The translations under genes were made by a program, and so were the position numbers. The notes under the pieces are model-generated. The model did no database searches and had not been told where the DNA came from. It saw only the letters and a program-made list of their open reading frames with translations. From contig NZ_QUZZ01000008.1 of NCBI RefSeq assembly GCF_003545695.1, forward strand, positions 1-64,000: a stretch of DNA of 64,000 bases. The letters are read 5' to 3'. Position 1 is the first letter of the stretch; each line of letters starts with the position of its first letter. Below, in pieces: positions 1 to 64,000 of this stretch. Source of the stretch: Taibaiella helva (GTDB lineage: Bacteria; Bacteroidota; Bacteroidia; Chitinophagales; Chitinophagaceae).

Positions 1-2282
1 GTGGTGTGAAGCCTGGCACCGGTCCCGTGGATATGGACATACTGGACTACAAGTATACCAATGGCAACCAGCTGGATGCTGTTAGCGACCAGGGCATCGC
101 CGACTACGGCGCAGGCGACTTCCAGAACGGCCACAGCGGCAGCGGGGACTATGCTTACGATGGCAATGGCAACCTGAGCAAGGACCTCAACAAAGGGATC
201 GGTGGTGTTACTTACAACCACTTCAATAAACCTGTAGCGATCGACCTGGGCGGCGGTAAAAAGATCGAGTACAGCTACGATGCCGCAGGTAACAAAGTGC
301 AGGAGCTGGTCATCTATCCCGGCCAGCCCACGAAGCGCACCGACTATATCGGCAACTTCATCTACCGGAACGACACGCTGCAGTACGCCCTTACTGCGGG
401 CGGCCGCACCGTATTCGACTACAGCAGCACAACACCCGTAAAAGAAGAGTATTTTGTCAAAGACCACCTGGGCAATGTGCGCAGCACTATCGACATCATT
501 ACCTACGAGATACGCCAGTACCTGGCGACTTATGAAGTGGCCAGCGCCAACCTGGAAGGTATGCTTTTTGAAAAAGTAGGCGAGATACGGGACGAAAAAC
601 CTGCCAGCACCGATCCGGGCGATAGTAAGGCCGGAAGGCTCAATGGCGCCGAAGCCGGCCGTGAAGTGGGCACCTCCCTTCTGGTGAAAGTGATGGCAGG
701 CGACCGGGTGGATATGAACGTCAACAACTATTATGAAACCTTTGAAGGCAATACTACCGAGCCGGTGACGGCTGAGCAAATGATGGGAAGTATTATCAGC
801 ACACTGACCAATGGCGTAGGCGGCCTTCCCGGTGAAAGTCACAATACCAAATTAGTTAATGAGATCTTTACCCAGGAGAATTTCTCTGCCCTGGAAAACC
901 TGATCCAGGATCAGGGCATCGATCCCGGCCGGCCGCAGGCTTACCTTACCTATGCTCTGTTTGATGAGAATATGAAGCTGGTGAGCGAATTTGCCGGCGC
1001 CTACCAGGCGAACGGCAACGGCGCCTGGGGCAGCATCGGCAGCAATGGCGCCAAGGTGATCCCCGCCAACGGTTATTTAGCCGTATATTTGAGCAGCCGT
1101 TGGCGCGACCTGCAATGTATCCCCTGCAGCAATATGTTCTTTGATAAACTGAATGTCGAGGTGAGCAAGGGCAACCTGCTGGAAGAAAACCACTATTACC
1201 CGCATGGCCTGCCGATACAGCCGCTGAGCAGCGTGTCGACCAACTTCAGGGAAAACCGCCGCAAGTACCAAAGCAATGAATACATCAAGGACCTTGGACT
1301 GAACTGGATGGACTTCCAGGCCCGGCAATACGACCCGCAGATCGGTCGGTTCCTGGCTGTCGATCCGCTTGCCGATGCGGGCGGGCAACAGGTATGGAGC
1401 CCCTATGCAGCGATGGGCAATGCACCGGAGAGCCAAGTGGATCCGAATGGGGCACAACCTAGTTACTTCAACGTTACTAACTTCCTTCCGCAGATACCTG
1501 GCTATATAATTCGTAGTGGTGTTAACAATGCCAATGCGCCGGGTGGAATGGCCGGGTGGATGATGGAGGTTAATCTAGAAATGACCAATTCTTATTTTAT
1601 TAATAGAATGTTCGGAATAGAAAGTGGTATAACTAGGGAAAGTCTTGAAAAAAATGGCTTCGTTGTTGATCAGGAAGATGCTTATAGCATATCATATCAT
1701 AAGAATACCCAAACGGATCCCAATGACATAACTTCCCTGACGCAAACTTCTGATATTATAGCAAAATCTTCGGGAACAGATTGGATATCAATAGGAAGTA
1801 CAGGTATTAGCTCAACGGGAACTTTAGGGAGCGCAGTGGAAAGCGTAGCAGGAACAATAAGATTAAATAAATCAAATTGGTTCAAATCTTATGGTGCACA
1901 AAGTTATGAACTACTAGATAGAGGGCGTAGATGGACTAAACAAAATACTTTCAGTTTAGCACGACGAGCGAAAGTTTTAGGACTGGTTACTTTTATCGGA
2001 GGTTCACTTCTCGACGGCTATGGTGTAGTTAATTATTACAGATATGGTGGAGAAGATCAAGACCACTTTATTGTGACACCTCATAAAGGTGTCGTTAATT
2101 TGGTTGTCGGAGGAATAGGTTTGTTTACAGGTATTCCAGGGGCAATTGGTGGAGCATTTTACTTTGGAATAGATACTTTTTATCCAGGTGGATGGTCTGC
2201 TGCAATGGATAATAATTATAATGTATTAATGCAAAACAGACAAGTAGTACAAGGATTTAAATTATTTCCTAAAGAATATTAA
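1..2282 (+). CDS. Rhs-repeat polymorphic toxin, C-terminal part (5' end outside window)
   Basis: The frame is open to the left edge, so this is the C-terminal ~759 residues of a larger Rhs/YD-repeat protein. YD-type repeats are seen early (for example YAYDGNGNLSKDL and IEYSYDAAGNKV). The RHS core ends with the diagnostic block ARQYDPQIGRFLAVDPLAD at roughly residues 440-458, followed by PYAAMGNAPESQVDPNGA. Behind this hinge (about base 1452) the sequence becomes clearly AT-rich and the protein changes to an unrelated tail of about 275 residues, as expected for a swappable toxin tip. The tail carries two hydrophobic stretches near its end (LGLVTFIGGSLLDGYGVV and VNLVVGGIGLFTGIPGAIGG), so a membrane-acting toxin is a reasonable inference, but I do not recognise the toxin family. 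The next gene, 17 bp on, is the likely immunity protein. In this family the Rhs shell encapsulates the toxin until delivery. Confidence 0.9.
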   Translation, partial: GVKPGTGPVDMDILDYKYTNGNQLDAVSDQGIADYGAGDFQNGHSGSGDYAYDGNGNLSKDLNKGIGGVTYNHFNKPVAIDLGGGKKIEYSYDAAGNKVQELVIYPGQPTKRTDYIGNFIYRNDTLQYALTAGGRTVFDYSSTTPVKEEYFVKDHLGNVRSTIDIITYEIRQYLATYEVASANLEGMLFEKVGEIRDEKPASTDPGDSKAGRLNGAEAGREVGTSLLVKVMAGDRVDMNVNNYYETFEGNTTEPVTAEQMMGSIISTLTNGVGGLPGESHNTKLVNEIFTQENFSALENLIQDQGIDPGRPQAYLTYALFDENMKLVSEFAGAYQANGNGAWGSIGSNGAKVIPANGYLAVYLSSRWRDLQCIPCSNMFFDKLNVEVSKGNLLEENHYYPHGLPIQPLSSVSTNFRENRRKYQSNEYIKDLGLNWMDFQARQYDPQIGRFLAVDPLADAGGQQVWSPYAAMGNAPESQVDPNGAQPSYFNVTNFLPQIPGYIIRSGVNNANAPGGMAGWMMEVNLEMTNSYFINRMFGIESGITRESLEKNGFVVDQEDAYSISYHKNTQTDPNDITSLTQTSDIIAKSSGTDWISIGSTGISSTGTLGSAVESVAGTIRLNKSNWFKSYGAQSYELLDRGRRWTKQNTFSLARRAKVLGLVTFIGGSLLDGYGVVNYYRYGGEDQDHFIVTPHKGVVNLVVGGIGLFTGIPGAIGGAFYFGIDTFYPGGWSAAMDNNYNVLMQNRQVVQGFKLFPKEY
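1139..1451 (+). repeat. Rhs core/hinge block, copy 1 of 313-bp direct repeat
   Basis: This stretch aligns without gaps to 2856-3168 (offset 1717 bp) with only scattered, mostly synonymous differences. It encodes the end of the Rhs core up to the DPNG hinge. Identity is lost abruptly after the GGG of the hinge glycine codon, exactly where the toxin tails begin. Such a block is the homology through which rhs toxin tips are exchanged. Confidence 0.92.
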
Positions 2283-2299
2283 GTTTTAAAATAAAGGCA

Positions 2300-2710
2300 A
2301 TGAAATTTTATTATATATTTTTTTATAAACTATTCCGACTTTTTAAATCAACGGCAAATGAAGGCTGGGAAGATTGGAAGGCGCTCGTAGCGTTGTGTCT
2401 TATTACAGTCCTGCTGCTTGTACAGGGGTATGTTTATTTCTTGGTTTTTTTCCCGGAACTGTCTTTTGACATACCGTATCCGCAGCCCACCTTATTTCTT
2501 ATTTCTTTTGCTCTATGTTCGATGCACTATTATCTTACTCTTCATAAAGAAAAATGGAAAGCGTACATCGATGTCTACAACAGCTTCTCCAAAATGCAAA
2601 AAATTACATCTAGTTTGTTAATGTTTTTTTTTCTATGCCTTATTGTATGTGGATTGTTTTTTTCATTTTATAAATTAAGCCAAGTTAATTGGAGTGTTTA
2701 TAGAAAATAG
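2300..2710 (+). CDS. Small membrane protein, probable immunity to the Rhs toxin
   Basis: This 136-residue protein starts 17 bp after the Rhs stop codon and has three predicted membrane segments (about residues 27-50, 58-77 and 100-122). It resembles no family I can name. Its position directly behind the toxin tail, its AT-rich composition matching that tail, and its membrane location fit an immunity protein acting against a pore-forming or membrane-targeting toxin. Function is inferred from position only. Confidence 0.6.
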   Translation: MKFYYIFFYKLFRLFKSTANEGWEDWKALVALCLITVLLLVQGYVYFLVFFPELSFDIPYPQPTLFLISFALCSMHYYLTLHKEKWKAYIDVYNSFSKMQKITSSLLMFFFLCLIVCGLFFSFYKLSQVNWSVYRK

Positions 2711-2855
2711 ATATTTCCTAGTTGGCGGCACTATCCTTTCGTGTACCTGAGTTCTCAGTCTCCTTAGGGACTCTGCGGAAGGCGAGTGAGACGTTCTTTT
2801 ACCGCAGCGTTTCCTGAAAGGGACGCTACGATTGGTTTCTCCTAAAAAATCTCTT
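2711..2855. other. Spacer between active and displaced rhs tips, with short recurrent motif
   Basis: No gene is seen. The motif CCGCAGCGTTTCCTGAAAG near 2801-2819 recurs in variant form near 4513-4530 and 6246-6264, always at the edge of a toxin/immunity remnant. It probably derives from an ancestral stretch downstream of an immunity gene that was duplicated with each cassette. Confidence 0.4.
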
Positions 2856-3168
2856 TTTTGATAAGCTGAATGTCGAAGTGAGCAAGGGCAACCTGCTGGA
2901 AGAAAATCACTATTACCCGCATGGTCTGCCGATACAGCCGCTGAGCAGCGTGTCGATCAACTTCAGGGAAAACCGCCGCAAGTACCAAAGCAATGAATAC
3001 CTTAAGGACCTTGGGCTGAACTGGATGGACTTCCAGGCCCGGCAATACGATCCGCAGATCGGTCGGTTCCTGGCTGTCGATCCGCTTGCCGATGCGGGCG
3101 GGCAACAGGTATGGAGCCCCTATGCCGCGATGGGCAATGCGCCGGAGAGCAATGTAGATCCGAATGGG
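2856..3168 (+). repeat. Rhs core/hinge block, copy 2 of 313-bp direct repeat
   Basis: This is the second copy of the block at 1139-1451, ungapped, ending at the same hinge glycine codon. See copy 1. Confidence 0.92.
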
Positions 3169-3900
3169 ACTGTCGCGCATAACCTTACGCTAGCCCGTCT
3201 GTTTAATAGCGATATGTTGCCTTCCCGGCGAATTGATTTCTTCCCTACTGCAAATATGTATATGCCTGGGGGCGCATTGTTTAAGAGTGGTATAGGCAGC
3301 ATCTTTGATGGGAAGAGCTGGGGCGGCTTAACCGGTTCTGCACTGGAAAATTATGTCAACAGCCATGCCACACAAGCAGCAAGTATACTGGGAGAAGTAT
3401 TTGAGACCGGTGCATTTGCCAGTGTTGGCAGAGCGTTGGAAGAAGGGCAAGCGCAATATGCATCAGCAATGACAAGCTATGAAAATGTGGTTAAAGGAAT
3501 GGATTTTTCTGTTGACGGCGTTGGTAGTTTGCTGGTGACTTATTCCTTTGAAGGGGATGATGACAACTTAAGGGGTGGAACAAAGAAACAGCGTGACAGG
3601 GATCTTCAACAATATCCTGTAGACTTTAGAAGATGGTATCACAAAGATTATAAACCGAGCAATAACCCCGGCCGTGATTCAACCCCTGAAGAACTAGAAG
3701 AAATATATGAAGAATGGATAGACCTAGGTAGACCAACCGTTAAATTTGCTCCTTTGCCGATTGGATATAATCCAACAACGATAACCGCTAGAATCCAAAT
3801 TGGAGTTCGTATTCAAATTGGTATTCAAAATGCAATCAGAGCAATTAGCGATTGGTGGAATGCTCCGTCTACTCCTTGTAATTGTGAGGACGTGAAATGA
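2856..3900 (+). pseudogene. Displaced (orphan) Rhs C-terminal toxin module
   Basis: The reading frame encodes the last ~104 residues of the Rhs core, nearly identical to the upstream gene, and then about 243 residues of a different toxin tail after the DPNG hinge. It has no start region of its own: the homology begins mid-codon-block at 2856 with FFDKLNVEV, and a GTG at 2878 has no convincing ribosome site. This is the hallmark of a former tip displaced by acquisition of the present one; it can be reactivated by recombination through the shared block. The tail has a soluble C-terminal domain with the signature YPVDFRRWYHKDYKP, then TPEELEEIYEEWIDLGRP, and a short internal repetition (RIQIGVRIQIGI). 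I do not know its activity. The adjacent gene is its likely immunity partner. Confidence 0.8.
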
Positions 3901-3926
3901 TATTGTATTAAATAATAGTAATAATA

Positions 3927-4403
3927 ATGAAAAACGCATTGTACGAAGCCATTAAATCCATAAATATTCATGAGGTTGATTATGATGATAGATTGGAGTT
4001 GCTAAAGATTTTTTTAAACACGGAAAATCCTTTGATTAGAAACCATATAGCCTTTATTTTCTCTGATTTGAATTATGTTCACGCAATCCCAAGTATAATA
4101 AAGAAGATAGAGGAGTATGAACTTTATAACAGTAATGGTTCTTTGGTATTTGCTTTAGAAAGTATGGACACCTTGCCATATTTTCTTGATATTATTCGGA
4201 TATTAAGTAAGCAAGGATATGAAGCACGACTTAGTGCTCTTAATATCATCAGAAAGGATGTTCATGCCGTCTCTGAGCAACAGAAGAAAAAGGCTTTGCG
4301 GTTGCTCAAAAAATATAAAGAAAGTGAAATATTGCATGGTGTAGACCAAGGTAGCAATAGCAGCATGCATTTTATTGAGGAGGCCGAACGATTATTGCAA
4401 TAG
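3927..4403 (+). CDS. HEAT-like helical protein, probable immunity to the displaced toxin
   Basis: This 158-residue, strongly helical, AT-rich gene lies 26 bp behind the displaced Rhs tip. Segments such as LELLKIFLNTENPLIRNHIA and ALESMDTLPYFLDIIRIL have the amphipathic paired-helix pattern of HEAT repeats, a fold seen in several known immunity proteins of polymorphic toxin systems. No signal peptide or membrane segment is visible, so it should be cytosolic. The immunity role is inferred from gene order. Orphan immunity genes can be kept for protection against siblings carrying the matching toxin. Confidence 0.6.
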   Translation: MKNALYEAIKSINIHEVDYDDRLELLKIFLNTENPLIRNHIAFIFSDLNYVHAIPSIIKKIEEYELYNSNGSLVFALESMDTLPYFLDIIRILSKQGYEARLSALNIIRKDVHAVSEQQKKKALRLLKKYKESEILHGVDQGSNSSMHFIEEAERLLQ

Positions 4404-4422
4404 TACCTTCTTTTCCGCAGTG

Positions 4423-4520
4423 TCCCAGCTAGCACGAGCCCTCTCGTGTGCCACCAAGCTTTAGCATCATAGTAAGGGGTTATACATATGCAAGCATAAG
4501 TAAATTAGGTATTGTTCCTT
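4423..4520 (+). repeat. Inter-cassette repeat, copy A
   Basis: About 98 bp matching 5622-5724 with few changes. It contains a small hairpin (arms GCACGAG and CTCGTGT around CCCT) followed by a conserved stretch ending in AAGCATAAGTAAATTAGGTATT. It begins shortly after the HEAT-like immunity gene stop. Confidence 0.85.
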
Positions 4521-4577
4521 TCCGCAGCGTACGCTGAAATTTAAAATAGGTTATAATATTCTTCCTTCTAATTGCCT

Positions 4578-4613
4578 AAAAAATGGCTTTCCAAAAGGAT
4601 AGCCATTTTTTTT
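4578..4613. terminator. Hairpin terminator, probably bidirectional
   Basis: The arms AAAAAATGGCT (4578-4588) and AGCCATTTTTT (4601-4611) pair around a 12-nt loop that itself can form a small TCC/GGA stem. T-runs are present on both strands. It sits just downstream of the minus-strand lanthipeptide precursor and at the right end of the plus-strand immunity cassette. Confidence 0.75.
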
Positions 4614-4623
4614 GAATTTATGC

Positions 4624-4863
4624 TTAGCAAGCAACTGAAGTGCATCGTAGACAAAATGACGGCGATTGATCGCAAGTTTGAATTGATTCACAAGCAACAA
4701 TTACGGTAGTGCAAGGCGAAGTATCCAGATTGGATACGCATGGCGCTTGCGTCGCGCATGCTTTTGATTCTGTAGCGCCACCTTGCAGCTGTCCGCCTTC
4801 CAGTAAGGAAATTCTGTGCTTGGTTAAACTAAGCTTTTTAATGCTCTTAATTCTTTTTTTCAT
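4624..4863 (-). CDS. Class I lanthipeptide-type precursor peptide (orphan)
   Basis: This 79-residue product has the architecture of Bacteroidota class I lanthipeptide precursors: a basic N-terminus, the leader motif KKLSLTKHRI (residues 9-18), a Gly-Gly at 23-24 and again at 28-29, and a core of about 50 residues holding 8 cysteines and about 14 Ser/Thr. Dehydrated Ser/Thr and Cys thiols would form thioether rings, and removal after the second Gly-Gly by a C39-type transporter peptidase would be expected for the family. No dehydratase, cyclase or transporter is adjacent. The same KLSLxKxRI leader is present in the peptide at 12884-13072, next to a LanC gene, so a shared modification enzyme is possible (inference). 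Confidence 0.7.
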   Translation of the reverse strand: MKKRIKSIKKLSLTKHRISLLEGGQLQGGATESKACATQAPCVSNLDTSPCTTVIVACESIQTCDQSPSFCLRCTSVAC

Positions 4864-5448
4864 AAAATGGATTTAAGGTGATCAATTCTTCGAATTTAAG
4901 ATGGGTTTTTACTATTCATTTAATTCATTAACCTAATTTAACCTCATTTAACCTAGGTATGCTAAAAAGGTAAGAGGCAAAGGGACAAAGCGATTCTTCT
5001 CATTTTTTATAGAAATTCTTCTCGAAACATACCAGACCTACATCCTATCTTGCTATTTAAGAAAAGCTGTCAGAAGTAATTCAACCTTTGTGCAAGAGTA
5101 AAAATATTATGCCCAATTTGAATGCTACAATGTATAGCCCTGTAATTTGGTTTATACTTGTGCATTTAGAGCACTTATTTGAACTTCTCTTTATTCCTGT
5201 CAATCAGTTTTTAAAGACAGGGCATTTTGTACACTAACATGAATATTCGATAGTAAATAGAAAAGCCATTCAAAAGGACTGCACAGAGTGATGCTGCGAA
5301 GTCACAGGTCCCTCCGGCAGATGGACCAGCAGCAAGCAATGAAATACATGGAGGGATGGCAAGACTGCTGACACAGACCTTGTGTCGGGCATGCGTTAAT
5401 TCTTTTGCTTCCCTGCTATTTTTATAAATTTATGCTATAAAAAGCGAT
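4864..5448. other. Long AT-rich gap without a convincing gene
   Basis: Nothing here reads as an intact gene. The region upstream of the precursor (4864-5250) is AT-rich and presumably contains its promoter. A GC-richer patch at about 5260-5428 is open on both strands but lacks a start codon and ribosome site and looks like a relic fragment of foreign origin. Confidence 0.5.
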
Positions 5449-5631
5449 ATGAATTTTTTAAGAAAGCATTGGTATGATATAGGAGCATTATTGGTAATCC
5501 TTATTTTGGCTTTCGTTTGCCTGGATGTCAATAGGCTGTCTCACTACCGGCTTTTAATGTGGCTTAGCTTGGTTTCGCTATTGCTTCACCAACTGGAGGA
5601 ATACCGGATCGCAGGCACATTTCCCAGCTAG
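5449..5631 (+). pseudogene. Truncated HXXEE-domain membrane protein
   Basis: The first 60 residues match the start of HXXEE-domain proteins: two hydrophobic segments (about 12-26 and 34-47) and the motif HQLEEYRIAGTFP at residues 47-59. Members of the family are about 150-200 residues long and continue with further membrane helices. Here the frame runs into the inter-cassette repeat at 5622 and stops at a TAG inside it. The breakpoint therefore coincides with the repeat, which suggests that a recombination event removed the rest of the gene. Confidence 0.7.
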
Positions 5632-5724
5632 CGCACGAGCCCTCTCGTGTGCCCAACAGGCTTTATCATCATAGTAAGGGATTATACATATCCAAGCATA
5701 AGTAAATTAGGTATTATGCCTTTT
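5622..5724 (+). repeat. Inter-cassette repeat, copy B
   Basis: Second copy of the repeat at 4423-4520. Its hairpin arms are longer (GCGCACGAG with CTCGTGTGC, one G-T pair). It joins the truncated HXXEE gene on the left to a toxin-tail remnant on the right. Confidence 0.85.
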
Positions 5725-5856
5725 CTGCGACATATTAGTTCACTTAGAGAGTACGGCAACGATAAATCGGTTCTGCGGTATCCAATGTTGGTTGCGATAG
5801 TTGGACAAAACTTCCCCATTTATTTTGTAGGTACCAACAAAATTCCAGAACAATGA
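5722..5856 (+). pseudogene. Possible remnant of an Rhs toxin C-terminus
   Basis: A frame of about 44 codons (ending in VGTNKIPEQ) runs out of repeat copy B and stops with TGA at 5854-5856. Its stop overlaps the start codon of the following lipoprotein gene in an ATGA arrangement, the usual layout of a toxin followed by its immunity gene. It has no start region of its own. I read it as the last part of a lost toxin tip; the family cannot be recognised from this length. Confidence 0.45.
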
Positions 5857-6218
5857 GAAAATCATTTTTAGGGCTAATAATTGTTATAGCAATTAGCTGT
5901 AACAATTCCATTGAAAAAGAAGAGGCAAGAGAGAAATTGCAGAAAGCGTTAAAGACATCTATTTCCGATAACATTGAAATAACAGACATAAAGGTAACTT
6001 CCGCTATGGGAGGGGACTATACTGAAAGCTTTAACGTGCATTTTCGGAAAGAAGAATTTTGTGAAATTTTAAATAAGTTAAAGTTGAGGCCATGTTCCGG
6101 TGATTCATCTGCTTATTGCTTTGAGTATAAAACGCTCAATGGAAAGCATGAATATCTAACAAGTGTTTCGTTTTATCCGCAAAGATTAATCGTAAACTAC
6201 TTCTATATAGAAGAGTAG
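5853..6218 (+). CDS. Small lipoprotein, orphan immunity candidate
   Basis: This 121-residue protein begins with a lipoprotein signal (LGLIIVIAISC, lipobox cysteine at about residue 16) and continues as a mixed alpha/beta domain with three more cysteines. It overlaps the end of the toxin remnant by 4 bp and is AT-rich like the other cassette genes. A periplasmic lipid-anchored immunity protein is plausible, but no family is recognised. Confidence 0.55.
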   Translation: MRKSFLGLIIVIAISCNNSIEKEEAREKLQKALKTSISDNIEITDIKVTSAMGGDYTESFNVHFRKEEFCEILNKLKLRPCSGDSSAYCFEYKTLNGKHEYLTSVSFYPQRLIVNYFYIEE

Positions 6219-6225
6219 CAATCGC

Positions 6226-6280
6226 CAGGCTTTATCATCCTCCTTTATCGCAGCGTCTCCTGAAAGCTTAGTTTTATGGG
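6226..6280 (+). repeat. Inter-cassette repeat, partial copy C
   Basis: The sequence CAGGCTTTATCATC matches the middle of repeat copy B and is followed by a variant of the GCAGCGTCTCCTGAAAG motif also seen near 2801 and 4513. It marks the right end of the Rhs cassette array. Confidence 0.55.
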
Positions 6281-6320
6281 TAGACCTAAGCCTGACTCCT
6301 GGCTGCGATTTTAAAAGATC

Positions 6321-6356
6321 AAGCCACCCCTCCAAAAAAGACAGGGGTGGCTTTTT
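6321..6356. terminator. Rho-independent terminator
   Basis: Arms AAGCCACCCCT (6321-6331) and AGGGGTGGCTT (6343-6353) with an 11-nt A-rich loop are followed by T residues. It separates the Rhs island from the convergent secreted-protein genes and could serve both directions. Confidence 0.8.
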
Positions 6357-6384
6357 AGGTTTCCCGGAAGCTTTACGTCCGGAT

Positions 6385-7464
6385 TTATTGGCACTTGATC
6401 ACCCGCCATTTTTCATTTCGGGAAAACTCACCTGTATTTTTGGTCACCAGGGTCAGCCGGTAATACTTCTCTGTACTAAAATAGCCCGATGGAACGATCG
6501 TATTGAACACGGGTCTTAAATTGAGGTTGCCGGGGATCACGGGCGGGGGCAGGGGCATGATAGCCGTCTGTGTGCTGAAAACGGGCGCGCCCATCATAGG
6601 ATCGCCTGCTGCATTGCTCCTGACTATCGTCCACCAATACGTGGATTCTGCAACAGACGAAGTCCCGTTTATCGTAATAGGCCCGCTGCTGGCAGGCGGG
6701 AAAGTAGGAGAGGCCAGGGTAAAGCCGGGAAAGGTTCTCGACTCCCGGTACAGGTTGTCTATATATAAATAACCCCAGTGCGGTCCGGGAGCGCAATCCG
6801 ATACCGCAAAGTAAACGGTAATGCTGTCTACCGTAAACAGATCGGGGTTAAAGAACAGGTCTTTTAATTCAAACCGGGCCCATTCGCCGTATTGTATATC
6901 CGACACAGACTGGAAGTAATGCCGGCCGCCGATCAGCACCTTATCTTCCCCGATGTGTATGGTCGTGTCGCCGATCAGGTTGCCGGGATTCATGCTTGTC
7001 GCCAGGTTATCGCTTTTGCTTACCCACATCGTTATTGCAGGATTCGATCCGGGAGCGGAGCTGTGCCCGTTCTGGCCGATAAATGCAAGGCTGAAGCCCC
7101 AGCCCTGGCGGTGCAGGTAATAATTGGCAATTCTGTACGAAACAATCTCGGCGTTGCCGTTCCCTATCTCATCCCCGATCTTTATCGCGAAGGTATCATT
7201 AGGACCTACCACATTGGGGAATACTCTTTTAATTTTAGCGCCTACCCAATCATCGTCTCCAGGAGTAACGATCGCGTGCCTGCCCGCTACATAGCCTTCC
7301 GTAAAGGAGCTCAGAACAAGGCTGCCACCGGAATTCGGCCCGGTATAAAGCCGCCAGCCGTCCCAGGTTCCCAACTCTACATTGCCATTAATCCCCAGCT
7401 GCGCGTTGGTGCTTAGCGGCGCAGAGAGGGTCAGCAGTGCTATTAACTGAATTATTCTTTTCAT
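6385..7464 (-). CDS. Secreted protein of unknown function
   Basis: The 359-residue product starts with a signal peptide ending in NAQ (about residue 22). It is rich in beta-strand pattern and aromatic residues, with the opening NVELGTWDGWRLYTG resembling N-terminal jelly-roll domains of Bacteroidota surface proteins. A second, Ig-like stretch is suggested at about 245-345 (PASSGPITINGTSSVAEST). I cannot assign a catalytic family. It lies 12 bp downstream of the T9SS-type gene at 7477-8277 and is probably cotranscribed with it. Confidence 0.6.
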   Translation of the reverse strand: MKRIIQLIALLTLSAPLSTNAQLGINGNVELGTWDGWRLYTGPNSGGSLVLSSFTEGYVAGRHAIVTPGDDDWVGAKIKRVFPNVVGPNDTFAIKIGDEIGNGNAEIVSYRIANYYLHRQGWGFSLAFIGQNGHSSAPGSNPAITMWVSKSDNLATSMNPGNLIGDTTIHIGEDKVLIGGRHYFQSVSDIQYGEWARFELKDLFFNPDLFTVDSITVYFAVSDCAPGPHWGYLYIDNLYRESRTFPGFTLASPTFPPASSGPITINGTSSVAESTYWWTIVRSNAAGDPMMGAPVFSTQTAIMPLPPPVIPGNLNLRPVFNTIVPSGYFSTEKYYRLTLVTKNTGEFSRNEKWRVIKCQ

Positions 7465-7476
7465 GATCTGGTTTTT

Positions 7477-8277
7477 TTATTTGATGATGATTTTTTGGGT
7501 TTCCCGGATGCTCTTTTCCCTTTCAAAGGTCATGTAGTATTGCCCCGGAGGGAGGTCGATATCAAAGGAGCACTGTTGCCTGCCCGCAGCCAGGAACTTA
7601 TTGTTCAGCAGACCGGACACTTTCCTTCCGGCGATATCGGTAAGGTATAAATCGTGCCTGCCTTGCTGAAGGACATTGAAGGTGACGCTGATCTGTCTGC
7701 CGGCAGGATTGGGGAACACGGCAAATGAAGAAGGCGCTTCTTCCAGGTAACTTTTGACAATCCTGGATTCCGATGCCAATGAACCTGTTGCTCGCCGGAT
7801 ATAGATTATTGTTGCAATGTCCCTGTTATCGCTATCCCTGTAGTGGAAATACCGGTTCCGGTAGTGATACCCGATCCCTGAAGCTGGCTCTTCCATATCG
7901 TACTCATCGTATATTTCTGTGCAGGTAAGGTGCTTGTAGCTGATCCCGTCAAGTTGGACGGCGATGTCAAAGTACTCCTGCTTGGAATACTGATGGGCGG
8001 CGAGTTCCGGTAAGTGGGCGATATCATCGAGGAACAGCCCGGCGGGAAAGTATTCCAGCCTTTCGATCGGCCGATAGCCGCTGTTATCGACAGGGGTCGA
8101 AAAGAGCTCAGGAGGCTGTTGATGGGGGCTGTTCTGAAGCAGGGACCTGAGCCGGTCCATCTCTGCCATAGTCGTGCTGATTTCCTTTGGCTCCCGGGAT
8201 ACACAGGCAACTTCAGGTTCCTGGGCATATACGGTAACAAAGGACATGGCTGCTACAGTAAGTAACGATTTTTTCAT
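7477..8277 (-). CDS. Secreted protein with T9SS type A sorting domain
   Basis: The 266-residue protein has an N-terminal signal peptide (MKKSLLTVAAMSFVTVYAQ). Its last ~80 residues form a typical type IX secretion sorting domain: FAVFPNPAGRQISVTFNV, then LTDIAGRKV, LAAGRQQCSFDIDLPPGQYYM and a basic end. The middle part has no recognisable catalytic motif. It should pass the outer membrane through T9SS and be attached to the cell surface or released. The gene precedes the secreted protein gene by 12 bp. Confidence 0.8.
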   Translation of the reverse strand: MKKSLLTVAAMSFVTVYAQEPEVACVSREPKEISTTMAEMDRLRSLLQNSPHQQPPELFSTPVDNSGYRPIERLEYFPAGLFLDDIAHLPELAAHQYSKQEYFDIAVQLDGISYKHLTCTEIYDEYDMEEPASGIGYHYRNRYFHYRDSDNRDIATIIYIRRATGSLASESRIVKSYLEEAPSSFAVFPNPAGRQISVTFNVLQQGRHDLYLTDIAGRKVSGLLNNKFLAAGRQQCSFDIDLPPGQYYMTFEREKSIRETQKIIIK

Positions 8278-8659
8278 GTGTTTGGAGTTAAGAAGATGAG
8301 GAGAATAAATACAGGCCCTGCTTTAGCCGCAGGCTAATCTTCCGGCCTTTGCTGAAATGATCTCTTGCTCAACAGGAGCTTTTGCCAAGATGTACGTTTT
8401 TCTTTTTCATGAATTCAGTATTTAGTGTGAGCAATGAAGAATAGCCGGCCTTTATCGCTGCTGTATAACGAAGGAAAACACTTTGCTGCAGATGGAAAAG
8501 CCATAATTCACATCCCTGCTATTCCCTGTCATAACTGAGTACTACCCTGACATAATTATGATAATGATCAAAACGAACAATCCACCCGAAGGTGGATTGT
8601 TCCTGCGCTGATGGGGCCGGCCGCCGGTACCGGCTCCTGCCAGTCCTGCCTTACGGGTG
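8278..8659. other. Intergenic region
   Basis: Apart from the hairpin at 8575-8602 and the presumed promoter of the minus-strand T9SS gene, nothing is recognised here. Confidence 0.5.
8575..8602 (-). terminator. Hairpin terminator of the SRPBCC gene
   Basis: Perfect 12-bp arms (GAACAATCCACC and GGTGGATTGTTC). Read on the minus strand the loop is TTCG closed by C-G, the very stable UUCG tetraloop, and the stem is followed by GTTTTGATC. It lies 57 bp behind the SRPBCC stop. Confidence 0.7.
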
Positions 8660-9106
8660 TTATCCGAGAGTAAGCTCAGGACGTACGTCGGTAGCCAGCA
8701 AGGTATGCAGGCCCTGCCGGAGGATCTTATCCCAGGTAGTTGAGCAGCTGTCGAAGCATTCGATCCGGGGCGTCAAACCCTCATGGGTAAACCGGAGCAG
8801 GGTTTTTCCATCCTGTTCGGAAAGCTCGAAAATAATCCTTGTCCCTGTCCATTCGTCGATATCCCGGACATAGCGGATCTGGCTTTCGGTGACCAGCCAT
8901 ACTACACGTTCATACGGGACCATCTCGGCTACTTTCTGCGTGGACAGGTGAACGTCCTCGTACCGGTAGGCAAATTCGTCGCCGGGCTTCCCGGAGCTCC
9001 CGGTAATAGTGCCCGGCCACCAGTCGGCGGGGCGGTTGATCGCTTCAAATACCTGTGCGGGCGCCTGGTCGACGAGGATCGTTGTGCTGAAATGTTTGTT
9101 CTCCAT
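8660..9106 (-). CDS. SRPBCC / AHSA1-type domain protein
   Basis: The 148-residue protein has the START-like fold pattern: an N-terminal strand FSTTILVDQAPAQVFEAINRPADWWPG, a middle WTGTRIIFELSEQDGKTLLRFTHEGL, and a long C-terminal helix starting at TWDKILRQGL. This is the pattern of AHSA1/SRPBCC ligand-binding proteins, small cytosolic proteins that bind hydrophobic ligands. Substrate is unknown. The gene stands alone between two terminators. Confidence 0.85.
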   Translation of the reverse strand: MENKHFSTTILVDQAPAQVFEAINRPADWWPGTITGSSGKPGDEFAYRYEDVHLSTQKVAEMVPYERVVWLVTESQIRYVRDIDEWTGTRIIFELSEQDGKTLLRFTHEGLTPRIECFDSCSTTWDKILRQGLHTLLATDVRPELTLG

Positions 9107-9288
9107 TTTGCTTAGGTTTTATCGTACAAAGCTAGCCAGCCCCGCTATCCCTGCGGGAGGGCAAACCGGACTTCATGGCGGGGCGCATTGGACAAAATGA
9201 AACAGAGCGGGGAATAACCGTAACCTATTTGAGACGGCCTGCCGATTATTAATACATAATTAAATTGGGTATTGTGGTATTTACTGTT

Positions 9289-9334
9289 AAAACAGAGAAG
9301 CCTCCTGCGGAGGTGCAGGAGGCTTCTCTGTTTT
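9289..9334. terminator. Strong bidirectional terminator
   Basis: A perfect 20-bp stem (AAAACAGAGAAGCCTCCTGC at 9289-9308 pairing with 9315-9334) with a 6-nt loop and terminal A/T runs on both strands. It lies 15 bp behind the stop of the M43 protease gene. Confidence 0.88.
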
Positions 9335-9348
9335 ATATGGCGATCTGC

Positions 9349-10740
9349 TTAGCGCCTGATCACGATCTGCCGGTTGTAAGAGCGGCCGCCGCCAATCACC
9401 TGCAGGTAGTAGTTGCCGTTGGCCAGGCGGCTGATGTCCACTCTGCGTATACCTGAACCGGCCTTATCATCGGCCAGCACAGTGGCGCCCAGTGTATTGA
9501 TGATACGGAGCCGGTCGAATTTACCGTCGAAGCCGATATCGATATATTGTGCAGCAGGCTGGGGATATACCTTCAGCGCTTTATCCTGCGACAGCACTTC
9601 CGCAACGCTTACGGGCGCCGGTGTGTCCAGGAACAATGAGTCGCGCTGGTTGCCGCAGATGCTGCGCATATGGGCCACCTGCTTCAACGTGAACATGCTC
9701 TGGAAATTATCTTTGGAATAGTCCATGTAGTTCTCCCACAGGTCGGGCTGGTCATTGGCTGTACCGGCGCCGCAGGTGTTCAGGGTGGGAGAAGGCGGGT
9801 TGGCCTGCATGTCGGTCATGGTGGCCTGTGCCGGAGTATCGTCGATACCGTCATCACCTTGCGGCGTGCATTCCTGTCCGGCATCCGGGTCGCCCCAGAT
9901 GTGCCGCAGGCCCAGGTAGTGACCCACTTCATGTACGGCAGTACGACCCTGGTTACCCATCCCGAAAGAGGATAGCTCACTGATATAGGGATTATTGTTG
10001 CCAACCGCATGGTACTGGAGGATCACGCCATCTACCATCTGGGCCAGGCCGCCGGCCTCGCCCGCCGGCCAGTTGGGTGGCAGCGGGTTTACCGGCGGGC
10101 GGGCAATGCCCATAATTGCCGGCAGCACCTGCCCGTTGAATTCAATGCGCATATCGGCGATCCAGATGTTGAGGTAGCGGCTCGTATTCCAGGCATCGGC
10201 GCCGCCGGCAGCAGTTTTCTTGATCCGTTCGATGCTGCTGATATCACCCATAGCGACAGCTACATCGCCGAAGTACTGGATGGTGGTTGGCGTACGGGTA
10301 ATGCCTGTGGTCGGATTGCCGTTGGGATCTTTGGTAGCCAGGTGGAACTGGATCTCTGCATCGGCGCTGAGGGGTTTAAAGATCGCGCGCAGGTTGCCGG
10401 TGTCGGCATGGCTCTTGCGGTAAGCCTGGTTCAGCACTTTGATCTGGTTCCGGATCACCGAGTCGGGCAGGTTCCCTTTCTGTGTCGCGCCGTTCTGGTA
10501 ATACACCACATGTACGACCACCGGTATATCGTATACCGTACCCGTAGGCCTGGCCTGGGCATCGGGATTGTTCAGCTGCGCCTGGATACGGGCATCATAC
10601 TGTTCGCGGAAGCCGGGTGCAGCTTGCTCCATTTGTTTCCATACCAGCTCGAAGCCGCAGCGCGGGATCTTGGGAAGGGATGTTTGTGCCTGGGTTGCAA
10701 AAGGAAGGCAGGCAAATACGAGTGGAAACCATTTTTTCAT
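9349..10740 (-). CDS. Zinc metalloprotease, M43 (pappalysin/cytophagalysin) family, T9SS-exported
   Basis: The start is taken at the ATG giving MKKWFPLVFACLPFATQAQ, a clear signal peptide; an ATG three codons earlier is possible. The zinc-binding motif HEVGHYLGLRH is at residues 270-280, with the following GDPDAGQECTPQGDDGIDDTP calcium/disulfide region and ENYMDYSKD Met-turn typical of M43B proteases. The last ~75 residues (LKVYPQPAAQYIDIGF to RQIVIRR) are a T9SS type A sorting domain. The enzyme should be a secreted gelatinase-like endopeptidase. It is monocistronic, between a terminator and a divergent AraC gene. Confidence 0.93.
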   Translation of the reverse strand: MKKWFPLVFACLPFATQAQTSLPKIPRCGFELVWKQMEQAAPGFREQYDARIQAQLNNPDAQARPTGTVYDIPVVVHVVYYQNGATQKGNLPDSVIRNQIKVLNQAYRKSHADTGNLRAIFKPLSADAEIQFHLATKDPNGNPTTGITRTPTTIQYFGDVAVAMGDISSIERIKKTAAGGADAWNTSRYLNIWIADMRIEFNGQVLPAIMGIARPPVNPLPPNWPAGEAGGLAQMVDGVILQYHAVGNNNPYISELSSFGMGNQGRTAVHEVGHYLGLRHIWGDPDAGQECTPQGDDGIDDTPAQATMTDMQANPPSPTLNTCGAGTANDQPDLWENYMDYSKDNFQSMFTLKQVAHMRSICGNQRDSLFLDTPAPVSVAEVLSQDKALKVYPQPAAQYIDIGFDGKFDRLRIINTLGATVLADDKAGSGIRRVDISRLANGNYYLQVIGGGRSYNRQIVIRR

Positions 10741-10989
10741 AAATAACATTGCATTTTAAACGTGAGGACGATCTTTTCTATTATTAGCCGATCTGGTTCA
10801 GGACACCCGGCGGATGCAGTGATAGCTTCCGGGTGTTGAAGCAAATGTCTCTATCCTATGTTCTTTTTGTGGTTAAAAACAGTGAAATAACGTTAATTAA
10901 TGTGAAGGCATTGCTTTGGCCGGGAAACCGGAAGCTGTGCGTACCGGCCGAATCGCCTTACCTTTGCTGCAACCAATCAGCCGGCCGGT
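10741..10989. other. Divergent promoter region of protease and AraC genes
   Basis: The 249-bp gap holds a hairpin at about 10799-10837 (ACACCCGG / CCGGGTGT) and, near its right end, a TACCTTTG box. No gene is seen. Confidence 0.45.
10959..10966 (+). promoter_or_regulatory. Bacteroidota-type -7 box (TACCTTTG) before the AraC gene
   Basis: The box matches the TAnnTTTG -7 consensus and lies 23 bp upstream of the AraC ATG. No clear TTTG/TTG -33 partner at the usual spacing was found, so confidence is moderate. Confidence 0.45.
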
Positions 10990-11808
10990 ATGAATTACCA
11001 GCAGATGCTTCCTCCCGATGCGCTCAGGGACTATGTCCGTTACTACTGGGTACTGGAATACACCGGTACCGACGGACTGCCGCATAGCTTTTCTCCGCTG
11101 GCCGACGGCTGCCCGGGTCTTATTTACCAGCAATCCGATGCCAATGTATTCTTCGACCGGGAAGGAAAGACGCTGCCGCCGGTGTTCCTGTATGGGCAAA
11201 CCGTACGGCCGGCGGCAATCTGTATGATGGGACGTTTCCGTATGATCGGCGCCTGCCTGTCGCCTGATGCGCTGCGATCTGTTTTCGGGCTGAATGCCGC
11301 CGAGCTGACCGATACCTGCACGGACCTGGATGCCATCGCTGCCCGGCGCGGCATACGGCTGTCCGAGCGGCTGCTCTATTCGCTTAATATACCGGCGCAG
11401 CTGGGTGTATTATCGGCTTACCTGGAAGAAGAGATCCGGAAAAATAAAAAGCAGGCCGATGCGCTGACGCAGGAAGCGCTCCGGCTTATTCTGCAGTCCG
11501 GCGGCGCCATCAGTCTTAAAGAGCTGCAGCGTCAGGCCAATCTTTCCGAACGCAGCTTCGAGCGTAAATTCAACCAATACGTCGGCATCAGCCCCAAGCT
11601 CTTTGCCAAAGTATGCCGCTTCCAGTCCTCGCTCAGCCAGCTCAAAAGTAACCGCTACGATAAGCTTTCCGACATTGCCTACGATAACGGCTATGCCGAC
11701 CAGTCGCATTTCATCCGCACCTTTAAAGAGTTTGCCGGCTATGCGCCTTATGAATTCCAGAGGCAGTCCTATGGTATGGCTGAAAACTTCCCTTTGCTGA
11801 GAAATTAA
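10990..11808 (+). CDS. AraC-family transcriptional regulator
   Basis: The 272-residue protein has a DUF6597-type N-terminal sensing domain (LRDYVRYYWVLEYTG at about 12-26, typical opening) and a C-terminal AraC DNA-binding domain (about 165-260) with two helix-turn-helix units: ISLKELQRQANLSERSFERKF and KLSDIAYDNGYADQSHFIRTF. The second unit has the canonical GYADQSHFIRTFK signature. It probably controls the small cytochrome and DUF1772 genes that follow on the same strand, or is autoregulated; effector unknown. Confidence 0.9.
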   Translation: MNYQQMLPPDALRDYVRYYWVLEYTGTDGLPHSFSPLADGCPGLIYQQSDANVFFDREGKTLPPVFLYGQTVRPAAICMMGRFRMIGACLSPDALRSVFGLNAAELTDTCTDLDAIAARRGIRLSERLLYSLNIPAQLGVLSAYLEEEIRKNKKQADALTQEALRLILQSGGAISLKELQRQANLSERSFERKFNQYVGISPKLFAKVCRFQSSLSQLKSNRYDKLSDIAYDNGYADQSHFIRTFKEFAGYAPYEFQRQSYGMAENFPLLRN

Positions 11809-11874
11809 TCCCCTGTCGGTTTTATTCTATTTACCGGCTGCCGCTTGCCGCAATTTTGTCAAAAAAAGCAAGCT

Positions 11875-12219
11875 ATGAAACAGATCTGCAGTGTACTGGC
11901 CGCATTCCTCCTTTTTGCCTGCTGCGCTTTCGCACCGCAGCCCCGCGACCGGAAAGGCGTAGCCGCAACCACAACGGAAGATGGCGCCGTCAGGCAGAAA
12001 GCCCTGAACATCCTGGAAGCCAGGTGCAATTTTTGCCATGCTACCCAGAATCCTTCCAAAGTGTTTACCAAGGACAATATGAACGATCATGCCCGCAATA
12101 TTTACAAGCAGGTATTCGTATGGCGCAGGATGCCCAAAAATAAAGCCGTAACATTGAGCGCTGAAGAAGAGCAGGCGCTCAAACGCTGGTTGAGCGCGCA
12201 TACCGAGGTTAAAAACTGA
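11875..12219 (+). CDS. Small c-type cytochrome-like (heme-binding) lipoprotein
   Basis: I chose the ATG at 11875 because it gives a signal sequence, MKQICSVLAAFLLFACC, with a possible lipobox cysteine at 16. The single heme motif CNFCH is at residues 51-55, and RRMPKNKAVTLSAEEEQALKRWL fits the axial Met region and C-terminal helix of cytochrome c domains. At 114 residues it is a one-heme periplasmic protein. It sits 66 bp behind the AraC gene. Confidence 0.8.
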   Translation: MKQICSVLAAFLLFACCAFAPQPRDRKGVAATTTEDGAVRQKALNILEARCNFCHATQNPSKVFTKDNMNDHARNIYKQVFVWRRMPKNKAVTLSAEEEQALKRWLSAHTEVKN

Positions 12220-12281
12220 CCGGGACCAAAAAATAGCGACCACTTCATCCACTCCATTCTTCGCAATAAAAAATAAAGACC

Positions 12282-12797
12282 ATGTTCACTTTTCCCCGAT
12301 TACTATTGTTGCTGGCCGCGCTCACGACAGCGCTGATGGCCGGCCTGTTTTACTCCTGGTCCATATCGGTAACACCCGGTATCGGTAAACTACAGGATGC
12401 CGCATACCTCAGGGCCTTCCAGGAAATGAACCGGGCCATTCTCAATCCCGTCTTCCTGTGCTGCTTTATGGGCGCGGGTTTGCTGTTGCCTGCCGTTACG
12501 ATCGCTCATTATGCCGGCCCTGTAAAAACGCAGTTCTGGCTGCTGCTGGCCGCTACGCTTTGCTACCTTATCGGTGTGCTGGTTGTGACTATGGCCGGCA
12601 ATGTACCGATGAACAACAGCCTCGATGTATTTTCCATCGAAACGGCCTCTGCCACTGCGCTGGCCGAAAAGCGTGCAGGCTTTGAGCACGCCTGGAACCG
12701 GCTCAACAATATCCGCACTTTGTTCGCTACCTTATCCGTGCTGCTGGTGATCCTGGCCTGTATGTGGTCCGACGGGCGCACGGCGGCCGGGAAATAA
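12282..12797 (+). CDS. DUF1772 (anthrone-oxygenase-like) membrane protein
   Basis: The 171-residue protein has four membrane segments (about 6-28, 55-75, 86-105 and 145-163). The conserved features of DUF1772 are present: a first-helix GLFYSWSISVTPGIGKL, an internal FQEMNRAILNP, and NVPMNN followed by the W-N pair in HAWNRLNNIRT. Some relatives act as anthrone oxygenases, but the role in bacteria is mostly unknown. It follows the cytochrome gene by 62 bp. Confidence 0.85.
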   Translation: MFTFPRLLLLLAALTTALMAGLFYSWSISVTPGIGKLQDAAYLRAFQEMNRAILNPVFLCCFMGAGLLLPAVTIAHYAGPVKTQFWLLLAATLCYLIGVLVVTMAGNVPMNNSLDVFSIETASATALAEKRAGFEHAWNRLNNIRTLFATLSVLLVILACMWSDGRTAAGK

Positions 12798-12883
12798 CAA
12801 GTAATTATATGTTAAACGGTGCAGCGCCTGGTGATTGCCGGTACCTTTATGCTCCTGTTTTTCTAACCAAAACTGAGCTTTTT

Positions 12884-13072
12884 ATGAAAAAGGAAAGAAT
12901 GGCTTTGCCGAAGTTATCCTTGAAGAAAGTAAGGATCGCCCCTATGGAGCACCAGGAATTGAACCGCGTGCTGGGCGGGGTAACGGGCAACTGCCCGCCA
13001 CCATCTGCGGTAAGGACGATCATCGGTTGTATGCATCCCACCACTACGGTGCAGCATACTTTTGATTGCTGA
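12884..13072 (+). CDS. Class I lanthipeptide-type precursor peptide
   Basis: The ATG at 12884 gives a 62-residue peptide with leader motif PKLSLKKVRI (9-18), acidic/helical part MEHQELNRVL and Gly-Gly at 31-32. The 30-residue core has 3 cysteines (37, 49 and the last residue 62) and 7 Ser/Thr, including a TTT run at 53-55. This is the pattern of a lanthipeptide with up to three thioether rings. The LanC cyclase gene lies directly downstream in convergent orientation, 86 bp away across a terminator. No LanB dehydratase or transporter is in the window. Confidence 0.75.
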   Translation: MKKERMALPKLSLKKVRIAPMEHQELNRVLGGVTGNCPPPSAVRTIIGCMHPTTTVQHTFDC

Positions 13073-13086
13073 TAAGGAGTAATCCT

Positions 13087-13134
13087 GAAACGACGAGAAG
13101 TCAAGTTTCCAAAACTTTGACTTCTCGTCGTTTC
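13087..13134. terminator. Long hairpin terminator between precursor and lanC-like gene
   Basis: GAAACGACGAGAAGTCAAG pairs with CTTGACTTCTCGTCGTTTC-type sequence on the other side (one bulge) around a short loop. The core AGAAGTCAAGTTT is shared with the 44-bp palindrome at 40885-40928. It can end transcripts from both convergent genes. Confidence 0.8.
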
Positions 13135-13158
13135 ATATAGTTAAGCTGCTTTTGCCGG

Positions 13159-14376
13159 TCAGGAGATCAGCAGGAACTCATCCCAGGGCAGCGGCTGGCT
13201 TACCGAACGGGAGATGAGGGCCAGGCCGGTGCCGGCGCTGCCGTCCAGCAGGTCCCAGCGGTATTGCCATTGCTCGTCTTTGCCCTGCCATACACGAATA
13301 CCATGCTCACCCTTCTGTTCCGAGAACCGGACCAGGTCGTCTGTCAGGTTGTACCAGTCTTCCGAACATTGGTAAAAGAGCTTGTCATTGGTGGCATGCC
13401 AGAAGCGGCGGTACATCGCAGCATTGCCAGCTGTCCCGTGGCAGAGGCAGGTATCGACCACAGCACCGCTTTCCAGCGTATTCCGTTTGGTACTGTAGCG
13501 CAGGATATCCAGGGCCCTTGTGATCCATTTTTCTTCTTTGAACAGCTGACCGCATTCCCACAGGGCGATCGCTACATTCACATCGCCGTAGCACCAGGAA
13601 ATGCGGCTGGGGGCCGGCGGCTTTCCGTCTATATTGAGGCTGCTCGGGTACAGTGCAATCGGCGTTTCCAGGTCGGGCTTGCCTTCATGATTCAGCACAA
13701 ATTCCATAGTCTCGTAGATCAGCCGTTTGCACTGTTCCTGCGCCACTCCCGCCTTATAGATCCTGGCCAGGATAATCTGCAGCGAGCAGGTGCCATGGGC
13801 CAGGCTGAACGCATCGGTGCCGATCTCGGAAGGCGGATCGGTATGGTAGTAGAACATAGGAACACTGCGGCCTTTGGGCGTCATTACGCTGAAGGCTTCC
13901 AGCGAAGACACGAAATGCGCCAGGTGCTCGCGTACATCCTGCCTGCCGGCAAAAGAGACGAGCAGGTTGCAGATGCCCGCGCTGCCGTGCAGGAAGTCGA
14001 AATTCCTGGAAGCAAGGTGATAATTGCTTTCGGCTATAGCTGCCGTTATGAAGTCGGAAGCTAGGTCTTCTATATCCAGGTCGATGAACTCGTGTTTGTT
14101 GAGATGATGCAGCAGCCAGAAAGGGCCCGAAAGGCCGTTGCAATAGGTAAAGTTGCTGTATTGTGTGATCTCAAGCTTATTGTACAGCTCTTCCAGCAAA
14201 GGGACCGCATGGTCGAGGCTGTCGTCGATATACTGCTCATAGTAGAACATATAGAATAGAGCGCCCCAGGCGCCTTTGAACAGGTTGTCGGCGGGGAAAG
14301 CCTGGCCTTCCCGGCTTTTGCTCATGGTGAGGATATCGTTGTAGATCAGGGTGTGTTTTTCGGCTGTAGAGATCAT
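13159..14376 (-). CDS. LanC-like lanthionine synthetase (cyclase)
   Basis: The 405-residue protein has the LanC barrel signatures in order: FDFLHGSAG (about 127-134), catalytic-type LAHG with His194, RISWCYGD with Arg258, Cys262 and Tyr263, and CLCHGTAGN with Cys312 and His313. Cys262, Cys312 and His313 correspond to the zinc ligands of NisC, and His194 and Arg258 to its catalytic residues, so the enzyme should be active. LanC adds cysteine thiols to dehydrated Ser/Thr of a precursor. The facing 62-residue peptide is the obvious substrate. No LanB is in reach; class I rings need a dehydratase from elsewhere, or this acts in another chemistry. Confidence 0.9.
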   Translation of the reverse strand: MISTAEKHTLIYNDILTMSKSREGQAFPADNLFKGAWGALFYMFYYEQYIDDSLDHAVPLLEELYNKLEITQYSNFTYCNGLSGPFWLLHHLNKHEFIDLDIEDLASDFITAAIAESNYHLASRNFDFLHGSAGICNLLVSFAGRQDVREHLAHFVSSLEAFSVMTPKGRSVPMFYYHTDPPSEIGTDAFSLAHGTCSLQIILARIYKAGVAQEQCKRLIYETMEFVLNHEGKPDLETPIALYPSSLNIDGKPPAPSRISWCYGDVNVAIALWECGQLFKEEKWITRALDILRYSTKRNTLESGAVVDTCLCHGTAGNAAMYRRFWHATNDKLFYQCSEDWYNLTDDLVRFSEQKGEHGIRVWQGKDEQWQYRWDLLDGSAGTGLALISRSVSQPLPWDEFLLIS

Positions 14377-14528
14377 TATCTTTTTTTATGGGAAGTTACG
14401 GTAATAAACAATTCAGGCAAAGCGGCCAATGGAATGCCGCCGGCAACAAAGATGCAGCGCTTCACTGCAAATCTTTTTCAGTGAAGGGAAGCCGGATACA
14501 AAAAAACAGATAGGGGCGAAGCACCGGA

Positions 14529-14852
14529 TCATGAAGCGGGTAAAGGCAGGTAACGTTGCAGCGGCGCCCGCCCGGACCTACCGCCTTTGATCTCCATCAG
14601 CTTCTGGCTGCCTACGATAATACTGAAATTGATCTTAACTTCTTTAGTGTAGTAATAGCACTTCCGTTCATGGTCGTATTCGATGGGGAAGCCATAAGCG
14701 CGCATTTCTTCGATACGGTCATACATAGCACGTTCACAACAACCCAGCTTTTTGGCCAGCTGTACAGGGGTGCCGGTGCTCTTTGTCCTGATCAGGCTGT
14801 TGATCCTGTCCAGGAGGGTTACTTTCTCAAATAACTTTTTCATGTCGGGCAT
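14529..14852 (-). CDS. Small HTH protein with C-terminal Gly-Gly tail
   Basis: The 107-residue protein (or 104 from MKKLFEK, 14843) has a winged-helix-like HTH (LLDRINSLIRTKSTGTPVQL through LGCCERAMYDRIEEMRAYGFPIEYD, about 13-60) followed by a beta-wing CYYYTKEVKINFSI. It ends with LMEIKGGRSGRAPLQRYLPLPAS, where Gly-Gly at 90-91 looks like the processing site of a Gly-Gly leader. Similar small HTH proteins are common next to Bacteroidota lanthipeptide genes. It lies upstream of the LanC gene on the same strand (152-bp gap), so a regulator of the peptide locus is the likely role. Confidence 0.7.
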   Translation of the reverse strand: MPDMKKLFEKVTLLDRINSLIRTKSTGTPVQLAKKLGCCERAMYDRIEEMRAYGFPIEYDHERKCYYYTKEVKINFSIIVGSQKLMEIKGGRSGRAPLQRYLPLPAS

Positions 14853-15192
14853 CTTTAAGATAGCAGCGCGTGTTTGGACGGACGCCGTATCTGTGATACA
14901 ATGGTGTTTGGATGGTTGATAACTGTCAACCCGAAAATAAGCAAAATATCCCTATCCCGAACACCTGTACTTACAGGTAAAAGCCTGGCCTGTCGACATG
15001 AATAAAAGCGAATTTTTATATAACTGATACAGAGCGGGATATTGAGACCGCATTGCCGGCCTGGAGCTAAAAAGGGGGAAATATCCCCGTACTTACCTGT
15101 AAAACGAGTAATTTTCGCTCTTTCTTAAAAAATAAATCGCGCTTTCCAACCCTGGAGCGCGTTTGTTACTCTATACCCGTAAAGACCAGATT
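14853..15192. other. Divergent control region with paired operator-like repeats
   Basis: No gene is seen. Two related blocks, near 14943-14980 and 15079-15107, share AAATATCCC followed by GTACTTAC(A/C)(G/T)GTAA. The first contains a near-perfect inverted repeat, ACCTGTA-CT-TACAGGT (14963-14978). The region separates the HTH gene from the ECF sigma gene and could bind a regulator controlling either. Confidence 0.45.
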
Positions 15193-15729
15193 GTGATCAG
15201 CGAAAAACTACTATCCGATTGCAGGGCCATGCAGCGGAATGCCCAACGACAGCTGTACGAATATATGGCGCCCCGGTTGTACCCCGTGTGCCGGCGGTAC
15301 TTGTCACAGCAAGGCGAAATCGAAGAAGCCATGGCCGATGCTTTTTATACCATACTTACCAAGCTCGACCAGCTGCGTGAAACAGCGGCCTTTGAAGCTT
15401 GGGCCCGGCGTATTGTCGTCAACTTCTGCCTCGCGGTACTGCGCCGCAGAGGACAACTGCAGGTATCGCTCGACGATCTGAAGCAGGAGCCTGTCCAGGC
15501 CGGTGCATGGCCCACCCACCTGGAAGAGGATGATATCCTGCGCCTGCTGAAGTACCTGCCCGAAGGCTGCCGTACCGTTTTCAATTTGTTTGCCATTGAA
15601 GGGTACAGTCATAAAGAGATCGCAGCGATGTTGCAGATATCGGAAGGTACTTCCAAGTCGCAGCTCAGCTTCTCGAGGAGCAAGCTGAAAGAATTAGTAC
15701 AACAATTTTATTATCAAAAAGAGAACTAA
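15193..15729 (+). CDS. ECF-type RNA polymerase sigma factor
   Basis: The GTG at 15193 is preferred because it gives VISEKLLSDCRAMQRNAQRQLYEYM, aligned to the usual N-terminus of this sigma group; a TTG at 15163 would add 10 residues. Sigma region 2 is at about 20-85 (AFEAWARRIVVNFCL) and region 4 at about 120-170 (LPEGCRTVFNLFAIEGYSHKEIAAMLQISEGTSKSQLSFSR). The next gene starts 2 bp later and carries a cytoplasmic N-terminus and one membrane helix, as an anti-sigma factor would. Confidence 0.9.
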   Translation: MISEKLLSDCRAMQRNAQRQLYEYMAPRLYPVCRRYLSQQGEIEEAMADAFYTILTKLDQLRETAAFEAWARRIVVNFCLAVLRRRGQLQVSLDDLKQEPVQAGAWPTHLEEDDILRLLKYLPEGCRTVFNLFAIEGYSHKEIAAMLQISEGTSKSQLSFSRSKLKELVQQFYYQKEN

Positions 15730-15731
15730 CA

Positions 15732-18491
15732 ATGGAAGCCCGGGATAACTTCACAGAACAATTCACAAAAGCTGCCCGCAAGCAGGAAGATACTTCCGTC
15801 GCCTTTCCATCCATGGAACAGATATGGAGCAAAGTGGAAGAACGGCTGGATGCCGTGCAGGAAGAGGAGCTGCAGCAAAAACGCCTAATCCCCTTCTGGA
15901 AAAAAGGGATCGCCGCCGCAGTGCTATTACTGGCAGGCATAGGTCTGATTTATATCATCAGCCGGCCCGGAGATAAACCACAGGATCCATCTTACGCCAG
16001 GCAGGACAAAGGCCGGGAAAGGTCGACGGCAGGCAAAGCAACGGTACCTGCTGCAGGTACGGTAAGCACGCCGCCCCTGGTACAGCAAGAAGGGAGACCA
16101 GTGCAGCAAAGGAAGACCGTGCGACAGCACTTCATTGCACCGACGAACAGAAGCCATCGTACAGATATTGCCGCCAGAGGCCCCCGGTCGATCAGCGGTC
16201 AGGTATTGGACGATCAGGGGAAGGGTGTGCCTGGCGCATCAGTTAAGGTCAAAGGGACTCAGGTAGGAACGGTAAGCGATATCGATGGCTATTATTCACT
16301 GGAAGTGCCCGCAGGGGCCGAAGCGCTTCAGATATGGGGCATTGGTATGAAGGAAAAAGAAATAGACTTGTCCAACATCAGCGGACCCGTGATTGCCAGG
16401 CTTGACGAACGTGCCGACAATCTTGCCGCAGTGGAGATCTATGGAAAGAAGATCGATAAGCGGGAATCGGTATCCTCGATCAGTAACGTTACTGCCGAGC
16501 AGATCGTAAAAAGGCCCATTACCAATCTTATTACGGCGCCCGACGGCAATGCTGCCGGCGTCAATGCAAGCCAGGGCTACTCCCAATCGCGAATGTCTTC
16601 GGGTAGCAAGCGGCAGCAGGCACGCGAGCAGAAGCTGGCCTTAAATGAAAAGCCGGGGCATATGAAATTGCCCGAGCCTGTGCCCCCTGCAGGAGCTGTT
16701 ATTACCAGTGGTGGCGGCCAGCCAGGGACTTCATCCGATATCGTCCTGCGTGGCTTCGGTAGCCTGAGCGCCAGCAATGTGCCATTGATCGTGGTCGACG
16801 GAAAGGTATATGAAGGCGATCTGAAAACTATGGATCCTAACACAGTGGCCTCAATGTCTGTGCTAAAGGATGCGACCACAACGGCGCTATACGGCGCCCG
16901 GGGCGCGAATGGCGTGATCTTGATCACCACAAAGAAAAACGCAGAGCTACAGAAGACCCTGGTCGGGAAGAAGCAGTCGTTCTTCGGCCGTACCTGGTAT
17001 AAGGTAAAGAAACTGTTCAAAGGGAAGAAAGGCCGCTACAGCTTCACGCCGGCAGTAATGCCGGAAGCAACCACCGCGCAGGATGATGAAAGCTATAACC
17101 CGTTGGTCGAAAATCCCTTCGACAGTCCGGCGCGCGAGCCTTTATCCACCTTTTCCATCGATGTCGATAATGCCGCCTATACCAATATCCGCCGCTTCAT
17201 CAACAACGGACAGGAGGTGCCCAAAGATGCCGTGCGGATCGAGGAGATGATCAACTTTTTCCGATACCATTATCCGCAGCCGCAGGACCAGCATCCCTTT
17301 GCCATCCATACCGAATACAGCGACGCCCCCTGGAACCCGCAGCACCGGCTGCTGAAGATTGGCCTGCAGGGCAAGACCATACCCGAGGCGCAATTGCCTG
17401 CAGCCAACCTAGTCTTCCTCATCGATGTGTCTGGTTCCATGAGCGCCGGCAATAAGCTGCCCCTGCTGAAGGCCTCGATGCGCCTGTTGCTGGGCAAGCT
17501 CCGCAGCAAGGACAAGGTGGCCATCGTGGTCTATGCAGGTGCGGCAGGGCTGGTGTTGCCGTCCACACCCGGTGATCAGAAAGAAAAGATAGCAGCGGCG
17601 CTGGACATGCTACAAGCCGGTGGCAGCACAGCCGGTGGCGAAGGGATACGGTTGGCTTACCAGGTGGCTCGGGAGCATTTTATCAAAGACGGTAACAACC
17701 GCGTGATCCTGGCTACTGACGGTGATTTCAATGTCGGCGCTTCTTCCGATGCCGATATGCAGCGGCTTATTGAAGAGCAGCGCAAAAGCAATGTCTTCCT
17801 TACCTGCCTGGGTTATGGCATGGGCAATTATAAAGATTCCAAAATGGAGACCCTGGCCGATAAAGGCAATGGCAACTATGCCTACATCGACGATATAGGA
17901 GAGGCCAACCGTTTCCTGGTAAAGGCTTTCGGCGGTACGATGTACAGCATTGCCAAGGACGTAAAATTGCAGATCGAATTTAACCCTGCCTATGTGCAGG
18001 CGTACCGGCTGATCGGTTACGAAAACCGCAAGCTGCGCACCGAAGACTTTGCCAACGATGCCATCGATGCCGGCGAGCTGGGCAGCGGCCATACCGTTAC
18101 TGCTTTGTACGAGATTATCCCGGTAGGTATACAAAGTCGCTTTCTTCCGCAGGCAGCTCCTGAGTTGAAATATAAGGGTAACGGAGGAGGAGTGCAAAAG
18201 GGATATCCCGGAGAGCTGGCGACCATTCGTTTCCGCTATAAACGCCCGCAGGAAGATAAGAGTTTGGAGATCGTAAAAGCGATCGGGTACCAGCCGGTGC
18301 CGCTTGCATCCAGTTCCGGCGACTACAAGCTGGCGGCTGCAGTGGCCTGGTTCGGACTCCGGCTCAGGGATTCCGGCCTGGTACCGGATAAAAATAAAAT
18401 GCATATACAGGCCCTGGCAGAAAGCAGTCTTGCCGCAAACAACGACGAATACAGTACCGAGCTTGTCCGGCTGATACGCGAGGCAAAATAG
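15732..18491 (+). CDS. Membrane-anchored vWA protein with carboxypeptidase-like and TonB-plug domains (anti-sigma-like N-terminus)
   Basis: The 919-residue protein begins with a ~55-residue cytoplasmic segment and one membrane helix (about 58-77). Next come a CarboxypepD-reg-like beta domain (about 153-230, ISGQVLDDQGKGVPGASVKVKG), a TonB-receptor plug-like domain (about 330-405, with LKDATTTALYGARGANGVILITTKK) and an N-terminal vWF domain (about 450-550). The vWA domain carries the MIDAS DVSGSMS near residue 565 and TDGDFNVG, and a DUF3520-type C-terminus follows. The vWA/DUF3520 half is of the YfbK family; the plug has no barrel, so it is probably an interaction module in the periplasm. The sigma factor gene is 2 bp upstream, so the N-terminus may act as an anti-sigma domain (inference). 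Confidence 0.85.
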   Translation: MEARDNFTEQFTKAARKQEDTSVAFPSMEQIWSKVEERLDAVQEEELQQKRLIPFWKKGIAAAVLLLAGIGLIYIISRPGDKPQDPSYARQDKGRERSTAGKATVPAAGTVSTPPLVQQEGRPVQQRKTVRQHFIAPTNRSHRTDIAARGPRSISGQVLDDQGKGVPGASVKVKGTQVGTVSDIDGYYSLEVPAGAEALQIWGIGMKEKEIDLSNISGPVIARLDERADNLAAVEIYGKKIDKRESVSSISNVTAEQIVKRPITNLITAPDGNAAGVNASQGYSQSRMSSGSKRQQAREQKLALNEKPGHMKLPEPVPPAGAVITSGGGQPGTSSDIVLRGFGSLSASNVPLIVVDGKVYEGDLKTMDPNTVASMSVLKDATTTALYGARGANGVILITTKKNAELQKTLVGKKQSFFGRTWYKVKKLFKGKKGRYSFTPAVMPEATTAQDDESYNPLVENPFDSPAREPLSTFSIDVDNAAYTNIRRFINNGQEVPKDAVRIEEMINFFRYHYPQPQDQHPFAIHTEYSDAPWNPQHRLLKIGLQGKTIPEAQLPAANLVFLIDVSGSMSAGNKLPLLKASMRLLLGKLRSKDKVAIVVYAGAAGLVLPSTPGDQKEKIAAALDMLQAGGSTAGGEGIRLAYQVAREHFIKDGNNRVILATDGDFNVGASSDADMQRLIEEQRKSNVFLTCLGYGMGNYKDSKMETLADKGNGNYAYIDDIGEANRFLVKAFGGTMYSIAKDVKLQIEFNPAYVQAYRLIGYENRKLRTEDFANDAIDAGELGSGHTVTALYEIIPVGIQSRFLPQAAPELKYKGNGGGVQKGYPGELATIRFRYKRPQEDKSLEIVKAIGYQPVPLASSSGDYKLAAAVAWFGLRLRDSGLVPDKNKMHIQALAESSLAANNDEYSTELVRLIREAK

Positions 18492-18507
18492 TATGTCGGG
18501 CATCGAA

Positions 18508-18555
18508 GGGAAGCTGCTTGCTGCACCAGATTCTTTATGCAGCAAGCAGCTTCCC
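18508..18555. terminator. 18-bp inverted repeat, probable terminator
   Basis: GGGAAGCTGCTTGCTGCA (18508-18525) pairs perfectly with 18538-18555 around a 12-nt loop, just behind the vWA gene stop. No T-run follows, so factor-independent termination is uncertain. Confidence 0.55.
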
Positions 18556-18619
18556 GGCCGTTCACGGCGCAGCATCATCATGATTAATGGTATATTCGTA
18601 GATTCCCAGATGTCTTGCT

Positions 18620-19996
18620 ATGAAACCTGTCTTCTTTTTCCTTTTCGTTTTCTTTTCGGTATACAACCTTCACGCGCAAAAAAAAGCAGCGGAGATCGAT
18701 TCCCTGATGCAGCGGGCCTTCCGGGCCGGACTCTTCAATGGTAATGTCCTGGTGGCCGATCGGGGCAAAGTCATCTATAAGGCGGCTATTGGTTTTGCGG
18801 ATGGCGCCAGAACGCTGAAGCTGACAGAGCAGTACCGTTTTCATATCGGCTCCATCGCTAAAGAATTCAACGCCGTTGGCATGATGCTGCTGCAGGAGCA
18901 GGGCAAAGTCAGGCTGGAGGATAAAGTAGCCGCTTATTTGCCACAGCTGCCTTCCTGGGCTGATTCGATCCGCGTTCGCGACCTGCTGGGCTATACCAGT
19001 GGCTTGCCTGATGTCCGCTGGACGCAGGTCCATTCCGATGCAGATAACCTGCACGACCTGCTACAGCTGAAGCAGCTGGACTTCCCGCCGGGCACCCGTT
19101 ATGCCTACAACAATAACAATGTATTCCTGCAGCGCAGGATCATCGAAAAGATCACCGGGCTCTCCTTCCGGGATTTTGTAGCGCAGCAATTGCTGAAGCC
19201 GCTGGGCATCCGCAATGCCATTATGGATCCTGCGGCTTCTGATCCCCTGGTAGCGCATAGTTTCGACAATAATGGAAAGGAAGATGACCTGTCGGTTCCC
19301 ATATCCGGCTGGTTGGCGGTAAACCTGGACGATTTCTATTGCTGGGCGGAAAGTATTGTGAACGGTAAGTTGATCTCCCCGGCATCGACCCGTTTCCTGC
19401 TGCTGCCTTACCCTCCGAGCAGGCAGTCAGGACTGGGTTTCAACGGGGAGATGAAGGGTGACCAGATCGTCAATTTCATACATGATGGTTCGGCCAGGAA
19501 TTACCAGGCCTTGCTGGTATGCCGCCCGCAGGAAGGGAGAACGATTATTTTAATGACCAATAACCGGCAGGATAATCTCGGTGATTTTCATCGCGCCATT
19601 CAGGATATACTGGACGGAAAGCCATATCTGCAGCCGAAGAAGCCGGTGTTCCCATTATTACAGTCGCAGGTGGATAGCCTGGATGGTGAGCAGATCTTAT
19701 CGCTGTATCGCCGGTTGGAAAAAAAATACAATGCCGACTATGCCTTCGACAATGAATATACCCTGAACAATCTTGGCTATTACCTTTTGGGCAAAAAGCG
19801 GGTAGCGGATGCAATCGTGATCCTTGCTTACAATACAAAGCTGTTCCCCCATTCGGGCAATGTGTTCGACAGTCTTGGCGAAGCTTATTATACAAAAGGC
19901 GATAAGCAAAATGCCTTGCTGAATTATAAGCGTTCGCTGGCCCTGGATCCCGCTAACACCGCGGCGAAAAAGATCATCGCCGAGCTGGAGCGTTGA
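18620..19996 (+). CDS. Serine hydrolase (beta-lactamase/class C type) with C-terminal TPR
   Basis: The 458-residue protein has a signal peptide ending HAQ (residue 20). The beta-lactamase-related fold is shown by SIAK at 78-81 (nucleophile Ser78, Lys81), the second motif YNN at 163-165 and the LLGYTSGLP signature at 122-130. A third KTG-like motif is replaced by something like IHDGSARNY near 287. The last ~80 residues contain TPR units (AIVILAYNTKLFPHSGNVFDSLGEAYYTKGDKQNALLNYKRSLALDPANTAAKK). It is a periplasmic or surface peptidase/esterase of unknown substrate. Confidence 0.88.
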   Translation: MKPVFFFLFVFFSVYNLHAQKKAAEIDSLMQRAFRAGLFNGNVLVADRGKVIYKAAIGFADGARTLKLTEQYRFHIGSIAKEFNAVGMMLLQEQGKVRLEDKVAAYLPQLPSWADSIRVRDLLGYTSGLPDVRWTQVHSDADNLHDLLQLKQLDFPPGTRYAYNNNNVFLQRRIIEKITGLSFRDFVAQQLLKPLGIRNAIMDPAASDPLVAHSFDNNGKEDDLSVPISGWLAVNLDDFYCWAESIVNGKLISPASTRFLLLPYPPSRQSGLGFNGEMKGDQIVNFIHDGSARNYQALLVCRPQEGRTIILMTNNRQDNLGDFHRAIQDILDGKPYLQPKKPVFPLLQSQVDSLDGEQILSLYRRLEKKYNADYAFDNEYTLNNLGYYLLGKKRVADAIVILAYNTKLFPHSGNVFDSLGEAYYTKGDKQNALLNYKRSLALDPANTAAKKIIAELER

Positions 19997-19997
19997 G

Positions 19998-20130
19998 TCC
20001 TGGATATTAGATATTCGACCTTAGGCGTTGAATGTAAAGTATCAGGTAATAGGCGCTGGGTATGAATTTTGCAATTTGGTCATTGGAATTTTTTTATTGG
20101 ATATCGGAATTTGGTACTTGAAATTTGATC
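19998..20130. repeat. Degenerate AT-rich intergenic repeat, copy 1
   Basis: A low-complexity stretch built of variants of ATATTAGATATT, GGAATTTGG and TTGAAATTTGA. The same words occur in opposite orientation at 50745-50932, including GAAATTTGGTACTTGA-like segments. No coding potential is seen. Confidence 0.6.
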
Positions 20131-23100
20131 CTAAAGGGCTTTCACCGGGCTGCCGGTCCAGGCGGTTTGCGGGGCCAGCTTTTCGCCTTTCATCACCAGC
20201 GATAAGGGCTCCAGCTTTACTTCATCGCCGATCTCGCTATCGTACAGGATAATGCTGCGTGCGCCAATGCTGCAGCGTGCGCCGATACTGACCGGGCCGA
20301 CTTTCATGACCCTATCCTCGAACAAGTGTGTTTGTGGCCCGCAGTCTTCGTTCAGCGCCGCGTCGTCGCCGATACGTACCATATCATGCTCGGTGATATC
20401 CGTCGTGTTCAGCCATACCCGCCGGCCGGTCCTTACACCCAGCAGGCGCAGCGCCCAGGATAGGAAGGGCGTACCTTTTAAGTATTCCAGAAAGAAAGGT
20501 ACGGCCAGTGCTTCGTAAGTGGTAGTAATGGCCTCACTGCGCCATACCTTATGCGTCCACATCGGCTTTTGTTCCTTGATGTAACGGCCAACGGTGATCC
20601 ACTTCAACAGAACGGTAGTGAAGAAGGCCGGTAATCCCATGTAAAAAAGGTAATAGAATGGCAGCTTGGGCAGTTCGCGTAGAATTTGCGACAGGCTGCG
20701 TTCCTTGACCAGGTCGTGGCAATAGGCGACGAACAGTACGCTGCAGCAGATGATCACTGTTTCGGGCAGGATAATGCGAATACCTTCGATGAAGCCGCGC
20801 GCCAGCCGGCGCCACCAGGAAGGATTGGTGGTAAGCGCAGCATCGTAGCTGCCGCTGTCCTGGCGTTTGGGCAGAGCGATCGCGGGCGAGCCGAACCAAT
20901 CGCCGCCGGCCTGTCCTTTCAGCTGCTCTTCCGTAGGCGGGACCGACAGCACACCGATCAGCATATTGTCGCCCAGCTGGTAGCCCTGCGGTATCAGCGC
21001 GCTGTTGCCGACAAAGCTGCTGTTGCCGATGCGGGTCTGCCCGAGGATCAGCCGCTGTGCCCTGATGTCTTCTTCACCCAGGCTCACGGCATCAGCGATG
21101 AAAGAGCCTTCACCGATCTCCAGCATTGTGTGCGTGACATTGCTGGCCGTGGAGATTTCGGTATTGCGGCCGATGCGCGCACCCAGCATCCGGAAGAAAG
21201 AAGAAACGTATACCGTGGCGAAGATGGGGTGCAGCACGATCAGCGATATAGAGATCAGCTGGTCGGACAGCCACTTGCGCACATAAACGGCGCTGAGCAC
21301 AGGGTAGGTGCCGGGTTTGATATTCCGGAGCAGGAGCCGCGACAGCAGCACGGTTTCTATGGCATACAGGATCACATAGAGGATCGTCAGCAGCGGTACA
21401 TGGATAAAATAGCTGAAATTATAGTCCGGTGCGCTGAGGTCAAGATAGTTGAGGATCTCGATCACGGGTATCAGCGGCAGCAGGATGATGATGGGAAAGG
21501 CAATCAGCAGCAGGGTATAGAGCAGACCGTAACGCTTGCGTTTCAGGTAAGAGCTGGGCAGGGGCTGCGGCAGCTCCTCCGGCTTGCGGACGCCTGTACG
21601 CTCGGCAGGACTGCCCTTCCATACTTCACAGGCTTTTATCGTCTGCCCGCTTTGCAGGTGGCTCAGGTCCTGCAGCTCGCCCCAGTCTTCCACAACTGTG
21701 CCGCCTGAAAGTACGGCGCTGCTGCCGATATAAGCATGCGCACCGATACGGATCTTCCGGAACCGGATCATGCCGTGCTCTACCGTCACATTGTTCAGCA
21801 CCACCTGTGAGCTGATGCTGGCGTCGGCACCTATTTCCAGCAGGTCGTGCGCCCCTATGGTGATCGAGCTCAGCTGGGCATCGGGGGCAACCTTTGTACC
21901 TAACATTCTAAGGTATACCGGATAGATCGGAGTACCGTTCAGGAACTGGGAAGGCACCAGCCGCTGGATATTGCTGGCCAGCCAGTAACGGAAATAGTAA
22001 GCGCCCCACAATGGGTGATCGCCTTCCTTAACCCTGCCCAGCAACAGCCACTTGCAGCCGACAGACAGGAAAGAAAAGAAAGGTGGGATAAGGCAGAAGA
22101 GGCAAACAGCTGTCAGCAAGGCCCAGCCCCGGTTGTCGTGCCCGCTTTCGGTCCTGGCCACCACATAGTAATACCCGAGATAGGGCACAAAGATCTGGAT
22201 CGCGAACAGACCGTAGATCACCAGCAGGGACAAGGCCTGGGCTAATCCACAAAGGAAATACCGTAAGGGCGGCACCTTCCGGAACGCTTCCTGCGGTGGC
22301 GCTTGCCCGGTTTTTGCTTCAGCCTGTTCCCAGGCCTTGATCAATGCGCTGACCGGCCTGTTGGTATAGATATCTTTCAGCGAAGCCTGCGGGACATGCG
22401 CCTCTTTGCGAAGCCAGGAGGCAAAAGTGGCCGCCAGCAGCGAATGCCCGCCCAGGTCGGTGAAAAAATCTGCTTCCGGGCCTATCTCCCTGCCGGGAAA
22501 TACGTAACGTAGCCCTGCCATCACCCTTTCGGCCAGCGGCGCGTCCGCATGCACCTCGATAGTTTCCTGGGCTTGTACTTGTGATAATAAGTCCGGTACC
22601 GGTAAGGTTTTGCGGTCGATCTTCCCGCTGGGCAGGCGGGGCATCTTATCCAGGCTGACGATGGTCAGCGGCACCATATAAGGGGGCAATACTTTCGCGA
22701 GCTCGGTCCGGGCCGCCTGCTCTTCCCAGGGCCGCCCGGCTTTCAGGGTAACATAGCCGACGAGCTGATCCTGCATATTGGCATCTTTCTTTAGCGCTAC
22801 AGCAGCGGAAGCCACCGGCTCCAGTTCATTGAGCCGGGCCTCGATCTCGCCCAGCTCGATACGGTAGCCCCGTAGCTTCACCTGGTCGTCGAGGCGTCCG
22901 TGGAAATCGATGCTGCCATCTTCACGCATCACTACCGCATCGCCGCTCAGGTAAATGCGGTCGCCGGGAAGCGCTGCCAGCGCGGCGGGCTTCGTCCTGA
23001 ATTTTTCCAGGGTTAGTTCCGGCCGGTTCACATAGCCTTCGCATACCCCAGGTCCCGAAATGATCAGCTGGCCTTCGCTGCCGGTGGGCAGCAGGTTGAA

Positions 23101-24099
23101 CTGCTCGTCGATCACCGCCAGGTTGTAATTGGGCAGCGGGCTGCCTATGGTGATGGGATCGCCGGGCCGCAGCGCGATCATCGTGGTGGTTACGGTCGTT
23201 TCCGTGGGGCCGTAGCTGTTGTAGAAAACATTCTTGCCTGGTTTGCTCCAGCGGTTCAGCACCGCTGTAGTGCAGGCTTCCCCGCCGGCATTGATCAGCC
23301 TGAGCGTGGGAATATCGTCGTCGATTACGGCGAGCAGGCTGGGCACGGCATGCAGTATCGTGATCTGCTGCGCACGCAGCGTATCGCTCAGCTCGTCGAT
23401 GGATTTGGCTGTTGTCGCATCGGCCACCCATAGGGTAGCGCCCGCCGAAAGGCTGATCCAGGTTTCCTCGCACCACATATCGAAGGACACGGAAAAGCCC
23501 TGGTATACGATGTCGGTATCCCTGATCTGCAGCACACTTTGTTCCGAGCGGATCAGGTGGCAGATATGCCGCTGCAGGATGGGAATGCCTTTGGGCTTGC
23601 CGGTGCTGCCCGACGTGTACAGCACATAGGCTCGATCGTCAGGTCCGGGTCCTTTGGGTACACTTATCGTTTCCGGTATCTCGTCCTGGGCAGGAACGCG
23701 GTATACGGGGCAAGACAGCACCGGATCGCCGTCGCTGAAGCAGGCAGCGGCGCCCACTTCTTCCAGCACGATCTGTACCCGCTCTTCAGGCATTTCACGG
23801 TCCAGCGGTACATAAGCTGCCCCCGATTTGACAATGCCCAGGATCAGCGCATGGAGCGCCAGCCCCCTGCTTTGCCACACACCTACCGAATGCCTGCGGC
23901 CGATCCCCCGTGCCGTGATATATGCAGCAATGGCATCGCTCCAATGGTCGAGCTGCGCGTAGCTTAAACGCGTGTCATTAAAGACCAGCGCGGTTTTCCC
24001 GCTGTACTGCGCCGCCGCTTCCCGGAAGATGCCGGCGATAGTTTCTTCCCGGATCAGATCGGGGCGGTGGTCCCCCTTTAAAAGACTTGTGGAAAGCAT
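20131..24099 (-). CDS. Pls/PosA-type non-ribosomal peptide synthetase (A-PCP-beta-helix membrane protein)
   Basis: The 1322-residue protein has an adenylation domain (about 20-505) with core motifs YTSGSTGKPK at 161-170, YGPTE at 296-300, LSGDAVV at 384-390 and PSGKIDRK at 490-497. A carrier domain follows, with the phosphopantetheine serine at 553 (DLGGHSLLA). After that come several membrane segments in three blocks, alternating with left-handed beta-helix (hexapeptide) repeats such as IGAHAYIGSSAVLSGGTVVEDW and IGDDAALNEDC. No condensation or thioesterase domain is seen. This is the layout of Pls/PosA enzymes, which polymerise amino acids (epsilon-polylysine synthetase) or make small lipoaminoacid-like products. 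A phosphopantetheinyl transferase gene is divergent, 126 bp away. Confidence 0.93.
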   Translation of the reverse strand: MLSTSLLKGDHRPDLIREETIAGIFREAAAQYSGKTALVFNDTRLSYAQLDHWSDAIAAYITARGIGRRHSVGVWQSRGLALHALILGIVKSGAAYVPLDREMPEERVQIVLEEVGAAACFSDGDPVLSCPVYRVPAQDEIPETISVPKGPGPDDRAYVLYTSGSTGKPKGIPILQRHICHLIRSEQSVLQIRDTDIVYQGFSVSFDMWCEETWISLSAGATLWVADATTAKSIDELSDTLRAQQITILHAVPSLLAVIDDDIPTLRLINAGGEACTTAVLNRWSKPGKNVFYNSYGPTETTVTTTMIALRPGDPITIGSPLPNYNLAVIDEQFNLLPTGSEGQLIISGPGVCEGYVNRPELTLEKFRTKPAALAALPGDRIYLSGDAVVMREDGSIDFHGRLDDQVKLRGYRIELGEIEARLNELEPVASAAVALKKDANMQDQLVGYVTLKAGRPWEEQAARTELAKVLPPYMVPLTIVSLDKMPRLPSGKIDRKTLPVPDLLSQVQAQETIEVHADAPLAERVMAGLRYVFPGREIGPEADFFTDLGGHSLLAATFASWLRKEAHVPQASLKDIYTNRPVSALIKAWEQAEAKTGQAPPQEAFRKVPPLRYFLCGLAQALSLLVIYGLFAIQIFVPYLGYYYVVARTESGHDNRGWALLTAVCLFCLIPPFFSFLSVGCKWLLLGRVKEGDHPLWGAYYFRYWLASNIQRLVPSQFLNGTPIYPVYLRMLGTKVAPDAQLSSITIGAHDLLEIGADASISSQVVLNNVTVEHGMIRFRKIRIGAHAYIGSSAVLSGGTVVEDWGELQDLSHLQSGQTIKACEVWKGSPAERTGVRKPEELPQPLPSSYLKRKRYGLLYTLLLIAFPIIILLPLIPVIEILNYLDLSAPDYNFSYFIHVPLLTILYVILYAIETVLLSRLLLRNIKPGTYPVLSAVYVRKWLSDQLISISLIVLHPIFATVYVSSFFRMLGARIGRNTEISTASNVTHTMLEIGEGSFIADAVSLGEEDIRAQRLILGQTRIGNSSFVGNSALIPQGYQLGDNMLIGVLSVPPTEEQLKGQAGGDWFGSPAIALPKRQDSGSYDAALTTNPSWWRRLARGFIEGIRIILPETVIICCSVLFVAYCHDLVKERSLSQILRELPKLPFYYLFYMGLPAFFTTVLLKWITVGRYIKEQKPMWTHKVWRSEAITTTYEALAVPFFLEYLKGTPFLSWALRLLGVRTGRRVWLNTTDITEHDMVRIGDDAALNEDCGPQTHLFEDRVMKVGPVSIGARCSIGARSIILYDSEIGDEVKLEPLSLVMKGEKLAPQTAWTGSPVKAL

Positions 24100-24225
24100 A
24101 GGTTGGTGTTACAGGGTAAATTTATAGTATTTTTTCAAGCTTTACCCTGCCGTTCATTTTGCCGTATTTTCATTAGTTTGTAAATTCGGCCTTGCGAAAA
24201 ACCAATAAACATTCAGGAAGGATTT

Positions 24226-24891
24226 ATGAAGGTTCATGTATTTTATACAGAAACATCTTCTGAGGTAGGGCCGGAGGTTTATACCCGATTATTGCAGTCG
24301 TTTCCGGAAAAGATCAGCACAAAAATTCAGAAATATACCGGCGAGAAAGAACGTCGTCAGCGTACTGCGGGCAAAGGCTTATTGCGTTATGCCCTGAAAA
24401 AGCTGGGCCGCTATCCTGCCGTATCGCTCGATGACTACGGCTATACCGCCCTTCACCAGCCCATACTGATCAATTCGGACATCCAGTTCAGCATCAGCCA
24501 CAGCGGTAACCTGGTACTGTGCGCCCTGGTAGAAGGTGAAGGAGAAAAAGTGGGTATCGATGTAGAGCGGCTGAAGCCGGTGAAGCTTGAGCTGATGAAA
24601 TTCTATTTCGATCCCGATGCCTGGCAGGAGATCGTCAATGCTCCCGATAATACACTGGCATTTTACCTGCACTGGACCATGCGGGAAGCCGCCATCAAGG
24701 CTTCCGGCCTCAGCCTGGAGCAGATGGAGCTCTCGGCGATAACGACGGAAGACAATACGATATTGCTCCGGGACGAGCTGTACTACAGCCGTATCTTGTC
24801 GCTCCGCTACGACTATGTGGTCTGCCTGGCTTCCGATAAGGAGATCGAAGCCGTTGCGCTTACCGAGCTGAAAATGGAAGAGCTTTTATAA
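24226..24891 (+). CDS. 4'-phosphopantetheinyl transferase (Sfp/HetI type)
   Basis: The 221-residue protein has the family motifs GIDVE (110-114; magnesium ligands Asp112 and Glu114) and WTMREAAIKASG (150-161; Glu154, Lys158). It transfers the phosphopantetheine arm of CoA to carrier proteins. Its gene faces away from the Pls/PosA synthetase, whose Ser553 is the likely target; FabF-type synthesis on an ACP may be another. It begins 126 bp from the synthetase start. Confidence 0.93.
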   Translation: MKVHVFYTETSSEVGPEVYTRLLQSFPEKISTKIQKYTGEKERRQRTAGKGLLRYALKKLGRYPAVSLDDYGYTALHQPILINSDIQFSISHSGNLVLCALVEGEGEKVGIDVERLKPVKLELMKFYFDPDAWQEIVNAPDNTLAFYLHWTMREAAIKASGLSLEQMELSAITTEDNTILLRDELYYSRILSLRYDYVVCLASDKEIEAVALTELKMEELL

Positions 24892-24939
24892 CATGGGCTG
24901 GTAGCGGCGTTGCTTGCAACGCCGCTACCAGCCCATGTT
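24890..24939. terminator. Bidirectional terminator (24-bp perfect stem)
   Basis: AACATGGGCTGGTAGCGGCG at 24890-24909 starts a 24-bp arm (to 24913) that pairs perfectly with 24916-24939 across a 2-nt loop. It overlaps the stop codon of the transferase gene and lies between it and the convergent fabF. Confidence 0.75.
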
Positions 24940-24953
24940 CGCTGAATATACCT

Positions 24954-26204
24954 TTAGGATCTGTATTGCTTAAACACCGTGCTGGCGGTATGTCCCCCAA
25001 AGCCGAAAGTGTTGTTCAGTGCATATTCCAGGGACTGCTGTAGCGGTTTGCCCAGCACCAGGTTCATGCCTTCCGGCAAGGCTTCATCCGGGTGGGCCGT
25101 ATTGATCGTAGCGGGAATGATGCCCTGCTGCACAGACAGTGCGGTGATGATGCTTTCTACTGCGCCGGCTGCGCCCAGCAGGTGCCCGGTCATCGATTTC
25201 GTAGCGCTTACGGGTACGGCATAATCGCCGAATACCTTTTTGATCCCCACGAGCTCGCTGATATCACCCTGCCCGGTCGAAGTGGCATGGGCATTTACAT
25301 AGCCGACCTGTTCCGGGCGGATACCGGCATCCTTCAACGCTCTTTGTATGCCCAGCATCGCGCCGATGCCATCGGGCGGCGTTCCGGTAAGGTGATAGGC
25401 ATCTGCAGCCATACCGCCGCCTGCCAGCTCTGCATAGATCTTTGCGCCCCTTTGCAGGGCATGTTCCAGCTCTTCAAGGATGAGCGCGCCACCGCCTTCG
25501 CCGATCACAAAGCCATCGCGATCGCGGTCGAAGGGACGGGAAGCGCCTTCGGGATCATCGTTCCGGCGGGATAAAGCCTGGGAAGCATTGAAGCCGCCTA
25601 CAGATGAAGGAGTAATGCCCGCTTCTGAGCCGCCGGCGATCATCATCGTCGCCTTACCCATACGGATGGTGTCGAAAGCATTGATGAGCGCAGTATTGGA
25701 GGAAGCGCAGGCCGATACTGTGGCATAGTTGGGACCGTGCAAGCCGTGACGAATGGAAATAGCGCCTGCAGCGATATCGATGATCATCCGTGGAATGAGA
25801 AAAGGGCTGAAGCGGGGCGTACCATCGCCTTCATAATATTCCTTCAGCTGCTGCTCAAAGGTGCCAATACCCCCATTGCCCGAAGCCCAGATCACACCCA
25901 CTTCATAGCGTTCTTCTGCGCTCATGCTTTTAAAGTCGAGCCCGGCATCGGCTATCGCCTGGTCGCTGGCCGCGATCGCATACTGGGTGAAGAGATCGTA
26001 TTTCTTCAGCTCTTTCTTTTCCATGTAAGCTTCGGGGTCGAAGCCTTTTACTTCACAGCCGAAGCGGGTTTTGAATTTCGATGCGTCGAAACGGGTCAGG
26101 AGGGCGGCGCCGCTTTTGCCGGCAAGGATATTGGCCCAGAACGATTCCACCGTATTGCCCAGGGGCGTTATGGCGCCCAGGCCGGTAATCACTACTCTTT
26201 TCAT
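24954..26204 (-). CDS. fabF: Beta-ketoacyl-ACP synthase II
   Basis: The 416-residue enzyme has the KAS II catalytic triad: Cys166 in TVSACASSN, His306 in VNAHATSTGQGD and His341 in KSMTGHLLGAAG. Length and the N-terminal RRVVITG-like start (KRVVITGLGAITPLG) match FabF. It condenses malonyl-ACP with an acyl chain. Here it does not neighbour acpP or other fab genes but is 30 bp downstream of the MFS exporter in the TetR-regulated minus-strand block, so it may be a dedicated paralogue rather than the housekeeping enzyme. Confidence 0.93.
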   Translation of the reverse strand: MKRVVITGLGAITPLGNTVESFWANILAGKSGAALLTRFDASKFKTRFGCEVKGFDPEAYMEKKELKKYDLFTQYAIAASDQAIADAGLDFKSMSAEERYEVGVIWASGNGGIGTFEQQLKEYYEGDGTPRFSPFLIPRMIIDIAAGAISIRHGLHGPNYATVSACASSNTALINAFDTIRMGKATMMIAGGSEAGITPSSVGGFNASQALSRRNDDPEGASRPFDRDRDGFVIGEGGGALILEELEHALQRGAKIYAELAGGGMAADAYHLTGTPPDGIGAMLGIQRALKDAGIRPEQVGYVNAHATSTGQGDISELVGIKKVFGDYAVPVSATKSMTGHLLGAAGAVESIITALSVQQGIIPATINTAHPDEALPEGMNLVLGKPLQQSLEYALNNTFGFGGHTASTVFKQYRS

Positions 26205-26234
26205 AACAGGTTTGTTTAAATATAGCGCCTTTGG

Positions 26235-27773
26235 CTAATGATCCGATAAGACCACTGCGGGCTTCGCCTGCTTTCTTTTTGCGGCAAGCAGCAGTAAAGG
26301 TAAGGCAATCAGGAACACACTGCCGATCACAAGGTAAGCATCGCTAAAACTCAATAAGCTTGATTGCCGTCCGATGCTGGAGTCTATCGCTTTAAGCGCT
26401 TCCTGCCTGGCTTCGTTCCAGGCGGCTCCTTTGCTCATAAAATACCGGGTCATCTGCTGCAGGCGCCCGGTCGCCAGCATGTTGTCCGGGGTAAAATGAG
26501 ATACGAGGTCTGAACGGTGCACAGCATTGCGATTAGCCAGGTAAGTATTGACCAGGGCCAGGCCGAAGGAGCCGCCGAGCTGCCGCATCATATTGTTGAG
26601 CGCAGCGCCCTGCGGCATATCTGCCGGTGGCAGCGTCGATACGGCCAGCGTAGTAAGCGGTACCGTAACGATGGCCAGCCCCAGGCCGCGCCAGACCAGC
26701 GCTGTGGTGAGCAAGGGCGCCGAGGCATCACCGTTCATCCGGGACATCTGCCAGCTGAACAAGGCAAAAAGAAGAATGCCTGTAGCGATCATGTAGGCCG
26801 GCGCAACGCCTCTCTGCAGCAGCCTTGCCGAAAGGATCAGCCCGGCTATGGCAATACAGGCCCCCGGCAGCAGCAACAGGCCGGTCTGCGTAGGGGTGAA
26901 GCCCAGCAGCCGCTGTGCAAAAACCGGTGTGAGGAACACGGAACTGAACATACCTACCCCGGAAATGAAGGTGAGCACGGCGGCGATCGCAAGGTTCCTG
27001 CTTTTGAGCACCCGCAGGTTGACCACAGGCTTCTCTGTGCGCAGCTCCCACCAGATAAACAGGACCAGGCCGATGGTGGCAACGACGCTCAACCCGACGA
27101 TATAAGGCGTTTCAAACCAGTCTTCCGTTTCGCCGCGTTCCAATACCGTTTGCAATGCGCTGATGCCGATAGCCAGCAGCAGGATGCCCGTCCAGTCTAC
27201 CTTCCCCGCTTTCTGCCGTATCAGCGGCTCATGCAGCAGGAGGAAGCAGGAGCCGGCCACCAAAAGCCCCAGCGGCACATTGATATAAAAGATCCAGGGC
27301 CAGGAATAATACTCGGTAATATAGCCGCCCAGGGTAGGGCCTATGGTCGGTCCTACGAAGACACCGATGCCGAACAAGGCGCTGGCAACGTTCTGCTTTT
27401 CCCTGGGGAACAGCTCGAATACGATGGCCTGGGATACCGAGAGCAAAGCCCCGCCACCCAGGCCCTGCAGGAAACGGAAGGCTACCAGCATCCAGATGTT
27501 GGTAGCCTGTCCGCACAGGAAAGAGCATAAGGTAAATGCCAGTATCGACCCGATATAATAGTTGCGGCGGCCCAGCTTTACAGCCAGGAAGCTGGTGATG
27601 GGTATGATGATCACGTTGGCGATCGCGTAAGAGGTGATCACCCAGGAAGTATCTTCCAGCGTGGCGCCCAGATTACCGCTCATGTGCGATAAGGCAACAT
27701 TCACGATTGAAGTATCGATGAGCTCCATCATGGCCGCCAGGATGACTGTGACCAACAAAACTTGCTTCTGCAT
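26235..27773 (-). CDS. DHA2-family MFS efflux pump (EmrB/QacA type)
   Basis: The 512-residue protein has 14 predicted membrane helices. It shows the family motifs DTSIVNVAL (motif D1-like, helix 1), LGRRNYYIGS (motif A loop), FRFLQGLGGGALLS (helix 4) and GPTIGPTLGGYITEYYSWPWIFYINVPLG (motif C in helix 5 and following). It should export drugs or amphipathic metabolites with proton influx. A perfect TATACCGATCGGTATA palindrome lies 5 bp upstream of its start codon, so the pump is a direct target of the nearby TetR protein (inference). Confidence 0.93.
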   Translation of the reverse strand: MQKQVLLVTVILAAMMELIDTSIVNVALSHMSGNLGATLEDTSWVITSYAIANVIIIPITSFLAVKLGRRNYYIGSILAFTLCSFLCGQATNIWMLVAFRFLQGLGGGALLSVSQAIVFELFPREKQNVASALFGIGVFVGPTIGPTLGGYITEYYSWPWIFYINVPLGLLVAGSCFLLLHEPLIRQKAGKVDWTGILLLAIGISALQTVLERGETEDWFETPYIVGLSVVATIGLVLFIWWELRTEKPVVNLRVLKSRNLAIAAVLTFISGVGMFSSVFLTPVFAQRLLGFTPTQTGLLLLPGACIAIAGLILSARLLQRGVAPAYMIATGILLFALFSWQMSRMNGDASAPLLTTALVWRGLGLAIVTVPLTTLAVSTLPPADMPQGAALNNMMRQLGGSFGLALVNTYLANRNAVHRSDLVSHFTPDNMLATGRLQQMTRYFMSKGAAWNEARQEALKAIDSSIGRQSSLLSFSDAYLVIGSVFLIALPLLLLAAKRKQAKPAVVLSDH

Positions 27774-27777
27774 TTAT

Positions 27778-27793
27778 TATACCGATCGGTATA
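27778..27793. promoter_or_regulatory. TetR operator in front of the MFS gene
   Basis: Perfect 16-bp palindrome TATACCGATCGGTATA, identical to the one at 31079-31094. It overlaps the leader region 5-20 bp upstream of the start, which would block initiation or ribosome loading. Confidence 0.8.
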
Positions 27794-27813
27794 TTTTTAG
27801 GTTTTAAAAAAGA

Positions 27814-28566
27814 TCAGGCATTGGCGCGACTGGCATTCACGGCCGCAAAAGCACCCTGAGGATCGGCATGGAGCAGCTGGTAGATCTGTTCGGTAGCGCC
27901 TACACGGATCTCATACTCGTCTGCAGCCAGGGCCGTCATCAAGGCATCTGCTACAGCCTGCGGCGGTATCCCTTGCTCTCCGCCGATTTCTTTGGAAAAT
28001 TCGGTGTTCACCAGGGGCGGCATCAGCTCGAATACTTTTATGGCGCTTGTCTGGCTCAGCGTAAAGCGCAAGCTTTGCGTGTAGGAATGCAGTGCAGCCT
28101 TGGTATCGGAATAGGTGGGGATATTTACACCGGGCACAAAAGCCACGATAGACGTTACATTGACGATGGCGGCTTCGGGTTGGCGCGATAGCAATGGCAG
28201 CAGGCGTTCGTTCAGGTCCAGTACGGAGAAATAATTGGTCTGCATTTCAGCCTTCGCCTTCCGGGCCGCGTCTGCCTTATCGTTCAATGGATAAGCATAA
28301 GCATGGCCCGCATTGTTGATCACCAGGTTCAGCGCAGGGAATTCTTGTTCCATACGCTGTGCCAAAGCCTGTATATCTTCTGCCTTTGCGATGTCGTTAA
28401 CGATGGTCGTTACTTTGCCCAGCTGGCCGGCTGCCTGTTTCAGGCGTTCTTCGTTCCTGCCGGTGATAATCACTTCATTTCCTTGTCCGATCAGGGCGCG
28501 GGCGATCTCCAGGCCTATGCCTGCGCTGCCGCCGGTAATCAATACCGTATTGCCGCTTGTTCTCAT
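27814..28566 (-). CDS. Short-chain dehydrogenase/reductase (DltE-like)
   Basis: The ATG at 28566 is chosen because MRTSGNTVLITGGSAGIG starts the Rossmann fold at the usual distance; upstream codons have no domain. The 250-residue enzyme shows the SDR cofactor motif TGGSAGIG, NNAGH, and the catalytic Ser (VNVTSIV), Tyr-Lys (YSDTKAA, YxxxK with T in between). It is NAD(P)H-dependent with unknown substrate. It lies between the thiolases (upstream) and the exporter (downstream, 40 bp) on the same strand. Confidence 0.88.
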   Translation of the reverse strand: MRTSGNTVLITGGSAGIGLEIARALIGQGNEVIITGRNEERLKQAAGQLGKVTTIVNDIAKAEDIQALAQRMEQEFPALNLVINNAGHAYAYPLNDKADAARKAKAEMQTNYFSVLDLNERLLPLLSRQPEAAIVNVTSIVAFVPGVNIPTYSDTKAALHSYTQSLRFTLSQTSAIKVFELMPPLVNTEFSKEIGGEQGIPPQAVADALMTALAADEYEIRVGATEQIYQLLHADPQGAFAAVNASRANA

Positions 28567-28691
28567 TTTCGTTTTGATTTTAAATGATGAATAATAATTG
28601 TTATTTCCCGCAGTGTCGCTGCAAGGATATTTCCTTTTCTTTATTTTGCCCACTGAGGCAAATGGACATCTGTATGGCAGGGAATGGCATC

Positions 28692-29873
28692 TTACCGGTG
28701 ATGCAGGTTTTCGATCACCATAGCAGAAGCTCCGCCGCCGCCATTGCAGATAGCTGCCACGCCATACCTGCCACCTTCCTGCTGCAGCACGGAAATAAGG
28801 GTAGTGAGGATGCGCGCGCCTGAAGCGCCTATCGGATGGCCGAGGGCTACGGCGCCGCCATAAACATTAACCTTATCGGGATCCAGTCCCAGCAGCTGCT
28901 GGTTGGCCAGGATTACCGCTGCGTATGCTTCATTGATCTCCAGGTAATCGATATCGTTCAGCTGCAGACCGGCGCGTTTCAGTGCTTTGGGTATCGCTAT
29001 GGAAGGCGAGGTGGTAAACCATTCCGGTTCCTGGGCCGCGTCGGCAAAAGATAAGATACGCGCCAGCGGCTTCAGCCCGCGTGCCTGCGCGACCTCGCCG
29101 GAGGCCAGGAGCAGCGCAGCTGCACCATCGTTAAGGTTGCTGGCATTGGCTGCGGTAATGGTACCGCCCGTCTCAAAGGAGGGCGTCAGTTTGCTCATTT
29201 TTCCCGGGATCACCTTGTCTACATCTTCATCACGGTCGATGATCGTATCGCCTTGCTTCCCGTGAAAGGTTACCGGCACGATCTCGCGGGTGAACTTACC
29301 TTCCCTGGTGGCCTTCGCGGCTTTTTCGTAGGAAGCCAGCGCATAGGCGTCCTGTGCTTCCCGGCTCAGCTTAAAGTGTCGTGCCGCGAGCTCGGCAGCA
29401 TTGCCCATATGGTAGTCGTGGTAAGCATCCCAGAGACCGTCGCGGATCATGCCGTCGGTGAGCGTGGCGTCGCCGTATTTCTGGCCTTTGCGCAAAGGCA
29501 GGTAGTGCGGGGTATTGCTCATGCTTTCCATGCCGCCGCTGATCACCAGCTGCGACAGGTCCAGCTGTATCTGCTGTGCGGCGATCATAGTGGCTTTCAT
29601 GCCGGAGGAGCATACCTTGTTGACGGTTGTGCTGTCTTGGGTCGCGGGAATGCCTGCAAAGATAGCAGCCTGGCGTGCCGGGGCTTGGCCAAGTCCGGCT
29701 GAGAGTACATTGCCCATATAGCTTTCGTCGATCAGTGCAGGGTCTATGCCGGCCGCGGTATAGGCGGCTTCTATGGCGATGGCACCCAGCTCGGTCGCTT
29801 TAAAGGAAGAAAGGCTGCCCATGAGGCCCCCGATGGGCGTACGTTTGGCGGAAACGATGAATACTTCTTTCAT
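28692..29873 (-). CDS. Thiolase family protein (acetyl-CoA acetyltransferase-like)
   Basis: The 393-residue enzyme has the nucleophile Cys88 in TVNKVCSSGMK, the GGMESMSNTPH segment of biosynthetic thiolases, GGAVALGHPIGASGARI with the catalytic His, and CNGGGGASAM with the second Cys near the end. The GHPIGASGAR form is typical of acetoacetyl-CoA thiolases. It starts 4 bp downstream of the neighbouring thiolase stop, so the two are cotranscribed under the TetR operator at 31079. Confidence 0.92.
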   Translation of the reverse strand: MKEVFIVSAKRTPIGGLMGSLSSFKATELGAIAIEAAYTAAGIDPALIDESYMGNVLSAGLGQAPARQAAIFAGIPATQDSTTVNKVCSSGMKATMIAAQQIQLDLSQLVISGGMESMSNTPHYLPLRKGQKYGDATLTDGMIRDGLWDAYHDYHMGNAAELAARHFKLSREAQDAYALASYEKAAKATREGKFTREIVPVTFHGKQGDTIIDRDEDVDKVIPGKMSKLTPSFETGGTITAANASNLNDGAAALLLASGEVAQARGLKPLARILSFADAAQEPEWFTTSPSIAIPKALKRAGLQLNDIDYLEINEAYAAVILANQQLLGLDPDKVNVYGGAVALGHPIGASGARILTTLISVLQQEGGRYGVAAICNGGGGASAMVIENLHHR

Positions 29874-29877
29874 AAGA

Positions 29878-31074
29878 TCAGAGGGAAATGTTTTCGATAA
29901 GTATAGCGGTGCCCTGTCCTACGCCGATGCACATGGCGGCAATACCGTAACGGGCTTTGCGCCGTTGCAGCTCCAGGGCCAGGTGCCCTGTAATGCGGTT
30001 GCCCGAGCAACCGAGCGGATGGCCGATAGCGATGGCACCGCCATTCACATTTAGCTTGGCTTCCGGAATGTCCAGCTCTTGCATGCAGCAGAGCACTTGT
30101 GCAGCAAAGGCTTCATTGATCTCGAACAGGTCGATATCGCCGATGGTCAGGCTGGTTTGCTGCAGCAGCTTGCGGACAGCAGGTATGGGACCGGTTCCCA
30201 TAATGTCGGGATGTACGCCGGCAGCAGCGGCGGAGACGATACGGGCCAATGGGCGCAGGGAAAAGCGCCCCAGGACTTCTTCAGACGCGACCATCATCGC
30301 GCTGGCGCCATCGTTGATCCCGCCGGCATTACCCGCCGTCACGGTGCCGTCGGCACGGAAGGCTGTACGCAGGGCACTGAGCTTTTCCATAGAGGTATCG
30401 GGGCGTACGGCTTCATCCCCGGGTATACCGGCTGTTTCCTCTACACCGGGAACGGCGATCAGCTCGTCTGCAAATTTTCCTTCCTGCCAGGCGGTCAGGT
30501 AACGCTGGTGCGACTGCAGGGCATAGCGGTCCTGCGCTTCCCGTCCAATAGCCCAACGTTCAGCAACTCGTTCCGCAGTCTCGCCCATGCTGAACGGGGA
30601 GTAGGTCTTTACGAGCTCCGGGTTGTAGAAACGTGCACCCAATGTAGTCTCAGCCATTTGCTGGTTACGGTCGAAAGGCTTTGTCGCTTTGGAAACGACC
30701 AATGGGGCACGGCTCATGCTTTCCACGCCACCGGCGATCACCAGGTCGGCCAGGCCCGTGCCGATCTGGGTAAAGGCATTGATCACCGATTGCATGCCGG
30801 AAGCACAGAGCCGGTTGACGGTGTAAGCCGGAACGCTTACCGGCAAACCGGCACGCAGCGCAGCAAAGCGGGCAATGTTGCGGTTGTCTTCGCCGGCCTG
30901 GTTGGCGCAACCGAAAATGATCTCGTCTATTGCTGCTGGTTCTATGCCGGGATGGCGTTGCAGCAAAGCTTCCAGGGTATAGGCCGCCAGGTCGTCGGGT
31001 CGTATGCCGCTGAGCTTGCCGCCATATTTCCCTACCGGGCTGCGTTGGTAACCGGTGATGTAGGCTGCTTTCAT
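29878..31074 (-). CDS. Thiolase family protein (PcaF/FadA-like)
   Basis: The 398-residue enzyme has Cys90 in TVNRLCASGMQSV, GHPLGCSGNRI near 350 and CIGVGQGTA near 383. The segment GEDNRNIARFAALRAGLPVSVPAYTVNRLC is characteristic of the PcaF (beta-ketoadipyl-CoA) and long-chain degradative group. It is the first gene after the tetR gene on the minus strand, with a perfect operator 5 bp upstream of its start. Confidence 0.92.
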   Translation of the reverse strand: MKAAYITGYQRSPVGKYGGKLSGIRPDDLAAYTLEALLQRHPGIEPAAIDEIIFGCANQAGEDNRNIARFAALRAGLPVSVPAYTVNRLCASGMQSVINAFTQIGTGLADLVIAGGVESMSRAPLVVSKATKPFDRNQQMAETTLGARFYNPELVKTYSPFSMGETAERVAERWAIGREAQDRYALQSHQRYLTAWQEGKFADELIAVPGVEETAGIPGDEAVRPDTSMEKLSALRTAFRADGTVTAGNAGGINDGASAMMVASEEVLGRFSLRPLARIVSAAAAGVHPDIMGTGPIPAVRKLLQQTSLTIGDIDLFEINEAFAAQVLCCMQELDIPEAKLNVNGGAIAIGHPLGCSGNRITGHLALELQRRKARYGIAAMCIGVGQGTAILIENISL

Positions 31075-31078
31075 ATTT

Positions 31079-31094
31079 TATACCGATCGGTATA
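31079..31094. promoter_or_regulatory. TetR operator in front of the first thiolase gene
   Basis: Perfect palindrome TATACCGATCGGTATA, the same as at 27778-27793. It lies between the tetR stop and the thiolase start. Confidence 0.82.
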
Positions 31095-31111
31095 TTTTTA
31101 AATAAAAAAAA

Positions 31112-31699
31112 TCAGAACAAGTCTTCGATCATTTGGGTAACGGATTTCATAATCGCCTTCCGGTATTCGGGTTTCCCGGTCAGGTTAGCGATCATGATCA
31201 TCCCCTCGATAGTAGCCATTATGGTTAAAGCCACCTGCTCTGGGTTTACTTCTTTTGCGATCTCGCCGCTTTGTATCCCTTTTTCAATCAGGGTAACAAT
31301 GCTTTTCTTCCAGCTCATAATGGCTTCCCTGGCTTTCTGCTTTAGCTGCGGATGCGTATCGTCGGCTTCTATCGCCGTATTCAGCATAGGACAGCCGCCT
31401 TCGGGAAAGGGAAATTTCTGGAAATGTGTATAGACGTCGGCATAGGCCATCAGCTTGCCTTTAATGGTTTGCTGCTTCGCTACTTCCGTGCGCAGAATAG
31501 TGCGCACCTTGCTGATATTATAGTCGAACACGGCAAGGGCTACTTCATCTTTACCGCCGAAGTTGCCGTAGATGCTGCCTTTGGTAAGACCGGTGGCATG
31601 GGTAATATCCTGCAGCGAGGTACCGGCGAACCCTTTTTTGTTGAAAAGGGACGCAGTTTGTGCAATGATATACTGTTTTGTTTTTTCAGCCTTGGTCAT
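31112..31699 (-). CDS. TetR-family repressor of the thiolase/SDR/MFS block
   Basis: The 195-residue protein has the TetR N-terminal HTH (about 8-54: IIAQTASLFNKKGFAGTSLQDITHATGLTKGSIYGNFGGKDEVAL). Its C-terminal ligand domain (AKQQTIKGKLMAYADVYTHFQ, GGCPMLNTAIEADDTHP) belongs to the TetR_C group near AcrR/YcdC regulators. Three copies of a palindrome (two perfect, one degenerate) lie upstream of thiolase, MFS and tetR itself, so it likely represses all of these including itself, and is released by an unknown ligand that may be a CoA ester or a toxic compound. Confidence 0.9.
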   Translation of the reverse strand: MTKAEKTKQYIIAQTASLFNKKGFAGTSLQDITHATGLTKGSIYGNFGGKDEVALAVFDYNISKVRTILRTEVAKQQTIKGKLMAYADVYTHFQKFPFPEGGCPMLNTAIEADDTHPQLKQKAREAIMSWKKSIVTLIEKGIQSGEIAKEVNPEQVALTIMATIEGMIMIANLTGKPEYRKAIMKSVTQMIEDLF

Positions 31700-31730
31700 G
31701 ATGGGTTGCTACTGATTGACGGGACAAAAT

Positions 31731-31746
31731 TATACCAATCGGTATT
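31731..31746. promoter_or_regulatory. Degenerate TetR operator before tetR
   Basis: TATACCAATCGGTATT differs at two positions from the perfect operators and lies 32 bp upstream of the tetR start. It fits autoregulation with weaker binding. Confidence 0.68.
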
Positions 31747-31800
31747 ATTTGCAAAATAATATTTGCATAGCGCTATTGAGCGGCTCGATAACCTTTCTCT

Positions 31801-32255
31801 CACTGTGTACTTTTTCTCCCAGCGGCGTAACGCCGCTGCGGTAGCTTTTTTTTATAACATTCCCTTTGTCATGCTGAATGGAACTTGCGCAGCATGCGGA
31901 ATGAAGTATCCCCAATGCTTATTAATGGCTTGAGATACTTCGGTTGCTGCGCAGGCTTCAGTATGACAAAAGGGAGTGTTGCAGTATACAATATTGCTCA
32001 CAGAGACACTAAAATTTTTTCACTGTGACTTTTTCTCGCGGCAGCGCAAAGGTGTTGTGGTGGTTTTTTATAACATTCCCTTTGTCATGCTGAATGGAAC
32101 TTGCGTAGCATGCGAAACGAAGCATTCCCAATGCTTGTTAGTGGCTTGAGATACTTCTGTTGCTGCGCAGACCTCAGTATGACAAAAGGGAGTGCTGCAG
32201 TATACAATATTGCTCACAGAGACACTAAATTTTTTCACTGTGACTTTTCTCGCAG
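31801..32255. repeat. Tandem ~216-bp direct repeat with nested hairpins
   Basis: Two copies with a period of about 216 bp, plus a partial third copy of the junction CACTGTG(T)ACTTTTTCTC (at 31801, 32021 and 32236). Each copy holds a long imperfect inverted repeat (about 31860-31975 and 32076-32191): CCCTTTGTCATGCTGAA pairs with TTCAGTATGACAAAAGGG, with nested GCGCAGC and GAAGTATC/GATACTTC arms. There is no coding potential. It resembles dispersed hairpin elements common in Bacteroidota genomes. Confidence 0.85.
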
Positions 32256-32341
32256 CGGCGCAGCGCCGCTGCGAGAAAAGCTAAACTTGTGTCTTTGTGC
32301 CTTCGTGAGAAAAATAAAAAGCTACCGTGCGGAACTATTGC
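32256..32341. other. Palindrome and TTTGTG(C) motif behind the tandem repeat
   Basis: The palindrome CGCAGCGGCG/CAGCGCCGCTGCG lies around 32251-32273 and is followed by a segment (about 32284-32318) whose GTCTTTGTGCCTTCGTGAGAAAAATAAAA resembles the element at 53318-53353 and the right repeat of the GxxExxY cassette. Confidence 0.45.
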
Positions 32342-34165
32342 TCAGAGCTGCTCAGGCAGGCTGTACTTGCGGCCGGTATTCTGCTGCTTCAGCCAGGAGA
32401 CCAGCGGCTGGAAGTAATCCAGCATGGCTTTGCCATTTAGGTCGTCGCCGGTGGAGGCCTTCAGCACTTCGCGCCAGTCTTTGGCCGAGCCGTTTTCCAG
32501 TATGGTCTTCAGGAAGCTGCCGATCTCCTTGTTGCCATAATAATTGGTCGCCTGTGGGGCCTGCTTCAGGATGTTTTTAGCAATATGATTATGCAACTGG
32601 TACAGGATCACATAAGATAACGCATAGTCATAGTACTGTGCAGGATCGTCGTTGATATGTGTCTTGGTGGCAGCATCACAATACGCTTCACCACGTTCGG
32701 CAGGTGGTACAATACCCTGGTATTTTTTGGCCAGCGCCCACCAGCGCTTATTGAACTGGTCGGGAGGAAGGTTATTGCTGTACAGCTCTTTTTCAAAATT
32801 GCTCATGGTACCGGAGCAGAAGAAAATGAACACAACGGTATTCATGGCTTCTTTCAGCAGCGATTGTACACTGTCAGTCTGTACACCGGCATCAATAAGC
32901 CCGCGGCCCACAAGGTAAGGCTTTTGCATGGCCGCCAATCCCATCATGCTGCCAACAGCTTCGTGATAGGCCCTGTTGGCGCCTTCGCGCAGCAGCATCG
33001 GCACTTTGGGATTACTGTAGGACAGGTAATAGTAGATGTGTCCCAGCTCATGGTTGGCAGTCTCGAACCATTCGGCATTCGGCTCCACGCTCATCAGGCT
33101 GCGCACGTCCTTATCGAGGTTCATATGCCAGGCCGAGGCATGGTTGTTCTTTTTTACCGCAGAATCGGCAGGGTAAGGATACAGGCTGGATTTGTCCCAG
33201 AAAGATTGAGGCAGCGCCGGGAAGCCCAGGCTTACATACAATTTTTCTCCTTCTTTCACGATCCATTCGGGCGTTTTCTTGCCCAGCACGCTGTCGAGGT
33301 TAATGCCCTTCACGTTGACGATCGCGCTCCAATCCTGTCCCCAGCGGTTGCTGAGCCAGTGCGCGGGAATATAATCGGGCACTTCTTTTACGCTGTATTT
33401 TCGGGCCAGCTCATAACGCATATAGGTATGCAGCTCGCGGTACAGGGGCCACAGATCGGCCATCAGCTTATCCATGGTCTGCATCATCTCATCGGCGTTC
33501 ATGCCATAATCGGATACCTGGTAGGCAAAGAAATCTTTGTAGCCCAGTGCCTGCACGGTCTTGTTGCGCAGCTCGCGGAGGTTGACCAGGCCGCTTTTCA
33601 GGGTCTTGCCTACTTCTTTGCTGGCATTCCAGGCGGCGAGGCGCTTGTTGAGGTCGGTCGCAGATTTAAGGATATCGTCGATCTCGTTGGTCGAAACTTT
33701 TTTACCCTCCAGCAGGTACTGGTAGCCGTACAGCTTTTGCGTCTGATCGCTTTCTGCTTTAATGCGTTGTTTCACCACATCGGCGATAGTCTGCGGATTA
33801 TTGGCGGCGAAATACAGGATATGCTCCAGCTGCTTTACCTGTATGGGCGTAAGCTGGTCTTTGATCGCCAGGAATTTCTTTGCCTGTTCGATATTGGCCG
33901 CGCTGCCGGTAAATTCGGCTGTAGCTTCATCAGCCTTTTGCTCGGCCAGGGCATTGATGCTGTCGCCGGGTTTGATCTCGATATTGGCCTTCCAGTGAGC
34001 TTCGGAAGCGCTGGTGTACAGGGCCACATATTTTTGCGTATAGCTGTCGATAAAAGCCTGAGCGTCCTTTTGCGCGTCGCTGCTGCCCCCGGCGCTTTTA
34101 TCGCCGCCACAGGCGCCGGCGAGCAGAGCTGCACAGGCGGCAAGGTAGAGGAATGTTTTTTTCAT
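32342..34165 (-). CDS. M2-family (ACE-like) dipeptidyl carboxypeptidase lipoprotein
   Basis: The 607-residue protein starts with a lipoprotein signal (lipobox LLAGAC, Cys19). The zinc motif HELGH is at 372-376 with the downstream glutamate in GANRAYHEAVG (about Glu402), and SLMSVEPNAEWFETANHELGHIYYYLSY is the M2 hallmark. It cuts dipeptides from peptide C-termini in the periplasm or at the surface. It lies on the minus strand behind the CAP protein gene (56-bp gap) and may be cotranscribed. Confidence 0.93.
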   Translation of the reverse strand: MKKTFLYLAACAALLAGACGGDKSAGGSSDAQKDAQAFIDSYTQKYVALYTSASEAHWKANIEIKPGDSINALAEQKADEATAEFTGSAANIEQAKKFLAIKDQLTPIQVKQLEHILYFAANNPQTIADVVKQRIKAESDQTQKLYGYQYLLEGKKVSTNEIDDILKSATDLNKRLAAWNASKEVGKTLKSGLVNLRELRNKTVQALGYKDFFAYQVSDYGMNADEMMQTMDKLMADLWPLYRELHTYMRYELARKYSVKEVPDYIPAHWLSNRWGQDWSAIVNVKGINLDSVLGKKTPEWIVKEGEKLYVSLGFPALPQSFWDKSSLYPYPADSAVKKNNHASAWHMNLDKDVRSLMSVEPNAEWFETANHELGHIYYYLSYSNPKVPMLLREGANRAYHEAVGSMMGLAAMQKPYLVGRGLIDAGVQTDSVQSLLKEAMNTVVFIFFCSGTMSNFEKELYSNNLPPDQFNKRWWALAKKYQGIVPPAERGEAYCDAATKTHINDDPAQYYDYALSYVILYQLHNHIAKNILKQAPQATNYYGNKEIGSFLKTILENGSAKDWREVLKASTGDDLNGKAMLDYFQPLVSWLKQQNTGRKYSLPEQL

Positions 34166-34221
34166 CGGAAAAGCGGATGGTTTACGATCCGCTCACCAAA
34201 TATAATCAAATGCTGCGTGTG

Positions 34222-34674
34222 CTATCGTTTGAGGAAGAGCTGGGTAAAATAAAGCCGTCCGCCTTTGCCTTTGGCCACACCGATGCCGATAAGGTCGTAA
34301 TTGCCCAACATGTTTTTCCGGTGACCTTTGCTTTTAATCCATCCGTCGACCACCTGGCGTGCGTCCATGTCGCCATAGGCCACGTTTTCAGCCGCCGCTG
34401 CCACCCGGCCGATCTGCTTCGATACAGCGCCGACGCGATCGTTAAAGCCTTCATGACCGAAGCCGGTACGGCCCCTGGCCATATCGCGGCTATGCTCTTC
34501 GGCCTGGTCGCTGGCTTCGCTGTTCAGCTTCAGAGGGGGCTTGCCTTTGGACGCCCGAAATTCGTTGGTATAGCGCAAGATGTCGTCGACCAGGGAGCCG
34601 GCGAATACGTGGGGCGCCGCAAACAGGGTTAGGCCAAGGAGCAGGACAAGGGAAAACAATCTACGGGACATCAT
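34222..34674 (-). CDS. CAP (SCP/PR1-like) domain secreted protein
   Basis: The 150-residue protein has a signal peptide (to about residue 25, HVFAGS) followed by a CAP domain: ILRYTNEFRASKGKPPLKLNSEASDQAEEHSRDMA, then GHEGFNDRV, and ENVAYG with VVDGWIKSKGHRKNML. The usual His/Glu pairs of the cavity are present (H in EEHSRD, E in AAENVA, H in KGHRKN). Its job in bacteria is unknown; it sits behind the deacetylase gene by 50 bp. Confidence 0.9.
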   Translation of the reverse strand: MMSRRLFSLVLLLGLTLFAAPHVFAGSLVDDILRYTNEFRASKGKPPLKLNSEASDQAEEHSRDMARGRTGFGHEGFNDRVGAVSKQIGRVAAAAENVAYGDMDARQVVDGWIKSKGHRKNMLGNYDLIGIGVAKGKGGRLYFTQLFLKR

Positions 34675-34724
34675 CTTTTCTTTTCTTCTTAAACAAGGTA
34701 AAAGGGGATAGGTTTAATGGCGGA

Positions 34725-35543
34725 TCAGTATTCGTTTCTGATCTGGCCGGCTTCCGGCAGGCCTGCCTTATTTCTGACGAGGTCGCTATGGGTATCGAAA
34801 GTACAGCCGGCTTTGCTGAAGTAGGCAAAAAGGGCTTCCAGCCTGTCAAGCAGCTTTTTCCCATCGTTCCGTTTGATGAGCGCGGGAAGGGGATAACCGC
34901 TGAGATCGGTGAATTCCCAGGGATGCACGTAGAGCACGATATAGCCGTCTCTGGCCATTATGCGGCGGCACATCATTTTGTACAGGCTTACAGGCGCATT
35001 CTTGAGCATCAGCCAGAATACGGGCAGACGCAGCAGGGGCGTTACGCTGGCGGGAAGTATCCAGAGGTTGTCGCGCGAATAGAGTGTACGGCTGGCCCTC
35101 AGGTGATTATAGCGGCCGGGCAGCCAGGTAGGGTGCAGGGAAGAGTCGTAGCTGTAGCCTGCGGCCGCTACGGCTGCTGCATCGATATCCTGCATCAGGG
35201 GCATGCGCAGGCCGGCGATCTCCTTGCCGGTAATGGCGGACAGCACCTGCCGGGACCGGGCCAGGTCGGCGGTCTCGAAACGATTATGGTAAAAGGTATG
35301 CGAAGCGATCTCATGCCTTTCAGAGAGTCGCCGTACATAATCGGGATAGTGCTGCGCCCAGAAGGCGGTGGTGAATAAGGTGCTTCGCACCTGGTATTTT
35401 TCCATCAGCGCCTCGAGCAGCTGCATGCCCTGGTAGCTGACTTCCAGCTTGGTTTGCAGAGACAATTGCCGGCCGTACTCTTCGGGAATATCGAATTCCT
35501 CCAGGTCGACGCTAAATAATATCTTTCCTGGATTGTTTCCCAT
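34725..35543 (-). CDS. Polysaccharide deacetylase (NodB-type)
   Basis: The 272-residue protein opens with the catalytic/metal region ILFSVDLEEFDIPEEYG, and the NodB metal motif appears as HEIASHTFYHNRFE (H-x(3)-H type, about 80-92). LRMPLMQDIDAAAVAAAGYSYDSS and LYVHPWEFTD are further barrel motifs. It should remove N- or O-acetyl groups from a glycan. It overlaps the glycosyltransferase gene by 32 bp, so the two are translationally linked. Confidence 0.88.
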   Translation of the reverse strand: MGNNPGKILFSVDLEEFDIPEEYGRQLSLQTKLEVSYQGMQLLEALMEKYQVRSTLFTTAFWAQHYPDYVRRLSERHEIASHTFYHNRFETADLARSRQVLSAITGKEIAGLRMPLMQDIDAAAVAAAGYSYDSSLHPTWLPGRYNHLRASRTLYSRDNLWILPASVTPLLRLPVFWLMLKNAPVSLYKMMCRRIMARDGYIVLYVHPWEFTDLSGYPLPALIKRNDGKKLLDRLEALFAYFSKAGCTFDTHSDLVRNKAGLPEAGQIRNEY

Positions 35544-36258
35544 TTTTCTTCTTTAGGAGGATACGGATGAGGTTGCGGAATTCCTGCTGCATGATCTTGC
35601 GGCTGAAGTTGGTCATCTCGGTGCCTGCTACAATATTGACATCGATCTCGCGGATGCGGATATCGGTAATACGCCCGGCCAGCAGGATGAATTCCATATC
35701 GAAAAGGAAACGGTCGGTGGTCGTTTGCAGGAACAGGGTCTTTCCCAGCTGGTTGAAGCCTTTGATGCCGGCCTGGGTATCGCTTACGGGCAGACGCAAG
35801 AGGAAGCGGTTGACAAAGGCCAGACCTTTCGATACGATCTTGCGCTTGAGCGGCAGATGGCTGAAATAGTTGCCGCGGGTACGGCGGCCGGTCACGATAT
35901 CTACGCCTTCCTGCAGGGCCTGGTACATGGTGCTGATAATATCGAGGCCAAAAGGGAAATCGTTGTCGGAATAGATGCAATAGCTGGTTCGGGCTGCGGC
36001 TACGCCGGTGCGGAGGGCATGGCCCTTGCCCCTGTTGTCGGGATAGCAGATGATCTCGACATGAGGGATATGCGCGCGCAGGTAAGCCATCTCGGTCTCG
36101 CTGAAACGCTGGCGGGATCCGTCGTTGACCACGATCACATGGATCAGGTTCCGGTTGCCGCCGAAATGCTCGTCGATAAGCCTGGTGAACTTGCGAACGA
36201 ACTTCTGCTCCCAGCCTTGTTTGGGATTGTAAAAGGGTATAACGAGATCCAGCATCAT
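35512..36258 (-). CDS. Family 2 glycosyltransferase
   Basis: The 248-residue protein has the GT-A start LDLVIPFYNPKQGWEQKF, a nucleotide-sugar segment VIVVNDGSRQRFSE, and the DxD-like YSDNDFPFG (about 102-110). It lacks the C-terminal membrane helices of Dpm1-type enzymes, so it is probably cytosolic or peripherally bound. It starts inside the stop of the GT87 gene (4-bp ATGA overlap). Confidence 0.9.
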   Translation of the reverse strand: MMLDLVIPFYNPKQGWEQKFVRKFTRLIDEHFGGNRNLIHVIVVNDGSRQRFSETEMAYLRAHIPHVEIICYPDNRGKGHALRTGVAAARTSYCIYSDNDFPFGLDIISTMYQALQEGVDIVTGRRTRGNYFSHLPLKRKIVSKGLAFVNRFLLRLPVSDTQAGIKGFNQLGKTLFLQTTTDRFLFDMEFILLAGRITDIRIREIDVNIVAGTEMTNFSRKIMQQEFRNLIRILLKKKNGKQSRKDII

Positions 36259-37397
36259 AGGCTGACAGGTTTAGCAGCGATGCCTTGCTTACGGAGCGAA
36301 CCTGCGGTATAGATGAGGATGTCGGCCATAATGAACAAACTAAGCACGCATTTGAGGTAATAGTGGTAGCGGAAATCGTCGAAGGCCCTGGAGATGTCGG
36401 TAGGGATAAGGGTCGCCACCAGCATAGTGGTCCAGAACAGGATCGACGATATTTTATTAGGCGGCCTGCTGAGATACCAGATGGCACAGCCGGCAATAGC
36501 AATGATATAGGTGGCGGATTCGGAGGCCCGGTTGAATACAATGACCCAGATCAGCAGGAAGGCTACGATATGGCTTTTCTCCTTTTGCCGTTTGAAGAAC
36601 TGCATAACCATAAACACGGCAAGGATGAGTAATGCGCTGACCAGAATGAACTGCTCGGGCAACACTTCATCGAGGTTCTTCAATACGCCGTAGATGGAGT
36701 AGCTTTCCTTGATACCATCGCCGGAGATGACCTGCAGCCAGTCGCTGTAATATTGTATTGCCGTATGCGGAGACACAAAAAGCAGCAGCAGCAGATGGAA
36801 GGCGATCATCCAGAAAATGCCGTAGAATATCATTTTATACCAGTTGCGGTAGTATAGACAAAGCAGGCAGATAATACCCCCATAGCCTTTGATGAGAAAG
36901 CAGAGCACGATGAACATAGATGCCCAGAACAGCTTTTCTTTTTCCATCAGTATCCATACAAGCAACATGAAGGAAAGGACGAAAGGATTGGTTTGCGTAT
37001 GATCCAGGTTGTTGTGCAGGTCGAAGAGCAACAGGAGCAGGAAGGCTTTTACTTTATTTTCGGGCAGGGGTATTTTTTTGAAAATGAAATAGCAGCAGAC
37101 GGAGATCGTACAAAGCCACACGACCAGGCCCACATAGAGGGGCAGCAGGGCAAAGGGCATAAAGAGTACCGGGAATACAGGATTGTAGTAAAAAAAGTCG
37201 AAATACTCCTTGGGGTAGGCCACATACAGAGGCATACCTTTGAGCAGGTGATAGCTGGACGACCGGAAGATGTAAAAGTTGTTGTTCTGATCGATCAGGA
37301 TCAATTGCACACAGGATACCACGGTGATGGCGAGGTATAAAAAGGCAATTGTCCTGCTGTTGAGCAACAGGGACTTAAATTTACTTACAGGGTTCAT
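36255..37397 (-). CDS. DUF2029/GT87-type integral membrane mannosyltransferase-like protein
   Basis: The ATG at 37397 gives MNPVSKFKSLLLNSRTIAFLYLAI with the first membrane helix; a few upstream codons are possible. The protein has about ten membrane helices and the GT87-like segment YHLLKGMPLYVAYPKEYFDFFYYNPVFPVLFMPF in the first periplasmic loop, with an Asp further on in FDLHNNLDHTQTNP. Such enzymes use polyprenyl-phosphate sugars. It heads an operon with the GT2 and deacetylase genes for a surface glycan. Confidence 0.8.
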   Translation of the reverse strand: MNPVSKFKSLLLNSRTIAFLYLAITVVSCVQLILIDQNNNFYIFRSSSYHLLKGMPLYVAYPKEYFDFFYYNPVFPVLFMPFALLPLYVGLVVWLCTISVCCYFIFKKIPLPENKVKAFLLLLLFDLHNNLDHTQTNPFVLSFMLLVWILMEKEKLFWASMFIVLCFLIKGYGGIICLLCLYYRNWYKMIFYGIFWMIAFHLLLLLFVSPHTAIQYYSDWLQVISGDGIKESYSIYGVLKNLDEVLPEQFILVSALLILAVFMVMQFFKRQKEKSHIVAFLLIWVIVFNRASESATYIIAIAGCAIWYLSRPPNKISSILFWTTMLVATLIPTDISRAFDDFRYHYYLKCVLSLFIMADILIYTAGSLRKQGIAAKPVSL

Positions 37398-37599
37398 ATG
37401 CGGTTCAAATGCCAATCGGAACAAGTTCTCCGGCGCTTCAGGTTCAGGGAATTACCGGATTACCTAACCAAAACGGTCCGGGGGCTATAATATTGCCATT
37501 ACCCGTTCCGGCCAGTGTGCAAAGATAACCCGCCCCGGGACATCCGGCGCGGGAAGTGCAGAATATTTTCAAGGCCCGGATCTTATCGCTGCGGTAGTT
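37398..37599. other. Intergenic region
   Basis: Between the start of the GT87 gene and the end of the lipid kinase gene. It should hold the promoter of the GT87 operon; nothing specific is seen. Confidence 0.4.
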
Positions 37600-38478
37600 T
37601 CAATAGATGACAGAGAGTGCGTCCGGCAGCAGCTCGGCGCGCAGCTCATTGACCTTGCCCCGGTATTCGCCGTCGACCTGGAAATGGGCTTTGCGCGTTG
37701 AGCGGATCAGCAGCGAACGGGTCTGGAAGAGCTCCGTCTTGCGCGGGTTGAAGGGCAGCCGGGTAAAGCCCATTTTAAGGATCTCGACCAGGGAGATCCT
37801 GCGCACGATCACTACTTCAAACAGGTCGTCGTTGAGCCGGCCTTCGGGGTTGATGCGGATACCGGTGCCATAGCTGGTGGCATTGGCGATCACGACCATA
37901 ACGGCTTCGCGTTCTACGGTGCGGTTGTTGATGCTGAATACGGCTTTCATGCGGGAATGCCGCCACAGCACTTTCCAGGCGGCCCTGGCATAGCCCAGCA
38001 TGCCGCGCTGAGGCAGGGTGTCGAAGGTTTTGACCACATAGGCATTGAAGCCGATATCGCTGAGGTGGATACACAGTTCGCCGTTGACGCGTACCAGGTG
38101 AATGCGATGGGGCCGGCCCTCCATCACCAGCCGTAACGCTGCCTCCGGTTCCAGTGGGATCTGCAGCTCCTTGGCCATGCCATTGGCCGAACCGGCGGGT
38201 ACAATGCCCAGGGGAATACCGGTCCCGATCAGCATTTCGGCCAGCAGCTTGATGGTGCCGTCGCCACCTACTGCTACAACGCGGTCGGGACGGGTGGTCA
38301 GCAATATTTCTTTTAGCGTATCGCACTCGCCACTGTCGTCTAGCAGGTGGAGTCCTGCAGAAACGGTGGGGTAGTCTTTGAAGAAGTCTTCAATAAGGAT
38401 TTCAAAATTGACGGTATGCTTACCCGAGCCGGGATTGATCACAAACAATAATTTTAATTCGGATGTTATGCTGTTCAT
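37600..38478 (-). CDS. Diacylglycerol/lipid kinase (DgkB/YegS-type)
   Basis: The 292-residue protein shows the DAGK catalytic domain: LLFVINPGSGK (13-ish), VAVGGDGTIKLLAEML with the GGDGT motif, and LGIVPAGSANGMAKEL. These bacterial kinases phosphorylate diacylglycerol or undecaprenol-like lipids using ATP. Its start codon faces that of the App1-type phosphatase gene with only 26 bp between, so both use a very compact divergent region. Confidence 0.9.
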   Translation of the reverse strand: MNSITSELKLLFVINPGSGKHTVNFEILIEDFFKDYPTVSAGLHLLDDSGECDTLKEILLTTRPDRVVAVGGDGTIKLLAEMLIGTGIPLGIVPAGSANGMAKELQIPLEPEAALRLVMEGRPHRIHLVRVNGELCIHLSDIGFNAYVVKTFDTLPQRGMLGYARAAWKVLWRHSRMKAVFSINNRTVEREAVMVVIANATSYGTGIRINPEGRLNDDLFEVVIVRRISLVEILKMGFTRLPFNPRKTELFQTRSLLIRSTRKAHFQVDGEYRGKVNELRAELLPDALSVIY

Positions 38479-38504
38479 CGGATTGCTGAAAATCGGTTGG
38501 ATCT

Positions 38505-39518
38505 ATGAGGCGACACCATTCGGGGCTTAACCTACAACGAAAACCATTTATAAAAGTTTACCAGGGCTACGGGCATACCGGCAGCCTGGTGGTGTACGGA
38601 CACGTTTTCCATAAGGAGCCTTACCGGTTCAGGAGCTTCCGGAACAGCCTCCTGCTGAACCTGGTGCAGCTGCTCCGGCTGTTCTTTGTCAAGCCCGTCC
38701 CTTATGTCCGGCTACGGCTGCAATGTTATGGCCAGGTGCTGGAAGGGCACAGCGAATATGATGGCTTCTTTCGCTTTGAGTGGGCTTCGGCGTATACGCT
38801 GGCGGCAGGCTGGCATCCTTTTACCGTAAGCAGCATCGCTGAAGATGGCACGGCGGATACTCCTGCCGAGGGCCGGCTATGGGTGCCGCATGTCACACAG
38901 TTCGCTTTTATTTCCGATATCGACGATACCATTATGAAATCCTACTCGGCTACGGTGTTCCGGCGGCTATACGAGCTGCTGGCGCGTAATCCCGAGCGCA
39001 GGAAGATCTTCCTGGAAACCGCAAATCACTATAAGCTGCTCTCGCTGGCGCATACCGATGCGGCAATGCCCAATCCGCTCTTTTACGTATCAAGCAGTGA
39101 GTGGAACCTGTACGACTATCTCGGGCGGGTGTTCCGCTACAACAACCTGCCGCCCGGTATCTTTTTGCTGAACCAGATCAAGCGATGGTTCGAGCTGCTG
39201 AAAAGCGGGAAAACAGGTCATTCCGGTAAGCTGATCCGTATCTCGCGTATCCTGCAGGCTTTCCCGCGGCAGCAGTTCGTGCTGCTGGGCGATAATTCGC
39301 AGCAGGACCCTTTCCTGTACAAGGCGATCGCAGAGAAGCATCCGCAGCAGATCCACGCGGTGTATATCCGTAATGTGCGGGCTTCCCGCGCAGAAACTGC
39401 CCGCAACCTGCTCGCCGGCCTGCCGTCGGGCATTCATTCCTGCCTGTTTGTACACAGCTCCGAAGCCATTGATCACGGCAGGGCTATCGGTCTGTTGCCA
39501 GCCCATGGCGAATCCTGA
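38505..39518 (+). CDS. App1-type (DUF2183) lipid phosphatase
   Basis: The 337-residue protein has the App1 catalytic region: a DxDxT/V phosphatase motif in FISDIDDTIMKSYSA (around 135-148), FYVSSSEWNLYDYLGRVF, then LKSGKTGHSGKLIRI and FVLLGDNSQQDPFLYKAIA. In yeast, App1 is a phosphatidate phosphatase. Its gene is divergent from the lipid kinase gene (26 bp), which suggests opposite control of a lipid phosphate pool. Confidence 0.88.
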   Translation: MRRHHSGLNLQRKPFIKVYQGYGHTGSLVVYGHVFHKEPYRFRSFRNSLLLNLVQLLRLFFVKPVPYVRLRLQCYGQVLEGHSEYDGFFRFEWASAYTLAAGWHPFTVSSIAEDGTADTPAEGRLWVPHVTQFAFISDIDDTIMKSYSATVFRRLYELLARNPERRKIFLETANHYKLLSLAHTDAAMPNPLFYVSSSEWNLYDYLGRVFRYNNLPPGIFLLNQIKRWFELLKSGKTGHSGKLIRISRILQAFPRQQFVLLGDNSQQDPFLYKAIAEKHPQQIHAVYIRNVRASRAETARNLLAGLPSGIHSCLFVHSSEAIDHGRAIGLLPAHGES

Positions 39519-39609
39519 GAGCAGAAGTTGGCATTACTTTAGGCTTTGACCCGGGAACAAAAAGATTTTCCTCCTGTTGGTATGCTATAGCCGACAAAAA
39601 CAACGCCAT

Positions 39610-39822
39610 ATGAAAAAGAAGATGCTTATTGCACTGGCTGCTACAGTTATTGGAGGATTCCTGTTCACTTCCTGCAACAAGGATTACGATTGCGTATGCA
39701 AGCTGAACGGTGTGGAAACCTACCGGTACTCCGTGAGGGCCAAGACCAGGAACAGTGCCGAAGACGATTGCAACCAGAAACAATCCTCCCTGGGTACGAC
39801 CTACCAATGTTATATTGAATAG
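39610..39822 (+). CDS. Small lipoprotein of unknown function
   Basis: The ATG at 39610 gives a 70-residue product with a lipoprotein signal and lipobox (VIGGFLFTSC, Cys near 21) and then a short mature part with four more cysteines (DYDCVCKLNG ... EDDCNQKQ ... YQCYIE). No family is recognised. It is followed by its own terminator. Confidence 0.65.
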   Translation: MKKKMLIALAATVIGGFLFTSCNKDYDCVCKLNGVETYRYSVRAKTRNSAEDDCNQKQSSLGTTYQCYIE

Positions 39823-39837
39823 CACAGTATTTATGAA

Positions 39838-39868
39838 ACAAAAGCCATCCGTTAGGGATGGCTTTTGT
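39838..39868 (+). terminator. Rho-independent terminator
   Basis: ACAAAAGCCATCC (39838-39850) pairs with GGATGGCTTTTGT (39856-39868) around a 5-nt loop, with a T-run in the 3' arm, 15 bp behind the small lipoprotein gene. Confidence 0.85.
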
Positions 39869-39982
39869 GATATATTGCCTTTTGGTTTGTAGCCGGAAAG
39901 GATGGATTTACAATTATTAACGGATCATCCCCGTGATTTAGCCCCGAAACCTGTATTTTAGTGGCTCATTTATAAAAATGCT

Positions 39983-40699
39983 ATGAAACAAACAACCAGG
40001 ATCCTGTTTGCCGGAATGCTTTCCCTTACTGTATTTTCCACAGCGCAGGCGCAGGATGTAAAAGAAATCGTAAAAAAGCACAATGAGGCTATAGGCGGCA
40101 CCGCCAACTGGGCCAAGATCACTTCGATGAAAAAAGAAGGCAAGGCCAACATGAATGGTTCAGAAATCGATATGATTATTGCTGTGCTGAAGGGCAAAGG
40201 TCTGCGCCAGGATCTCGTTATTGGTGGCGTGAGCAATTATTTCATCATTACGCCTACAGGCGGATGGTCCTTTATGCCGATCCAGGGCCAGACCAAGCCC
40301 CAGGCTATGCCCCAGGAGCAGTTGAAGGATGCTGCCCAGCACCTCGATTTCCAGGATAAGCTGATGGATGCCGATGCAAAAAAGTATAAGATCGAGCTGG
40401 CCGGTAAAGAGGATATTGATGGCAAGCCTGCCTACAAGCTGAAGGTAACCGATGCCGAGAAAGAGGAGCATTCCTATTATGTCGATGCCACGACCTGGTA
40501 TCTGGTGCGGGCGGTAGAAAAAACGGAAATGATGGGACAGAGCATGGAAGTGGTTTCCAACTTCAGCAACCACACCAAACTGCCGGAGGGTATCGTGCTG
40601 CCGATGAAGGAAGAAGCCGGAATGTCGGGCTCGCTTACCGTGAGCAAGGTGGAGCTCAATACGATCAAGGACGAAAGCTATTTCAAAGTGCCGGAATAA
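39983..40699 (+). CDS. Periplasmic LolA-like beta protein
   Basis: The 238-residue protein has a signal peptide (to SAQA, about 24) and a mature part built of long beta strands with the opening KEIVKKHNEAIGGTANWAKITSMKKEGKANM. This matches outer-membrane-lipoprotein sorting (LolA/LppX)-like proteins of Bacteroidota that end in a C-terminal strand (LPEGIVLPMKEE, SKVELNTIKDESYFKVPE). Specific cargo is unknown. It is flanked by terminators on both sides. Confidence 0.68.
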   Translation: MKQTTRILFAGMLSLTVFSTAQAQDVKEIVKKHNEAIGGTANWAKITSMKKEGKANMNGSEIDMIIAVLKGKGLRQDLVIGGVSNYFIITPTGGWSFMPIQGQTKPQAMPQEQLKDAAQHLDFQDKLMDADAKKYKIELAGKEDIDGKPAYKLKVTDAEKEEHSYYVDATTWYLVRAVEKTEMMGQSMEVVSNFSNHTKLPEGIVLPMKEEAGMSGSLTVSKVELNTIKDESYFKVPE

Positions 40700-40715
40700 A
40701 CGAAGCTTGATGAAA

Positions 40716-40756
40716 AGCAAAAGGCCGCCTGCAATCATTGCGGGCGGCCTTTTGCT
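40716..40756 (+). terminator. Rho-independent terminator
   Basis: AGCAAAAGGCCGCC (40716-40729) pairs with GGCGGCCTTTTGCT (40743-40756), with further pairing inside the loop and TTTT in the 3' arm. It lies 16 bp behind the LolA-like gene. Confidence 0.85.
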
Positions 40757-40884
40757 TCCGGTCGATACCCGGAAATAGGATGTCTTGTATTAAGGCTGTT
40801 TCAATACCGATAATGAGCTATCATTGAATTCAGCATAGACTTCCTTCAGCTCAAGGTCTATTGCCGGTATCTAAAAGGTAGAAA
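40757..40884. other. Gap between two terminators
   Basis: A short AT-balanced stretch without recognisable elements, between the terminator of the plus-strand gene and the palindrome at 40885. Confidence 0.35.
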
Positions 40885-40928
40885 TTAAGCAAGAAGTCAA
40901 GTTTTTAAAAACTTGACTTCTTGCTTAA
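40885..40928. terminator. 44-bp perfect palindrome, terminator of the minus-strand gene
   Basis: Two 22-bp perfect arms meet in TTTTTAAAAA, and the arm starts TTAAGCAAGAAGTCAAG. The stop codon of the gene at 40925-41569 lies inside the right arm. The core word AGAAGTCAAGTTT is shared with the hairpin at 13087-13134 behind the lanthipeptide gene. Confidence 0.8.
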
Positions 40929-41569
40929 CCCTCGTGGAGGATAATATCCTGCTCCTTACGCATCCGTTGCATCACCGCTTCAATCTTCTGGCGCACAATA
41001 GCGGGCAGGGTCTTGAATGCAGCGTCGTATTGCAGGTGCCGGCAATCGTCCAGCACACATTCTATCGCCCTGATCGCATATTTTTTGCCCCGGTATACCA
41101 GTATCAGCTTCACCCGCTGAACCGGATTATCTTCCGAGGCGGTACCATACACGATCAACGGATCAACATAGCCATCACCATCGAAGTCGGTAAAGCTGCT
41201 GTATTTGGTCCAGAACCAGATATGATGCTCGGGCAGCAGGTCTCCGGCTGCCTTATCTGCTACTGCATCTTTAATATTCCATTTGTCGAGGTAACCGCCA
41301 TGGTCGTTGATGAGGCATGTGGCTTTCAGCGCAGTATTAGCGGTATCCTTGTCCTTTATTGTTGCCTTGTTCTCGCACAGGACGATATTCCATACACCGC
41401 CTTTGTCGCTATACTCGTATACGCGATATACCGGCATGCCCTCATAGGAATCGCCTAGCAGGTCGGCCACTTCTTTGGCGCTCCATATCCGGGACGGGGT
41501 TACCTCCTGAGCAGCGATATGGGCAATAACGCTCAGCAGCAGTCCCAGGAATAATGAGAACGTTTTCAT
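40925..41569 (-). CDS. Secreted protein of the M949_RS01915-like family (tentative)
   Basis: The 214-residue protein has a signal peptide (cleavage after IAAQ, about residue 21). The segment WFWTKYSSFTDFDGDGYVDPLIVYG (about 128-152) contains a calcium-type DxDxDG loop, DFDGDGYVDP, and is followed by KLILVYRGKKYAIRAIECVL. It recalls a Bacteroidota surface polysaccharide-related protein family (M949_RS01915), which I propose with caution. Its stop lies inside the palindrome at 40885-40928. Confidence 0.6.
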   Translation of the reverse strand: MKTFSLFLGLLLSVIAHIAAQEVTPSRIWSAKEVADLLGDSYEGMPVYRVYEYSDKGGVWNIVLCENKATIKDKDTANTALKATCLINDHGGYLDKWNIKDAVADKAAGDLLPEHHIWFWTKYSSFTDFDGDGYVDPLIVYGTASEDNPVQRVKLILVYRGKKYAIRAIECVLDDCRHLQYDAAFKTLPAIVRQKIEAVMQRMRKEQDIILHEG

Positions 41570-41609
41570 GTTATGTTTTTTTTAGGTAAATAGGGCAACT
41601 TTTTACAAG

Positions 41610-41640
41610 AAGAGCTGCTACCTGCCTGGTAACAGCTCTT
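41610..41640. terminator. Imperfect hairpin behind the PBP1A gene
   Basis: AAGAGCTG (41610-41617) pairs with CAGCTCTT (41633-41640), and TACC with GGTA inside, with one C/A mismatch. No strong T-run follows on the minus strand, so its activity as terminator of the PBP gene is uncertain. Confidence 0.45.
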
Positions 41641-41667
41641 TATATTGTCAGATCAGAATTTGCATGC

Positions 41668-43938
41668 TTATTTGTCCCACTCAGTGGTCGGAATCTCTTC
41701 TACGGGTTCGGCAGTATCCATACCCGGGTTGACCGGGTTCCCGGCGCTGTCTACGCCGCCGCCGGCGCCGTCGTCATAATATTGCCCTCCTGTTGCGCCG
41801 AGGTCGCCACAATTGTTGAAATCTGCCGGCTCCTGGAACTTGGCCGCAGAGGTAATACCTGTCTTATTATCGGCCAGCACTTTCTTGAAGAAGTAAGCCC
41901 ATATCGGCAGCGCTGCAGCGGCACCCTGACCCTGGCCGGTGCTGCTGAAACGCAGGAAGCGGTCGTCACAGCCTACCCAGGCGCCTGCCAGAAGCTGCGG
42001 TGTATAACCGATGAACCATGCATCCGCCTGGTTGTTGGTCGTACCGGTTTTACCGGCCATTTCGCCGCTAAGGCCATAACGGTAACGCAGCCTTTTTGCC
42101 GTACCGATCTCGGTAACGCCTTTCATCATCAGCACCATTTTGTAAGCGGTCTGTGCATTGATGATTTCTCTCTGCACAGGAACAAAGCTTTCCAGCGGGT
42201 TGCCGTTTTTGTCTTCTATCTTGGTCAGGAAAACCGGTTGCGTATTGATGCCCCTGTTGGGGAACATAGTATAGGCCCACAGCATTTCAAACAGGGAAAT
42301 ATCCGATACGCCCAGCGCTATAGAAGGCACCTGCTCGATATTGCTGCTGATGCCGCATTTGTGTGCGAAGTCAATAAAGGAGCTGATGCTGACCTGGTTA
42401 AGCAGGTACAGTGAAGCATTGTTGACAGAAAGGGCCAGAGCCGATTTCATAGACATGCTGCCATACTTGGCGCCACCCGCATTGTACGGTTTGGATTGGC
42501 CGGCAAATACCTGGGGTGCGGTGCTTACCGAGCTGCAGGGTGAATAGCCGTTATCGACCGCAAGGGTATACAGCAGGGGCTTGATTGTAGAGCCCACCTG
42601 GCGTTTGGTGCCGATATTAACGTGGTCGTACTGGAAATATTCGTGATCAATGCCGCCTACCCAGGCCTTTACTTCGCCGGTATAAGGGTCCATCGCCATA
42701 AAGCCGGCAGACAGGAAAGCCCTCATATACTTGAGCGAATCGAGTGGCGACAGGGTGGTATCTTTCATGTGATCCTTGGTTTCCCAGGTAAACACCCGCA
42801 TGCGCACCGGCTTATTGAATTCCTTCATGATGTCGGCCTCGCTCATGCCCTCATCTTTGAGCGCCAGGTAGCGGTCCGAGCGCTGGATCAGGTTTTTGAG
42901 GGCCTCTTTGGGCTTCCCTTTCAGCCATACCGTACCATTTTTGATCTGGGGCTGGGCGGCAAAGGCGCTCTGGAGGTCTTTCATGTGCTGGGCTACGGCC
43001 TCTTCGGCATAGCGCTGCATGCGCGGATCAATGGAGGTGTAGATCTTCAGGCCGTCCTTGTAGATATCGTAGTTGTCGCCGTTGTCCTTTTCATGCGCTT
43101 TACACCACTTCTTCACTTCCTGCTCTACTACCTGGCGGAAGTAAGGCGCCGGGCCTTCGTGGCTGTCGAGGCGCTGATAGGTAAGCTTCAGCGGTTTTTG
43201 CTTGGCCTCTGTGGCCGTGGCGCCGTCGATATAGCCGTATTTTTCCATCTGGTCGATCACCGTATTGCGGCGGCCCAGCGCCTTCTCGGGATTACGCCGT
43301 GGGTTGTAGATCGTATTGCCTTTAAGCATGCCCACCAGCACTGCTGCTTCTTCGATAGTCAGCTTGTCCGGCGTTTTGCTGAAAAAAGTGAGCGCAGCAT
43401 TTTTGATGCCGTAGGTATTGTCGCCAAAGGGTACCGTATTCAGGTACAGGGTAATGATCTCGTTTTTCGTCAGGTTCTTTTCCAGCTTTACCGCCACGAC
43501 CCATTCCTTCAGCTTCTGCACCACGCGCACCAGCTTGTTGGACGCGCGGTTGTCGTTAAACAGGTTCAGCGCCAGCTGCTGGGTGATGGTGCTGCCGCCG
43601 CCCTTGCTGCCCATAAAGGCGATCGCACGCATCACGGCCACGCCGTCGATGCCGGAATGATCTGCAAACCGCTCATCTTCCGTAGCAATAAGCGCATTGA
43701 ATACATTGGGAGAGATCTCGGAATACTTTGAGTTGGACCGGTTCTTGATATAATATTTACCCAGAAGGCTGCCATCAGCGGCATACACTTCAGAGGCGAC
43801 AGAACTCTCGGGATTCTCCAGCTCCTTCATGGAAGGCATATAGCCCAGCCAGCCCAGGCTTATAGCGGTGATCAGGAGGATGAATACAGCTAATCCTGCA
43901 AAGAAGATTCGCCAGATAATTTTAACAGACCTCGACAT
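41668..43938 (-). CDS. Penicillin-binding protein 1A (bifunctional glycosyltransferase/transpeptidase)
   Basis: The ATG at 43938 gives the usual MSRSVKIIWRIFFAGLAVFILLI start with one membrane helix. The GT51 domain has IATEDERFADHSGID (catalytic Glu) and GGGSTITQQLALNLF. The transpeptidase has SxxK in VGSTIKPLLYTLAV, SxN in SVNNASLYLL and KTGTTN. It polymerises and cross-links peptidoglycan in the periplasm. The C-terminus ends in a Gly/Asp/Pro-rich tail. It stands alone, between a hairpin and the rimM promoter. Confidence 0.95.
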   Translation of the reverse strand: MSRSVKIIWRIFFAGLAVFILLITAISLGWLGYMPSMKELENPESSVASEVYAADGSLLGKYYIKNRSNSKYSEISPNVFNALIATEDERFADHSGIDGVAVMRAIAFMGSKGGGSTITQQLALNLFNDNRASNKLVRVVQKLKEWVVAVKLEKNLTKNEIITLYLNTVPFGDNTYGIKNAALTFFSKTPDKLTIEEAAVLVGMLKGNTIYNPRRNPEKALGRRNTVIDQMEKYGYIDGATATEAKQKPLKLTYQRLDSHEGPAPYFRQVVEQEVKKWCKAHEKDNGDNYDIYKDGLKIYTSIDPRMQRYAEEAVAQHMKDLQSAFAAQPQIKNGTVWLKGKPKEALKNLIQRSDRYLALKDEGMSEADIMKEFNKPVRMRVFTWETKDHMKDTTLSPLDSLKYMRAFLSAGFMAMDPYTGEVKAWVGGIDHEYFQYDHVNIGTKRQVGSTIKPLLYTLAVDNGYSPCSSVSTAPQVFAGQSKPYNAGGAKYGSMSMKSALALSVNNASLYLLNQVSISSFIDFAHKCGISSNIEQVPSIALGVSDISLFEMLWAYTMFPNRGINTQPVFLTKIEDKNGNPLESFVPVQREIINAQTAYKMVLMMKGVTEIGTAKRLRYRYGLSGEMAGKTGTTNNQADAWFIGYTPQLLAGAWVGCDDRFLRFSSTGQGQGAAAALPIWAYFFKKVLADNKTGITSAAKFQEPADFNNCGDLGATGGQYYDDGAGGGVDSAGNPVNPGMDTAEPVEEIPTTEWDK

Positions 43939-44080
43939 AACAAGAAATAAAAGCAAAAAGACAGGCAATTGCAGCAATAGCCTGCTTTCCAGGTGTAAAA
44001 AAAGGAATTTTTAGCCATTATGACAAGGAAAATGCCTTTCTGCATCAGCACCGGCTGAAGTTTTAACAAATAACGCAGAG

Positions 44081-44088
44081 TATCTTTG
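44081..44088 (+). promoter_or_regulatory. Bacteroidota -7 box (TATCTTTG) of rimM
   Basis: A perfect TAnnTTTG box 26 bp upstream of the rimM ATG. It is directly preceded by TTTTAACAAATAACGCAGAG; no strong -33 box is seen. Confidence 0.6.
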
Positions 44089-44114
44089 CGCTCTTAAAAC
44101 AGTACCGGAATCAC

Positions 44115-44630
44115 ATGAGCTATAGTCCTATCGGGAAAATAACAGGTACGCACGGCCTGGAAGGCAGGGTAGTGCTGCATCACCAGCTTGACGACAAGCA
44201 AATATGGAGCAAGCTGCCTCATATCTTTATCGAGCTGCGCCGCGAAAGCTATATTCCTTATTTTATCGAGGAGCGTAAAGTGATGGGGCCCAATGAAGTG
44301 CTGCTGAAGCTCGACGAGATCGATTCTGTAGAGCAGGCGCGTACCCTGAACGGCAAGCAGGTGTACCTGGAAGAAAGCGTTTTTGCCAGGCTCAAGCCAA
44401 AAGCGGTGTCGGTGAATATGATCGGTTTCCGCATCGTGGACCGTACAGCGGGTGAACTGGGCACAATCGACAACCTGTTTGAAACGCCCGGGCAGGTGCT
44501 GGCCACGGTACAGTACAAGGGCAGGGAAGTGATGGTGCCCCTGGTCGATGCCACGATAGTGGGCATCGATGCCGCCCGTAAAGTGGTGGAGGTCGATCTG
44601 CCCGATGGTTTGCTGGAAGTATACCTGTAG
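44115..44630 (+). CDS. rimM: Ribosome maturation factor RimM
   Basis: The 171-residue protein has the RimM N-domain (YSPIGKITGTHGLEGRVVLHHQLDD ... VEQARTLNGKQVYLEESVFARL) and the C-terminal PRC barrel (LGTIDNLFETPGQVLATVQYKGREVMVPLVDATIVGIDAARKVVEVDLPDGLLEVYL). It helps assemble the 30S head by binding S19. Its stop codon is directly next to that of the convergent response regulator, with no base between them. Confidence 0.95.
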   Translation: MSYSPIGKITGTHGLEGRVVLHHQLDDKQIWSKLPHIFIELRRESYIPYFIEERKVMGPNEVLLKLDEIDSVEQARTLNGKQVYLEESVFARLKPKAVSVNMIGFRIVDRTAGELGTIDNLFETPGQVLATVQYKGREVMVPLVDATIVGIDAARKVVEVDLPDGLLEVYL

Positions 44631-45269
44631 CTATATTTCTCCCCGGTAGGCCTTGCTGATCACTTCGGCTTTGCTGTTCACATGCAGCTTGCGGTAGATA
44701 TTCTTGATATGGAAGCGTACGGTGTCCATCGACATGCTGAGCTTATCGGCGATCAGCTTGTAGCTGAGCCCTTCAGTGAGGGCTTCCACGATCTGCTTCT
44801 CTTTGGGGGTAAGTCCTTCGGTCTTGTATTTCTTTTCGGGGATGAAGTAGTTCATCACTTTCCGGGCAATGGATGGCGACATATAGCTACCTCCGGCTTT
44901 GATCTCCATGATCGCCTTATAGATCTCCGGCATGGGCGTGCCTTTCAGCGCATAGCCGGTAGCACCGGCGCAGATAGACTGGAATATCTTGTCGCTGTCG
45001 CTGAATACCGTCAGCATAATAATATCAGTATCGGGAAACAGGGTGCGGATCATTTTGATGCCTTCGATGCCGTTCATGCCCGGCAGGCCGATGTCGTTCA
45101 GCACCACATCGGGCGGATGCTTGATATTCCCCTGGGCAAAAAAGGCCTCCATGCTATCGACGGCCAGCACGCTTTCCACATCTTCCATACCTTCCAGGTA
45201 TTCCTTCAGGTTGGTCCGGATGTCTTCCACATCTTCGATGATCGCGATATTCAGTTTCTTGTTGCTCAT
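44631..45269 (-). CDS. LuxR/NarL-type response regulator
   Basis: The ATG at 45269 gives MSNKKLNIAIIEDVEDIRTNL, the proper start of a receiver domain; the phospho-acceptor Asp59 lies in PDVVLNDIGLPGMNG. The C-terminal LuxR HTH (about 148-212) has LTPKEKQIVEALTEGLSYKLIADKLSMSMDTVRFHIKNIYRKL. The kinase gene upstream ends 23 bp before this start, so the pair forms one operon. Confidence 0.95.
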   Translation of the reverse strand: MSNKKLNIAIIEDVEDIRTNLKEYLEGMEDVESVLAVDSMEAFFAQGNIKHPPDVVLNDIGLPGMNGIEGIKMIRTLFPDTDIIMLTVFSDSDKIFQSICAGATGYALKGTPMPEIYKAIMEIKAGGSYMSPSIARKVMNYFIPEKKYKTEGLTPKEKQIVEALTEGLSYKLIADKLSMSMDTVRFHIKNIYRKLHVNSKAEVISKAYRGEI

Positions 45270-45292
45270 TGATTCTGTAAATTTAGCCCTGT

Positions 45293-48200
45293 TCAATTGC
45301 TTACCTCCACGGTAAAGTGATCGTCGCCGGTATGCACCGTTACTTTCGCGCCTACTCTTGCGGCCCGCATGCGCATATTGCTTAGCCCCTGGCCGGTAGA
45401 TTGCTCGTTGCTGAAGCTGCCGGCCCTGTTGTTGGCGATCTTCAGCAGGAACTGGCGGTCGCTGATCTGGTAGGTGATCGCCACATGAGTAGCTTTGCTG
45501 TGCTTGGCAATATTATTCACCGCCTCCTTGAAAATAAGGTAAATCTCGCCGCGGGTGTCGGACGAGATCGGCTGGTTCAGATCGGTGCCGGATAATACAA
45601 AGTTAACATCTATTCCCAAAGAAACGAGCATTTCCTCAGCATGCTCGCGCATCCGGTCGAGCAGGTTGCCGGCAAAGTCGTTCCGCGAATCTATGGTCCA
45701 CAGCACATCGCTCATGGAGGCTACCGCATTACGGCTCAGCTCGGCTATCTTCTCCAGCTTGGCATTGCGTTGCTCTTCTGTGTTGCGGCTGTAGCGCAGG
45801 TTATCTGAAAACATGGTGATCCTTGTGAGCAGGCTGCCTACTTCGTCGTGCAGGTTACTGGCGATCTTCATGCGCAGGTGCAGGATATTTTTGAAACCCT
45901 GGTACTTGATCTGGTAGGCCGAATAGAAGATCAGGGCCAGGCCCAGCAGCAGCAATGCAAAGAACCACCAGGTCTTGTAAAAAGGCTGCGTCACTTTCAC
46001 CCGGAAGGTGAGCACGTTGGCCGATGAAACCCCGCGCGGGTTGATGGCTTTGACATCGATCATATAGCTGCCATAAGGAATGCCGCCCAGGTTGAGGGTA
46101 TGGCGGTCGTCGAGCGAAACCCAGTTGTCCGATAGCTCCCTGATGCGGTAGCTGTAGGTGCTGCGCTGGGGATCGCTGTAATCGGTGCAGCCGAAATGCA
46201 GCTCCAGCAGCAGGTCGGAAGGCTTTTTTACAATGGTGTTGTCGGTAGCGCTGCTGTTGCGCAGCAGCTGGATGCTTTGCGTTTTTTCGTTCCAGCCCGA
46301 GATGCCCGAAGCAAACACTTGGAAGGGTTCCGGTTCGCCAAAGGCAGCCGGATCGAAAAAGGTAATCCCATTGATGCTGCCGAAGTACATTTCGCCTGTG
46401 CTTGTGGTCATAAAGGAGTTTTGGTTGAACTCGTTTGAGCTGAGGCCGTCTTCTTCGAAGTAGTTGGAAAAGGTCTGCCGGTCTTTCCGGTAGCGGTCGA
46501 GCCCGTTGAAAGTGCTGATCCAAAGGATATTGCTGTCTTTCTGCTGCGGCAGTATGGCGTATACTACCTCGTTGCTGAGCCCGTCCTGCCTGCGTATGTA
46601 CCGTACCGATTTCAGGTCGGGCGATACCACATTGATGCCGCCGCCATTGGTGCCGAGCCAGAGATAGCCCTCTTTGTCGCGGCCGACGAAAAGAAGGTCA
46701 TTGTTGCTTAGCGTCGGTTTGGTCTTTGTGTTCAGCTGGTGCATTATCCCCCTGGCAGGATCGACAATGAACAGCCCATTCGCAGTACCAACATAAAACA
46801 GGTCCTCGTTATCGCTGGTTGCAATATAACGCACCCTGCTGCCGATGTCAAAAGCGTCGTTCTGGTGCGGTGTCATCGTGTTCGCTACGGGGTCGTAAGT
46901 AGCAAGGCCGGTGCCGCAGCCGAGCCACAGCCGGCCCTTATTATCCTGTACAATGGCGAAAATGCCTTTGACCGGGTTGTTCTTCAGGTTAACGCTGTAG
47001 TCGAGCGTTTCAAATATCTTTTTCCTTTTGTTGAAGCGGAGCAGCAGCTCAGAATCAAAGCCCAGGTAGATATAGTTGCTTTCCGTTTCGGGAAATAGCG
47101 TATGGGGTGTTACCGGGCCGGGATAGGCCCTGGGGTTACTTTGGATCACCGCATCGGAATTGCGCATATAGCTGCGCCATTCCCTGCTCTGCCGGGAATA
47201 ATGCCAGATGCCATTGTATGACGAAACATAGAGATCACCGTTGTCGTCTTCAATGATCTTGCGGGTGCTTACACGGTAGGGAAAGCTGTAAAGCCCTTTG
47301 GTGAACCGCTCGGGATGGTCCTCTACCTTGATCAGTCCTTTATTGGTGGCGACCCAGATAATGCTGTGCTCATCGACAAAGAGCGAATAATAATTTTTGC
47401 CTTCAAAGATATCGGGATACTTTTTGGACAGCTCGCTGATCTTACCGCTGCGGAGGTCGATCACAAAGAACGCATAGTTGTTGCACAGCAGGTAGAGCCG
47501 CTGGTCCCTTACTGTCGCCTGTATGATTCCATAGGGCAGCGCATCGATCTTCTTCTTCAATTCGGGAGGCAGCATGCTTCTCAGCGTATGGCTATCGAGC
47601 AGCGACAGCCTTCCGGTATAGCTGTTCAGCAGCAAGGTATTTTGGGTATAGGCGATATAGGTAAAAGGGCCCTGTCCGCTCAGCTCGGAGCGTACGCGGA
47701 TATCGCCGTTTTGCGGATCGACCTGATAGAGGTTCCCGTTGTTCACCAGCAGTTGGCCATTCATCGCAGCAATCTGGCCGATGCTGCGGGCGGTGTCGGG
47801 CATCCGGCAAAGCAGCTGCAGCCGGTTGCGGCTATCGAGCCGGGCCAGGTAGCCAGAACCGAACGATATGTAGGCGGCGTGGCTGTTCCGGTCGACAAAA
47901 ATATAGTGGGTTTTTTTCCCTGCCCATGCCGCGCCGGTCGGTTCAAGGGCTGGGATGGCAGTGGTGGTTAAGGTAGCCAGGTTTACTGCGAACAGGCCGA
48001 TATTGGTCCCTACCAGCATTTGCTGCCCGGTCTCGTCCAGCGCCAGGCAGGAAATATGCCGGTTGGATAAGGGCCCGCTGACACGGGTAAAGGTATAGCC
48101 ATCAAAAATATTCAGTCCATTGTGTGTACCGATCCATATCAGGCCGCGGCTGTCTTTCTCTACCACGATCACGTCGTTGCCGTTAAGCCCGTCGCGGCCA

Positions 48201-48325
48201 TCGTACAGCACAGCTTTCGCCGATACCCGCAGTGCGACGCACAGCAGCAAGCCGGAAACAATCGTCACCGCTACACGAATACCCGACCCTGTCTTGTTTA
48301 TTCCTTTCGTAAAACAATAAAGCAT
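45293..48325 (-). CDS. Two-component sensor kinase with periplasmic beta-propeller (HPK7-type)
   Basis: The protein (about 1010 residues from the ATG at 48325; a start at 48367 would add 14) begins with a signal/membrane segment. It has two seven-blade propellers made of Reg_prop repeats such as DSRGLIWIGTHNGLNIFDG, DNKGRLWLGCGTGLATYDP and DKEGYLWLGTNGGG, then a Y_Y_Y domain and one membrane helix (WWFFALLLLGLALIFYSAYQI). A HisKA_3 region follows, with the phospho-acceptor His in NLHDEVGSLLTRITMF (about His826), and an HATPase with GQGLSNMRMRAARVG. It senses an external signal and passes phosphate to the adjacent LuxR regulator. It is not the hybrid type since no receiver or AraC domain is fused. 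Confidence 0.93.
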   Translation of the reverse strand: MLYCFTKGINKTGSGIRVAVTIVSGLLLCVALRVSAKAVLYDGRDGLNGNDVIVVEKDSRGLIWIGTHNGLNIFDGYTFTRVSGPLSNRHISCLALDETGQQMLVGTNIGLFAVNLATLTTTAIPALEPTGAAWAGKKTHYIFVDRNSHAAYISFGSGYLARLDSRNRLQLLCRMPDTARSIGQIAAMNGQLLVNNGNLYQVDPQNGDIRVRSELSGQGPFTYIAYTQNTLLLNSYTGRLSLLDSHTLRSMLPPELKKKIDALPYGIIQATVRDQRLYLLCNNYAFFVIDLRSGKISELSKKYPDIFEGKNYYSLFVDEHSIIWVATNKGLIKVEDHPERFTKGLYSFPYRVSTRKIIEDDNGDLYVSSYNGIWHYSRQSREWRSYMRNSDAVIQSNPRAYPGPVTPHTLFPETESNYIYLGFDSELLLRFNKRKKIFETLDYSVNLKNNPVKGIFAIVQDNKGRLWLGCGTGLATYDPVANTMTPHQNDAFDIGSRVRYIATSDNEDLFYVGTANGLFIVDPARGIMHQLNTKTKPTLSNNDLLFVGRDKEGYLWLGTNGGGINVVSPDLKSVRYIRRQDGLSNEVVYAILPQQKDSNILWISTFNGLDRYRKDRQTFSNYFEEDGLSSNEFNQNSFMTTSTGEMYFGSINGITFFDPAAFGEPEPFQVFASGISGWNEKTQSIQLLRNSSATDNTIVKKPSDLLLELHFGCTDYSDPQRSTYSYRIRELSDNWVSLDDRHTLNLGGIPYGSYMIDVKAINPRGVSSANVLTFRVKVTQPFYKTWWFFALLLLGLALIFYSAYQIKYQGFKNILHLRMKIASNLHDEVGSLLTRITMFSDNLRYSRNTEEQRNAKLEKIAELSRNAVASMSDVLWTIDSRNDFAGNLLDRMREHAEEMLVSLGIDVNFVLSGTDLNQPISSDTRGEIYLIFKEAVNNIAKHSKATHVAITYQISDRQFLLKIANNRAGSFSNEQSTGQGLSNMRMRAARVGAKVTVHTGDDHFTVEVSN

Positions 48326-48437
48326 GCCGGAAGCTAAGATAATAACTTTCGCGGCAGGCTGTATCAATTAAACAACCCTGCCAGCCTCTCTTAGCAGAAT
48401 GAGCAATATAAAGCATCTTCCCGCTTGCCTGAAGAAA

Positions 48438-48471
48438 AAAGGAGCTGCCCGGGGTACCGGGCAGCTCCTTT
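48438..48471 (-). terminator. Rho-independent terminator of the PNP gene
   Basis: AAAGGAGCTGCCCGG (48438-48452) pairs with CCGGGCAGCTCCTTT (48457-48471) around GGTA; read on the minus strand it is followed by a T-run (TTTTTTCTTC). It lies 20 bp behind the purine nucleoside phosphorylase stop. Confidence 0.88.
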
Positions 48472-48491
48472 CAGTATGCTCAGGAATAGAC

Positions 48492-49310
48492 TTAATTAAT
48501 GGTCTTGATCAACTCCGACACGATAGCCGCCAGCTTGGGTGCGGCTGCATTGGCAGCTTGCAGCACTTCTTCATGAGTGATCACATTGAGCTCATCGCGT
48601 ATGCCCAGGTCAGTAATGATGCTGGCAGCAAACACTTTCATACCGCCATGTATGGCCACGATCACTTCGGGCACGGTGCTCATGCCTACGGCATCGCCGC
48701 CGATCACATGCAGCCAGTGGTATTCGGCGCGGGTTTCGAAGGTAGGTCCCTGCAGTCCTATGTACACGCCTTCGTGCACCGGGATCTCCAGCTTGCGGGC
48801 AATATCCTTTGCTTTGGCGAGCAGGCCCAGGTTGTAGGGCTCGCTCATGTCGGGAAAGCGGGTGCCCAGGCGGTCGTCGTTCTTTCCGCGCAGGGGATGC
48901 TCGGGAAATTGATTGATGTGGTCGCGGATGAACATGATGTCTCCCACTTTAAACGCAGGGTTCATACCGCCTGCGGCGTTGGACACGACCAGTGTTTCCA
49001 CGCCCAGCGCCTTCATTACTCTCACGGGGAAGGTCACTTCCTGCATCGTATAGCCCTCGTAATAATGGAACCTGCCGGCCATCAGCATAACCTGCCTGCC
49101 TTTCAGCGTACCGAAGATCAGCTTGCCCGCATGGCCTTCAACGGTGCTGTGGGGAAAATTGGGAATATCGGCATAAGGGATCTCCACTTCAGCTTCCACT
49201 ACCTTGGCGAGGTCGCCCAGGCCGCTGCCCAGGATAATGCCCGCAAGGGGGGCTTGTTTGATCTTACTTTGTATGAATGCAGCGGTTTCCTGTATTTGTT
49301 CAAAGGACAT
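48492..49310 (-). CDS. Purine nucleoside phosphorylase (trimeric PNP-I type)
   Basis: The 272-residue protein has the NP-I/PNP motifs GIILGSGLGDLA (phosphate loop), FPHSTVEGHAGKLIFGTLKG, MAGRFHYYEGYTMQEVTFPVRV, VSNAAGGMNP and TFETRAEYHWL. It cleaves inosine and guanosine with phosphate. Length of about 270 and the motif HYYEGY are typical of the trimeric purine nucleoside phosphorylases. Single gene with its own terminator. Confidence 0.95.
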   Translation of the reverse strand: MSFEQIQETAAFIQSKIKQAPLAGIILGSGLGDLAKVVEAEVEIPYADIPNFPHSTVEGHAGKLIFGTLKGRQVMLMAGRFHYYEGYTMQEVTFPVRVMKALGVETLVVSNAAGGMNPAFKVGDIMFIRDHINQFPEHPLRGKNDDRLGTRFPDMSEPYNLGLLAKAKDIARKLEIPVHEGVYIGLQGPTFETRAEYHWLHVIGGDAVGMSTVPEVIVAIHGGMKVFAASIITDLGIRDELNVITHEEVLQAANAAAPKLAAIVSELIKTIN

Positions 49311-49408
49311 TGAAGGATGCGGTTTTTAAAAATGGCTGCAAAGATAATTTTAAATCCATATGAAATCCCCGCACGGCGAATATTAACCTTTTGCTCTTAT
49401 TGCTGGCC

Positions 49409-49963
49409 TTAAAGCAGGATATCATTATGGGGCTTCTGCAGTGGTACCACGATAGCATCGTCGCTTTGCGGCAACTCGGCCGGGTATTTCTGCTCCATGT
49501 TCTCCATGGCGGCCTTACGCTTCAGCAGCTGCTCTACCAGCAGCTTCATGTTTTTGCCGGCAATGTGCAGGATGCTGTTCTTGAGCCGGATGGTGGCCAG
49601 CATGCGGGCAATGAACAGCAGGAGCAAGGCCACGACAATGCCCATGCCCCGCACAGCCCAGTACAGGGTTTGCAGGTCGCCGGTTTTATAGCGTTCGCCC
49701 AGCGAAGTATCGTGCTGCAGCTGGCTGAGGTAATAGAAAGGGTAAAGCTTGTCGGCAAACAGCACGAAGGCAATGCAGCCCAGCATCAGCAACCAGCACA
49801 GGATTTCCATAAATACGATAAGTCCTGTATGGAACAGACGTTTGGCAGCCGGCTTGCGCAACGACGTAGCCATGGGGTCGATCAGCGTCACCTGTTCATT
49901 AACGGTCTTCTTCTGTTCCTGGAAATCCCTGATAAGGTCTTCCTGCAAATTGAGCGGCTTCAT
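49409..49963 (-). CDS. Membrane protein of unknown function
   Basis: The 184-residue protein has two membrane helices (about 45-68 and 108-127), a cytoplasmic N-terminus rich in charged residues (LQEDLIRDFQEQKKTVNEQV) and a helical, charged C-terminus (KNMKLLVEQLLKRKAAMENMEQ). I do not recognise a family. It stands alone between the PNP and TetR genes. Confidence 0.7.
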   Translation of the reverse strand: MKPLNLQEDLIRDFQEQKKTVNEQVTLIDPMATSLRKPAAKRLFHTGLIVFMEILCWLLMLGCIAFVLFADKLYPFYYLSQLQHDTSLGERYKTGDLQTLYWAVRGMGIVVALLLLFIARMLATIRLKNSILHIAGKNMKLLVEQLLKRKAAMENMEQKYPAELPQSDDAIVVPLQKPHNDILL

Positions 49964-50140
49964 GATGGATGCGTATAAAAGATGAAAGGGTTGATGGAGC
50001 GAAAATATTTTAAGTCCCTATAAAAATCAAAAGAAACGTTAAGAAGTTATGCACATCACACCTCTCCGGAAGGATAAAAAGGGGATCGGTTAGTGATGCG
50101 TTAATGCCCGGTAAGTGCTAACTTACTCTTTTTTAATCAA

Positions 50141-50154
50141 AATGAACGTTCATT
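50141..50154. promoter_or_regulatory. Palindromic operator before the fad-linked TetR gene
   Basis: The perfect 14-bp palindrome AATGAACGTTCATT lies 24 bp upstream of the start. The same half-site ATTCATTTTT follows directly. It fits autoregulation by the TetR protein. No copy was seen in front of fadN. Confidence 0.65.
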
Positions 50155-50178
50155 CATTTTTTTGCTTAATATTGTTAC

Positions 50179-50739
50179 ATGGACAAAAAGCAGGCCATTC
50201 TCAAAAGTGTCTTGAAGCTGGTCAACCGCGAAGGATTCTACCACCTGAACATGAAAAAGATAGCGCAGGAAGCCGGCGTTGCCGCAGGCACCATTTACCT
50301 CTACTTTAAAGGTAAGGAGGACCTGATCAATGCGTTGTACGGAATGATCGTCAATGAATTTAACCTGAAAGTGCTGGAAGGTTACGATGACGGCAAGCCG
50401 GTACAGGCCAATTTTTTCAGGATGATCGATCTCGCCATTGATTTTTACCTGGGAGAGCCAGACAACTTCAGCTTTATCGAACAATATACTTATGCCCCCT
50501 TCCTGTTCAAGGAGAACCAGGATGAAAATTTTACCCTGTTGCTGCCCATTTATAAAATGATGCGGGAGGGGAAAAAACAGGGTGTTATCAGGAACATTCC
50601 CGACGCTGTTTTGTTAGCTCTGATCCACGGACCGATGAACACCATCATTAAGCTGCATCTGGCGCACAAAACGGACCTGAACAAGAAGGGCGCCAAGCAG
50701 AAGTTCCATGAAGCGGTGTGGCAGGCTATCAGTGTATGA
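50179..50739 (+). CDS. TetR-family regulator next to fatty-acid oxidation genes
   Basis: The 186-residue protein has a TetR HTH (about 8-55: AILKSVLKLVNREGFYHLNMKKIAQEAGVAAGTIYLYFKGKEDLINALY). Its C-terminal ligand-binding domain is helical, but I cannot name its ligand. By position, 196 bp before fadN on the same strand, it is a probable FadR-like regulator released by long-chain acyl-CoA (inference). Confidence 0.85.
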   Translation: MDKKQAILKSVLKLVNREGFYHLNMKKIAQEAGVAAGTIYLYFKGKEDLINALYGMIVNEFNLKVLEGYDDGKPVQANFFRMIDLAIDFYLGEPDNFSFIEQYTYAPFLFKENQDENFTLLLPIYKMMREGKKQGVIRNIPDAVLLALIHGPMNTIIKLHLAHKTDLNKKGAKQKFHEAVWQAISV

Positions 50740-50744
50740 TATAC

Positions 50745-50932
50745 GAGCCAGGATTTAAGAATCAAGAACCAGGTATCAAGTACCAAATTTCAAAAATTTA
50801 AATTCCAAGTTTCAGAATCCAAATTCCAGAAGCAAAATTCTAAAATTCAAATGCCCAATACTTGAGACATCATACACTAATACCCAATACGAACATCTGT
50901 CATCTAATATCTAATTTCTAATAGCTAACCTC
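50745..50932. repeat. Degenerate AT-rich intergenic repeat, copy 2
   Basis: A low-complexity stretch of AAATTCCA, TCTAATATCTAATTTCTAAT and CCCAATAC words, the reverse-oriented relative of 19998-20128. It fills the space between tetR and fadN. Confidence 0.6.
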
Positions 50933-50935
50933 CAA

Positions 50936-53314
50936 ATGAATCGGATCATTAAAAAAGTAGCTGTGCTGGGGTCCGGGGTAATGGGCAGCCGTATCGCCTG
51001 CCATTTCGCCAATATAGGACTGGAAGTGCTGCTGCTGGACATTGTGCCCAAGGATGCGCCCGAGGGCGACAGCAAAGCCCGCAACAAGATCGTGAACGAC
51101 GCGCTGGCCTTCGCGCTCAAATCCAATCCTTCTCCTATCTACAGCAAGTCTTTCGCCGGCCGGATCAGCACCGGTAACTTCGACGACGATCTGCCCCGTA
51201 TTAAAGATTGCGACTGGGTGATCGAAGTGGTGATCGAAAGGCTGGACATCAAGAAGCAGGTGTTTGCCAATGTAGAGCAATACCGGAAGCCCGGTTCGCT
51301 CATCACCTCCAATACTTCCGGCATTCCTATACACCTGATGGCCGAAGGTCGCAGCGAAGACTTCCGGAAACATTTCTGCGGTACACACTTTTTCAACCCG
51401 CCGCGTTACCTCAGGCTGCTCGAGATCATTCCTACTGCCGATACGGAAAAGGAAGTGGTGGATTTCCTGATGCACTACGGCGAAAAATTCCTGGGCAAGA
51501 CCACTGTACAGGCTAAGGATACACCCGCCTTTATCGGTAACCGTATTGGTGTGTTTAGCATGATGAGCCTGCTGCAGTATGTGGAGAAGACCGGTATGAC
51601 AGTGGAAGAGGTGGACAAGCTTACCGGACCTGTGGTGGGCCGGCCCAAGTCGGCGACCTTCCGCACTGCCGATGTGGTGGGAATAGACACCCTGGCCCTG
51701 GTGGCCAGCAGCCTGGTAGAAAATGTACCCGGTGATGAAGCGAAGGATATGCTGAAAGTGCCCGACTTCGTCAATAAGATGATCGCCAACAAATGGCTGG
51801 GCAGCAAAACAGAGCAGGGCTTTTTTAAAAAGGTAAAAGGAGAGGATGGCAAAAGCGAGATCCATGCCCTGGACCTGAAGACGCTCGAGTATAAGCCTTC
51901 GCAGAAAGTGAAGTTTGCAGCCCTGGAAGCGACGAAGCCGGTGGACGACCTGCGGCAGCGGCTGCGGATGTTGATCGCTGCCAGGGATAAGGCCGGTGAT
52001 TTTTACCGCGCTACCTTATTCCCGCTGTTTGCCTATTCAAGCCATCGTATCCCGGAGATCTCCGACGAGCTGTATAAGATCGATGATGCGATCAAAGCCG
52101 GCTATGGCTGGGAGCTTGGTCCTTTCGATACCTGGGATGCCCTGGGCGTGGAAGCCACGCTGAAGGCGATGGAAGAAGCCGGCAACAAGCCTGCCCAATG
52201 GGTATACGATATGCTGTCTGCCGGTAACAGTACCTTCTACAAGGTTGAAAACGGTCATCGGCTGTATTATGATATTCCTTCCAGATCCTATAAGATCATT
52301 CCCGGAACCGAAGAGTTTATCCTGCTGGAAAATATAAGCGAGAGCAAGACCTTGTGGAAGAATAGCGGCACCACGCTCACCGACATTGGCGATGGTATTC
52401 TGAACCTTGAGTTCCATACCAAGATGAACAGCATCGGGGGAGAAGTGCTGGAAGGCATCAACAAGGCCATCGACCTGGCCGAGAAAGAATACAAAGGCCT
52501 CGTGATCTCCAACGAGGGCGCCAATTTCAGCGCCGGCGCCAATGTAGGCATGATCTTTATGATGGCCGTAGAGCAGGAGTATGATGAGCTCGACTTTGCC
52601 ATACGCCAGTTCCAGAACACGATGATGCGCATCCGCTATTCTGCCATACCGGTTGTGGTAGCGCCGCACAATATGGCCCTGGGCGGCGGCTGCGAAATGT
52701 GCCTGCATGCTGATAAGGTGGTAGCGCATGCCGAAGCATACATCGGCCTCGTCGAATTCGGTGTGGGATTGATTCCCGGAGGCGGCGGCTCCAAGGAGTT
52801 TGCCGTACGGCTGTCCGATTCCCTGCACGAAGGCGATGTAGCCCTCAATGCTTACCGCGATCGCTTCCTTACCATAGGCCAGGCAAAAGTATCTACCTCG
52901 GCAGAAGAAGCCTTTGAGCTGGGCTACCTGCGCCGTGGTACCGATAAAGTGGTGATCTCGCGCAACCGCCTGCTGGCCGAAGCTAAAGCCGAATGCCTGG
53001 ACCTGGCCAATGCCGGCTATGTGCAACCGGCGCACCGGAAAGACATCAAAGTGCTGGGCAAGCAGGCCCTGGGCCTGGCCTACCTGGGCGCTAATTCTAT
53101 GCTCACGGGCAACTACATCAGCGAACACGATGTCAAGATCTCGCAGAAGCTGGGCTATGTGCTGGCCGGCGGCGACTTGTCGCAGCCTACCGAAGTCAAC
53201 GAACAGTATCTGCTCGACCTGGAACGCGAAGCCTTCCTCAGCCTCACTACTGAGAAGAAGACCCTGGAGCGTATCCAGTCGATATTGACCGGAGGTAAAG
53301 TATTACGTAACTAA
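50936..53314 (+). CDS. fadN: 3-hydroxyacyl-CoA dehydrogenase / enoyl-CoA hydratase, FadN type
   Basis: The 792-residue protein has a dehydrogenase half first (KKVAVLGSGVMGSRIACHFANIGLEVLLLD: NAD motif at about 11-18) with HFFNPPRYLRLLEIIP and a C-terminal dimer domain (KDTPAFIGNRIGVF). A hydratase/isomerase half follows, with GANFSAGANVGMIFMM and LGGGCEMCLHADKVVAHAEAYIGLVEFGVGLIPGGGGSKEFA. The order dehydrogenase first, hydratase last is that of Bacillus FadN, not of enteric FadB. It catalyses two middle steps of beta-oxidation, and fadA and fadE follow. Confidence 0.93.
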   Translation: MNRIIKKVAVLGSGVMGSRIACHFANIGLEVLLLDIVPKDAPEGDSKARNKIVNDALAFALKSNPSPIYSKSFAGRISTGNFDDDLPRIKDCDWVIEVVIERLDIKKQVFANVEQYRKPGSLITSNTSGIPIHLMAEGRSEDFRKHFCGTHFFNPPRYLRLLEIIPTADTEKEVVDFLMHYGEKFLGKTTVQAKDTPAFIGNRIGVFSMMSLLQYVEKTGMTVEEVDKLTGPVVGRPKSATFRTADVVGIDTLALVASSLVENVPGDEAKDMLKVPDFVNKMIANKWLGSKTEQGFFKKVKGEDGKSEIHALDLKTLEYKPSQKVKFAALEATKPVDDLRQRLRMLIAARDKAGDFYRATLFPLFAYSSHRIPEISDELYKIDDAIKAGYGWELGPFDTWDALGVEATLKAMEEAGNKPAQWVYDMLSAGNSTFYKVENGHRLYYDIPSRSYKIIPGTEEFILLENISESKTLWKNSGTTLTDIGDGILNLEFHTKMNSIGGEVLEGINKAIDLAEKEYKGLVISNEGANFSAGANVGMIFMMAVEQEYDELDFAIRQFQNTMMRIRYSAIPVVVAPHNMALGGGCEMCLHADKVVAHAEAYIGLVEFGVGLIPGGGGSKEFAVRLSDSLHEGDVALNAYRDRFLTIGQAKVSTSAEEAFELGYLRRGTDKVVISRNRLLAEAKAECLDLANAGYVQPAHRKDIKVLGKQALGLAYLGANSMLTGNYISEHDVKISQKLGYVLAGGDLSQPTEVNEQYLLDLEREAFLSLTTEKKTLERIQSILTGGKVLRN

Positions 53315-53317
53315 AAA

Positions 53318-53355
53318 ACGCTGCGCCTTTGCGCCTTTGCGAGAAAAAATAAAAA
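53318..53355 (+). repeat. CTTTGCG-type intergenic element between fadN and fadA
   Basis: The sequence GCGCCTTTGCGCCTTTGCGAG is of the same type as the right inverted repeat of the GxxExxY cassette and the segment at 32284-32318. No function is known. Confidence 0.5.
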
Positions 53356-53360
53356 TTCAA

Positions 53361-54539
53361 ATGAACGCATATATCGTAACCGGTTTCAGAACAGCAGTGG
53401 GCAAAGCGCCCCGGGGCGGCTTCCGTTTCACCCGTCCCGATGTGCTGGCGACAGATGTGATCAAACACCTGATGGCGTCGGTACCCCAGGTCAATGCCGA
53501 ACAGGTGGATGACCTTATCGTGGGCAATGCCATGCCGGAAGCCGAACAGGGCCTCAACTTTGCCCGTTTTGTCTCTTTAATGAGCTTCGATACCGATAAA
53601 ATATCGGCAATGACCGTAAACCGCTACTGCGCCTCGGGACTGGAAACCATTGCCATCGCTGCGGCCAAGATCCACAGCGGACTGGCGCACTGCATCATCG
53701 CCGGCGGTTCTGAAAGTATGAGCCTTATCCCCATGGGTGGCTGGCGCGTGGTGCCCGACCCGGATACTGCGCTGGCGCATCCCGATTATTACTGGAACAT
53801 GGGCCTTACCGCCGAGCAGGTAGCCAAAGAATACAAAGTAAGCCGCGAAGACCAGGACCAGTTTGCTCTGCATTCGCATGAGAAAGCCCTGAAAGCCATA
53901 ACAGAAGGCCGCTTTAAAGAGCAGATCGTACCGGTGACTGTGAAGGAAACCTACATCGGCGCCAATTGCGGTAAGAAAAAGACCCGCGAGTACGTGGTCG
54001 ATACCGACGAAGGGCCGCGCGCCGATACCTCCGTAGCAGCGCTGGCCAAGCTGAAGCCTGTGTTTGCCGCAGGCGGCAGCGTTACCGCGGGCAACTCTTC
54101 GCAAACCAGCGACGGCGCGGCTTTTGTAATGGTAGTGAGCGAACAGTTCCTGAAAGAAAATAACCTTACTCCTGTAGCGCGTATGGTAAGCTATGCCTCT
54201 GCCGGCGTGCCGCCCCGCATCATGGGTATCGGGCCGATAGAAGCCATTCCCAAGGCCCTGAAGCTGGCCGGTATGAAGAAAGATGATATCGATCTTATCG
54301 AACTGAATGAAGCTTTCGCTTCACAGTCGCTGGCCGTGATCAGGGAGCTGGGTCTGAACCCGGATATCGTCAACGTCAATGGTGGAGCGATAGCTTTAGG
54401 CCATCCTTTGGGCTGTACCGGGGCCAAGCTTACAGTGCAGGTATTGGACGAGCTCAAACGCCGTGAGCAGAAATACGGCATGGTGACTATGTGTGTCGGT
54501 ACAGGGCAGGGTGCTGCGGGTATATTTGAAAGGCTGTAA
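53361..54539 (+). CDS. fadA: Acetyl-CoA C-acyltransferase (3-ketoacyl-CoA thiolase)
   Basis: The ATG at 53361 gives [17 protein letters not shown], the natural start. The 392-residue enzyme has Cys90 in [24 protein letters not shown] near 345, and [15 protein letters not shown] near the end. It cleaves 3-ketoacyl-CoA with CoA in the last step of beta-oxidation. It is 46 bp behind fadN. Confidence 0.93.
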
Positions 54540-54541
54540 CC

Positions 54542-54579
54542 ACCACAAAGAGACAAAGGATGCGCCAAGAAACGCAAAG
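54542..54579. repeat. Left inverted repeat of the GxxExxY cassette
   Basis: Its reverse complement matches 54983-55021 at about three quarters of positions, with the CAAAGAG-CAAAG core conserved. It starts 3 bp after the fadA stop and the gene starts 15 bp after it. Confidence 0.7.
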
Positions 54580-54593
54580 ACAGTATTGACTAT

Positions 54594-54974
54594 ATGATGT
54601 CTGAAAACGAATTGTCTCATAAAGTTATTGGCCTGGCCTTAGCAGTTCATACAGCGCTCGGACCTGGACTCCTGGAAAGTGCATATAAGGCTTGTTTGTT
54701 TTATAAGTTACAGCAGTCCGACCTGTATGTTGAAGTTGAAAAGCCTATGCCTTTGGTTTTCGAAGAGGTTAGGTTGGATTGCGGATACAGGATAGACTTG
54801 TTAATAGAGAATAAGCTGTTGGTAGAACTAAAAAGTGTCGATGCATTGCATGATGTGCACTTGGCTCAGACATTAACTTATCTGAAGCTTGTTAACTACA
54901 AGCTCGGTTTATTAATCAATTTTAATGTTGCACGACTTAAAGAAGGTATCAAGCGTATTGTTAATGGCTTATGA
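54594..54974 (+). CDS. GxxExxY protein
   Basis: The 126-residue protein has the family hallmark GLLESAY in LGPGLLESAYKACLFYKL (about 24-41), DCGYRIDLLIENKLLVELKSV (putative PD-(D/E)xK-like core, with D and ExK) and NYKLGLLINFNVARLKEGIKRI. The family is widespread, small and of unknown function; a nuclease-like fold has been suggested. The gene is bounded by imperfect inverted repeats and interrupts the fadA-fadE pair. Confidence 0.9.
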   Translation: MMSENELSHKVIGLALAVHTALGPGLLESAYKACLFYKLQQSDLYVEVEKPMPLVFEEVRLDCGYRIDLLIENKLLVELKSVDALHDVHLAQTLTYLKLVNYKLGLLINFNVARLKEGIKRIVNGL

Positions 54975-54982
54975 GCGCTATA

Positions 54983-55021
54983 CTTTGTGTTCTTCGCGCC
55001 ATTCTTTGCCTCTTTGCGGTT
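54983..55021. repeat. Right inverted repeat of the GxxExxY cassette
   Basis: The sequence CTTTGTGTTCTTCGCGCC followed by CTTTGCCTCTTTGCGG; inverted with respect to 54542-54579. It starts 8 bp after the GxxExxY stop. Confidence 0.7.
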
Positions 55022-55062
55022 AATAGAAAACGAATAATCTAAATCATAAAATTATCCATATC

Positions 55063-56859
55063 ATGTCTGATACGATTAAGCTTGCTTCTGCAATCAAAGG
55101 CGGCGAATTCCTGATCAAGGATACTAAAGCCGAAGATATCTTTATTCCCGAAGACTGGAACGAAGAACAAAAGATGATCGCGGAAATGTGTCGCGATTTT
55201 CTCAAACAAAATGTCGATCCCAACCTCAACCGCATCGACGAGCAGGAAGAGGGCCTTATGCCTTCCCTGCTGGACAAGGCCGGCGAGCTGGGGCTGCTGG
55301 GGATGAGCGTGCCGGAAGAATATAACGGCGTAGGTAAGGACTTTGTGACCTCCATGCTGACTACCGAAGTATTGGGCGCCGGACATTCTTTTGCGGTGGC
55401 CCTTTCGGCCCATACCGGCATCGGCACTTTGCCCATCCTTTACTATGGCAATGAAGAGCAGAAGAAAAAGTACGTGAGCAAGCTGGCCACCGGCGAATGG
55501 AAAGGCTGCTATTGCCTTACAGAGCCAGGCGCAGGATCGGATGCGAATTCGGGCAAGACCAAAGCCACACTTTCCGCCGACGGCAAGCACTATATCCTCA
55601 ACGGTCAGAAGATGTGGATTACCAACGGCGGCTTCGCCGATATTTTCACCGTATTTGCCAAGATCGATGATGACAAAAACCTGAGCGCATTTATTGTAGA
55701 GAAAAGTTTTGAAGGCATATCGCTGAATCCCGAAGAACATAAAATGGGTATCAAAGGCAGCTCTACCCGCCAGGTATTCTTCAACGACTGTAAGGTGCCG
55801 GTAGAAAACCTGCTGTCCACACGGGAGAACGGCTTCAAGATCGCAGTGAATATCCTGAACCTGGGCCGTATCAAGCTGGGCGGTGCAGCGCTGGGCGCTT
55901 CCAAGGAAGTGATCAGCAAAGCAGTTAATTATGCCGGGGAACGCGAGCAGTTTGGCCGTCCCATCTCCAAGTACGGCGCCATTAAATACAAGCTGGCCGA
56001 GCAGGCGATCCGTACATACGCTTCTGAAGCTGCGGTGTACCGCGCCAGCCAGAATATCGAGGACGCGACCAATGCTTATATCGCCGGCGGTATGGATGCC
56101 GCGCAGGCCAAGCTGAAGGGCACGGAGCAATTTGCTATAGAGGCGGCGATCATCAAGGTGCATGCTTCCGAGGTACTGGACTATGTGACCGATGAGGGCG
56201 TGCAGATCTATGGCGGTATGGGCTATAGCGCCGAAGCGCCGATGGACCGCTCTTACCGCGATGCCCGCATCAACCGTATCTTTGAGGGTACCAACGAGAT
56301 CAACCGCATGCTTTCTGTCGACATGATGCTGAAGCGCGCCCTGAAGGGAGAGCTGGATCTCATGGGACCGGCACAAAAGGTAGCCGGAGAGCTGATGAGC
56401 ATACCGGATTTCGGAGTGCAGGAAGAGGGCCTTTTTGCCAGGGAGCATCAATACATATCCGGCTTCAAAAAAGCGATCCTGATGACAGCCGGCGCTGCCG
56501 TGCAGAAGCTGATGCAGAGCCTGAGCAAGGAGCAGGAAGTGATCCTGTACCTGGCCGACATGCTGATCGAGCTGTATGTCAGCGAATCAGTGCTGCTGCG
56601 CGTGGAGAAGCTTGTCGCCCGTACCGGCGAAGAGGTGGCAAAGGAAAAGATCGCCATAGCTAAGGTTTATCTTTTCGATGCCGCCCAGCGCATACACAGC
56701 GCAGGCCGCAATGCGCTGAACGCTTTTGCCGATGGCGACGAGCGCCGGATGATGATGATGGGGCTGAAGCGTTTTACCAAAACGGACGACTTTAATACCA
56801 CCGAAGCCCGCAGGGCTATTGCTGCCAAGCTGATCGAAGCCAATAAGTATTGCTTTTAA
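55063..56859 (+). CDS. fadE: Acyl-CoA dehydrogenase (FadE type)
   Basis: The 598-residue protein has a full ACAD core: IAEMCRDFLKQNVDP, LGLLGMSVPEEYNGVGKDFV, YCLTEPGAGSDANSGKTKA (FAD/substrate) and MWITNGGFADIFTVFA, with VQIYGGMGYSAEAPMDRSYRDARINRIFEGTNEINRML carrying the catalytic-type Glu region. It also has a C-terminal extension of about 170 residues, as in the Bacillus FadE/VLCAD group. It oxidises acyl-CoA to enoyl-CoA and passes electrons to ETF. It follows fadN and fadA in the FadNAE order, broken only by the GxxExxY insert. Confidence 0.93.
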   Translation: MSDTIKLASAIKGGEFLIKDTKAEDIFIPEDWNEEQKMIAEMCRDFLKQNVDPNLNRIDEQEEGLMPSLLDKAGELGLLGMSVPEEYNGVGKDFVTSMLTTEVLGAGHSFAVALSAHTGIGTLPILYYGNEEQKKKYVSKLATGEWKGCYCLTEPGAGSDANSGKTKATLSADGKHYILNGQKMWITNGGFADIFTVFAKIDDDKNLSAFIVEKSFEGISLNPEEHKMGIKGSSTRQVFFNDCKVPVENLLSTRENGFKIAVNILNLGRIKLGGAALGASKEVISKAVNYAGEREQFGRPISKYGAIKYKLAEQAIRTYASEAAVYRASQNIEDATNAYIAGGMDAAQAKLKGTEQFAIEAAIIKVHASEVLDYVTDEGVQIYGGMGYSAEAPMDRSYRDARINRIFEGTNEINRMLSVDMMLKRALKGELDLMGPAQKVAGELMSIPDFGVQEEGLFAREHQYISGFKKAILMTAGAAVQKLMQSLSKEQEVILYLADMLIELYVSESVLLRVEKLVARTGEEVAKEKIAIAKVYLFDAAQRIHSAGRNALNAFADGDERRMMMMGLKRFTKTDDFNTTEARRAIAAKLIEANKYCF

Positions 56860-56971
56860 CCAATAAAGCAGCGGGAAGGCAGCACCTTCCCGCCGCTCCA
56901 GTTTTTCCGAAAGCCCTGTTGCCGGGATACGGATCCACAGGTAATCCATTCAATAACCCAAAACAAAAAAG

Positions 56972-58201
56972 ATGAAAAAGATCTGTACGCTTACCGCTAC
57001 TGTCCTGCTGGCCTCTTCGATGGCTTTCGGGGGCAGCTTCCAACTTAATCTGCAAGGTATACGGCAAACAGCTATGGGCGGAACAGGTGTGGCCTGGCCC
57101 TGGGACGCTTCTACTATCTTCTTCAACCCTGGTGGACTATCCCGGTTGAGCGGTATACAGGCCTATGGCAGCGTCAACATCGTTACGCCCAACGTGAAGT
57201 ATGTGCAGACGCCAACCGGTGGCTATTCGGCCAGCTCCAATACACATACCACCACACCCTTTGCTGTATATGTAGGCGGCCCTATCAGGAAGGGTAGCAA
57301 GATCGGTGTGGGCCTGGGCATTTATACGCCTTTCGGCAACAAGCTCGATTGGGGCAATACCTGGACCGGCCGCTACGTAGTGGAATCGATCAGCCTGCAG
57401 AGCTTTTTCTTCCAGCCGACAGTAAGCTATGCCATCAATGATATGATCTCGGTCGGCGCAGGCTTTGTCTACGCCAGGGGTACGGTGGATATTGAAAAAG
57501 CGATCCCGGTGCAGGATATCAATGGCAACGACGGACAAGCCAAATTAAAGGGCAACGCCAACGGATTTGGCTTTAATGTCGGTGTACAGATCAAAGCGAC
57601 GGAAGACCTCCAGTTCGGTGTTTCCTACCGTTCCAAAGTGAAAATGGATGTCAATGGCGGAGATGCTACCTTTACAGTGCCCGCGAGTCTGGCCGGTAAC
57701 TTTCCCAATACCACTTTCGATTCCAAGCTGCCTTTGCCCGAGATCCTTACCGTAGGCCTGGGTTATAAATTCACCAGCGACTTGATGGTACAGGCCGACG
57801 TGGTGCTTGCTGGCTGGAAAACCTATGATTCGCTGAGCTTCGATTTTGCGGAAAATAAATCAGTGCAGGACACCCACGATCCCCGCTCTTATAAAAATAC
57901 CGTGGCCTTCAGGCTGGGTGCGCATTACCAGATCGATAACCAGTTTGCGATCATGGCCGGTGGCGCCTACGATCCCACGCCTACACGCGATAACCTGCTG
58001 TCGCCCGATGCCGTAGACGGCAACAGGCTTACTTTGTCCTGCGGCGCTACCTACCAGCCCCTGCCAAGGCTCAGCATTATGGCGGCGCTGAATTATACGA
58101 CTACGCCCAAACGAAATACTTCCTATGATCCCGCAGGAATGCAGGGCGCTTACCAGGTGAAAAGCCTGCTGCCCGCTATCGGCGTATCCTATACTTTTTA
58201 A
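56972..58201 (+). CDS. OmpP1/FadL-type outer membrane transporter
   Basis: The 409-residue protein has a signal peptide (to AFGG, about 20) followed by the FadL N-terminal hatch sequence SFQLNLQGIRQTAMGGTGVAWPWDASTIFFNPGGLSRL with the conserved NPxGL. The rest alternates as beta strands and ends in an aromatic residue (GVSYTF), as required for barrel insertion. It takes up long-chain fatty acids or hydrophobic compounds. It is 112 bp behind fadE and 18 bp before the lipase gene. Confidence 0.92.
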   Translation: MKKICTLTATVLLASSMAFGGSFQLNLQGIRQTAMGGTGVAWPWDASTIFFNPGGLSRLSGIQAYGSVNIVTPNVKYVQTPTGGYSASSNTHTTTPFAVYVGGPIRKGSKIGVGLGIYTPFGNKLDWGNTWTGRYVVESISLQSFFFQPTVSYAINDMISVGAGFVYARGTVDIEKAIPVQDINGNDGQAKLKGNANGFGFNVGVQIKATEDLQFGVSYRSKVKMDVNGGDATFTVPASLAGNFPNTTFDSKLPLPEILTVGLGYKFTSDLMVQADVVLAGWKTYDSLSFDFAENKSVQDTHDPRSYKNTVAFRLGAHYQIDNQFAIMAGGAYDPTPTRDNLLSPDAVDGNRLTLSCGATYQPLPRLSIMAALNYTTTPKRNTSYDPAGMQGAYQVKSLLPAIGVSYTF

Positions 58202-58219
58202 CCGCTAATCCAACCAAAG

Positions 58220-59557
58220 ATGAAAAAGTCATATCTTCTTATAGCAGCCTCAGCTGCACTGCTGACCTTCTCCTGCAAATCCAAGATTGATCCTGAGATG
58301 CCTTCGGCGGGCCAGGCCGATTTCTCCACTTATGTGGCGATCGGGAACTCGCTCACTGCAGGCTTTGCCGACGGTTCGCTATACCGCAGCGGGCAGGAAA
58401 ATTCCTATCCCAATATGCTGGCCGGCCAGTTTAAGCTGGTTGGCGGCGGCGACTTCAGGCAGCCCCTGCTGCCCGGCGAATCGGGCTGGCCCATAGCACC
58501 GGCAGCAGGTCGCTTTCCCAAGCGGGTACTGGATATCGTGGTGGATTGCAAAGGAGTGGCCTCGCTGGGTCCCAAGCTGTATTCAGGTCTGCCCGATACT
58601 GCAGGCAGTGCTGTCAATATCGCTGCCGGAGGTCCCTACAATAACGTAGGCATTCCCGGTATCCGTTGCATCGACTACGATGTAGCAGGTTACGGTATGG
58701 CTAATCCCTATGCCGGCCGTTTCTTTTCCAGTCCCATGCAACGCCCGCTTGAAGCGGCATTACAACCGGTGCCCACCTTCTTTACTATGTGGCTGGGTAG
58801 CAACGATGTGCTGGGCTATGCCACAGCCGGCGGAGAAGGGGCTAACGGCGGTATAGGCCTGAGCGATATTTCGCCCCTGCCTGTGTTTACGGCCACCTAC
58901 AACAAAGTAGTTGAAAGTCTGGTCAACAGCGGCAGGAGTCCGAAAGGCGCACTGATCAATATTCCCGACGTAACCGCGATCCCTTATTTCACCACTATCA
59001 ATCCTAAAGGACTGGTGCTGGATGCTACGCAGGCAGCGCAGCTGAGCGCATTGTATGCCCCGTTGGGTATCTCTTTTACAGAAGGTCCTAATTATTTCAT
59101 CATCGAAGATTCTACGGCTCCCGGCTTGCGTCGCCAGATAAAGCCGGGTGAATACATCCTGATCACGACACCGGGTGATTCGCTGAAGTGCGGCGGTTGG
59201 GGTAGCGCGAAGCCCATTCCCGAACGATTTGTGCTGGACGCTGCTGAAGTGAATAATGTAAAGGTGGCTACTGCTGCTTTCAACCAGGTGATTGCCGACA
59301 ATGCCAACCGTCATGGCCTGGCCCTGGTCGATGCCAACACTTACCTGAAGAGCCTTCAGTCGGGCATTACCTGGAACGGCGTGACCTATACACCGGCATT
59401 TGTGACCGGCGGGGCGTTCTCGCTGGATGGTATTCATCTGACCCCGCGTGGCTATGCGCTGGTGGCGAACGAGATCATCAGGATGATCAACCAGACCTAC
59501 CAGGCATCGATCCCGAATGTGGATGTCAACAAATATGGCGGTGTCCGTTTTCCGTAA
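58220..59557 (+). CDS. SGNH/GDSL-type lipase lipoprotein
   Basis: The 445-residue lipoprotein has a lipobox (TFSC, Cys19), block I YVAIGNSLTAGF with Ser44, block III MWLGSNDVLGYA and block V GIHLTPRGYALVANEI (catalytic Asp/His). The nucleophile, Gly, Asn and His blocks that name the family are all present. It probably hydrolyses surface lipids to supply fatty acids to the FadL-like transporter (inference from the 18-bp spacing). Confidence 0.9.
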   Translation: MKKSYLLIAASAALLTFSCKSKIDPEMPSAGQADFSTYVAIGNSLTAGFADGSLYRSGQENSYPNMLAGQFKLVGGGDFRQPLLPGESGWPIAPAAGRFPKRVLDIVVDCKGVASLGPKLYSGLPDTAGSAVNIAAGGPYNNVGIPGIRCIDYDVAGYGMANPYAGRFFSSPMQRPLEAALQPVPTFFTMWLGSNDVLGYATAGGEGANGGIGLSDISPLPVFTATYNKVVESLVNSGRSPKGALINIPDVTAIPYFTTINPKGLVLDATQAAQLSALYAPLGISFTEGPNYFIIEDSTAPGLRRQIKPGEYILITTPGDSLKCGGWGSAKPIPERFVLDAAEVNNVKVATAAFNQVIADNANRHGLALVDANTYLKSLQSGITWNGVTYTPAFVTGGAFSLDGIHLTPRGYALVANEIIRMINQTYQASIPNVDVNKYGGVRFP

Positions 59558-59606
59558 ACCGATAGAAACCCCGGGGAGCCACTATACCGGCTCCCCTGCT
59601 TTAAAT

Positions 59607-60074
59607 ATGGATAAATTCTTTTTGGAAGCGAAAGTATTATGGGCCCAGGTGGATGCCAATATGCATCTGCGCCACAGTGCCTATGCCGACTTTGCCGCGC
59701 AGGCAAGGCTGGAGATGCTGGAGCGGCTGGGCATGGACATCAAAGTAATGCAGGAGGTTAAGATAGGACCGATCTTGTTCCGAGAGGAAACTGTCTACCT
59801 GCGGGAAGTCTTGCTGGGCCATAGTGTCAGCGTGACCTGCTTGCTCAGCAAGTGCAGGGAAGATGGCTCCCGCTGGTCATTTCTGCAGGAGATCATCCGT
59901 AACGATGGAGTACTGGCTGCAAGGGTACAGGTGGACGGCGCCTGGATCGATACCTTGAAGCGAAAGCTGACGGCACCGCCTGAGGCCTTCCGGGAACGCT
60001 TCCTGAAGGAGTTGCCCCGCACCGGCGATTTTGTACTGGAACCCGTACCCGATAAAACCGCACAGCAAGGATGA
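59607..60074 (+). CDS. Acyl-CoA thioesterase (4HBT/hotdog)
   Basis: The ATG at 59607 gives MDKFFLEAKVLWAQVDANMHLRHSAYADFAAQARLEML, the hotdog start with the N/D-x-x-x-H region (DANMHLRHSAY). Further strands such as FREETVYLREVLLGHSVSVTCLL and WSFLQEIIRNDGVLAARVQVDGAWID complete the fold. It probably hydrolyses acyl-CoA esters. Its stop overlaps the next start by 4 bp (ATGA). Confidence 0.88.
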   Translation: MDKFFLEAKVLWAQVDANMHLRHSAYADFAAQARLEMLERLGMDIKVMQEVKIGPILFREETVYLREVLLGHSVSVTCLLSKCREDGSRWSFLQEIIRNDGVLAARVQVDGAWIDTLKRKLTAPPEAFRERFLKELPRTGDFVLEPVPDKTAQQG

Positions 60075-60583
60075 ACCGCTTACAACAACAGGTAGCGAAA
60101 GCGCGGCATTCCGCTTTTCAGCTATGGCTGCTCAACATGGGCCTGCTGCGTACCGTGCCCTTCAATAAGCCGCATGGCCTGAAGGTGACACGCATCGGCG
60201 ACGACAGCCTGACGATCACAGCCCGGAATGTGCGCTCCAACCGCAACCATATTAAAGGGATTCATGCCTGCCTGCTGGCTACTTTATGTGAATACGTTTC
60301 GGGATTAAGCTTGCTGCTGAAGCTCGATCCCGCTGCTTACCGGATCATACTGAAGAACATTCACATGACTTATCACTACCAGGCGAAGAAAGATGTGTCG
60401 GTGACGTTCAGCCTCCCGGAAAGCGATTTTGCGCGGGATGTGCTGCAGCCGCTGGAGCTGGCAGAGGTAATCTTTAAAGAATTCCCGGTAGAGGTGTACG
60501 ACACGGAAGGTAACCATATCTGTACCGGGCTGATCAACTGGCAGATCAAATCCTGGAAGCATGTGAGGACCAAAACAGATTAA
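60071..60583 (+). CDS. DUF4442 hotdog-fold protein
   Basis: The 170-residue protein belongs to the DUF4442 (thioesterase-like hotdog) group, shown by RNVRSNRNHIKGIHACLLATLCEYVSGLSLLL in the middle and YHYQAKKDVSVTFSLPE later. It probably binds acyl-thioester substrates like its neighbour. It is translationally coupled to the thioesterase gene. Confidence 0.85.
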   Translation: MNRLQQQVAKARHSAFQLWLLNMGLLRTVPFNKPHGLKVTRIGDDSLTITARNVRSNRNHIKGIHACLLATLCEYVSGLSLLLKLDPAAYRIILKNIHMTYHYQAKKDVSVTFSLPESDFARDVLQPLELAEVIFKEFPVEVYDTEGNHICTGLINWQIKSWKHVRTKTD

Positions 60584-60619
60584 GTAAAACGCTTTTATTC
60601 ACGTATAAAATGGAGCTTT

Positions 60620-61072
60620 ATGTTTAGAAAAATAATCTTGCTGTCGGCGCTGCTGCTGGGCGTGCTGCTATTCGGAGCCAAAGCCACCTATGCCCAGAAA
60701 GACAGGGTGGAAGGCTTTTGGCTGAACCAGGAAAAAGAAGCGAAGATCGAGATCTATAAAGCGAAGAACGGAAAGTTTTATGGTAAGATCGTATGGCTGA
60801 AAGAGCCCAATAAGGACGGTAAGCCTAAAACAGATGTCAATAATCCCAAGGAAAGCCTGCGTTCGCAGCCGATCATAGGGTTGCTGATCCTGAAAGCCTT
60901 CAATAAGGACGGGGAGAAGACCTACGAAGATGGTACGATCTACGATCCCAAGAACGGGAAGACCTACAGCTGCAAAATTACCTATGAAAACGACAACCAG
61001 TTGTCGATACGTGGTTATGTGGGCATCTCGATGCTGGGGCGCACAACCACCTGGACCCGGAGTCCTAACTAA
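60620..61072 (+). CDS. DUF2147 secreted protein
   Basis: The 150-residue protein has a signal peptide (to ATYAQ, about 25) and a DUF2147 domain: VEGFWLNQEKEAKIEIYKAKNGKFYGKIVWLKEPNKDG, then GTIYDPKNGKTYSCKITYENDNQLSIRGYVGISMLGRTTTWTR. The fold is beta-rich with unknown function, often found in alpha-proteobacteria and Bacteroidota. It lies in the lipid gene cluster, 36 bp behind DUF4442. Confidence 0.88.
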   Translation: MFRKIILLSALLLGVLLFGAKATYAQKDRVEGFWLNQEKEAKIEIYKAKNGKFYGKIVWLKEPNKDGKPKTDVNNPKESLRSQPIIGLLILKAFNKDGEKTYEDGTIYDPKNGKTYSCKITYENDNQLSIRGYVGISMLGRTTTWTRSPN

Positions 61073-61113
61073 TAACTGTAAACTATTTTCTTATTTATCT
61101 AATTGAACCGATT

Positions 61114-61374
61114 ATGGCGACCACAGCCGAGTTTGAAGCCGCAGTGGCGGCCAGCAAAAACTTACCTGAAAAGCCGGATAACGATACGCTGCTGCAGCTG
61201 TACGGCTTGTATAAGCAAGCCACTGCCGGCGATGCTCCGGAGAAAAAAGATTTCGGTACCTTCGACTTTGTAGCCAGGGCCAAACATGAGGCCTGGGCGG
61301 CACAACTGGGTCTGGACAAGGAGGCAGCAATGCAGCGATATGTCGACCTGGTGAGCCGGCTGGCAAAAAAATAA
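61114..61374 (+). CDS. Acyl-CoA-binding protein
   Basis: The 86-residue protein is a complete ACBP: FEAAVAASKNLPEKPDNDTLLQLYGLYKQATAGDAPEKKDFGTFDFVARAKHEAWAAQLGLDKEAAMQRYVDLV. The conserved LYGLYKQAT and K-HEAW (AKHEAWAAQ) are seen. It holds long-chain acyl-CoA and supplies enzymes such as the nearby dehydrogenase. Confidence 0.93.
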   Translation: MATTAEFEAAVAASKNLPEKPDNDTLLQLYGLYKQATAGDAPEKKDFGTFDFVARAKHEAWAAQLGLDKEAAMQRYVDLVSRLAKK

Positions 61375-61415
61375 CAGCCCAGCCCGGCCGGTGCAATAAT
61401 GCCCCGGCGAAGAAA

Positions 61416-62489
61416 ATGACAACATATATGGCAATAAGGATAAGCGGCACTGGAAGCTATATTCCGGAACGGATCATCGGCGAAGATGAATTTTTACAGC
61501 ACCAGTTCTACGACGCATCGCATCGCCTAATTGAAGCCGACCCTGCTGAAATCATCCGCAAGTTCAGGGCCATTACCGGTATAGAAGAGCGGCGCTACGT
61601 GCGGCCCGATCAGCAGTCTTCCGACATTGCCACACTGGCTGCGCAGGAAGCGGTCGCGGATGCCGGCATAGATCCCGAAACACTGGATGGCATCATTATT
61701 GCCCATAACTATGGCAATATACCGTATGGGCAAAGACAATCGGATACTGTGCCGTCCCTGGCCGCAAGAGTAAAGCACAATCTCAGGATAAAGAATGCCG
61801 CTTGTGTGGCTTTCGACGTGCTGTTCGGTTGTCCCGGATGGATACAAGGGATGATCATTGCCAGCCAGTTCCTCAAAACCGGTGCCGCAAAGCGATACAT
61901 GGTGATCGGTTCCGAGACCTTGTCGCGGGTGCTGGATCCGCACGACCGCGATTCCATGATCTACGCCGACGGCGCCGGTGCTGCAATCATAGAGCGGGGC
62001 GAAGGCGACGCCGGTATCTTAGGTATGGCCAGCCGCTCGTATACCTATGATGAGGTCTACTATCTCGATTTCGATACTTCGCTGAAACCCGGCGTAACGC
62101 CCGATACAAGGTATATCAGAATGCAGGGAAGGAAGATCTACGAATTTGCGCTCGGGCAGGTGCCGCTGGCGATGAAGGCCTGTATGGACGAATCGGGCGT
62201 TGCTATCGATGAAGTGAAAAAGGTATTCCTTCACCAGGCCAATGAGAAGATGGACGAGGCGATCATTAAACGCTTTTTTGCACTTTGCGGAAAAGATACT
62301 GTTCCCGAGCATGTGATGCCTATGAGCATTCATAAGCTGGGCAACAGCTCAGTCGCTACGGTACCCACATTGCTCGACCTGGTCCGTAAGGGAAAGCTGC
62401 CGGAGCATCAGCTGCATCCGGGCGATGTGATCCTGCTGGCCTCCGTAGGCGCGGGCATGCACATCAATGCCTTTGCTTACCGGGTGTAA
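61416..62489 (+). CDS. 3-oxoacyl-ACP synthase III-like (KAS III / FabH family)
   Basis: The 357-residue protein (353 from the second ATG, 61428) has the KAS III features: ISGTGSYIPERIIGEDEF, catalytic Cys139 in LFGCPGWIQGM, His in VFLHQANEKMDEAII (about 270) and Asn in HKLGNSSVATVPTLL. FabH enzymes start acetyl-CoA/malonyl-ACP condensation; paralogues (OleA-like, degradative) join acyl chains differently. Its place in a degradative lipid cluster rather than a fab cluster suggests a non-housekeeping role. Confidence 0.9.
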   Translation: MTTYMAIRISGTGSYIPERIIGEDEFLQHQFYDASHRLIEADPAEIIRKFRAITGIEERRYVRPDQQSSDIATLAAQEAVADAGIDPETLDGIIIAHNYGNIPYGQRQSDTVPSLAARVKHNLRIKNAACVAFDVLFGCPGWIQGMIIASQFLKTGAAKRYMVIGSETLSRVLDPHDRDSMIYADGAGAAIIERGEGDAGILGMASRSYTYDEVYYLDFDTSLKPGVTPDTRYIRMQGRKIYEFALGQVPLAMKACMDESGVAIDEVKKVFLHQANEKMDEAIIKRFFALCGKDTVPEHVMPMSIHKLGNSSVATVPTLLDLVRKGKLPEHQLHPGDVILLASVGAGMHINAFAYRV

Positions 62490-62535
62490 TACCCCCGTGG
62501 CAAGCTTCTTAAATCCTTATAATCTCTAAGATCTT

Positions 62536-63357
62536 ATGTCCCTTTTCCAAAATAGAACCTTCCTGATCACCGGCGGGAGCCGGGGCATCGGGAAAGCGAT
62601 TGCGCTGAAGCTGGCAGCTGCCGGCGCTAACATTACTATCGCTGCCAAATCGGTAGAAGAAAATCCCAAGCTGGGCGGAACCATCTTTTCCGCCGCGGAA
62701 GAGATCGAAAAGGCCGGCGGCAAAGCCTTGCCCGTACCTTGTGATATCCGTAACGAAGAAATGATACAGGATGCTGTAGCCCAGACGGTATCGGTATTCG
62801 GCGGCATAGATGGCGTAATCAATAATGCTTCGGCGATATCGCTTACCAATACCGAAGACACGGAAAGCAAGCGCTTCGACCTGATGCACGATATTAATGT
62901 GCGGGGCACTTTCCTGGTAACCAAACATTGTCTTCCGTACCTGCTGCGTTCCAGGAATGCCCATATCCTTACTTTATCGCCGCCGGTAGACCTGCAGCCC
63001 AGGTGGTTGGGCGCACACATTGCCTATACGCTGAGCAAATACAACATGACCATGATGGCCATGGGTTGGGCCGAAGAATTTAAGCAAGATGGTATCTCCT
63101 CCAATTCGCTATGGCCGGTTACAACTATTGCCACGGCGGCCGTGAACAATCTGCTGGGAGGTGAATACCTGATGCAAAGAAGCCGTAAACCCGATATCCT
63201 TGCTGATGCAGTATTCTATATCCTGCAGCAGGGCCCGGGCAAGCTCTCCGGCAGGCAGCTGCTTGATGAGACCATACTGAAAGAAGCGGGTATAACCGAC
63301 TTCGATACCTATGCCGTCAATCCCGGTGGCAGCCTGCAAAAGGACCTTTTCCTGTAA
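62536..63357 (+). CDS. Short-chain dehydrogenase/reductase (HSDL2-like)
   Basis: The 273-residue protein has TGGSRGIGKAIALKLAAAGANITI (NAD(P) site), NNASAISL, the catalytic Ser in LTLSPPVDL, and AYTLSKYNMTMMA (YxxxK as Y-T-L-S-K). The sequence from SVEENPKLGGTIFSAAEEIEKAGGKALPVPCDIRNEE is close to human HSDL2-like enzymes and the C-terminus ends in an AEFGD-free tail. It should reduce or oxidise an acyl/carbonyl intermediate. It is 46 bp behind the KAS III-like gene. Confidence 0.9.
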   Translation: MSLFQNRTFLITGGSRGIGKAIALKLAAAGANITIAAKSVEENPKLGGTIFSAAEEIEKAGGKALPVPCDIRNEEMIQDAVAQTVSVFGGIDGVINNASAISLTNTEDTESKRFDLMHDINVRGTFLVTKHCLPYLLRSRNAHILTLSPPVDLQPRWLGAHIAYTLSKYNMTMMAMGWAEEFKQDGISSNSLWPVTTIATAAVNNLLGGEYLMQRSRKPDILADAVFYILQQGPGKLSGRQLLDETILKEAGITDFDTYAVNPGGSLQKDLFL

Positions 63358-63409
63358 CGCTTGCTGCTTTAGTGAAAAAGGGTACATTTACACCCTCAAA
63401 TCAATAATC

Positions 63410-64000
63410 ATGTCGGTACACAGTGAAATAAAACGCGTAACGACCCACACGTTACAGAAAATGAAAGAGCGTGGAGAAAAGATCTCCATGCTGACCGCCT
63501 ACGACTACTCGTTCACCAAAATATTCGATGAAGCAGGTATCGATATCCTGCTGATCGGTGATTCGGCCTCCAATGTAATTGCCGGTCATGAAACCACCTT
63601 GCCCATTACGCTTGACCAGATGATCTTCCTCGCATCGAGTGTTGTACGGGCAGCCCGGCGCTGCTTCGTGATCTGCGATCTGCCCTTCGGTACTTACCAG
63701 GGAAACAGCAAAGAAGCGCTGAATTCTTCTATCCGTATTATGAAGGAATCGGGAGCGCATGCTGTGAAGCTGGAAGGCGGCGCTGAAGTGTGCGAGTCTA
63801 TTGCCCGCATCGTATCGGCCGGTATCCCGGTTATGGGGCACCTTGGTCTTACCCCGCAATCCATCTACCAGTTCGGTACCTACAGTGTGCGGGCCAAGGA
63901 AGAAGCGGAAGCTGAGCTGCTGATCCGTAACGCGCATGCGGTACAGGAAGCCGGCGCCTTTTCGCTGGTGCTGGAAAAGATACCCGCGGCACTGGGCAAG
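63410..64000 (+). CDS. panB: 3-methyl-2-oxobutanoate hydroxymethyltransferase (PanB), 3' end outside window
   Basis: The ATG at 63410 opens a frame that continues past the right edge (197 codons seen). The PanB barrel is evident: MLTAYDYSFTKIFDEAGIDILLIGDSASN, DLPFGTYQ, AHAVKLEGG and VMGHLGLTPQSIYQFG. It makes ketopantoate for pantothenate and CoA synthesis, using methylene-tetrahydrofolate and Mg. The link to CoA fits the surrounding acyl-CoA genes but may be chance. Confidence 0.95.
   Translation, partial: MSVHSEIKRVTTHTLQKMKERGEKISMLTAYDYSFTKIFDEAGIDILLIGDSASNVIAGHETTLPITLDQMIFLASSVVRAARRCFVICDLPFGTYQGNSKEALNSSIRIMKESGAHAVKLEGGAEVCESIARIVSAGIPVMGHLGLTPQSIYQFGTYSVRAKEEAEAELLIRNAHAVQEAGAFSLVLEKIPAALGK

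Follow-up and report, generated by a model that had tools for sequence, protein, structure and literature searches.

A GxxExxY gene between inverted word arrays in a Taibaiella fad operon, possibly a REP/RAYT-like unit

GxxExxY is a widespread and little-studied protein family, named solely after its motif. In the window, by which we mean the whole 64,000-nt stretch of Taibaiella helva DNA that was analysed, a GxxExxY gene is found inside the fad operon between two inverted arrays of short words. Such arms occur at many other GxxExxY loci, their word and the protein tree tend to agree, and across genomes of the phylum arm-type repeats co-occur with the gene, with exceptions on both sides. We rate it slightly better than an even bet that the gene and its arms are one evolutionary unit of a REP/RAYT-like kind, in which an unrelated nuclease would act on palindromic DNA built of its own word. 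The features of the locus are the following.

32251..32318, no strand assigned: gene-less CGCAGCG palindrome adjoining CTTTGTG/CTTCGTG words
50804..50928, no strand assigned: gene-less 7-mer-type arrays (CCAAATT and ATCTAAT words), between a tetR-like gene and fadN
50936..53314, plus strand: fadN, host operon
53318..53355, minus strand: gene-less array of the same words as the arms, in the fadN/fadA gap
53361..54539, plus strand: fadA, host operon; start ATG (the ORF list has TTG at 53337)
54542..54579, plus strand: left arm, CACAAAG/CGCAAAG-type words aimed at the GxxExxY gene
54594..54974, plus strand: GxxExxY protein, 126 aa, predicted PD-(D/E)XK nuclease fold (profile matches, structure model)
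54983..55020, minus strand: right arm, repeating the left one in inverted form, with the end CTTTGCGGT(TAA), 5' of fadE
55063..56859, plus strand: fadE, host operon

The gene at 54594-54974 belongs to TIGR04256 with 140.6 bits (cut-off 35), and its sole Pfam family is PF13366 (PDDEXK_3) with 134.5 bits (cut-off 22). The arms are 38 nt each, with an ungapped complementarity of 74% and a spacing of 403 nt. The two gaps flanking the gene have a gapped arm score of 23. Of 2000 dinucleotide shuffles 0 score as high (their mean is 7.7, their maximum 15), and among 9068 window places of equal geometry 2 do. An earlier note on this DNA had described these arms, and they are real, with the noted last base, 55021, one too far (55020). 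It had also seen that the gene parts fadA from fadE, and those two do nearly touch in an outgroup genome, G033. The related words it listed at 53318-53355 and 32284-32318 are likewise present: CTTTGCGCCTTTGCG stands at 53327-53341, in that orientation the sole match to the strict two-word pattern in the window, and there is a weaker CTTTGTG/CTTCGTG run at about 32286-32318. The CGCAGCG palindrome which that run adjoins is the arm type of a second GxxExxY copy in the genome. Within the genus, a prediction that CGCAGCG repeat counts would be raised in the genome with the matching gene failed on exact matches, which number 2 in the window's genome (G000) and 2, 0 and 1 in its congeners G001, G002 and G003. 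The word pair CGCAAAGNCGCAAAG, with one mismatch allowed, has 7 matches in the window's genome against 6 for the reversed control; this is no excess, so the weight of the argument rests on other loci. Beside the CGCAGCG palindrome, at 31848-32262, is a 216-bp unit in 1.9 copies (92%), which contains CCCTTTGTCATGCTGAA as well as its complement. The arrays at 50804-50928 contain two word types, of the kind found around four-helix-bundle genes (TIGR02436, hereafter 4HB).

To date the insert, G000 was compared with the three congeners and with G033. In G033 the fadN/fadA gap is 19 nt and the fadA/fadE gap 28 nt with the fadE start placed by alignment (50 nt in another count), and neither holds an insert. 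G000 has a word array in the first gap and the GxxExxY gene in the second; G001 has a 4HB gene with AGATGTT words and then a gene-less inverted array; G002 has a 4HB gene in both (AGAYRTT and AATACCC words); and G003 has a gene-less CRCARAG palindrome followed by a GxxExxY gene. Because G033 lacks the insert and the congeners have the slots differently filled, the GxxExxY insert is younger than the fad operon, and the slots change occupants; presence of the gene since the origin of the operon, named in the earlier note as the case against a cassette, is not what the outgroup displays. The window and G003 proteins from the fadA/fadE gap are sisters (support 88/88, a fork without a star), so that these 2 copies are probably one inherited insertion, and GxxExxY is missing in 2 of the 4 genomes of the genus. 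4HB genes are found in the same fad gaps in other families of the class (L178, L184, L187), and a second common gap, which we take to be nuoF/nuoG, has six GxxExxY loci and one 4HB locus with shared flanks. Two unrelated small gene families thus occupy the same operon slots.

The note had proposed to look in insert-free relatives for a clean joint and a target duplication. Such relatives exist, and the comparisons did show presence and absence of the insert, but because intergenic DNA has diverged between species the joint and any duplication were unreadable in G033 and the congeners, in three genomes of genus g83, and in 60 regions and ten older loci of one divergent gap. No recent transposition was seen among within-genome GxxExxY copies in G000, G003 and G289, all of which have diverged, nor were bursts of near-identical gene-bearing copies seen; copies at shared sites look inherited. 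Slot occupants do turn over, but that the unit is "mobile", as the note has it, is what we infer. The one identical GxxExxY pair found, in G292 (L424, L425), is taken as an assembly overlap of contig ends and not as a duplication, with 6.3 kb identical near both ends of a single contig. Carriage by plasmids was set aside with only 8 of 72,556 plasmid records matching at E 1e-5, and carriage by phages with 1 viral contig matching two narrow peptide patterns that detect close relatives only.

A single scan gave at least 80 GxxExxY loci chosen for nearness to the window protein, mostly from Bacteroidota, and among the loci listed a few are titled Planctomycetota, Brocadia, Acidobacteria, Chamaesiphon, Methylobacter or Ignavibacteria. 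The arm score compares the upstream flank with the inverted downstream flank, and is available for 79 of the 80 listed GxxExxY loci and 28 of 30 4HB loci, short flanks having been dropped. Its median is 20 for the 79 GxxExxY loci versus 12 for control genes on the same contigs (n = 271) and 12 in direct orientation. The control genes put the 95% line at 18 and the 99% line at 24.6, and 49 of the 79 listed loci are above the first and 28 above the second. With swapped partners as the reference, a set in which the word is often shared, only 24 of the 79 reach p 0.05. The 28 4HB loci have a median of 16, with 10 above the 95% line. For the genus itself, the five other GxxExxY loci have a median of 15 (1 above the 95% line) and 13 4HB loci a median of 20 (9 above). 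Inverted arms are found mostly in Bacteroidota but also, for example, at L103 (titled Planctomycetota), L131 (Methylobacter), L145 (Chamaesiphon) and L159 (Brocadia); they were not found at L095 or L122. The arms of L131 are long and well matched, and its GxxExxY reading frame, like that of L127, has one in-frame stop.

A second set of 60 GxxExxY loci was drawn from a phylum sample and picked without regard to arms. The arm score there is 19, versus 11 for swapped partners and 13 in direct orientation. Above the control 95% line are 32 of the 60, with 28 not above it, and 18 exceed the 99% line. By this count, clear arms are present in roughly half of unselected GxxExxY loci at this sensitivity.

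For the words themselves, loci with shared flanks were collapsed to sites with the best member kept per cluster, leaving 56 GxxExxY and 33 4HB sites from the listed loci. The word AAC(C)RCARAG was looked for within 400 nt of the gene, aimed at it; 49 of 56 GxxExxY sites have it on one side or both, versus 1 of 33 4HB sites (Fisher 2.9e-16). This class-A word is on both sides at 29 of the 56, and it is aimed away from the gene at 7 (upstream) and 11 (downstream). Autocorrelation against shuffles in 229 GxxExxY flanks has peaks at lag 9 (z 11.9), lag 12 (z 5.9) and lag 21 (z 6.0), and in 70 4HB flanks at lag 7 (z 8.2), lag 14 (z 6.5) and lag 21 (z 4.6). The ordinary explanation, that small genes have landed by chance in intergenic DNA rich in simple repeats, can point to the 160 control gaps, which are also periodic at 7 and 8 nt (z 4.7 and 3.4), to the occurrence of gene-less arrays, and to the window's genome with no excess of its word. 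The same control gaps have no 9-nt step (z 1.0, with z 1.3 at lag 21), from which we conclude that 7-mer arrays are a background of these contigs and the 9-nt step is not. The step recurs in the second set, at z 5.2 for class A and z 7.2 for loci of another class or none. Since, moreover, the two protein families differ in their word, which also tends to agree with clade, these controls disfavour the chance explanation, which we regard as highly improbable. The 4HB loci L161-L190 and those of the genus have 7-nt-step arrays with words differing by locus.

Seven word classes were defined post hoc from the arms of the second set, CRCARAG (A), CRCRGATT, CRCGAA, AGGAT, TGATT, ACATAG and CAGAATT, and mapped onto a tree of 113 stop-free proteins of 95-150 aa, which was built from few columns and leaves many forks open. 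On it, class A takes 12 changes versus a shuffled mean of 34.7, and 0 of 500 shuffles are as low. TGATT needs 2 changes (1 of 500 as low), as does CRCGAA (15 of 500 as low), and all labels jointly need 24 versus 39.6 shuffled, with 0 of 200 as low. CRCRGATT, AGGAT and ACATAG (classes B, D and F) do not cluster on this tree, and 27 of the 113 loci have no word class. The arm word thus tends to follow the GxxExxY protein tree. Aligning the repeats around other GxxExxY genes, as the note had suggested, does find inverted arms to be common, in several word classes that tend to track the protein tree. Its idea that an element with these repeats carries GxxExxY holds in that arms of such kind recur at other GxxExxY loci and gene-less copies exist; it does not hold for one fixed arm sequence.

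Whether the repeat travels with the gene can be asked across 61 genomes of the phylum. The pattern AACCRCARAGN{0,4}CRCARAG, counted with the arms of the GxxExxY genes included, is in 20 of the 61, and its reversed control in 0 of 61. Of the 61, 29 carry GxxExxY, and 19 of the 20 pattern genomes belong to these (Fisher 1.4e-7), and within six families having both states the proportions are 14 of 17 versus 1 of 7 (Fisher 0.0037). The exception, G115, has two pattern matches and no GxxExxY gene, and 10 of the 29 GxxExxY genomes have no class-A pattern. In five genomes with all their matches listed, and with positions compared by eye, 65 of 67 matches are more than 1 kb from any GxxExxY gene (G084 23 of 23, G080 5 of 5, G107 5 of 5, G093 11 of 11, G085 21 of 23), and in other genomes, such as G065, gene arms make up more of the matches. 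Gene-less copies read in G085 form palindromes 53 and 56 bp long. Palindromes can also lie within palindromes: as judged by eye, the L266 gap has four word kinds nested, of which three arm pairs were scored, and G084 (L319, L320) has other palindromes inside CRCARAG ones. Nested palindromes of different words are also seen at L262, L272 and L273.

One divergent gap was followed through the genus of G080, with flanks matched in 120 of 121 genomes, giving 60 new regions besides ten older loci that had been picked for carrying GxxExxY; two new regions duplicate older ones (L286 = L099, L271 = L152). The gap has a short state, seen in 7 regions, that spans 48-55 nt and contains one word at most, an intermediate state of gene-less arrays mostly in one orientation, and a gene-bearing state of 639-1359 nt with GxxExxY, the last in 15 of the 60 new regions (the two repeats included) and all ten older ones. 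In ten gene-bearing gaps the gene is forward in 6 and reverse in 4. No 4HB match is found in the gaps of these regions and loci, and the insertion joint is not readable at this gap.

These states are also what would be expected if only the gene moves and the arrays are its landing sites. A homing-like nuclease would then cut gene-less palindromes made of its word, and repair guided by the matching arms would copy the gene to the centre. The position of the gene at a palindrome centre, the gene-less palindromes of the same word in gene-carrying genomes, and the empty, array-only and gene-bearing states of the G080-genus site with the gene in either orientation all agree with it. Against this, arms and gene share the word-by-clade signal, and the gene-less arrays in the genus of G080 are mostly unidirectional rather than ready palindromes, and we hold this version to be quite improbable.

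A further possibility is an RNA-level element like the intervening sequence (IVS) of 23S rRNA, whose arms would pair in the operon transcript, with the stem excised. 4HB genes, which we assume to be of the S23p kind, share the GxxExxY slots, which favours it. So does orientation: where neighbours are co-directional, the gene runs in their sense at 55 of 59 GxxExxY and 18 of 22 4HB listed loci, shared sites not collapsed, in a count that took in 75 of 80 listed GxxExxY, 25 of 30 4HB, and 5 of 5 and 13 of 13 loci in the two genus sets. The published Coxiella IVS has a comparable layout, an ORF between complementary ends that RNase III cuts (PMC4990558), and the likeness of GxxExxY loci to an IVS with an S23p ORF lies in that small ORF and in the use of the same operon slots by 4HB genes. 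GxxExxY differs in being another protein (TIGR04256 only, no S23p), in lying outside rRNA, in the window between fadA and fadE, and in having no sign of RNA-pairing constraint. In 89 of 91 site clusters usable for a wobble test, arm mismatches have no sense-strand G-U excess (49 vs 55 for GxxExxY, 42 vs 44 for 4HB), and no Rfam match was found in the 7 loci examined. Divergent gaps, too, hold 13 of 75 listed GxxExxY loci, ten of them at one site. With no G-U bias and no Rfam match we prefer action at the level of DNA, and consider the RNA-level account very unlikely. The sense bias may instead come from a need for read-through transcription or from selection against antisense promoters.

The structure model of the GxxExxY protein (pLDDT 94) has a PD-(D/E)XK fold. 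It aligns by VIA with SSO0001 (4ic1), presumably a Cas4, at Z 9.7 over 102 residues with an rmsd of 4.5, then with Hjc at Z 7.0 and AddAB and AdnAB at Z 6.4, and with lambda exonuclease by Foldseek only. Since such middling Z values are common, the PD-(D/E)XK nuclease fold class is the only assignment we make from the model. A search by sequence for solved relatives had one match, a ribosomal protein at E 0.38, taken as chance. In 37 sequences G23, G25, E28, Y31, D68, E78, K80, Y96, L107, N109 and F110 are invariant, and H19 and Q92 are among the nearly invariant positions. The RecB/Cas4 pattern of D, ExK and QxxxY is therein complete as D68, E78, K80, Q92 and Y96. Cas4 has four Fe-S cysteines; the alignment of 37 sequences has no cysteine that is invariant or nearly so, so GxxExxY does not have this mark of Cas4. 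Thus the likeness to RecB/Cas4-type nucleases such as 4ic1 is in fold class and conserved residues, and the differences are the 126-aa length, the lack of such a cysteine, and a gene encoded inside palindromes. GxxExxY is under purifying selection, with dN/dS of 0.02-0.09 in 8 of 13 orthologue pairs where dS is measurable, the other five, the window's pair included, being saturated. In one genus, G085, G112, G096 and G288 (L314, L315, L316, L426) encode GxxExxY as an in-frame fusion with a RecQ helicase, with Pfam domains displayed for the G112 protein only, and G272 (L427) has a truncated form of the fusion. G291 (L428) has a 489-codon frame.

The strong purifying selection, together with apparent inheritance at fixed sites, would suit a host gene and not a selfish one, in which case replication template switching makes the palindromes and keeps their arms similar, and GxxExxY is the resident nuclease that processes them there, perhaps for its own regulation. 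The in-frame RecQ fusion in one genus and the concordant arms without an RNA-type wobble bias would agree as well. Such a host gene is, however, missing in 32 of the 61 phylum genomes and 2 of the 4 of the genus, has its slots filled elsewhere by 4HB genes, and has some relatives titled as other phyla, and we consider this reading unlikely.

Returning to a REP/RAYT-like unit of gene and arms, we picture a palindrome of the unit's own word folding out as a hairpin or cruciform, which the putative nuclease, probably with a RecQ-type helicase, would cut or resect; beyond the fused genus, such a helicase would be a putative partner. During repair, either the whole unit or just the arms, minus the gene, would be copied into further palindromes or arrays of words. 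Copying by cut and repair would explain both the reuse of the same slots and the palindromes nested in palindromes.

RAYTs, as described by Nunvar 2010 (PMC2817692), are tyrosine enzymes of the IS200/IS605 type, and their palindromes, compact and GTAG-headed, often number more than 100 per genome. The shared traits are the placing of the gene inside a pair of inverted repeats, the relation of the repeat to the protein clade and, in part, further gene-less repeats in genomes that have the gene (PMC2817692). Here the enzyme is instead a predicted PD-(D/E)XK nuclease, the repeats consist of 7-nt words arrayed at a 9-nt step, and the strict pattern has at most 23 matches per genome. No IS200/IS605-type tyrosine transposase domain was found, Pfam giving PDDEXK_3 only. 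The layout and, in part, the gene-less copies are therefore shared and the enzyme is not, which makes the GxxExxY unit REP/RAYT-like and not a RAYT. TAACTGA heptamer repeats of Beggiatoaceae, Cyanobacteria and Bacteroidetes resemble the arms as intergenic short-word arrays near start codons that are patchy across phyla (PMC4679880, in the part consulted), but they are direct repeats of a single heptamer, and that part of the text has no GxxExxY, four helix or S23. In a literature search by title, with subscription papers and preprints outside its scope, no title treats the GxxExxY gene and its arms as a unit, and the repeat words appear only under unrelated titles.

A bolder proposal takes the unit as a DNA element of a new class. 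Here a nuclease like RecB/Cas4, working with RecQ, would recognise hairpins by 7-nt words placed at a 9-nt step (9 + 12 = 21, which equals two turns of the helix). It would spread its palindrome, either together with the gene or alone, to the middle of other palindromes; 4HB genes with 7-nt-step arrays would be a parallel class competing for operon slots. We put this forward tentatively and think it rather doubtful. The coupling of repeat word to protein clade gives GxxExxY a testable substrate, and the unit offers an origin for some of the unexplained short-word palindromes in Bacteroidota intergenic DNA. Two comparisons of gene-less elements have the look of recombination between copies: L207 and L208 differ by a 1.7-kb indel ending at the arm of such an element, and L203 and L204 by a 0.8-kb indel between two of them.
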